A stretch of 33,051 bases of DNA, taken from positions 1-33,051 of the forward strand of contig JACQXW010000020.1 in the NCBI GenBank assembly GCA_016208535.1. Reading direction: 5' to 3'. This document shows positions 1-33,051 of this stretch, one piece after another. Under the pieces are notes generated by a model, which saw only the letters and a program-made list of their open reading frames with translations, did not search any database and was not told the DNA's origin. Each line of letters starts with the position of its first letter. The stretch's first letter is position 1. Source of the stretch: Candidatus Terryibacteriota bacterium (GTDB taxonomy: Bacteria > Patescibacteriota > Minisyncoccia > UBA9983). Made by a program: the position numbers and the translations under genes.

Positions 1-491
1 GTATTGGTCCAGTATTGGTTGGTGCCCTCTGCCACATCTGTGGTGAGAAGACCGAGAGAGGAAGTGGCAATCGCAGAAGCAGTTCCTGAATACAAATTGA
101 TCAAGCCGCTTGAGGCGGAAAAATTCTGGCCCGTACCGCCAACCTGGGCGCCAATGGCTGTGCCGCTCCAAACGCCGGTAGCGATTGTGCCGAGAGTGGT
201 AATGGTAGTGGAACCTGTATTAGCCTCTACTGCCATTGTTCCCAATCCCAAATTAGTTCGGGCAGCAGCCGCTGTTGCCGCTCCGGTTCCTCCATAAGCC
301 ACGCCAATGGCTGTGCCGTTCCAGGTGCCGGCAGTAATAGTCGCAAGAGAAGCATTTCCGACAACTGTTAATGTCCCGTCAGTGCTGATATTGGTGCTGA
401 TGGTGGTTGCCGCAGAAGCAGCCGCAGCCACAACCATTATTGACAAAACCACTGACAGAATGACTGAAATCAAATTTTTATTTCTGCTCAT
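1..491 (-). CDS. Repetitive fibre-like surface/secreted protein, N-terminal part (runs off left edge)
   Basis: Minus-strand reading from ATG at 491: MSRNKNLISVILSVVLSIMVVAAAASAATTISTNISTDGTLTVVGNASLATITAGTWNGTAIGVAYGGTGAATAAAARTNLGLGTMA... Signal peptide followed by 'GTWNGTAIGxxYGGTGA' repeats typical of tail-fibre-like proteins. Open to position 1, so absent from the ORF track; the plus-strand ORFs here are shadows. Confidence 0.8.
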   Translation of the reverse strand, partial: MSRNKNLISVILSVVLSIMVVAAAASAATTISTNISTDGTLTVVGNASLATITAGTWNGTAIGVAYGGTGAATAAAARTNLGLGTMAVEANTGSTTITTLGTIATGVWSGTAIGAQVGGTGQNFSASSGLINLYSGTASAIATSSLGLLTTDVAEGTNQYWTN

Positions 492-526
492 AATTTTACT
501 TTTTAATTATTAATTAATTTTAACAA

Positions 527-641
527 ATAAATCCCGTTACATCTCTCTAAGGAATAAAGTTTATCTATGGTTTTTTAATTTTTATTTACTATTTATTTTT
601 TATCTTATAGACAAAAGTTTTCCAGATGTAACGGGATAAAT
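527..641. repeat. Palindromic element: 12-bp inverted ends CCCGTTACATCT (533-544) / AGATGTAACGGG (624-635), flanked by direct repeat ATAAAT (527-532, 636-641)
   Basis: Direct inspection of both arms and flanks. Confidence 0.75.
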
Positions 642-736
642 TTTCCCAACACTACGACTTGCGTTGAGTTAGATATTGTATTTATTTTATCAGAAAAATA
701 GTAATTTTTCTTAAAACCTGTGGATAACTTTCCGAT

Positions 737-946
737 TTACTGCTTGAATACCTCCCCTAATTTCGCTCTGGTTTTTGGTCCCATATAGCCGTAGGCAGAA
801 TCATCCGGAGTGGTAATGTTATATTTTGTCTGGAATTTCTGAACAGCTTTTTCCGTAAGAGAGCCAAAGTAATTCGTTTCATTACCCGGAGAACCGGCGC
901 CACTGGAAGCGATTTGAGTGTCATGATCTTTGTTAACCTCCTCCAA
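737..946 (-). pseudogene. C-terminal half of a peptidoglycan-binding-like domain, out of frame with the upstream large protein
   Basis: DTQIASSGAGSPGNETNYFGSLTEKAVQKFQTKYNI...GYMGPKTRAKLGEVFKQ resembles the C-terminal part of PG_binding_1-type domains. No ATG (TTG only). Overlaps the 3' end of the upstream ORF at GGGGIIGGG*. Confidence 0.6.
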
Positions 947-3900
947 TAATCCCTCCTCCGCCTGTCAAAATACAGCTTCCGCTACTCTCATGATAACCGC
1001 CATTACAGGTTAAAGAACAACTTGCGCCGCTTACAACTCCATTGCTCACCGAAGAACAGGTTGTGGCAGAAACAGTGGTGGTTGCCGCTGATTCTCCATT
1101 GGCATTGCTGGCGCTGACCCTATAATAATAAGCGGTATTGCCTGTTAATCCGGCGCTGGAATACGAATTTGTACTTGCTGTGGCAATGTAAGGAAAACTT
1201 CCGCCTTCAATTGTGTCGCGATAAACAAGATAACTGGTGGCTCCGCTCACTGCTGTCCAAGAAAAATCAATTTGAGTGTTGCCGTTCCTAACAGCAGATA
1301 AACCAACCGGGCTAGTTGGCGCGTTTTCGTTTGTCGGCACAATCGGCGCAAAATCCGTAAGGTGATCTACCCGGGCCGTGATAGTATTGTTTGTCGTGTC
1401 AACAGTGGCTGCCACCGCGTCCCAAGTGTTGGTGGTTGTGTTCCAATAAGCCAATTGCAGATTATTTTCAGAAGAGCCGGCGGGAATATCGCTTTCATTG
1501 TAATTAATTGTTATCTCAATGGAGTTATTCAAACTACTGATAACTGTTCCGTTGCTGTCAGAGGCCACAATGCTTTTTACAGAATTCGCCAAGGGAGCGG
1601 CATTGAGCGTGGCTGGCGGAACATTTGTGGGCGCGCTGACACTGAAAGAGACATTGCTGGAACCGGTTCCCAAGGCATTGGGCGGAATATTGACTGTCAT
1701 ACTGCTGGTGGCCACAGTGCCGCCGCTGGAAGGCACAATACTCTGAATTTCAGGTTTGGAAAAGCCGCATCCGGAAATAACGATAAGAGTGATATTGACA
1801 GTGCCGCTGCCGGTCTGAGATATTCCATTGGAAGCGCTGTGGCAAGGCGCGTTGGCATAAACAGTCCAAGTGCCGGAATCAATATTAAGTGCATAAGTGC
1901 CGTTAGCATTGATTTCGCTTCCGGCCCAGCCGGTATTATTGGCTTTAGTTGCCCAGACAAATCCTTCGGCAATGCTACCGCTACCAGAAGAACTAATTGC
2001 GCCGGTAATTGAGTATTGAGAAATACTTAAAGTTAAATCTTGAGTGGCAGTGGCAGTAAAATTCAAATTGACAGGCGTATTCACATATCCCGGCAAAGAG
2101 GCGCCTACCATATAAGTGTAGCCAGTGGGAATTTTCATTGAATAGGCGCCGCTGCTGTTGGCAGTAACGCTGTACTTGCCCGGACCGTCTGTGCGGGAAG
2201 CCCAGACAGTGGCATTGGGAGCGGTGGTGCCGCTTAAGGTTGCCATTGCCGGCAGGATGATGGTTAAACTTGAAGTATTCCCTGCGGTAATTGTTGTGGT
2301 AGTGGCATCTATGTTTGCCACCAAAGAAGTGAGATTGCCAAAACCGGGCGTGCCCACATCAAGTCTGTAAGAACCGGCTGGCAGAGAAAATTTTGTTATT
2401 AAATCGGCATTGCTGGAAGTGGCAGTCCATGTGTCCGAACCATTGCCCTTGCCTGTGGAGGCGTTGTAAGCCCAGGCAAAAACCCGGTCCAAACCATAGG
2501 TATTGCCACCGGTAATTGTAATTTGCAAATAACCCTGGGCCGCAGGCTTGAAATCTTTATCAGAAACATCGTTGGAAACATCCACATTGGCAAGCAACGT
2601 TCCCATCATGCCCAAATCTTTTGACCAAGCTTCAATGGTGTAGCCAGTCCCTCCGGGAACCCTGAGGCTGTATGTGCCGTCTCCCCGGCTCATGGCAAAA
2701 TTCATTCCATTGGGACCAAAGGCGCGAATATGCACATCAGCATAAGTGGTCTCGCCCGAGTCCCATTGATTGTTAGTATTTGTATCAGTATAAACCCTGC
2801 CAATGATTTTTTTGAATGAGGCGGCGCTGATGGTGAAATTCTGGCCCGTGGCATTGGAACCAGAGGCAACAGTAACATTGGTTTTAGGAGTCAAGGGACC
2901 GTAACTTGGGGCAAACGCCTCAACCCGATAAACGCCCGGAGAAACATACAAAGTATATTGGCCGCTGGAATTGGTAAGAGTCTGACTGAAACTTCCGTTA
3001 GAGCCCTGAGCCATCACAGTCACGCCCTGAATGGGGAAGGTGTCAGGGTCGGTGACCGCGCCGCTGATATAGGTTGTCGGCTTGGCGATAATGATTGTCT
3101 GGTTCACGGTTGTGTCAGCGCTGGTAATTGTCACCGGATATTCTTTGAACCCGGCTCCTGGCAGCATAATCTCCACTGCAAAGGCGCCGGTGGGAACTTT
3201 CATTTGGTAAACCTGAATTCCATTGACATTGGTGGTGGTACAAACACCCATACCGCCCGGGCCCCTTATATCAGATCCTGCCCGTCTGATATTGATGCAA
3301 GGCTGGGGACCGCCTCCGGATTCGGTTATGAGATTGCCGCTGGAGTCGCGCAAGGTGACATTCAATGTCTTATTGGCAACAACAAATGAAAAGGCGGTTA
3401 GAGTGGTTGTGGCTGTGCCGGCTTCAACAAAAACAGGACTGACATCAGGCGTCCAGTATTGCGCCCCTCCGCTGGTCAAAGTGGAATTGGTCATAATGTT
3501 GAAATTCCAGGTTTGGCCGGTCTTTATCGGCAACTCAAAATATCCGATGCCGCTGGCGTTAAGCCCTTCTACGCTGTAGGCCGTGGAAGTAAAAACCGGA
3601 GAAAAAGTCTCTGAGGCGTTGGTGTAGGCGCGGACAAAAATTCCCGTGGCGCTGGCCGGGCCGTTGGTGATGGAACCCTGAATGACGCCATTGGGAATTT
3701 CAAAAATCGGCGTGACAGTGGCGGTTTCGCCGCCAGTCACATTAATCATTGTCATGTTCGGCTGAAGATAATTGTCAAAGAAATCTTTATCAGAAGTATT
3801 GTCCGGCATCACGCCCATCATATAGGTGGCGTCCAAAAGATTGCTGTAAGTAAAACCATAGACAGAACCGGACAGACTCAATCTTTTGGTGCCGGCAAAA

Positions 3901-5045
3901 AACATCAAATCAGGAGAGCCCATTCCCACTTTTATCTGCAGGGCCTCGCCTGACGTGAGATTGCGAAGGCTTCCGTTGCTTTGCCTGATTTTTATCTGGC
4001 CGATAACAGTATTGGCGCCGCCAATCTGGATGCCGTCTAAGGGCGGAGGCCTGAAATCATTTCTTTGTTCTATGCCATAGACTGAGCCATCAACTAAACC
4101 GTTATTGCTGGCGCTGGTCCAAACTCTTACTCCCTGATAAGAGCCCTTAGCCGGGTTGGTGATATTTCCGACTATCACGGTCACAGTGGATGTTGAAGCC
4201 GGATCAATGGCGCCGTTACTGGTTGTCAGAATAATTTGGTTCAAGCCATAAGCGGTGGAGGTGGCAATGGCACTAGCCGCCACTTGCGCCGTCCCCCCCT
4301 CAACAATGGTCTGCAAGGAGGTGGTGGCGTTGGTAATATCAAAGCCAATGGGAAAATTGATATGAATTTTTTCTCCGATATTCAAGGTGGTGCTGGCCGT
4401 AAAACTGAAAGTGTATTGAACGCCGGTGGCGGCAGCGGAATAATTGCTGGCCGCGTAGGTCCAATCGTCAATCAATCCCCCTCTTCTCGCGATACTCGCC
4501 GAGCCAGTGGCGCTAGAATCAATGTCTGTCGCGCAGCCGGAGCTGGGATTGCCTACTTGACTCAAGGTGCAAGTTCGCGCAGACCAGGTTTTATTTCCCA
4601 AAATACTTAAATCGCCAATCGGATTAACGATTCCCTTAATGTCAATAATAAAATTGTTGTCAGCGCTGGTCTGGGTGCTTGTGGCAGCTAAAATAATTTT
4701 TCTGGCGCCGCCATCAATATATAGAGTGGTGGTGGCAAAATTCAAAAGGTCTCCTCCAAGGGCTGTGCTGGAAGCAGAGACGCCGGAAAAATCCCAATTA
4801 GGCCCGCCAGTAATTTCCGGAAAGGTTATTTCCACCGCGTCAGTGGAAGTGGAAAGCGCGGTGACATTATTAATGATAAATCTCCAGGTGGCGTTTGTTT
4901 GACCCAAAAGATTATCAACATTATTTGTCGCTGGCGCAACTGTTGCAGACGTCAAAGCCGCGGCATTGGCCAAGGACGGAGAAACTAATAATAGGCCTGA
5001 CACAAAAATCAAGCCAAAAACAACGAGAGAAAATTTTGTTTTCAT
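933..5045 (-). CDS. Very large secreted protein with carboxypeptidase-regulatory-like repeats, an Fn3-like domain and a Gly-rich C-terminus
   Basis: ORF 933..5102; likely start MKTKFSLVVFGLIFVSGLLLVSP (signal peptide) at 5045. Repeated 'ISGAVTDPDTFPIQGVTVMAQGSNGSFSQTLTNSSGQYTLYVSPGVYRVEA'-type units; Fn3-like 'PTSPVGLSAVRNGNTQIDFSWTAVSGATSYLVYR'. Confidence 0.8.
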   Translation of the reverse strand: MKTKFSLVVFGLIFVSGLLLVSPSLANAAALTSATVAPATNNVDNLLGQTNATWRFIINNVTALSTSTDAVEITFPEITGGPNWDFSGVSASSTALGGDLLNFATTTLYIDGGARKIILAATSTQTSADNNFIIDIKGIVNPIGDLSILGNKTWSARTCTLSQVGNPSSGCATDIDSSATGSASIARRGGLIDDWTYAASNYSAAATGVQYTFSFTASTTLNIGEKIHINFPIGFDITNATTSLQTIVEGGTAQVAASAIATSTAYGLNQIILTTSNGAIDPASTSTVTVIVGNITNPAKGSYQGVRVWTSASNNGLVDGSVYGIEQRNDFRPPPLDGIQIGGANTVIGQIKIRQSNGSLRNLTSGEALQIKVGMGSPDLMFFAGTKRLSLSGSVYGFTYSNLLDATYMMGVMPDNTSDKDFFDNYLQPNMTMINVTGGETATVTPIFEIPNGVIQGSITNGPASATGIFVRAYTNASETFSPVFTSTAYSVEGLNASGIGYFELPIKTGQTWNFNIMTNSTLTSGGAQYWTPDVSPVFVEAGTATTTLTAFSFVVANKTLNVTLRDSSGNLITESGGGPQPCINIRRAGSDIRGPGGMGVCTTTNVNGIQVYQMKVPTGAFAVEIMLPGAGFKEYPVTITSADTTVNQTIIIAKPTTYISGAVTDPDTFPIQGVTVMAQGSNGSFSQTLTNSSGQYTLYVSPGVYRVEAFAPSYGPLTPKTNVTVASGSNATGQNFTISAASFKKIIGRVYTDTNTNNQWDSGETTYADVHIRAFGPNGMNFAMSRGDGTYSLRVPGGTGYTIEAWSKDLGMMGTLLANVDVSNDVSDKDFKPAAQGYLQITITGGNTYGLDRVFAWAYNASTGKGNGSDTWTATSSNADLITKFSLPAGSYRLDVGTPGFGNLTSLVANIDATTTTITAGNTSSLTIILPAMATLSGTTAPNATVWASRTDGPGKYSVTANSSGAYSMKIPTGYTYMVGASLPGYVNTPVNLNFTATATQDLTLSISQYSITGAISSSGSGSIAEGFVWATKANNTGWAGSEINANGTYALNIDSGTWTVYANAPCHSASNGISQTGSGTVNITLIVISGCGFSKPEIQSIVPSSGGTVATSSMTVNIPPNALGTGSSNVSFSVSAPTNVPPATLNAAPLANSVKSIVASDSNGTVISSLNNSIEITINYNESDIPAGSSENNLQLAYWNTTTNTWDAVAATVDTTNNTITARVDHLTDFAPIVPTNENAPTSPVGLSAVRNGNTQIDFSWTAVSGATSYLVYRDTIEGGSFPYIATASTNSYSSAGLTGNTAYYYRVSASNANGESAATTTVSATTCSSVSNGVVSGASCSLTCNGGYHESSGSCILTGGGGIIGGG

Positions 5046-5173
5046 TTTCTTAGTATTTAAAAAAATTATAAAAAACGGCCGACTTATTTTATTATAAATC
5101 AATATTAAAAAAATAGGGTAATAAAAATATAAAAGCTGTGGATAACTATAGAAAAATAATATAAAATCAAAGA

Positions 5174-6499
5174 ATGCGAAAAATAAACCCCGTTAGAAGT
5201 AGTCAATCAAAGATTGGCGCCGAAATGTCAAAGACATTTCGGACTTCTAACGGGGTAAAGGAAAAAGCCCATCGCCTCCTCCGCTGGAGCGAAAAATACT
5301 TCAAAACCGACATGGTCTACCTCGCCCATGGCGGCTTCTGGCTGACCCTGGGGCAGATATTTTCCGCCCTAATAAGTCTTGGTCTTTCCATTGCTTATGC
5401 CAATCTCTTAACCCAGCAGACATTCGGAACTTATAAATATATTTTATCCGCCTATGGAATTATTTCTTTATTTGTAATACCAGGACTTTCCTCTGCAGTC
5501 ACCCGTTCTGTCAGCAGAGGATTTGAAGGATCGATAAAAGAAGGGTTTAAAAAGAAAATAAAATGGGGAACAATCGCCGGCATCGCCAGTTTTCTTATAA
5601 GCATCTATTATCTTCTGAATAATAATTTAATTCTGTCTATCGGGTTTTTAACCATCGGCTTATTTCTCCCATTAATGGAGTCTTTCGGCCTTTACTCCAG
5701 TTTTCTGGAAGGGAAAAAACTTTTTAAAGAAAGGGTTTTATATGAAATAGGATTAAATTTAATATTTGCGGCCGCAATACTGCTGACTATTTTCCTGACA
5801 AAAAATCTGTTTATAATCTTGGCTGTTTATTTTATATCAAATATTACAGGCAGAATAATATTTTATTTCTTAACTGTAAAGAAATTTAAAACAAACAATC
5901 TGGCTGACGAAGAAATGGATAGTTACGGCAGATCATTAAGTTTTTTTCAGATAGTTTCCAATGCAAGCCAATATTTGGACAAAATTCTTTTATTCACCAT
6001 GCTGGGCGCGCCCCAGGTGGCAATCTTCACTTTTGCCAGCGCCCTGCCGGACAGGATAAAATATCTGTTCAGATTCACCGGCACCATCTCGTTCCCGAAA
6101 TTCGCCGGCCGGCCGGCTGAAGAAATCAAAAAAAATCTGCCGAAAAAATTACTCCTGCTCGGCCTGATTATTTCTTTTGCGATAGTCGCCTATATCCTTG
6201 CTGCCCCCCTTATCTTTAAATACATCTTTCCGCAATATAAATCAGCCGTATTTCTCTCGCAGATAATAAGCCTTACCTCCATCTACGCCATCACCTATCC
6301 GATCGGCTCCTATCTCTCCGCCCATAAAAAAGTGAGGGAATTATTTATGATTTCCGGTTCCAGTTTTTTATTGGGATTAATTTGCCTGCTCGTCTTTATA
6401 CCCTTCTACGGAATCTGGGGGGCGGTCATCGGCGCCGCCGCCAACCGCCTCACAATCATCACCACTTCGTTTTATTTTTTAAAGAAAATAAAAGATTAA
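5174..6499 (+). CDS. Polysaccharide flippase (Wzx/MATE-like membrane protein)
   Basis: Multi-TM protein with 'LAHGGFWLTLGQIFSALISLGLSIAYANLLTQQTFGTYKYILS'; true start may lie downstream of the palindromic insert. Confidence 0.8.
   Translation: MRKINPVRSSQSKIGAEMSKTFRTSNGVKEKAHRLLRWSEKYFKTDMVYLAHGGFWLTLGQIFSALISLGLSIAYANLLTQQTFGTYKYILSAYGIISLFVIPGLSSAVTRSVSRGFEGSIKEGFKKKIKWGTIAGIASFLISIYYLLNNNLILSIGFLTIGLFLPLMESFGLYSSFLEGKKLFKERVLYEIGLNLIFAAAILLTIFLTKNLFIILAVYFISNITGRIIFYFLTVKKFKTNNLADEEMDSYGRSLSFFQIVSNASQYLDKILLFTMLGAPQVAIFTFASALPDRIKYLFRFTGTISFPKFAGRPAEEIKKNLPKKLLLLGLIISFAIVAYILAAPLIFKYIFPQYKSAVFLSQIISLTSIYAITYPIGSYLSAHKKVRELFMISGSSFLLGLICLLVFIPFYGIWGAVIGAAANRLTIITTSFYFLKKIKD
5184..5259. 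repeat. Palindromic element CCCCGTTAGAAGT...ACTTCTAACGGGG (5188-5255) with two internal AAA-loop hairpins, flanked by TAAA direct repeats (5184-5187, 5256-5259)
   Basis: 13-bp outer stem 5188-5200/5243-5255; hairpin 5202-5208/5212-5218 (one G:T pair); hairpin CCGAAATGTC-AAA-GACATTTCGG 5220-5242, perfect. Translated in frame as NPVRSS...RTSNGV. Confidence 0.85.
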
Positions 6500-6502
6500 A
6501 AA

Positions 6503-7285
6503 TTATTTTTTCTTACAAAGAGAAATAAGTATATCTCCGCTCTTTTTAAAAAGATTTGCACGAATTGCAATTCTTTCAAGAAAATCAGCAATATTTCTTG
6601 CAAATTTTAATTTGTAAAAAGGAAACGGCGCTGAAAATCTAAATGTTGATATTTCTTCAATTTTAAATTGAGTAGAATTTATTAAATTTTTAAATTCCTT
6701 TATTGAATAAGATTTATGAGGAAAATATTTATCACTTTTCTTAAAAAATATTGCCTTAATTATTTTATAAGGAACAGAGAAGATAGTATTTGGTAAATTT
6801 AATAATTTAGAAATAAAATTGTGCTTATTGTCTGTGCTAATAACCAAATATCCTCCTTTTTTAAGCACGCGGCATAATTCCGCCATGCCTTTTTTATCGT
6901 CTAAAAGATGTTCTATAACCTGTGTGCACAAAATAATATCAAATTTGTTGTTTTCAAAAGGAATTTCTTCTAAATTGCCTTTTATAATGCTTGAAACCCC
7001 GGTATTATTTACAGCTACTTTTACTATTTCTTCAGAAAAATCGAAGCCATATATTTCTATATCAAGGTAATTATCTTTTATGTATTTTATATAAATTCCG
7101 TTGCCGCAACCAGCATCGCAAAAAATAATTTTATCTTTCGCGTGTCGCAAATTTTCAATCGCCTTATCTAAATACCGAGCAACACCTTCATGTTTTCTGT
7201 TAAAAACCAAGTATTTTCCGTCTTTATATTTTATTGAACGAAAATAATAAGCCTGTTTTAAATCATTCCATTTTTTATTTAACAT
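6503..7285 (-). CDS. Class I SAM-dependent methyltransferase
   Basis: IIFCDAGCGNGIYIKYIKD...DIILCTQVIEHLLDDKKGMAELCRVLKKGGYLVISTDN. ORF track start 7381; MLNKKWNDLKQAYYF at 7285 is the likelier start. Confidence 0.85.
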   Translation of the reverse strand: MLNKKWNDLKQAYYFRSIKYKDGKYLVFNRKHEGVARYLDKAIENLRHAKDKIIFCDAGCGNGIYIKYIKDNYLDIEIYGFDFSEEIVKVAVNNTGVSSIIKGNLEEIPFENNKFDIILCTQVIEHLLDDKKGMAELCRVLKKGGYLVISTDNKHNFISKLLNLPNTIFSVPYKIIKAIFFKKSDKYFPHKSYSIKEFKNLINSTQFKIEEISTFRFSAPFPFYKLKFARNIADFLERIAIRANLFKKSGDILISLCKKK

Positions 7286-8202
7286 TTTTTTTGCGCCATG
7301 ACGTATAAGCTGATATATTTTTTCTGCGTAGGAAATAAAACAAGCCAGATAATAAATGCCGGCAAACCAAATAAAATCCAATCTTTAATTTTCGCCAGAG
7401 AATGCACTATATTAATTTTTCTTTCTGTTTCTGTTTTTTTTATTTTTTCCACTATATTAAAAGAAACACGCCTGCCGAATTTAAATCTTAATTTCATCAA
7501 AATATGCTTTACATCCACAATTTTTCTTTTAAGATATAAAATTTTTAAACCGCGGCTTTCCAAAAATCTCTTAAGAGAATCTTTGTCCCATCTGGTAAGG
7601 TGCCTTGGCGGAACATCGTGCGGATTAAGCCAGTGCGCCATATCGCGGCACGGCACACTAGCGGCAATATACCCCTTTTCTTTTAGAATGTTTTTGACAA
7701 TACCAATAAATTCGCTTGGATTATCCAAATGCTCCAAGACCTCAAAAAAAGTCACCAGGTCAAATTTTTTATCATAGTTGATTTTATAATATCCCGTCAA
7801 ATCATTCACCATAATGTTTTCAAGATGAAAAATATTTTTGGCGACATTAACCGCGTCTCTGTCAAAATCAAAACCGGCAATCTCCCACCCGCCCTTTTTC
7901 GCCCAATAAAGAAAACTGCCTGTGCCGCAGCCGATATCCAAAACTTTCCCTTTAAGCGGCTTTAAAAAATCAAGAATTTTTGTATAATGTTTTCCGAATT
8001 TTAAATCATGCTCAATGTTCCTGCCCGCATATCTTTCGTCTTTCTTATACCACTCCGCCCCGGGATTTTTGAGTGGCTCCCAAAACTGCGCGCGGCAATT
8101 TCCGCATTCATATAATTTATATTCTTGCCCGCTATCAATATGCGAGTTTAAATAAATAAACTCAGAATCTTTTCGGCAAATTGGACAAATATTATTTTCC
8201 AT
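7279..8202 (-). CDS. Class I SAM-dependent methyltransferase with N-terminal Cys4 zinc-ribbon-like motif and C-terminal hydrophobic segment
   Basis: CPICRKDSEF...YECGNCRAQFWEP; VLDIGCGTGSFLYWAKKGGWEIAGFDFD; VTFFEVLEHLDNPSEF. Confidence 0.85.
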   Translation of the reverse strand: MENNICPICRKDSEFIYLNSHIDSGQEYKLYECGNCRAQFWEPLKNPGAEWYKKDERYAGRNIEHDLKFGKHYTKILDFLKPLKGKVLDIGCGTGSFLYWAKKGGWEIAGFDFDRDAVNVAKNIFHLENIMVNDLTGYYKINYDKKFDLVTFFEVLEHLDNPSEFIGIVKNILKEKGYIAASVPCRDMAHWLNPHDVPPRHLTRWDKDSLKRFLESRGLKILYLKRKIVDVKHILMKLRFKFGRRVSFNIVEKIKKTETERKINIVHSLAKIKDWILFGLPAFIIWLVLFPTQKKYISLYVMAQKKC

Positions 8203-9334
8203 TTTTCATTAAATTGAAATAAATTTCTTTTGTTTTTTGGGCAGTTTCTTTCCATATAAACTTTTTCGCCCTCTCCAATCCTCTTTTTATTAAATTCTGC
8301 CTTAATTTTTCGTCAGATAAAACTTTATTCATTTCATGTGCAATTTGTTCAATATTCAAAGGATCAACTAAAATCGCCGCATCTCCAGCAACTTCCGGTA
8401 AAGATGTAACATTAGAAGTTATCACCGGAGTACCGGAAGCCATTGCCTCAACAACGGGCAAACCAAACCCCTCATTCAAAGAAGGAAAACAGAACAATTC
8501 GGCTGCCGAATAAAAAGCGTTTAAATCTTCTTGTTTTACAAAGTCTACAAAAAAAATGTCTTCTTTATATTTAGAGTTTTTTGCTAATTCACAGATATTT
8601 TCACAACCAGGGAATAAACTGCCAACAATTACTAATTTTTCTTTTCTTTCAATAAACAATTCTTTCATTAAAATATATGCCTTGATTAAGGTATCAATAT
8701 TTTTATGGGGGGCCAACCTTGCAACATCTAAAATAAACGGCGCCTTGATCTTATATTTGTCAACTATCAATTTACACGCGATCGATTTTTCAATAATTTT
8801 GTAATCTTCTCCTCCAAGATATGTTATTTTTATTTTTTTAGGTTTTATTTTATAGTATTGGATTATTTCTTTTTTTCCATATTCAGAATCAGCAATAACA
8901 ACATCAACCCATTTGTTAAAATATTTCAAAACTATTCTAAAAATTCTATTACTTAATGGAAGAACAACTGCTGCCGTATATTCTCCGGCCGCATGTGCGG
9001 TAACGATAATATTTTTTGCCGGCGCCAGCCAGTAAAAAGGATAGACGCGCGGCTGAAACCAATGAATAATATCAAATTTATTTTTACGATATTTCCAAAA
9101 AAACAAAAGTTGAGAAACAAATCTGCCGCCGTAAGGCAATTTAATTTTAGGCATCAATATCTCGCTCGCCCGCGAGTACGCAGGGTCATTGACTTTATCA
9201 TAATGAACAAGATAAATTTCAAATCTATCGTCCGCCAATAAATTTTCTATCAATTTCCGCGCGCATAAAGCCGTTCCCTTGTTCGGTCTGTTATCAATCG
9301 TATAGCTCATCATGGCAATTTTTATCTTTTTCAT
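8192..9334 (-). CDS. Glycosyltransferase family 4-like
   Basis: [16 protein letters not shown]...[46 protein letters not shown]. Confidence 0.9.
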
Positions 9335-10113
9335 ACTTTTTTGCGGAGAATCAACATAATATGAGGAAAAAAAACCCGATAGGAAATATGAAAAAATCCC
9401 AGAATTGCCTTTATTATTTTTTTGACGATGTTTCTGCTTCTCCCTTTCTCAAACATTATATCCCAGCCCCCGCTTTTTTTTAATATCTTCTTTAAACCCC
9501 AATAATTATAAAAGTGCAGATTATTTTCGCTTAAAGGATTCCTTTTAAACATCAAAACAATTTTTTCTGCTAGTTTATATGGTAACCAATGAACAAACCA
9601 CAAAAGTGTGTGTGTTTCTCTCGGCCAAAGCCTGTTGGGAAAAGCCAAATACAAATATCCTCCCGGCTTGAGAACGCGCAAAATCTCGCTTAAATAATTT
9701 ACAGGGTCAGAAACATGTTCCAAAACGCTGATTGACAGCGCCGCGTCAAAAACATTGTCGCCGAAGGGTATTTTTTTGCCATCATATAAAATAAACTCCG
9801 GCTTGGCATTATTAACGGCAGCGAATCTCTTAGAAATATCAATCAATTCTTTACTAACCTCTATCCCAAAAACATTGGCTCCGGCTTCGGCGAAAGCAAT
9901 TGCGGTTCCACCATTCCCACTGCCGGCATCTAATATTTTCATCCCTCTCGGATCAGTTATTCGCAATTTAAAATCGCTAACAATTTTTCTGGCAACATCC
10001 AGCTTTCTAATCCAATCCTCAATTAATTTTTCGTTTTCTTTCTTGGTTGCTAAAGGAAATTTAGAATAAGCATACTCCCGCGCGACTTTTTTAATGTCAA
10101 AATTATCGCTCAT
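9331..10113 (-). CDS. Class I SAM-dependent methyltransferase
   Basis: ILDAGSGNGGTAIAFAEAGANVFGIEVS...FDAALSISVLEHVSDPVNYLSEILRVLKPGGYLYLAFPN. Confidence 0.88.
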   Translation of the reverse strand: MSDNFDIKKVAREYAYSKFPLATKKENEKLIEDWIRKLDVARKIVSDFKLRITDPRGMKILDAGSGNGGTAIAFAEAGANVFGIEVSKELIDISKRFAAVNNAKPEFILYDGKKIPFGDNVFDAALSISVLEHVSDPVNYLSEILRVLKPGGYLYLAFPNRLWPRETHTLLWFVHWLPYKLAEKIVLMFKRNPLSENNLHFYNYWGLKKILKKSGGWDIMFEKGRSRNIVKKIIKAILGFFHISYRVFFPHIMLILRKKV

Positions 10114-11240
10114 TTGTTTACTACTTCCAAAATTAAATTCTCGTACATTTTTGCCACCTTATCAACCGAATATTTTTCCACTGTTTTTCGCGCGTTCTCG
10201 CCCATTGTTTTAATATCTGAATTATGCATTTTTTCCAATATTCCCGCCATCTCATTTACGGAAAAACCATCCATTAAATAACCATTATATCCGTTTTGTA
10301 TATACTCATCTGGGCCGGCTGTTTTGGTGGAAACAACCGGTATACCGCATGCCATTGCTTCCACAGCACTCAAACAAAATCCCTCCATGAACGAAGATAT
10401 GGCGAAAAAATCGCTGACTAAATAATATTTGTAAATATTATCCACCAATCCTAGAAAACTAACCTTATCGGATATTTTCAAGTCACTGGTTTGTTTCAAC
10501 AGCTCATTCTTTAGGGTCCCCTCGCTGATAATAATCAGTTTATATTCAGGATGTTTTTTTACGAATTCGGCAAATCCGTCAATCAATAATTTGTGATTTT
10601 TCTGATGAGTGAGACGGGCTACATTGATTATTATCTTGTTTTTTTCGTCAAATCCTATCTTTCTTAAAATTTCTTTACGATTGAAATTCTTTTTTGCATT
10701 TTCTATTTTTTCTAAATTCACGACACCGGGAATTATTTTTATTTTTTCTCTTTTAACTCCCTCTGTCTTTACCGTGAAATCAGCGACCGTCGGCGCTTCG
10801 GCAATAATGCTATCGGTAATTAAATTTAATATCCTATCAACCCATTCCTGCCACTTACTTCGAAAAATTTCCGTGTTATGCTTAATCACTGCTATTTTAT
10901 AACCCGTAAACGGTTTTAATATTCTAAAAATCGTGCTTGTCAAAAATATATTGGTGATGACAATATCTAGTTTTAATTTTCTAAGTTTTTTTAATAATTT
11001 AAAAATTTCTATAACATCCTTTCCTCCGCGAAAATTAAATTTATGAATTTGAACATAATTTGGCAATAAATCGTAAAATTCCCATTTTTCCGGAAACTGA
11101 AAAAGTGTTATCAAGTGCCATTCAAATTTATCAGAATCAAATTTTTTAAATAATTCCGTAATCAATTTCTGCGCTCCGCCAACGACAAAATCATTAATAG
11201 CAATCGCAACTTTAATTTTCTCATTTTTTATTTCCTCCAT
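10110..11240 (-). CDS. Glycosyltransferase family 4-like
   Basis: VGGAQKLITELFKKF...INVARLTHQKNHKLLIDGF...SSFMEGFCLSAVEAMACGIPVVSTKTAGPDEYI. Confidence 0.9.
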   Translation of the reverse strand: MEEIKNEKIKVAIAINDFVVGGAQKLITELFKKFDSDKFEWHLITLFQFPEKWEFYDLLPNYVQIHKFNFRGGKDVIEIFKLLKKLRKLKLDIVITNIFLTSTIFRILKPFTGYKIAVIKHNTEIFRSKWQEWVDRILNLITDSIIAEAPTVADFTVKTEGVKREKIKIIPGVVNLEKIENAKKNFNRKEILRKIGFDEKNKIIINVARLTHQKNHKLLIDGFAEFVKKHPEYKLIIISEGTLKNELLKQTSDLKISDKVSFLGLVDNIYKYYLVSDFFAISSFMEGFCLSAVEAMACGIPVVSTKTAGPDEYIQNGYNGYLMDGFSVNEMAGILEKMHNSDIKTMGENARKTVEKYSVDKVAKMYENLILEVVNK

Positions 11241-11246
11241 ATATAT

Positions 11247-12599
11247 CTATTCTAAATCCGTCCTTAAAAATTTTTTCCGCAGAAACATGAAAAATTTGAC
11301 ATCCCAGCCGCCGAACCAGCGCAATTCCCAGTGCCACTTAAATAAAAGGCCAATCAATCTCTTTATTAAATTTTTTGAATTGCTGTAATTCAGACCATAA
11401 TGGGAAACTACCCAAACATAGGGCAACGTTTTATTTTCCTTTTTACTCAACCAGGGATAATGAACATCGGTGTCAAAAACATCGCCTACTGGACTCTCGT
11501 CATAATAATTTATCCATCCCTCAAAGGTATCTGGCAATTTGTAGCCGGATTTTTTCACCTCTTCGTATAATAATCCGCCCGGATACGGCCTGTATATTTG
11601 CGGGCCGAGAATATCAACCAATGAACCATAACTGCTCAAAACGTCTATTAATTTGTAAGTTTCTTCTCTCTCCTCTGTTGTTTCCGTAGGAATACCGGTC
11701 ATAATAGAACAGGTTGCATGAATGCCGTATTTTACACATTGGCTGACGGCGAATTTCACTTTCTCCGGCGTCTGGCCCTTGCGCAGGAAATTCAAAACCC
11801 TCTGAGATCCGCTCTCCACTCCAAAACGCAATTGGCGGCATCCGGATTCCACCATCTTCGGCAAAAAATCATCATCAATCCTTCCAGGCATAAAATGAGT
11901 TACTCTAGAAGAAGTATCCCATGTAAATTTATATTTTTTCTTTATGATGTGGTCTATTATCGCTTCCGCCTTATCTATGTCCTGAAAAAAATCCTCGTCT
12001 CGAAAATAAATTTTTGGCGGATTAAATTCTTTTGTCACATAATCAATGTCAGCCAGCACTTTTTCCACTGGCACGCCCTCGTATCTTTTATTCCTGACGC
12101 TGTTTATACAGAAAGCGCATTTGTAGGAACAGTTAAAGCCCGTCACCACTTGCGCGCGCTTTTTTCTATAAACGTCTTTCACCTGCTCCGGCAAAAGAGA
12201 ATAATCAAAAGTGTCTTTCGGCAATTCCGTTGTCACCACCTCGTCAAAATAATTACCGTAATCTTGATCTGGAAATAAAATAGGGTGGATTCCGCCGGCA
12301 ATAATTTTAATTTTTGGATAATTTTCGCGGATATATTTCACTAAAGGCACGGTGTATTTTATTTGCATTGAGGTTAAAGAAAATCCCACCAACTCAATAT
12401 TTTTTACCGCCTCTTTAAATTTTTCTAAAAAATCGTCTTCGTTATTTTCATCTAAAAATTTAACATTAGAACCCTTAATGGTTTTCTTGTAATAACTGGC
12501 AACAGCCCACGCGCCCCACATCACCATGCCCGCAAGCTTCCTATCACTGGAACGAGTGTTAACAATTAATATTTTTTTAATATTTAATAAATCAATCAT
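11247..12599 (-). CDS. B12-binding domain radical SAM protein
   Basis: VVTGFNCSYKCAFCINSVRNKRYEGVP (CxxxCxxC) plus N-terminal cobalamin-binding-like region (VGFSLTSMQIKYTVPLVKYIRENYPKIKIIAGGIHPILFP). Confidence 0.88.
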   Translation of the reverse strand: MIDLLNIKKILIVNTRSSDRKLAGMVMWGAWAVASYYKKTIKGSNVKFLDENNEDDFLEKFKEAVKNIELVGFSLTSMQIKYTVPLVKYIRENYPKIKIIAGGIHPILFPDQDYGNYFDEVVTTELPKDTFDYSLLPEQVKDVYRKKRAQVVTGFNCSYKCAFCINSVRNKRYEGVPVEKVLADIDYVTKEFNPPKIYFRDEDFFQDIDKAEAIIDHIIKKKYKFTWDTSSRVTHFMPGRIDDDFLPKMVESGCRQLRFGVESGSQRVLNFLRKGQTPEKVKFAVSQCVKYGIHATCSIMTGIPTETTEEREETYKLIDVLSSYGSLVDILGPQIYRPYPGGLLYEEVKKSGYKLPDTFEGWINYYDESPVGDVFDTDVHYPWLSKKENKTLPYVWVVSHYGLNYSNSKNLIKRLIGLLFKWHWELRWFGGWDVKFFMFLRKKFLRTDLE

Positions 12600-12629
12600 A
12601 AAACTTATTTAAAATAAGACCGATATTTT

Positions 12630-13661
12630 TCATAATGCTTTTTCCCAACTTTCTTTATATAACCTCAAAGTTTCCTCTTTGTTTGGTAATTTTTCTATTG
12701 TGCTCCGCGCCCTTGCTCCCAAGTTCTTTCTTAAATCATCGTCTTCCATTACTTTCAGCATTGCTTCCGCCAATTTTTTAGAATCGCTCACGGGAATAAC
12801 GATTCCGCTCTCGTTATTTTTTATAATCTCTCCAGCGCACCCCACATCAGTCATAATTATCGGCAAACCATAACTTGCCGCCTCAATAACCGCCATTCCC
12901 CATCCCTCATAATCAGAAGTCAACAAAAACGCGTCCGCCTCTTGGTAAAATTTTGAAACATCCTCCTGCCAGCCAAAAAGTTTTATATTATCTTGTAATT
13001 TGTAATTAGTAATTAGTAATTCGTAATTTTTTCTCTCCGGCCCTTCGCCGACAATCCATAACTCCAGTTGTAAGTTGTTGGTTGTAAGTTGTTTGTTAAT
13101 TATCTCCCCCATCGCCTCTATCTGCATCTTTATATTCTTCACCACTACCAACCTTCCCACCGTCAAAAAAACAAACTTGTTAATTTGTTTCGGATTTCGG
13201 ATTTCGGATTTCGTGCTTATCTCTACATATATCGGCACCACCGTAATCTTCCCCTCACCAACCCCGAATTCCTCAACCAATTGCCTTTTTAATCTTTGAC
13301 TCACCACCCTTATTGAATCTGCCCGCGGAATCACGAACTTCGCAAGCAGTTTTCTGATACCGCGATATTTTTCAAACCCGTGAATCTGTAAATTAAGCCC
13401 GATGCCGAACCTTCTCGCCAAAAACCACCCCAAAAAAGCCAAGTAATACGCGTCCTGAACGGTGATAACATCATATTTTTCTTTTTTTAATATCTTTTTG
13501 GATTGAAAAAAAATCCTGATCAACCCGATTATTTTATTTTTTGAATCAGGAACAACCACATCGTATTGCTCAACGATTTTTTTATATTCGCTTATTCTTT
13601 TGGACAAGTTGGAATTTTTATCCAAAGCCGATCTGTCCAACCCCAAACTTAAAATCCTCAT
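12630..13661 (-). CDS. Glycosyltransferase family 4-like containing heptanucleotide-repeat-encoded segments
   Basis: TVGRLVVVKNIKMQIEAM...LLTSDYEGWGMAVIEAASYGLPIIMTDVGCAGEII. Confidence 0.87.
   Translation of the reverse strand: MRILSLGLDRSALDKNSNLSKRISEYKKIVEQYDVVVPDSKNKIIGLIRIFFQSKKILKKEKYDVITVQDAYYLAFLGWFLARRFGIGLNLQIHGFEKYRGIRKLLAKFVIPRADSIRVVSQRLKRQLVEEFGVGEGKITVVPIYVEISTKSEIRNPKQINKFVFLTVGRLVVVKNIKMQIEAMGEIINKQLTTNNLQLELWIVGEGPERKNYELLITNYKLQDNIKLFGWQEDVSKFYQEADAFLLTSDYEGWGMAVIEAASYGLPIIMTDVGCAGEIIKNNESGIVIPVSDSKKLAEAMLKVMEDDDLRKNLGARARSTIEKLPNKEETLRLYKESWEKAL
12993..13027. repeat. Five tandem heptamers T[TAC]GTAAT inside GT coding sequence
   Basis: ttgtaat ttgtaat tagtaat tagtaat tcgtaat. 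Confidence 0.9.
13067..13101. repeat. Degenerate tandem heptamers GTTGTAA/GTTGTTG inside the same gene
   Basis: gttgtaa gttgttg gttgtaa gttgttt gttaatt. Confidence 0.75.
13191..13211. repeat. Three tandem CGGATTT heptamers inside the same gene
   Basis: cggattt cggattt cggattt, encoding part of KSEIRNPK. Confidence 0.85.
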
Positions 13662-13974
13662 CCCGTTAGAGACAGGAAACGCTTTAATCTGTTTTTGATA
13701 TAGCGCTTACCCATGCCTGATTTTAAATATTTTTCTCTCGACCTTGTGTCTTCTTCATTTAAACATGTTCACCACGTTAGAAAATATTATTTTCTAACGT
13801 GGCAAGTAATATATTAAATTCCATGGACCCTTATTTTTTGTCCAAGTTGATTTTCCTTCATTGTGCTGATTAAAGCGTTTCCGTAGATTATTTGTGCTTC
13901 CAGTATACCATTTCCCGTCTTTCTTGCTTCTTATCACATATGCGTAAAACATAAGGTTGGGGTCTCTAACGGGA
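13661..13974 (-). mobile_element. Putative GIY-YIG-carrying mobile element with 13-bp perfect terminal inverted repeats TCCCGTTAGAGAC / GTCTCTAACGGGA and flanking direct repeat CTCA
   Basis: TIRs at 13661-13673 and 13962-13974; CTCA at 13657-13660 and 13975-13978. Confidence 0.7.
13772..13802. repeat. Perfect palindrome CCACGTTAGAAAATA-T-TATTTTCTAACGTGG interrupting the GIY-YIG gene
   Basis: 15-bp arms, 1-nt centre, read directly. Confidence 0.9.
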
Positions 13975-13982
13975 CTCATAAT

Positions 13983-15473
13983 TTATTTTGTTACAAATCT
14001 TTTCGCTAATTTAAATTCTATCGGCCATTTGAAAAATTTCAGCTTCCATCTTAATTTACACAATAAAATAAAACCGAGCTTCAATAATTTTTGCGCCTTG
14101 ACGCTTGAACCCATGGCGCTCTTCACGCTGTGCGCGCCGAATCGCACGTACGCCTCCATTGATTCCACAAAATCCTTGTCCTTCACCCAGGGAAAATTTT
14201 TCACCGCCAGATAACTTAATTCATTTTCCGCCAAACTCGCCCATTCCTCAAGCGACTGCGGCTCCTTCCAGCCGGCCTGAATGCATTCTTCATAAAGTTC
14301 TGAACCCGGATACGGCCGAAAGGCTTGCGGACCTAAAATCTGAATTTCCGGGCTCAATTTTATCAATTCATCTATCAAATCCAAAGTCGCCATCATATCA
14401 GAACGCTCCTCCCCGGGCAAACCTATCATAAAAGAATATTGGGGAATAATGCCGCGCCTCAGCGCCATCTTTGCCGAACGCAGAATGTCTTGTGGATTAA
14501 TGTCTTTTTTGATTTTTTTTAAAATTCTCGGGCAGCCGGATTCCGCTCCAAATGACAAAAGATAACATCCTGATTTTTTCATTTTTTCCAAAAAATCGTC
14601 ATCAACTTTTCCCCGCCCGACTGAACGATTATCATCATTCAGTCGTTCGGGCGGGCCTTCTGCAACATAATTCGCCCTGATGGTCGTCTCCCATGGAATT
14701 TCCAATTTTCTTTCTATCATGCCGTCAATTATCGCCCGGCTGCGCCTTAGATCGACAAAAAAATTCTCATCCCAAAAACGCAAATTTTTGCCGCGGAAAT
14801 ATTCTTTTTCTTTGATAATTTTTAGGTCTTTCAAAACCTGTTCCACTGTCCTACCTCTCCAATTATTTTTTAAAATGGCATTTATACAGAAAGTGCACCT
14901 GTGCGGACAGCCACGAGAGGTTAAAGACGGAATCAAGGTCAATTTTTCCAAAACTTCTTTCGGCTCCAAATCCCATTTGAATAAAGGCATTTGCGCCGGA
15001 TTATGGAGAGCCTGCGGAGAATTAGCGACAATACGGCCGTCTTTTTTATAAACAATACCCTTTATTTCCGCCAAATCTTTTTCTTGCGCCAAATCAAGCA
15101 TGGTAAGTTCTCCTTCGCCGAAACAAACAATGTCAACCAAAGAATGTTCGGCTGTTTTCTCCGGGAAAAAAGTCGGGTGCGCTCCGCCCCAAACTATTTG
15201 GCATTGCGGATTGGTTTTTCGTATCAGTTTGCTTATTTCCAGGGCGCCTGGAATCTGAGTGGTCATTACGGACAATCCGGCTATATCATAATTCTTAATT
15301 TCATTTTTAAGCAAATCAAGATAATTTTCCTGCCGAGCGCCGTCAATAATTTTCACCTTAATTCCCTTGCTATCTAAATATGTGGCAATACTCAAAAGCC
15401 CCACCGAAATAGATGTATCATATTTTTCTTTAGAGACATTAAAGGGCGGATTGATTAAAAGGGTTTTTTGCAT
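13983..15473 (-). CDS. B12-binding domain radical SAM protein (paralog of 11247..12599)
   Basis: IPSLTSRGCPHRCTFCINAILKNNWRGR; shares 'LGPQxxRPYPGxxLYEE' and 'DDDFLxKMxxSGC' with the upstream paralog. Confidence 0.88.
   Translation of the reverse strand: MQKTLLINPPFNVSKEKYDTSISVGLLSIATYLDSKGIKVKIIDGARQENYLDLLKNEIKNYDIAGLSVMTTQIPGALEISKLIRKTNPQCQIVWGGAHPTFFPEKTAEHSLVDIVCFGEGELTMLDLAQEKDLAEIKGIVYKKDGRIVANSPQALHNPAQMPLFKWDLEPKEVLEKLTLIPSLTSRGCPHRCTFCINAILKNNWRGRTVEQVLKDLKIIKEKEYFRGKNLRFWDENFFVDLRRSRAIIDGMIERKLEIPWETTIRANYVAEGPPERLNDDNRSVGRGKVDDDFLEKMKKSGCYLLSFGAESGCPRILKKIKKDINPQDILRSAKMALRRGIIPQYSFMIGLPGEERSDMMATLDLIDELIKLSPEIQILGPQAFRPYPGSELYEECIQAGWKEPQSLEEWASLAENELSYLAVKNFPWVKDKDFVESMEAYVRFGAHSVKSAMGSSVKAQKLLKLGFILLCKLRWKLKFFKWPIEFKLAKRFVTK
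14612..14655. repeat. GC-rich imperfect palindrome CCCGCCCGACTGAA...TTCAGTCGTTCGGGCGGG in the radical SAM coding sequence
   Basis: Stem CCCGCC-CGACTGAA / TTCAGTCG-(TTCG bulge)-GGCGGG. The encoded stretch is absent from the paralog. Confidence 0.75.
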
Positions 15474-15519
15474 AAAAAATATAAATTAATTTTACGATAC
15501 TAAAGAAAATTAAGAAATC

Positions 15520-15548
15520 TTGACAAGTAATACCAAAAATGCTAATCT
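15520..15548 (+). promoter_or_regulatory. Candidate sigma70-type promoter upstream of 15619 CDS
   Basis: TTGACA (15520-15525), 17-nt spacer, TAATCT (15543-15548). Confidence 0.5.
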
Positions 15549-15618
15549 AAAATAACTCTTTGATATCCTTGATATTAAAGAGGCAGCACTTTAAAAAAAT
15601 TTTAATAAGGAGGATAAA

Positions 15619-16350
15619 TTGGAGCCAAAAATCGCTGTTATTTTTCGGTCGTATGCAAAGACGCCCGATAATCTGCAAGAAATGCTGGACCGCGCTCATA
15701 AAAGCGCAGTTGCAGCATTTAATTGCGGGTGCGTGCCGTATTTCTGTATCCCAATAGACTATGACTGCGGAAAAACAAAAGATTTTTTCAAGAAGGGTTT
15801 CCTTAAATTCAAGGATATAAGTCAGCCCGACATTTTAGAGTGCCCTGGGTATCATAGCTCAGGCGCTCTTAACAAGGCTATCGCCGTGATTCAGAAGAGT
15901 GGCGATTATACGCATGTGGCCATCGTCTCAAACAAGGCCAGCGGGTATCTGGTGCCTGAAACAATAAAAGCGATTACCGACGCCATTAATACTGGTGCGA
16001 AAGTTGTCGGCGTCATAGTAGACGAAATCATTTGTGAAAGCCGGATCCAGAACACCTTTGCTGTCTGGGATATTGAAGCCTTGATGACACTTGATATCCC
16101 CGGTTTTGACAACGAAACAGGCATTGAGGAAATCGCTCCCATAGTAAGGCTCATCAGGAAGTACGGACCTTGTATCGCTGTTCTTAATCCTACTGTCGGT
16201 AAGTTGAACATCCGCACAGACGGAAAAGACCGCCATCACGAGGTTATAACGACAAAACAGGAACGCCAAGAAATAGAGGTCAAGCGCGTCAACACTGACT
16301 TCGATTTTATCCAAAAGGGTATTATGAAAGGATACCCGAAAAAAATCTGA
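15619..16350 (+). CDS. Conserved hypothetical protein
   Basis: TTG start at 15619 preceded by AAGGAGG; 243 aa; own promoter-like and terminator-like signals. Family not recognised. Confidence 0.65.
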   Translation: MEPKIAVIFRSYAKTPDNLQEMLDRAHKSAVAAFNCGCVPYFCIPIDYDCGKTKDFFKKGFLKFKDISQPDILECPGYHSSGALNKAIAVIQKSGDYTHVAIVSNKASGYLVPETIKAITDAINTGAKVVGVIVDEIICESRIQNTFAVWDIEALMTLDIPGFDNETGIEEIAPIVRLIRKYGPCIAVLNPTVGKLNIRTDGKDRHHEVITTKQERQEIEVKRVNTDFDFIQKGIMKGYPKKI

Positions 16351-16355
16351 ATCTA

Positions 16356-16394
16356 CCCCCTACGGAATTTTAGGTCCGTGGGGGATTTTTTTTA
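16356..16394 (+). terminator. Rho-independent-type terminator
   Basis: CCCCCTACGGA-ATTTTAGG-TCCGTGGGGG followed by a T-rich tract, just after the stop of 15619..16350. Confidence 0.75.
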
Positions 16395-16400
16395 TTTATG

Positions 16401-16474
16401 ATATAATCCCGTTAGAAATCTATTAATAATATATTAGCCATAGTTTTGCTAAAAAATTTCTAACGGGATATAAT
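16401..16474. repeat. Palindromic element CCCGTTAGAAAT...ATTTCTAACGGG (16408-16467), flanked by 7-bp direct repeat ATATAAT (16401-16407, 16468-16474)
   Basis: 12-bp perfect arms plus flanking direct repeat; ends 7 nt before the ATG of the next gene. Confidence 0.85.
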
Positions 16475-16481
16475 CAAAAAT

Positions 16482-17297
16482 ATGAATACTACAAATTATC
16501 GCGATTTTTCCATTTATTTGGTTAAAGAGGCAGGAGAAAAACTTAAAAAAACTAGAAATAAAAAAATTGAAGTATCTTTTAAAGGAGAAGACACAAAAGA
16601 CCTTATCACAAAAGTTGATATTGAAATCAATGATTTTTTTGTGTCAGAAATTAATAAAACATTTCCAGAACACCAGATATATTCGGAAGAGGAAAAATTT
16701 TTAGACTCTGTTAAAAAAAACCAGTATGAGTGGGCACTTGACCCAATAGACGGCACTTCAAATTTCAGCCGAAACATCCCGCATTTTTCAACTTGCGTCG
16801 GGCTTCTTTATGAAGAAGTTCCCATTGCCGGCGCGGTCTATAATCCCATTACCAATGAATTATTTAGTTTTGAGAAAGGAAAAGGATCGTTTCTTAATGA
16901 TTTGCCGATTCGCGTATCAGATGTCAACAAAGCAATTGACGCTTATGCTATTTTCCGCATCGGACACAAAGAACCTTTGTTTAAATGGGGAGAGAAAGCG
17001 CAAATATCTTTTCTTGCGTCAATGAAAAAAGTAAGCAATTTCGGCTCATCGGCTCTTGATTTATGTTTCTTAGCAGCCGGCCGGGTTGACGCGGTTATTT
17101 ATGGCACTTTTACCACGCGCGATGTCGCTGCGGCAATCGGCATCCTGCGGGAAGCCGGAGGAGAAATTTACACGCCAGCCGGCCAGCCGGCGCCACTATC
17201 AAAAAAACGCCAAACAATCATTGCCGCCGCAAACAGAAAACTTTTTGAAGAAATTCAACCTTTGTCTTACCTAGAACTTTTGCCGCCTTCTTTATAA
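16482..17297 (+). CDS. Inositol monophosphatase family protein
   Basis: YSEEEKFL...WALDPIDGTSNFSRNIPHFSTCVGLLYEEVPIAGAVYNPITNELFSFEKGKGSFLND (IMPase DPIDGT motif). Confidence 0.9.
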   Translation: MNTTNYRDFSIYLVKEAGEKLKKTRNKKIEVSFKGEDTKDLITKVDIEINDFFVSEINKTFPEHQIYSEEEKFLDSVKKNQYEWALDPIDGTSNFSRNIPHFSTCVGLLYEEVPIAGAVYNPITNELFSFEKGKGSFLNDLPIRVSDVNKAIDAYAIFRIGHKEPLFKWGEKAQISFLASMKKVSNFGSSALDLCFLAAGRVDAVIYGTFTTRDVAAAIGILREAGGEIYTPAGQPAPLSKKRQTIIAAANRKLFEEIQPLSYLELLPPSL

Positions 17298-18427
17298 AAA
17301 AATCTGCTGGCGGAATGCCCTATTTCTTTTTGGCGTTTTTTTTCTTCCTCGGAACGCAATAATTCCCTTTTTTGGTTAAACAGCCGGATTTTTTCTTCTG
17401 GCAAGACTTCATTGTCAATAATCGACTGGAGCGCATCTGTCCAAAATTCAACACCCAAGCGCGCAATCTCATGCAAATCACCGGATGTTTTTGTAAGCGC
17501 CTCTGTGTAATACTTTAAAAGAAAACATATTTTATACATGCGCATCAGACGAAGAACTAAATATTCTTCCTCACCGCGATTCTGGCGCACATAATCAACA
17601 AGAGCTATTTCCAAGGGCTGGTTAAAGATAACCATAAAATTAAGAAAACGCGCCCATCCCTCATATTTGTTTCCGAAATGCATTGAGGTGTAATCAAGTA
17701 AATAAATGTCTTTTACGGAAACACGAAGATTGTGCGGAGCACAGTCGGCATGAGTGAGAAAACTGGAATACCGTTCTATTGCAACATGATTTTTAAAAAT
17801 AATTTCTTTCGCCCTACCTATAACCTCAGCCACTCTCTTATTATCAGGATCGTTTGCCAACACGCTTTTCTCAAATTTCTCAAATGAAAGCATATATTCG
17901 CGCGCATTAGAAGCGAACAATTCATGGACGTTTGATTTGCGGAACTTACCTTTGATTTTCTTTATATGCGACGAAGCAGTCGCATGAAATCCTTCCTGGG
18001 CCTCAAAAATACGCAAAGCCAAAAAAAACTGCTCCTCAAGCGAACGGCCCAAAAACGGATTTTCTTGTTCGATATAAGCCGTGGCATAAATTACATATTT
18101 GCCGCGCCTGGCAAAAACAAGCTCCTCAGGAAACAAAAATGTTTTATAAGAAAAATTAAGATTGAGCAAAATTTCGCGCAAATTCCGTTCACGTTCAATC
18201 TCATTCTTTTCCAATGGATCGCTGCTGATTTTTATAATTGCCTTTTTCCCATCGCTTTTGCGATAACCGATAAGAATAATTTTGCGGCCGCTCATAAGAT
18301 ATCTCTCACCGCCGACGTGCGGCTGCTCCACATCAAGCACAAAGCCAAGTTCTGTTAAAAAAGGAGTAATTTCCGCTATCTCCTTTTTTAAATACATATC
18401 CCATTCTTGTTTATATTCCGCTTTCAT
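17267..18427 (-). CDS. Aminoglycoside/choline phosphotransferase-like kinase fold protein
   Basis: SFLTHADCAPHNLRVSVKDIYLLDYTSMHFGNKYEGWARFLNF matches the HxDxxxxN...hxD pattern; start MKAEYKQEWDMYL at 18427. Confidence 0.6.
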   Translation of the reverse strand: MKAEYKQEWDMYLKKEIAEITPFLTELGFVLDVEQPHVGGERYLMSGRKIILIGYRKSDGKKAIIKISSDPLEKNEIERERNLREILLNLNFSYKTFLFPEELVFARRGKYVIYATAYIEQENPFLGRSLEEQFFLALRIFEAQEGFHATASSHIKKIKGKFRKSNVHELFASNAREYMLSFEKFEKSVLANDPDNKRVAEVIGRAKEIIFKNHVAIERYSSFLTHADCAPHNLRVSVKDIYLLDYTSMHFGNKYEGWARFLNFMVIFNQPLEIALVDYVRQNRGEEEYLVLRLMRMYKICFLLKYYTEALTKTSGDLHEIARLGVEFWTDALQSIIDNEVLPEEKIRLFNQKRELLRSEEEKKRQKEIGHSASRFFYKEGGKSSR

Positions 18428-18451
18428 GATAAATTTAACACTATAATAACA

Positions 18452-19444
18452 ATGACTAAAAATCAAGAAATTAAAAAGATTTTAGTAACCGGAGGCGCAG
18501 GTTTTATCGGTTCCCACCTTATTGAAACCATCCTTAAAAAAACCTCCAGCCGCATTGTTTGTATTGATAATTTTGACGATGCATATGACCCGCGCTTAAA
18601 GCAACGCAACATCGAACCCTTCTTAAAAAATCTCCGCTTCATTCTTTATAAAAATGACATTCGCGATCTAACAAAAATGAAACAGATATTCAAGAAAGAA
18701 AAACCGGATGCAATTGTCCATCTGGCGGCAAAAGCAGACACCCGCAAAGCAGTGCTTTCCCCTTTTGAATATATTTCCGTCAATATTGAAGGCACACTTA
18801 ATCTTCTTGAATGCTCGCGCGAATTCGGAATAAAAAAATTCGTCTTTGCCTCATCTTCCTCAGTGTATGGCAATAAAAACTCCGCCCCATTTTCCGAAGA
18901 AGATCAGACAGACTTTCCGCTGTCTCCGTACGGAGCGTCAAAAAAGGCGGCGGAAATTCTTATTTATACCTACCATCACAATTTTAATCTTCCGGCAATC
19001 TGCCTGCGCGTTTTCAACGCCTATGGCGAACGCATGCGCCCGAATTTAGTCTTGCCTTTATGGCTTAAAAAAATGCTGAATGGAGAACCGATAGAAATGT
19101 CAGGAGATGGAACGCGGCGCCGCGACTTCACTTATGTCGGCGACACGGTAAACGCCATAATGCTTGCCCTTAAAAAACCTTTTGATTTTGAAATTATAAA
19201 TATCGGAAATTCGCGACCTTTAACTTTAAATCAGCTTTTACATGTACTTGAAAAAGCTGCTGGCATAACCGCAACTGTTTATAAGCGACCAAGCCACCAT
19301 GCCAGCGTGGAACAAACACACGCCTCCACCAAAAAAGCAAAACATCTTCTCGGCTGGAAACCGCTTATGCCGATTGAAAAAGGAGTCAAACGTTTCGTGT
19401 CATGGGCGCGAAATGGCGGACTTGAAGATATTCATAAGAGATGA
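18452..19444 (+). CDS. NAD-dependent epimerase/dehydratase (NDP-sugar 4-epimerase-like)
   Basis: ILVTGGAGFIGSHLIETIL; SSSVYGN; YGASKKAAE. Confidence 0.9.
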   Translation: MTKNQEIKKILVTGGAGFIGSHLIETILKKTSSRIVCIDNFDDAYDPRLKQRNIEPFLKNLRFILYKNDIRDLTKMKQIFKKEKPDAIVHLAAKADTRKAVLSPFEYISVNIEGTLNLLECSREFGIKKFVFASSSSVYGNKNSAPFSEEDQTDFPLSPYGASKKAAEILIYTYHHNFNLPAICLRVFNAYGERMRPNLVLPLWLKKMLNGEPIEMSGDGTRRRDFTYVGDTVNAIMLALKKPFDFEIINIGNSRPLTLNQLLHVLEKAAGITATVYKRPSHHASVEQTHASTKKAKHLLGWKPLMPIEKGVKRFVSWARNGGLEDIHKR

Positions 19445-20545
19445 AATGTGCGCCTCCCAGGAAAATTTTTCTCTGAGAATTTTTTTCCCTCCTGCAATTA
19501 AACGCTTGGTTAATTTATCATCAGTCAATAAACGGGAAATTGCTTCTGCTAGCGCTTTATCGTCTCCCAATGAAACAAGTAATCCTGTTTGTTCATGATA
19601 CACAGCCTCGTTTGTACCAAAAATATTTGTCGCCACAACCGGAATTCCCGCAGCAAAACTGGTTAAAACAGTATGAGGCAGCCCTTCGTAAGTCGAATTC
19701 AAAACATAAACTGATGATTGTTTACGCAGTTTCCATGTCTCCAAACGCGTCACGCGACCGACAAACACAACATTGTTTTCAACTCCAAGCTCCTTGGTAA
19801 GTTTTTTTAAATTTTCTTCTTCCGGTCCATCGCCAGCGACAAAAAATTTTATTTCCGGAAGACGACTTTTGAGAATGGCAACAGCCCGAATAATACCATC
19901 AATGCCTTTATGCGGAACAAGGCGCGCGGTTGTCAAAACTTGAAATAGAGACCGTTTCTCTGTTGTTTCATTTTTTTCTTTTTCATCAGCCGCATTGTAA
20001 TTAATAATGACGCGCTCTGGTTTCAAGCCATAAGCGCGGATAATGGTTTCCTTAAGATAAAAAGAGGGTGTTGTGACGATAGAAGCACGATTTAAAACAA
20101 ATTTTTCCACCGCCATAATTATTTTAACTTTTAATCCCCCTTCTGGTTTTTGCAAAAATTCTTCTAATTGCTTTTTTGTCTGGCGGAATTGCACCGCCCG
20201 TTCCCACGCCTCGTCGCCGACAAATTTAACCACAAACGGAATTTTACGAAACATGGCCGCAATCGCTGTCGGCAAACCGGATGCCACAGCGCTTTGCACG
20301 TAAATAAGGTCGGCTCCACGACTAGCCTTCCAAAGAGCAAAAAAATATTTAAAAAGGCGAACAATAAGAGGCTGTTTTTTACTGACAGCGATTAATTCAG
20401 CGCCAGATTGAGCTATTGCGTCATCAGCGTAAGCAACAATAATTATTTTATGTTTTCCGCTTATTTGTTCGCAAAGTTCTTTGACATATGTCGCCGGCCC
20501 GCCTATTTCCGGCGGATAAAGCGGCGTTGCCAAAATAATTTTCAT
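19400..20545 (-). CDS. Glycosyltransferase family 4-like
   Basis: MKIILATPLYPPEIGGPATYVKEL; TTARLVPHKGIDGIIRAV; LNSTYEGLPHTVLTSFAAGIPVVATNIFGTNEAV. Confidence 0.9.
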   Translation of the reverse strand: MKIILATPLYPPEIGGPATYVKELCEQISGKHKIIIVAYADDAIAQSGAELIAVSKKQPLIVRLFKYFFALWKASRGADLIYVQSAVASGLPTAIAAMFRKIPFVVKFVGDEAWERAVQFRQTKKQLEEFLQKPEGGLKVKIIMAVEKFVLNRASIVTTPSFYLKETIIRAYGLKPERVIINYNAADEKEKNETTEKRSLFQVLTTARLVPHKGIDGIIRAVAILKSRLPEIKFFVAGDGPEEENLKKLTKELGVENNVVFVGRVTRLETWKLRKQSSVYVLNSTYEGLPHTVLTSFAAGIPVVATNIFGTNEAVYHEQTGLLVSLGDDKALAEAISRLLTDDKLTKRLIAGGKKILREKFSWEAHISSLMNIFKSAISRP

Positions 20546-20564
20546 AATCTATATTATATATTAA

Positions 20565-21635
20565 ATGGACGAATTCGCAAAAAATAAAAGTCTTCTCATC
20601 TGCACGCAAGTGATGGATCGCAAAGATTCCACTCTTGGTTTTTTTTGCAGATGGGTTGAGTTGTTGGCGGAAAAATTCGGCCGTGTCAATGTAATTTGCC
20701 TAAAAAAAGGATCCTTTGATCTTCCCTCCAATGTTTTTGTGTATAGTCTTGGAAAAGAATCTGCCACAGGAAATAAATTTTTTAAAAAAATTATTTTTGC
20801 GTTGCGTTTCTGTTATCACGCGTGGCGATTGCGAAAAGAATACGATGTTGTCTTTGTGCATATGAACGAAGAATATGTTCTTTTGGGAGGATTGTTTTGG
20901 CGGCTGCTTGGCAAAAAAGTTTTTATGTGGAGAAACCATTATGAGGGAAGTTTTTTAACTGACATCGCGAGTATTTTTTGCAACACAATTTTTTGCACAT
21001 CAAAATTTTCATACACCAGCCGCTACAAAAAAACGATTTTAATGCCTGTCGGAGTAGATGAGGAATCTTATAAATTAAACGAACCGATCGCCCGCATTCC
21101 TCACTCAGTGCTATTTTTAGGAAGAATCAGCAAATCAAAAAGGCCAGAACTCTTAATTAAAGCTTTGACGGAAATCGCCCGACAAGGAATAAAATTTACC
21201 GCCACGTTTGTCGGCGGACCGGTGGATGCGGAACCGGATTATCTCAATCAAATGCGCGCTCTTGCAGAATCGCTTGGCATTGCGAACCGCGTAGTTTTTA
21301 CTGGAGCTATCCCAAACACCGAAACTTATCGTTATTATCGTTCTCATGACATATACGTAAATTGCAGCCCGTCTGGAATGCTGGACAAGACAATGTTTAA
21401 GGCCGTAGGTTGCGGATGTTTAACTCTCGTGTCAAGCCGAGATTTCGAGGAGCTTGTCGGTCCAGATTATATTTTTCCAGACAATGACCTTAATGGCCTT
21501 GTAGAAAAACTCGCCAAATTTTTGACAATTTCTTCAGAAGAACGAACCCGCCTCGCAAACGCGCTTCAAGAACCGATAAAACGCAACAGCCTGAAAATAT
21601 TAATAGATCGTCTTGATGATTTATTGCATCAATAA
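20565..21635 (+). CDS. Glycosyltransferase family 4-like
   Basis: VLFLGRISKSKRPELLIKALTEI...NRVVFTGAIPNTETYRYYRSHDIYVNCSPSGMLDKTMFKAVGCGC. Confidence 0.85.
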   Translation: MDEFAKNKSLLICTQVMDRKDSTLGFFCRWVELLAEKFGRVNVICLKKGSFDLPSNVFVYSLGKESATGNKFFKKIIFALRFCYHAWRLRKEYDVVFVHMNEEYVLLGGLFWRLLGKKVFMWRNHYEGSFLTDIASIFCNTIFCTSKFSYTSRYKKTILMPVGVDEESYKLNEPIARIPHSVLFLGRISKSKRPELLIKALTEIARQGIKFTATFVGGPVDAEPDYLNQMRALAESLGIANRVVFTGAIPNTETYRYYRSHDIYVNCSPSGMLDKTMFKAVGCGCLTLVSSRDFEELVGPDYIFPDNDLNGLVEKLAKFLTISSEERTRLANALQEPIKRNSLKILIDRLDDLLHQ

Positions 21636-22501
21636 GATTTTGTGAATAAAATCAAAATAACTCCCATAACCATAATAACTGCCCCTAAAAGCCTCTCTTT
21701 TAATCCCTTTTCTTTAAAAATTAGCGCGCCGAACAAAACGCCCATTATCACACTCGTCCTTTTTATAGAAATCACATAAGCAACCAAGGTCATATTTATA
21801 GCTGTCATCTGGAAAATCTGAGCTACGGCATTAAAAAATCCAACTGGCATAAGCGACTTAAAATTAGAAATAATTTGTTTTGTGCCCCCATTTTGTTTCA
21901 TCATTATCGGCAGTAATACTAACGCCATTAAAGTATTGGTAGAAAAAACCCAAAATATCGGCGAAGAATTAATTACTCCAATTTTGTCAAAATTCGAAGT
22001 AATGCTCCAAATAAAAGCGACCAGAAGCATCAATCTGGCGCCTCTTTCTTTTATTAATGCTTTAAATGGAGCAAAATATCCGTCTTTTTTTTCTTTGATA
22101 TGCAGGATATATGACCCTAAAACAATAAGTAAAATTCCCATTACGCCCCAGAAATTTGGCCACTCTCCCAACATTAAAGGAGATGTAAGCAGCAGAAATA
22201 CTGGCGTGAAAGCAATCATTGGCACAACCAAAGACATATCAGAATATTTTAATGCCTTCATTATAAGCACTGCTGCCACAACATTAAGGCTTCCTCCTAC
22301 CAATAAAACCCACCAGAAATCATTTCCGATTTGCGGAATTTTAAAGAATAAAAACAAAACAGGAGTTAAAAGCACGACAGCAAAAAATTTCATCGACCAG
22401 GCGACTACATACTCGTTAACATTATTTTTTAAATTCTTTTTACTGACGACATCCTTAAGAGATTCAAAGAATGCTGTTAGAAATGAAAACAAAAACCACA
22501 T
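21629..22501 (-). CDS. EamA/DMT-family transporter
   Basis: Ten-TM-like hydrophobic pattern; MWFLFSFLTAFFESLKDVVSKKNL...VAYVISIKRTSVIMGVLFGALIFKEKGLKERLLGAVIMVMGVIL. Confidence 0.85.
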   Translation of the reverse strand: MWFLFSFLTAFFESLKDVVSKKNLKNNVNEYVVAWSMKFFAVVLLTPVLFLFFKIPQIGNDFWWVLLVGGSLNVVAAVLIMKALKYSDMSLVVPMIAFTPVFLLLTSPLMLGEWPNFWGVMGILLIVLGSYILHIKEKKDGYFAPFKALIKERGARLMLLVAFIWSITSNFDKIGVINSSPIFWVFSTNTLMALVLLPIMMKQNGGTKQIISNFKSLMPVGFFNAVAQIFQMTAINMTLVAYVISIKRTSVIMGVLFGALIFKEKGLKERLLGAVIMVMGVILILFTKSY

Positions 22502-22558
22502 ACGCTATATTATATTTTAACACTGGAATTATGATAAATCTATGGTAAACTGGTATTT

Positions 22559-23590
22559 ATGAAAATTGTAATTGCCACTCCCTTGTATCCTCCGGAAATA
22601 GCCGAGCCGGCGCCTTATGTCAAAGAACTTGCTGAGCGCCTTAGCGGTGAACATGAAATTATTATTGTCGCCTACGCAAGCACTTCGGAAAAAATCAAAG
22701 ATACCAAACTTATAACAATAGATAAAAGGCGGCCGCTTTTTATTCGTTTAATAAAATACCTTATTGAAATTTTTAAGGCTTCAAGAAATGCCGATGTTAT
22801 TTATATACAAAATTCCCTTGCCGTCGGACTGCCAGCAATAATCGCAGGTTTTTTGCAAAAAGTACCAGTCGCAATTAGATTTACCGAAGACGAAGCGTGG
22901 AAACGAGCAGTCTACGCGCGCCTGACAAAAAAGAAACTGAATGAATTTTTAGATGAGCCGGATATTGGTAATTTAAAAATCCGCCTTATTATGCGCGCGC
23001 AAGGATTTATTTTGCGCCAAGCACAGACAGTTATAGTCCCGTCTGAATACCTTCGCGACGCGCTTATTAAAGCCTACCATCTTCAAAATAAAAAAATTAT
23101 CGTCAATTGCAATCCGGCCAAAAAAGAAGTAATCCTGCCTTTTTCTGCTGTTAAAATTCCCCGGCAAATCGTCGCCATTACTGACAAGAAAAATAAAATT
23201 AATAAAATTATCAATGCGGTTTCTCTTCTTAAAAAAGAATTCCCGGATATTCAACTGATTGCTGCCGAACAAGAATCAACACGGGCGGAAATGTGGCATT
23301 TATATAAAACATCCCAAGTATGTATTTTGAATTCAACTGAAGAATTTTCGGAAACTGCGATAGATTGCTTCAATGCCGGAATACCAGTAGTCTTTACCGG
23401 CGCTCCGGACGCAAGCGAAAAAAATATCGCGGATGCGATATTAAAACTGCTTAAAGATCATGATTTGCGGGAACGCCTTGTTAAAGACGGACAAAAAACA
23501 ATCGCTGAAAAATTTTCATGGGATGTTCATTCCCACGCCTTGCTAAAAACTTTTTTCCGCATATCTTTGGCTATAAAGTCCCAATTGTAA
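22559..23590 (+). CDS. Diverged glycosyltransferase family 4-like protein (paralog of 19400..20545, motifs eroded)
   Basis: MKIVIATPLYPPEIAEPAPYVKELAERLSGEHEIIIVAYA aligns to the paralog N-terminus; the donor-site region is replaced. Confidence 0.8.
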   Translation: MKIVIATPLYPPEIAEPAPYVKELAERLSGEHEIIIVAYASTSEKIKDTKLITIDKRRPLFIRLIKYLIEIFKASRNADVIYIQNSLAVGLPAIIAGFLQKVPVAIRFTEDEAWKRAVYARLTKKKLNEFLDEPDIGNLKIRLIMRAQGFILRQAQTVIVPSEYLRDALIKAYHLQNKKIIVNCNPAKKEVILPFSAVKIPRQIVAITDKKNKINKIINAVSLLKKEFPDIQLIAAEQESTRAEMWHLYKTSQVCILNSTEEFSETAIDCFNAGIPVVFTGAPDASEKNIADAILKLLKDHDLRERLVKDGQKTIAEKFSWDVHSHALLKTFFRISLAIKSQL

Positions 23591-24696
23591 TCTCTGACAG
23601 CAAGATTATACGCATTCTCGACAACTTTTTTGACTTGCTCGGGATGAGTAAGAATATCTTTAACCGCTTCTGCAATCTGCTCCGGACTGTCTTTGTCCAC
23701 TGCCCAACCAGTTGTCGGTTTGTCTGGATTCCGTCTTGCGTCAAAAAGAAAATCAGCAATGCCGCCCTCTTGGGTTGTAATAATGGGAAGTTTTGCCACC
23801 ATTGTTGATATAAAAGAATTGCCCATACCCTCTGAACGGCTCGGCCGAATAAAAATATCCGATATCTTTCTGTATTTTGCCGTTTCCGTACGGTCAACCT
23901 GGCCAATAAATTTTACGCGCTTCGCAACACCAAAATCTTTCGCAAGATTTTTAAGCATCTCTTCATCCGGTCCTCCGCCAACAACTATAAAATAAATATT
24001 TGCTGGCAAAAATTGCATTGCCCGAATAACATCGTCAACAGCATTTTTATGCACCAGCCGCGACACAGTAACTAAATACACATCATCTTTCTTTTTACCA
24101 AACTTCTTTTTAAGTTCTTCGACTTCTTCTACAGAATATTTATCAAAAAACGACTCTTTACTGAAACCATTGGGAATAAATTCAATGGGCCCATTAAATC
24201 CCATTCTTCTCGCCCAATCCCCTAAAAAATTGGATATGACTTGTATTACATCGGCCTTTGTAAAAATCATCCTGAACAACGGATAAACAAACCGCACCTT
24301 CTTTTTTATGTAATCAATGGGGTCGCCTTCTTGAAGCGTCAAAAGATACGGCACTTTCGGATGAGTTAATTTAAAAAATAGCGCCGCGAATCCGGCGTAA
24401 GCCGCCATCATCGCCCAAATCGCGTCATATTTATTTTTTTTATGAAGTTGCCTCGCCTTCAGAAAAGCGAGAAATGGAAAAGATAATTTATTTCCGCCCA
24501 CGCGATGAACGCCGACATTGCCTATTTTTTCAATCTTAGGAAGATTTGAATCAAAACGAAGCGTAACCATATGAAATTCAATATCTTTTGGATCAATCCT
24601 ATCAGTAATCTCTTTTATCGCCACCTCTGCCCCGCCAATAGGATTGGGATAATACACAAGAGAAAAAATAAGAATCTTTTTTCTATTTTCTGCCAT
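23527..24696 (-). CDS. Glycosyltransferase family 4-like
   Basis: YYPNPIGGAEVAIKEITDRI; VTVSRLVHKNAVDDVIRAM; FIRPSRSEGMGNSFISTMVAKLPIITTQEGGIADF. Confidence 0.9.
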   Translation of the reverse strand: MAENRKKILIFSLVYYPNPIGGAEVAIKEITDRIDPKDIEFHMVTLRFDSNLPKIEKIGNVGVHRVGGNKLSFPFLAFLKARQLHKKNKYDAIWAMMAAYAGFAALFFKLTHPKVPYLLTLQEGDPIDYIKKKVRFVYPLFRMIFTKADVIQVISNFLGDWARRMGFNGPIEFIPNGFSKESFFDKYSVEEVEELKKKFGKKKDDVYLVTVSRLVHKNAVDDVIRAMQFLPANIYFIVVGGGPDEEMLKNLAKDFGVAKRVKFIGQVDRTETAKYRKISDIFIRPSRSEGMGNSFISTMVAKLPIITTQEGGIADFLFDARRNPDKPTTGWAVDKDSPEQIAEAVKDILTHPEQVKKVVENAYNLAVRDYNWDFIAKDMRKKVFSKAWE

Positions 24697-25576
24697 TTTC
24701 TAATGAAACAATAAACTCTTTAATATAATCCTTAAGTGTTTTTGTTTCCTTCCATCCTAATGCTTTTATTTTTGTAATATCCACCGCTGATGACGGACGG
24801 CTGGTTTTTCTTGCCGGCAACATCACTATTTCGCTTCCAAAAAGCTCTGCCACTTCACGAATGGAATAACTTTTTTCCGAGCCGATGCCATAACCGTCTC
24901 CCCTGCCTTTTTCTCCGACAAGAATCAACCCGCTTACCGTATCATCAACATGAGTATAATTACGGCTTTGGGTACCTGGAAGCCTTACCTCAAGCGGCTC
25001 TCCTTTCAAATATTTTTGCTTAAAAATCTCAATCACGGTGCCGTATTCACCAGCCAATTCACGAGGGCCATAAACATTATAAAAATATGTAATGGCATAA
25101 GAAAGGCCGTACCATTTTCCATAATTGCACACAAGATCGGAGTTGATTGTTTTTGACCAAGTGTAGGGAGAGAGATCTTTCCCCTCTATTCCGTCTGGCC
25201 GCCTCTCGGAAAATTTTGTGGAAGAACCGGCGTAAACTATCTTGCATCCTCGTTTCCGGCAAAATTCCAGCACTGCAGGCGTGCCAGTTATATTTAAATC
25301 CCATACCATCTCCGGCTCTTCCATGCTTTTAGCCACCCGCGAATACTCGCCAAGATGATAAACAATATCAGGTGTTTCTGGCACATATTTTTCTATATCT
25401 TTAGTATGCCCCTCGCGATATTCAACTCCAACTATATGATTATTTTTTGAGCCACTAAAATAATTATCAAGCGAGATGACCTTATACCCATCTTTAAAAA
25501 GCCGCTCGCACAGATGCGAACCGATAAACCCGGCTCCGCCGGTGACTAAAATTGTTTTATTTTTTAATTCTTTCAT
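24683..25576 (-). CDS. NAD-dependent epimerase/dehydratase
   Basis: MKELKNKTILVTGGAGFIGSHLCERLF; VYGPRELAGEYGTVIEIF; upstream ORF part 25577-25609 probably not translated. Confidence 0.9.
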   Translation of the reverse strand: MKELKNKTILVTGGAGFIGSHLCERLFKDGYKVISLDNYFSGSKNNHIVGVEYREGHTKDIEKYVPETPDIVYHLGEYSRVAKSMEEPEMVWDLNITGTPAVLEFCRKRGCKIVYAGSSTKFSERRPDGIEGKDLSPYTWSKTINSDLVCNYGKWYGLSYAITYFYNVYGPRELAGEYGTVIEIFKQKYLKGEPLEVRLPGTQSRNYTHVDDTVSGLILVGEKGRGDGYGIGSEKSYSIREVAELFGSEIVMLPARKTSRPSSAVDITKIKALGWKETKTLKDYIKEFIVSLENGRK

Positions 25577-26501
25577 AATGATCAATAAGTTTTTTAAGAC
25601 CTTCTTCAATCATTACAATAGGCTTGTAACCTAATAATTTCTTGGCTTTGCTGATGTCAGCCAAAGAATGTTTGACATCACCAGCTCTTTCATCTTGATA
25701 AATAGGCTTAATATTTTTCCCAAGATATTTATTAATTATCTCAACCAGTTGATTAAGAGAAATCATTTCTCCGCAGGCGATATTAATCACCTCTCCGGAA
25801 ATATCAGATTCCATTGCCAGAATATTCGCCTCTACCGTATTGTCAATATAAGTGAAATCCCTTGTTTGCTCTCCGTCACCATAAATTACCGGCTGTTTTC
25901 CTTGCAACATCAATTTTATAAATTTGGGAATCACCGCGCTGTACTCAGAATCAGGGTCTTGATTAGGTCCAAAGATATTAAAATATCTCAAGGAAATTGT
26001 GGGGAGGCCGCATAATTTGGAAAAAAGCTGGCAATATTTTTCACCGGCATATTTTGTCAGGGCGTAAAAAGAAAGCGGATTGGGTGGAAAATTTTCTTCT
26101 TTGGGAAGTTCTGGACTGCCGCCGTAAATGGAAGAAGACGAGGCGTAGATAACTTTTTTTACATTGTTTTCTTTGGCTGCCAACAAAACATTGAGAGTGG
26201 CATTAAGATTGCTGTTATGGGAGTCTAACGGATTTTTTATGGAATGCGCCACAGACGGAATGGCAGCCTGATGCAAAATATAATCTACCCCTTTTACCGC
26301 ATTTTTAACTGTTTCAAGGTCGATTAAATCTCCTTCTATAAATTCAATCTTATTCAGAAACGGCTCAATATTTTTAATGTTTCCAGTGGAAAGATTGTCT
26401 ATAACGCAAACCTGATAGCCGCGCCCCAAGAGTTCTTTAATCAAATTAGAACCGATAAACCCCGCTCCACCAGTTATTAAAATTGTTTTAGAAACTTTCA
26501 T
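25557..26501 (-). CDS. NAD-dependent epimerase (UDP-glucose/GlcNAc 4-epimerase-like)
   Basis: ILITGGAGFIGSNLIKELLGRGYQVCVIDNLSTGN; SSSSIYGGSPELPKEE; YALTKYAGEKYC. Confidence 0.92.
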   Translation of the reverse strand: MKVSKTILITGGAGFIGSNLIKELLGRGYQVCVIDNLSTGNIKNIEPFLNKIEFIEGDLIDLETVKNAVKGVDYILHQAAIPSVAHSIKNPLDSHNSNLNATLNVLLAAKENNVKKVIYASSSSIYGGSPELPKEENFPPNPLSFYALTKYAGEKYCQLFSKLCGLPTISLRYFNIFGPNQDPDSEYSAVIPKFIKLMLQGKQPVIYGDGEQTRDFTYIDNTVEANILAMESDISGEVINIACGEMISLNQLVEIINKYLGKNIKPIYQDERAGDVKHSLADISKAKKLLGYKPIVMIEEGLKKLIDHYERIKK

Positions 26502-26518
26502 TAATATATTTTATTAAA

Positions 26519-27841
26519 CTATCTCCTGCCTATCCCCTCGTAATAAAATCCCAATTCTTTCATCTCTTTAGGATCAAGGATATTTTTTCCGTCAATAACA
26601 TAATAATCTCTCATTAATTCTTTAATTCTTTTTTTATCGGTTTTGGAAAAACCGGACCAGCGATTGGATATGATAATAGCATCGCTTCCTTTCACTGATT
26701 CATACGGATCAATATAAAATTCAATGCTTCCGTCGTCGTTATATTCCGAAAAATAATCTTTCATAAAATCTTTAATCAGGGGATCGCAAATCTTGATTGT
26801 TTCAACTCCTTCTTTTTTTAAAAATTTTATCAATTCCACAGCCTGAGACTCTCTTAAATCATCGGTTTCCTGCTTAAAAGTAAGGCCCCAGACCGTTACA
26901 TTCTTTCCTTTAATTTCACCAAGCTTGGACTTTATTTTTTGGAAAAAATAAGTTGTCCTCTGATAATTATTAACGTCAGTAACAGCCTTTAAAAGATAAG
27001 GGTGGCAATCGTTAGCTTCGGCAATATGATAAAGCCCGAGAGTATCCTTAGGTAGGCAGGAGCCGCCAAAACCGATTCCTATCCGCCAATACTTATCTCC
27101 TATTCTTGGATCTAAAGTCATTCCCTTAACAACCTCAAAAACATCAGCTCCTATCTTGTCGCAAATTTTAGATATCTCGCTGATATAGGAAATTTTTGTG
27201 GCTAAAAAAGCATTGGAAGCGTATTTAATCATTTCCGCGTTTTCTAAACCTGTAAATATTTTTGGGCAATCAAAATCTTTATATAAAAAATCCATAATTT
27301 CTTTAGCGGCTTCTGAATCCGTCCCCACCACAATCCTGTAAGGATTCATAAAATCTTTTATAGCTGAATTCTGACTGAGAAATTCCGGATTTGACACAAC
27401 TTCAAATTTTTTATTAGGATATTTGTTTATAATATCTTTTAATTTTCTAGTCGTACCTGGTGGAACAGTGCTCCTGGTTACTATTATCGTCGGATGATTA
27501 ATATATTTGCCAATATCATCAACAGCTTGATATAAATAACTTAAATCAACTTCTCCGCTTTCCTTTGAAGGAGTTCCTACGGCAAGAAAAATAATATTAC
27601 TTTTTTCCACAGCCTCTAATAAATCAGTAGTAAAAGTTATTCTGTTTGAATTTTTATGAAGCAATTCATTAAGGCCGGGTTCATATATCGGAAGTTCGCC
27701 GTTTTTTAATTTATCAATTTTTTCTTTATTATTGTCAACGCAAATGACATTAAAACCCTTGTCCGCCAAACAAATACCTGTAACCAAACCAACATAACCG
27801 GTCCCAATTACCCCTATATTTAAATTTTTGGGAATCTTCAT
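26519..27841 (-). CDS. ugd: UDP-glucose/GDP-mannose dehydrogenase family (UDP-glucose 6-dehydrogenase-like)
   Basis: IGVIGTGYVGLVTGICLADKGFNVICVD; YEPGLNELL; GFGGSCLPKDTLGL catalytic Cys motif. Substrate not determinable from sequence alone. Confidence 0.9.
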   Translation of the reverse strand: MKIPKNLNIGVIGTGYVGLVTGICLADKGFNVICVDNNKEKIDKLKNGELPIYEPGLNELLHKNSNRITFTTDLLEAVEKSNIIFLAVGTPSKESGEVDLSYLYQAVDDIGKYINHPTIIVTRSTVPPGTTRKLKDIINKYPNKKFEVVSNPEFLSQNSAIKDFMNPYRIVVGTDSEAAKEIMDFLYKDFDCPKIFTGLENAEMIKYASNAFLATKISYISEISKICDKIGADVFEVVKGMTLDPRIGDKYWRIGIGFGGSCLPKDTLGLYHIAEANDCHPYLLKAVTDVNNYQRTTYFFQKIKSKLGEIKGKNVTVWGLTFKQETDDLRESQAVELIKFLKKEGVETIKICDPLIKDFMKDYFSEYNDDGSIEFYIDPYESVKGSDAIIISNRWSGFSKTDKKRIKELMRDYYVIDGKNILDPKEMKELGFYYEGIGRR

Positions 27842-27873
27842 AAAACAGATGATAAAATAGAATAACTAAAAAA

Positions 27874-29190
27874 TCAATGACTGCGGATGAAAACAAATCC
27901 CACGCCGCTGAAAATTCCCAGGCCGAGGATTATCCAAAGCCATTTTTTCGCGCCCGGAAAATTGTTTTCGGTCGCAGTAATGACACTTGCCCCGTTAGAA
28001 ACATTGTTTCTAACGGGGTTCGCAACTTGATCTTCTGTTGAAGTGGATAAATCAAAACTTTCTGTTTTTACTTCTGATTTTTTTATTTCCACTGGCTTTG
28101 ACTCGACAACGGTTGTCGAGTTTGTATTGGTATTGATATATGAATAAGCCACTGAGCCGTTTGGATATAAAATTTCAATATTTTTATTTATCTCAAGTTT
28201 TGAAATTTCTGCCGGAATAGGTAAAGATGATTTTGCTTTTATTAAAGTTGTTTCCGGAAATCTGAAAGTGACATTATTGCCTCTTAAAAACCAACCTGAA
28301 ATATCCAAGGTGATGCCGGAATCGTTTTGCAGTTTTATAAAATCTTTATTGGCTTGGGAAATTGTCAATTGATTGGGAATGATTTTTACAAGAACAATAT
28401 CAGAGGCAGAATATTCTCCTGAGGAAACATTTAAAACCGCGATGTATTCACTTGGATATTTATAGATATGTTTGACGCTCTTGCCTTCAGCCCTTCCGCC
28501 GTCGCCAAAACTCCAAACATAGCGCGCGTTTTCCAATAGCTCTTTATTCAGCCCGAGCGCTTGTCCGGAAAATATAACATCCGCGCCAGCCACACTGGTT
28601 TTATCCGACCCGGCATTGGCAAAAATCTGCGGCTCAACCGGCCAAGAAGAACTACCTTGATTTACTTGTTCTTCTGAAGATGATTGAGTGTTTTGACTCT
28701 GGTTATTTTGAGCGCCAGGAGTCGGACTTGCCGCAATCCATTGATTATCTATCTTTTGAAGAGAATTGCCATCGCCGTTTGCACCCAAATCTGACGAGTA
28801 AGCAACCTGATCCGCGATAATATCGCCGTTTTTTAACGCCAAAGTTTCACCTGTATTGCTAAAAGAAGACCAACTGCTGTCAAAAATAATCCCCTGGAAT
28901 CCCGGCCAATCATTTAAGAATTTTGCAGGGTCGCTGACAATCACGGCATAGGCGCCAGCCGGCAAAGTATCCCCGCCCTGATAGGCAGTGAACCCGTGAT
29001 TGGTGTCTGCCTCAAAAAACTTCCAACTTAAAAAATTAACTGTCTCTGTCCCAGAATTAAAAATTTCAATCCACTCTCGGCCAGTATCTAACCCATCTTT
29101 TAAATCATACATTATCTCATTAATAACAACCGCCGCATGAGTGAAAAGAGGAATTATAAATAAAATTAAAATTAATCTGACTACTAACAT
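27874..29190 (-). CDS. Lamin-tail-domain plus PKD-domain surface protein with C-terminal membrane anchor
   Basis: AAVVINEIMYDLKDGLDTGREWIEIFNSGTETVNFLSWKF; YVWSFGDGGRAEGKSVKHIYKYPSEYIAVLNV; WLWIILGLGIFSGVGFVFIRSH. Confidence 0.85.
   Translation of the reverse strand: MLVVRLILILFIIPLFTHAAVVINEIMYDLKDGLDTGREWIEIFNSGTETVNFLSWKFFEADTNHGFTAYQGGDTLPAGAYAVIVSDPAKFLNDWPGFQGIIFDSSWSSFSNTGETLALKNGDIIADQVAYSSDLGANGDGNSLQKIDNQWIAASPTPGAQNNQSQNTQSSSEEQVNQGSSSWPVEPQIFANAGSDKTSVAGADVIFSGQALGLNKELLENARYVWSFGDGGRAEGKSVKHIYKYPSEYIAVLNVSSGEYSASDIVLVKIIPNQLTISQANKDFIKLQNDSGITLDISGWFLRGNNVTFRFPETTLIKAKSSLPIPAEISKLEINKNIEILYPNGSVAYSYINTNTNSTTVVESKPVEIKKSEVKTESFDLSTSTEDQVANPVRNNVSNGASVITATENNFPGAKKWLWIILGLGIFSGVGFVFIRSH
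27990..28018. repeat. Perfect palindrome CCCCGTTAGAAAC-ATT-GTTTCTAACGGGG in frame in the LTD/PKD protein
   Basis: 13-bp arms, 3-nt loop; translated as NPVRNNVSNG. Confidence 0.9.
28101..28121. repeat. Perfect palindrome ACTCGACAAC-G-GTTGTCGAGT in frame in the same linker
   Basis: 10-bp arms, 1-nt centre; translated as part of NSTTVVES. Confidence 0.85.
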
Positions 29191-29202
29191 ATTGGTTACT
29201 AA

Positions 29203-30864
29203 TTACTCAAACTTAATTTTCTCGCCCGGTTTGAGGGTGCCTTTTTTCTCAGTGGAACTCGGCCTTATCACATCGTTCAAAACCTTTCTTAATTCATCTA
29301 TTTTTGGACCGGGTCTTTTATTCTCCAGTTCTTTAAGAGAAATTGGTTTTTGAGGGGGCGGCTGAAACCCCGTCTGTCTCCGGTGAATCTTGCAAAAAGT
29401 GGGTCTGATGCCGTCGGGTTTAAAGGGAACATAGGTTTTTTTCCCGCACACCGCGCAGATTGCCTCGTAAAGTTCCGGCTGAGGCTCAAAACGCTCTTTT
29501 TGAACTCCCATATGAGGAATTGACCTTTTGATGCCAGTGATGCCGGCAGCACTCGCAGCACTCAAAGCACCTAAAGGAGCGACCGGTTTATGCCATTTGA
29601 CAATTTTTTCTTCAATTTCTGTTTTTGCCGTGGCGTATTTTTCTCTTGAGGTCTCAATAATTTTTTCGGCAAAAGATGGACCCTTGACTACCATTGGCGA
29701 AAGAGTGGTTGCGGAAAAGGGCCTGGAGGCAACGCCGTCAATCATCAATTTCAAATAGATATTGGCAAAACCGAGATTGACAATATCTTGAACGTAAAAT
29801 TCCGGAGCAAATTCTTTTTCTATCTCCTCAGCGTCAGCCGCACCCACCCTGAAAGCAATCAGCGTGCCCACATTGCCAAAAACCGCGTCCCGCACTTTCT
29901 CGTCCATTTGCATAATATACTGATGGGCCAAAACAAGATTGAGCCGGTATTTTCTCGCCTCTGACAAAATATCCTTGAATGATTCTGTGGCAAAGTTCTG
30001 AAATTCATCGACATAAAGATAAAAATCCGACCGCTCCTCCATCGGCACATCAACTCTGCTCATGGCAGCCAGATAAATTTTGGTGATGAGCATGGCGCCG
30101 ATGAGCCGCGAATTTTCCTCGCCGATTCTTCCCTTGGAAAGATTCATGATGAAAATTTTCTTCTGGTCCATTATGTCGCGGATGTCAAAGGCGGATTTTG
30201 GCTGGCCGATGATGTTTCTTACCAAGGGATTGGAGATAAACTGGCCAACCTTGTTTTGAATGGCCGCTCCTGCCTCGGTCATGTAACGGTCGGTGTATTT
30301 TGCGAATTCATCGGTCCAAAAGGCCTTGATCACAGGATCGGTGATTTTGGAAACCACTTCCTTCCGGTAATCCTTGTCGGAAATCATCCGGTTTATGCCC
30401 AAGAGCGTTGATTCCGGATATTCCAAAAGCGCCAAGATGCAGTTGTTTAAAATATATTCCATTCGCGGGGACCAGACATCAGGCCAGATTTTTTTGAACA
30501 CACCCAGGAGGCCGTTGGCAATGAGATGGCGCTGAGTGGGGTCGACGTTTTCCATCACATTAAAGGCAATGGGCCAGTCAATGTCATGGGGAGCGAAATA
30601 AAGCACGTCGTCAATGCGATTCTCGGGAATAAAATTGAGCATTTTTTCGGCAAATTCTCCGTGCGGGTCGACAATGCCCACGCCCTCGCCGTTAAGAATG
30701 TCCTGAATGGCCATATTCTCCAGCAGAGTGGTCTTGCCCATGCCGGTCTTGCCGATGATATACATGTGCTTGGTCCTGTCCTGCCGCTTGACGCCAAACT
30801 TCTTCCTTTCATTCCTGAAATTCGCCTCAGCAAAATAAGTGATATTGTTGGATTTTTCAGCCAT
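29203..30864 (-). CDS. TraD/VirD4/HerA-like AAA ATPase with C-terminal Cys/His zinc-binding segment
   Basis: IIGKTGMGKTTLLENMAIQDILNGEGVGIVDPHGEFAEKML; FYLYVDEFQNFATESFKDILSEARKYRLNLVLAHQYI; CAVCGKKTYVPFKPDGIRPTFCKIH. Confidence 0.85.
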   Translation of the reverse strand: MAEKSNNITYFAEANFRNERKKFGVKRQDRTKHMYIIGKTGMGKTTLLENMAIQDILNGEGVGIVDPHGEFAEKMLNFIPENRIDDVLYFAPHDIDWPIAFNVMENVDPTQRHLIANGLLGVFKKIWPDVWSPRMEYILNNCILALLEYPESTLLGINRMISDKDYRKEVVSKITDPVIKAFWTDEFAKYTDRYMTEAGAAIQNKVGQFISNPLVRNIIGQPKSAFDIRDIMDQKKIFIMNLSKGRIGEENSRLIGAMLITKIYLAAMSRVDVPMEERSDFYLYVDEFQNFATESFKDILSEARKYRLNLVLAHQYIMQMDEKVRDAVFGNVGTLIAFRVGAADAEEIEKEFAPEFYVQDIVNLGFANIYLKLMIDGVASRPFSATTLSPMVVKGPSFAEKIIETSREKYATAKTEIEEKIVKWHKPVAPLGALSAASAAGITGIKRSIPHMGVQKERFEPQPELYEAICAVCGKKTYVPFKPDGIRPTFCKIHRRQTGFQPPPQKPISLKELENKRPGPKIDELRKVLNDVIRPSSTEKKGTLKPGEKIKFE

Positions 30865-31163
30865 CCCGGTTAGTACAAATTCGAATTATTCTTATAATAA
30901 CTCTTCAACCTTTTTGCTAAAAATCTACGCCCGCCAGTGACTTTAAAATACTCCTCGCGCCTTTTGGCGTCCTCTTGGCTTAAACAAGCTTCATAATACA
31001 CGAGTTTTAAGGGCGTTCTGTATTTTGTGGAAATATTTTTACCCGAATTATGTTCTTCTAATCTTCTTCTTAAATTATTGGTATAACCAATATACTGCCT
31101 TTTGTCTTTTAAGCTTTGCAGTACATATACATAGAAGAACACATTCGAATTTGTCCTACCGGG
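30865..31163 (-). mobile_element. Putative GIY-YIG-carrying mobile element with ~21-bp imperfect inverted repeats CCCGGT(TAGT/AGG)ACAAATTCGAAT and flanking CAT direct repeat
   Basis: IRs at 30865-30886 and 31143-31163; CAT at 30862-30864 and 31164-31166. Confidence 0.65.
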
Positions 31164-31166
31164 CAT
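30870..31166 (-). CDS. GIY-YIG single-domain endonuclease
   Basis: FFYVYVLQSLKDKRQYIGYTNNLRRRLEEHNSGKNISTKYRTPLKLVYYEACLSQEDAKRREEYFKVTGGRRFLAKRLKSYY. Confidence 0.93.
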   Translation of the reverse strand: MPGRTNSNVFFYVYVLQSLKDKRQYIGYTNNLRRRLEEHNSGKNISTKYRTPLKLVYYEACLSQEDAKRREEYFKVTGGRRFLAKRLKSYYKNNSNLY

Positions 31167-31171
31167 TTGGA

Positions 31172-32206
31172 TTAATTATACAATAAAACAGATTTCTTTA
31201 ACATATTAACTTTCAATTTATAACTATTCCCCCACCCAATCAATCCTAAATATGATTGGATAGTTTCTGCTTTGCCTCCATTCTTTTTGATATTTCTAAA
31301 CATTTTTCTCTTTGTTGTGGTTCTCAAAATTCTATGGTTAGGAAAATTTACCCAACCAAGAAAATCAACGCCAGAAGATATGGTTTTTATGGAAACCTTT
31401 TTAGAATGCAGTTCCAGCTTAAGTTCTTTGTTTAGGAATTCCTTAACAGGCGGAATTAATTTTTGCGCGTAATCTTTACTTTCCGAAAAAATAACAAAAT
31501 CGTCGCAATATCTGATGTAATGTTTTACTTTTAATTTGTGTTTTGCAAACTGGTCAAATTTATTCATGTAGATATTCACAAAAAGCTGGCTGGTAAGATT
31601 GCCAAGCGGCAGACCAATGCCTTTTTGATTTGATGAAAAGCTTCCGATAATGTTTTTGAGAAGTTTTATCAAGTTTTCGTCTTCAATATGTTCGTGCAGA
31701 ATATTGATTAAAATTTCGTGGTCAATGTTGGCAAAAAACTTCCTGATGTCGCATTTCAAAATCCAGCAAGTTTTTGTGTTGTTTTTGCCAACTTTGTAAG
31801 AAAAATTCCTGAATCTGTTGATTGCCTTGTGCGTCCCCTTTCCTAATCGACACGAGAAAGAATCCGCTATAAATTTCCTATCAAAAAACGGATATAAAAT
31901 CCTATAAATCGCGCGATGCAATAATCTGTCCCGCACGCTCGCTTTATGGATATCTCTCGGTTTCGGGTCGTTTATCTTGAACGCCTCGTATCCGCCGTGA
32001 ATGTAAGTTCGGCTGGTTAGGTCGCTATGAAGAGTGAGAATGTTGTCCATAAAATTAAGTGAAAACTCCGCCACATCTTTCCGTTTTCTCTTTCCACGCA
32101 AAAATTCCTGCCAGGAAACAAGTAAGTTTTCCACGGATATGATATTATTGAAGATATGACGAAGCCTTCCTCTCTCTCTCTCTCTCTCTCTCGATAACGC
32201 ATCCAT
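31172..32206 (-). CDS. Diversity-generating retroelement reverse transcriptase
   Basis: HYIRYCDDFVIF (YxDD); GLPLGNLTSQLFVNIYMNKFDQF carries the DGR-type GxxxSQ motif in place of QGxxxSP; CDIRKFFANIDHEIL; FLGW. Adjacent TR/VR pair. Confidence 0.93.
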   Translation of the reverse strand: MDALSRERERERGRLRHIFNNIISVENLLVSWQEFLRGKRKRKDVAEFSLNFMDNILTLHSDLTSRTYIHGGYEAFKINDPKPRDIHKASVRDRLLHRAIYRILYPFFDRKFIADSFSCRLGKGTHKAINRFRNFSYKVGKNNTKTCWILKCDIRKFFANIDHEILINILHEHIEDENLIKLLKNIIGSFSSNQKGIGLPLGNLTSQLFVNIYMNKFDQFAKHKLKVKHYIRYCDDFVIFSESKDYAQKLIPPVKEFLNKELKLELHSKKVSIKTISSGVDFLGWVNFPNHRILRTTTKRKMFRNIKKNGGKAETIQSYLGLIGWGNSYKLKVNMLKKSVLLYN

Positions 32207-32444
32207 CCTTCAACGAATCAAAGAGGGATATTTGATGTGGATTAGTATTATCCAACATATACCCAGAAGCAGCCGTTATACAATCGGCGCGCGAATTGAA
32301 AATAAATTCCTTGACCTTCTTGAATTATCATATACCGCTTATTTTACAGAAAAAGAAAATAAAAACGACAAAATATCGAAATGCATGCATTGTCAACGGA
32401 ATTCGCGTTCACATTCCAGCCGTCGTCGTTCCAGTTGCAGTTGA
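32156..32444 (+). pseudogene. avd: avd-like DGR accessory protein, frameshifted at a (TC)n tract and truncated at the TR
   Basis: ATG 32156 MTKPSS(LS)n, then from 32193 in another frame DNASILQRIKEGYLMWISIIQHIPRSSRYTIGARIENKFLDLLELSYTAYFTEKENKNDKISK, then TR-antisense sequence. 'IPxxxRYTIGxRIENxFLDLLEL' resembles Avd four-helix-bundle proteins. Confidence 0.6.
32171..32192. repeat. (TC)11 dinucleotide microsatellite in the overlapping 5' ends of RT (-) and avd-like ORF (+)
   Basis: 22 nt of uninterrupted TC; encodes RERERER at the RT N-terminus. Confidence 0.95.
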
Positions 32445-32472
32445 CCATCCACAGCACATCATCGCTATCGTG
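32387..32472 (-). repeat. DGR template repeat (TR), about 86 bp
   Basis: Aligns ungapped to VR at offset +451. Minus strand rich in AAC/AAT codons: VLWMVNCNWNDDGWNVNANSVDN. Confidence 0.9.
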
Positions 32473-32703
32473 CAAAAAACCATCCGCACCACCGCCCTTT
32501 GAATACTCTAAGGGTTGAATCTTACTTGGGACATAGAAGTCCGCCAGTTTTTTGCACCAATTCCTGTATTTTTTGGAGATTATTTCTGCACTCTCACGCA
32601 AGCCATAACCGGCGCGACTCTCGCGAAAAATATCCCGAAATCACGGCGCAAAAGCCGTAACCGTTGCGTTCTTATGATTCCAATTTTATTTTATCATTTT
32701 TCA

Positions 32704-32747
32704 AGATAAAAAACCCTTGAAAACTTTTCAAAGTTTCCAAGGGTTTT
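32704..32747 (-). terminator. Strong hairpin (18-bp stem, one mismatch, 2-nt loop) followed by a T-tract on the minus strand, 3' of the VR gene
   Basis: AAAACCCTTGAAAACTTT-TC-AAAGTTTCCAAGGGTTTT; minus strand continues TTTTTTATC. Confidence 0.7.
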
Positions 32748-32791
32748 AGGGTTTAAGCCTCCTTTCTTAAAGATTTAAAGATTTAAAGTTT

Positions 32792-33051
32792 TCAGGAATT
32801 GCAAGAAAAGACAAGATAGCCAGCGTTCCAGTCAAGCGCATAGTCAACGGAATTCGCGAACACAATCCAGCCGTCGTCGTGCCAGAAGCAGTAGACCATC
32901 CACAGCACAGCAACGAAATCGCGAACATAGAAGATGTTGGCGTAGCCGTTGGCAAGCAGTGTTCCGGTTTCACCGTTCGGCTGTTTCTCCATAAGGGCGA
33001 ACATTGCGGAAAGCGTTGTTTCCACCTTGTCTTCGCCGCCAAGCTCGTTGA
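32792..33051 (-). CDS. DGR target (variable) protein, C-terminal part; runs off right edge
   Basis: Open to the edge: ...NELGGEDKVETTLSAMFALMEKQPNGETGTLLANGYANIFYVRDFVAVLWMVYCFWHDDGWIVFANSVDYALDWNAGYLVFSCNS*; contains the VR near the C-terminus. Confidence 0.85.
   Translation of the reverse strand, partial: NELGGEDKVETTLSAMFALMEKQPNGETGTLLANGYANIFYVRDFVAVLWMVYCFWHDDGWIVFANSVDYALDWNAGYLVFSCNS
32838..32923 (-). repeat. DGR variable repeat (VR)
   Basis: Pairs with TR 32387-32472; 13 substitutions, 12 at TR adenines (coding strand). Confidence 0.9.

Follow-up and report, generated by a model that had tools for sequence, protein, structure and literature searches.

Evidence for a family of minimal mobile elements formed by a small GIY-YIG nuclease gene between terminal inverted repeats

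An interrupted element and its neighbours in the window

The window (the whole stretch of DNA analysed here, 33,051 bp) contains, at 13661-13974 on the minus strand, a disrupted element of the type that we call family A, which has four copies in the genome. It measures 314 bp from one terminal inverted repeat (TIR) to the other and consists of a GIY-YIG nuclease gene between perfect 13-bp TIRs. The TIR at 13661-13673 (TCCCGTTAGAGAC) forms the 3′ end of the gene and encodes the C-terminal residues LSLTG, and the TIR at 13962-13974 (GTCTCTAACGGGA) forms its 5′ end and is translated as MSPVRD following a captured ATG (13977-13979, minus strand) that now serves the GIY-YIG gene. Both sides carry the 4-bp target-site duplication (TSD) CTCA, at 13657-13660 and 13975-13978, which reads TGAG in the orientation of the gene. 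An earlier note on this DNA had described a unit of about 314 bp with perfect 13-bp TIRs and exact CTCA flanks, and its extent is confirmed. With up to two mismatches allowed, the 13-mer TIR has seven matches in the window where 0.26 are expected, a number that none of 100 shuffles attained.

The frame inside these ends belongs to the GIY-YIG domain (PF01541; an intact relative scores 61.5 bits, E 9.8e-17, against a curated cut-off of 22.6). A 31-bp palindrome (CCACGTTAGAAAATA..TATTTTCTAACGTGG, 13772-13802) is nested within it. The open reading frame (ORF) list and alignment with the intact copies L001 and L003 leave an N-terminal part of 61 residues (13794-13979, minus strand), shortened by the palindrome, and a C-terminal remainder (13658-13771, minus strand, ..EEDTRSREKYLKSGMGKRYIKNRLKRFLSLTG*) that is out of frame with respect to the start; the catalytic residues of the window copy itself are disrupted. 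The nested palindrome is of the same kind as the ORF-less palindromes found elsewhere in the genome, and its flanks (TTCA on the left, CAAG on the right) form no clear TSD. Because it interrupts the frame, the window copy cannot be autonomous. When the four genomic copies are aligned, L001 and L003 are intact (280 bp), and L005 and L006, the latter being the window copy, are broken by the same nested palindrome at the same insertion point, at two unrelated genomic sites. The presence of one disabled form at two sites points either to movement in trans or to gene conversion, and L006 looks like a mosaic, with a 5′ part resembling L003 and a middle resembling L005. The suggestion of the earlier note that 13658-13979 is a candidate autonomous element thus fails for this disrupted copy and holds for its sisters L001 and L003; the note had missed the nested palindrome as well as a second GIY-YIG element of the window, which has a different TIR.

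The target of the insertion is a glycosyltransferase gene (12630-13661, minus strand), the ATG of which (13659-13661) is composed of the last A of the element and the duplicated TGAG. In a related genome (G006) the start of this gene is intact without the element, in a one-sided comparison where the gene side alone aligns.

Three ORF-less palindromes of the window share the TIR motif, as had been proposed, and are real. The palindrome at 5188-5255 has family-A ends, the TSD TAAA and the form of a three-way junction, and lies in frame in the N-terminus of the ORF at 5174-6499; a second family-A palindrome (16407-16468) is flanked by TATAA on both sides; and a third, of 29 bp (27990-28018), lies in frame within the ORF at 27874-29190. 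We note that the in-frame palindromes add short peptides such as NPVRNNVSNG, to a lamin-tail-domain protein at 27990-28018 and to a membrane-protein N-terminus at 5188-5255.

The second GIY-YIG element of the window (30865-31163, minus strand; ends CCCGGTAGGACAAATTCGAAT / CCCGGTTAGTACAAATTCGAAT) belongs to a different family, C, and contains an intact GIY-YIG ORF of 98 residues (30870-31166, minus strand). It lies between two ATGs, the ATG and the ATGGCT of a TraG/VirD4-like gene. A reverse transcriptase gene (PF00078; 31172-32206, minus strand) is located near a pair of 84-bp repeats (32387-32470 and 32838-32921) that are 86% alike and differ mostly at A positions of one copy, read on the minus strand; together these look like a diversity-generating retroelement with its template and variable repeat.

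Ends, duplications and insertion sites in the genome and its relatives

The source genome (518,588 bp in 28 contigs, 97% complete) contains 55 occurrences of the family-A core CCCGTTAGA, against three for the reversed control, and 54 of them pair by position into 27 convergent pairs. Four pairs enclose a GIY-YIG gene (278-312 bp between outer cores); the other 23, in elements of 29-119 bp, have no ORF between them. The longest pair is a GIY-YIG one; since no pair exceeds these in length, no transposase gene is bounded by CCCGTTAGA ends among the 27 pairs of this genome. In each of the 23 palindromes, 13 or more end bases pair perfectly, and 16 palindromes show an exact 4-bp TSD (mean 2.1 and maximum 7 in 1000 shuffles), with two further palindromes flanked by the 5-bp TATAA on both sides. 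They thus share TIR and TSD length with an ORF-bearing partner and lack an ORF themselves, which is what defines miniature inverted-repeat elements (MITEs). Ten of the palindromes of 61-69 bp fold, with RNA as well as DNA parameters, as a three-way junction in which a 13-bp outer stem bears two inner hairpins; L265 prefers a longer single hairpin. In the alignment of the ten, 94.5% of the cells are paired, against 78.7% in shuffles and up to 49% in slid versions, and two-sided changes occur in 18 of 30 pairs, against 10.3 in shuffles. Neither the window nor the palindromes match any Rfam family.

With the intact protein as query, species genomes yielded 80 loci, in Patescibacteria lineages, Omnitrophota, Planctomycetota, Desulfobacteraceae/Syntrophaceae, WOR-3, Schekmanbacteria, Thermodesulfovibrionia, Endomicrobia, Celaenobacter and Woesearchaeota, mostly in metagenome-assembled genomes, for some contigs of which the taxon label may be wrong; homologues in plasmids and phages were practically nonexistent. 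Both TIR cores are present at 85 of 89 loci (these 80 and others), a result that is not built into the search because the left TIR lies outside the query. When small GIY-YIG genes were instead taken from 57 genomes regardless of TIRs, flanking inverted repeats scored at least 11 in 50 of 96 cases, leaving roughly half of these small GIY-YIG proteins without flanking TIRs; over the whole set such repeats flank 126 of 176 genes, against 4 of 660 shifted controls. The ends fall into five families: CCCGTTAGA (A), CCCNGTNAAAT (B), CCCNGTA/CCCGGTAG (C), CCCCCACAC (D) and CCCNTCACC-like (E). Several of the families other than A also show 4-bp duplications (TATG, TACG, TGTG, TAAG, TCAA).

After removal of duplicate loci (L017=L054, L018=L052, L020=L095), an exact 4-bp TSD flanks 43 of 84 non-redundant GIY-YIG elements, against a mean of 14.0 and a maximum of 22 in 1000 shuffles; the frequency of a single duplication, TGAA, accounts for the high shuffled mean. 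No other TSD length (2, 3, 5 or 6) or offset gives more than 12 (other offsets 0-2), and the signal is thus confined to one offset. The two ends also change together: with the right arm read as its reverse complement, the terminal bases of 85 elements are T/T in 52, C/C in 28, G/G in three and otherwise in two, and those at position 12 are T/T in 49, C/C in 29, A/A in six and otherwise in one, and the terminal base is complementary in all 43 short palindromes considered. Such covariation is expected either from a paired structure or from gene conversion that equalises the ends, and the data fit both.

Mobility is also indicated by copies in unrelated flanks within one genome, which share 290 of 307, 255 of 294 and 287 of 314 bases (91-94% for the best), and by empty sites. 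The family-C element L127 of genome G003 (TTATG|CCCGG..CCGGG|ATGCAAGG) is absent from eight genomes of the same taxonomic family, and in the same-genus genome G009 both flanks align over the junction (73% over 290 bp); similarly, L129 at groES (TSD TATG) is absent in the same-genus G008. These two-flank empty sites concern family-C elements, the window copy's own site being compared on one side. Some insertions are common to related genomes (L083/L088/L096 between pheS and pheT, L069/L111, L045/L047) and were therefore inherited after insertion. They would also be the observation in favour of a family that is not mobile at all, with inverted repeats acting as a terminator or RNA hairpin, or arising by chance, around vertically inherited genes. 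We regard that reading as wholly improbable: it is refuted by the TSDs, the empty sites and the copies in unrelated flanks, and by the one-to-one pairing of 54 of the 55 CCCGTTAGA sites. A terminator hairpin was set aside, as were an assembly artefact, since the family recurs in many independent assemblies, and an intron or intein, since the element has its own start and stop and no evident splicing.

The loci thus combine exact-end TIRs, a fixed 4-bp TSD and varied as well as empty sites, as transposons do, and judged from these comparative data they represent a real family of minimal mobile elements. The relation between autonomous and non-autonomous members put forward in the earlier note is well supported by the 27 TIR pairs, four with a GIY-YIG gene and 23 without an ORF, together with the TSDs, empty sites and moved copies. 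The check that the note had proposed, on the flanks of related GIY-YIG ORFs, found inverted ends kept and positions polymorphic, rather than ends lacking or loci vertically fixed.

Some loci depart from the common pattern. The family-B GIY-YIG element L033 (G010:C65) has direct-repeat flanks of about 60 bp that duplicate the start of the downstream gene, far above the usual 4 bp. At L067, L120 and L292, where elements lie in tandem, neighbours share a single duplication, which suggests that a later copy entered the target rebuilt by an earlier one. The 51 exact palindromes of genome G018 (L202-L221) have conserved flanks too (TGAGCA..TAAGGTTTTG); the repeated unit therefore exceeds the palindrome, and it may represent another element or a target that is itself repeated.

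Insertion at start codons is a frequent outcome. Of 84 elements, 30 have ATGNN as their left flank and a rebuilt ATG that begins an ORF of 80 or more residues; judged by N-terminal sequence, the genes concerned include pyrG, two topA, two fmt, dnaJ, ychF and others. The host's ATG is taken by the GIY-YIG gene, and the new start of the host gene consists of the element's last A and the duplicated TGAN. These sites may be chosen, or they may merely be the ones that survive selection in compact genomes. Pilin genes are further targets, at TTTA sequences in their GFTLIE motif (L049, L051, L085), at times with several elements in series (G029). In the pilin-like genes at L284 (G029:C2:14200-16300) the GFTLIE motif holds serial palindromes in frame (..LTGFTPVKSFASRNLTGFTPLNSCEANLTGFTLLEM..). 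A 1.8-kb TIR pair of G029 was considered as a transposase candidate and rejected, as it comprises several separate short elements from repeated pilin-gene insertions. The family-E elements L042, L135 and L137 adjoin 5′ sequence that is tRNA-like (TAGCTCAGTG, CCGTAGCTTAGTGG), a likeness by sequence.

The GIY-YIG protein as the probable mobility enzyme

The protein encoded between the TIRs is well conserved. Eight catalytic positions (Y3, Y5, Y16, G18, R26, H30, E62 and N76, as numbered in the 86-residue query) are at least 95% conserved among 65 copies, and the median dN/dS of 0.20 over 13 pairs with dS below 1 denotes purifying selection, which would fit a host function too. The AlphaFold model (pLDDT 90.5) finds its closest folds in UPF0213 protein BH0048 (1zg2) and in Slx1 of the Slx1-Slx4 complex, in agreement with the sequence matches. 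SLX1 is a structure-specific nuclease for branched DNA, and the SLX1-like fold therefore suggests, without proof, the paired TIR or a junction as the substrate. On a protein tree built from the first 76 residues, so that the TIR-coded end is excluded, the five TIR types change only five times over 49 rows, against a mean of 29.0 and a minimum of 24 when shuffled, the types having been assigned by patterns made by eye and three of them by hand.

The ORF-less palindromes are associated with the family-A gene across genomes. Their covariance model has matches in 28 of 57 relatives, with up to 44 per genome, where both strands of one element may count. Palindromes occur in nine of ten genomes with a family-A GIY-YIG gene and in 19 of 47 without (Fisher p = 0.005), and the median number of matches is 23.5 in the family-A hosts against 0 in the others (p = 1.2e-5), both p-values being optimistic because the genomes are related. 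One genome rich in palindromes, G018, has a GIY-YIG element (L146) with the same unusual subterminal bases.

The 19 genomes in which palindromes match and a family-A GIY-YIG gene is undetected would suit a different mover, namely an unlinked host or insertion-sequence transposase that acts in trans on the real element, the GIY-YIG gene being cargo whose nuclease might, for instance, trigger repair or limit competitors. TIRs with TSDs are the hallmark of DDE transposases, and the spread of broken L005 and L006 with the same nested palindrome at two sites can be read as movement in trans, or as gene conversion. Yet none of the 27 TIR pairs of the genome encloses another gene; DDE_Tnp_1 was found in two of 57 genomes and in none of the ten family-A GIY-YIG hosts; Y1 transposases show no association; and at least five GIY-YIG clades each have a TIR type of their own, which cargo would not explain. 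We consider a transposase acting in trans unlikely, if less so than the remaining alternatives.

Hairpin ends also bring to mind a REP-associated tyrosine transposase (RAYT/Y1) that would recognise and move the palindromes, with the GIY-YIG protein as a helper or incidental. The genome indeed has five Y1_Tnp genes, one of them about 1.5 kb from copy L005. Y1_Tnp is missing, on the other hand, from seven of the 15 genomes with at least ten model matches, and over the 57 genomes it does not co-occur with the palindromes as RAYT genes do with REP sequences (Fisher p = 0.60, Spearman rho -0.12). The frequent exact 4-bp duplications are also at odds with Y1 enzymes of the IS200/IS605 type, which do not duplicate their target. 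There is little to commend a Y1 mover on this record.

It is just as improbable, in our estimation, that the GIY-YIG gene is a free-standing homing endonuclease gene that reaches cognate sites through double-strand-break repair, with the TIRs as its recognition site. The fold is that of homing endonucleases, with a weak match to TIGR01453 (group I intron endonuclease), and certain sites recur in related genomes (the GFTLIE pilin motif, pheS-pheT and pyrG). But homing depends on a long stretch of homology at the target and produces no TSD, and the elements occupy many unrelated sites with short 4-bp duplications in place of one long cognate site; their ORF-less derivatives multiply as well.

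With a GIY-YIG gene alone between the TIRs, and no DDE, Y1, HUH, tyrosine or serine enzyme there, the elements are not filed under any known family of insertion sequences. We propose that the GIY-YIG protein is itself the mobility enzyme, which the exclusion of other genes, the co-segregation with TIR type and the selection on the protein make probable. The intact unit comprises about 275-282 bp, with 13-bp TIRs (TCCCGTTAGAGA[C/T] or CCCCGTTAGAGA[C/T]), one GIY-YIG gene of about 90 codons and a 4-bp duplication, and its protein would most likely move not only the element that encodes it but also, in trans, those ORF-less palindromes that have matching ends. The substrate of the nuclease may be the hairpin or branched structure that the paired TIRs form, with cleavage at its base; insertion would follow at a staggered 4-nt target, T-rich and often TGAN or TTTA, with the gaps presumably filled by the host. 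Insertion into ATGAN start codons would be tolerated because the GIY-YIG gene captures the host ATG and the terminal A with TGAN rebuilds the host start. To our knowledge GIY-YIG enzymes are hydrolases, and we know of none that joins strands. The structure-specific, SLX1-like manner of cutting, to which the covarying hairpins and three-way junctions point, is the more tentative part of the proposal and, in our estimation, somewhat less likely than not. Taken as a whole, we give a probability of roughly 0.6 to the reading that these are a class of DNA transposons, and the smallest autonomous ones known, in which a structure-specific GIY-YIG protein of about 90 residues is the sole mobility enzyme, acting on paired TIRs as a hairpin or junction and mobilising three-way-junction palindromes in trans, with coevolving subfamilies of TIR and enzyme and with start-codon insertion that leaves the host gene readable.

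Relation to known systems

Were the GIY-YIG protein the mobility enzyme, it would add a new enzymatic class to the few known transposition chemistries. It would also explain the abundance of small GIY-YIG genes, usually read as repair enzymes, in Patescibacteria, Omnitrophota and other uncultivated lineages, and would offer an origin for bacterial palindrome families that lack a known mover. By the start-codon trick a selfish gene can insert into operons that streamlined genomes need (the essential topA, pyrG, fmt, groES and ychF) and leave them unbroken. These are apparently the smallest self-contained mobile elements known, and their enzyme is of a kind to which such movement of DNA had not been ascribed before. 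No description of TIR-bounded GIY-YIG elements was found in the literature searched, which covered subscription papers and bioRxiv preprints incompletely; this is weak evidence, and an earlier description is possible.

Mobile elements that include a GIY-YIG nuclease are known. Penelope-like elements use a reverse transcriptase. In the Tsy transposon a tyrosine recombinase moves the element and the GIY-YIG protein is a non-essential helper (PMC10293859). Insertions encoding GIY-YIG proteins have been reported at scattered sites in the rRNA genes of CPR bacteria, match neither group I nor group II introns and are described in a text that does not mention inverted repeats (PMC11270868); they may be further members of the family. 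The GIY-YIG homing endonucleases (I-TevI, the T4 Seg type and intron-encoded enzymes) belong to the same superfamily and likewise spread selfishly, but they enter one long cognate site via repair, in contrast to the many sites, TIRs, TSDs and ORF-less derivatives seen here. The best matches in sequence and fold, UPF0213/YhbQ-like proteins and SLX1, share the small stand-alone catalytic domain; they are cellular enzymes without TIR flanks, and the element has no Slx4 partner.

REP/REPIN sequences with their RAYT (Y1) enzymes, and the IS200/IS605 elements, resemble the present family in having short hairpin palindromes dispersed by a small nuclease-like enzyme, and differ from it in that here a 4-bp TSD is present, a GIY-YIG gene lies between the palindromic ends and Y1 shows no association over 57 genomes. 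The palindromic elements of Rickettsia are short palindromes inserted in coding genes, sometimes in frame, for which we know of no mobilising enzyme; the likeness to the in-frame palindromes described here is one of description. A further parallel in organisation is with DDE insertion sequences and their MITEs, which have TIRs and a short duplication and in which an autonomous form with one gene shares its ends with many ORF-less derivatives. Here, by contrast, a GIY-YIG protein of about 90 residues takes the place of the transposase, the whole element measures about 280 bp, the ends covary base for base and the derivatives are conserved hairpins and three-way junctions.
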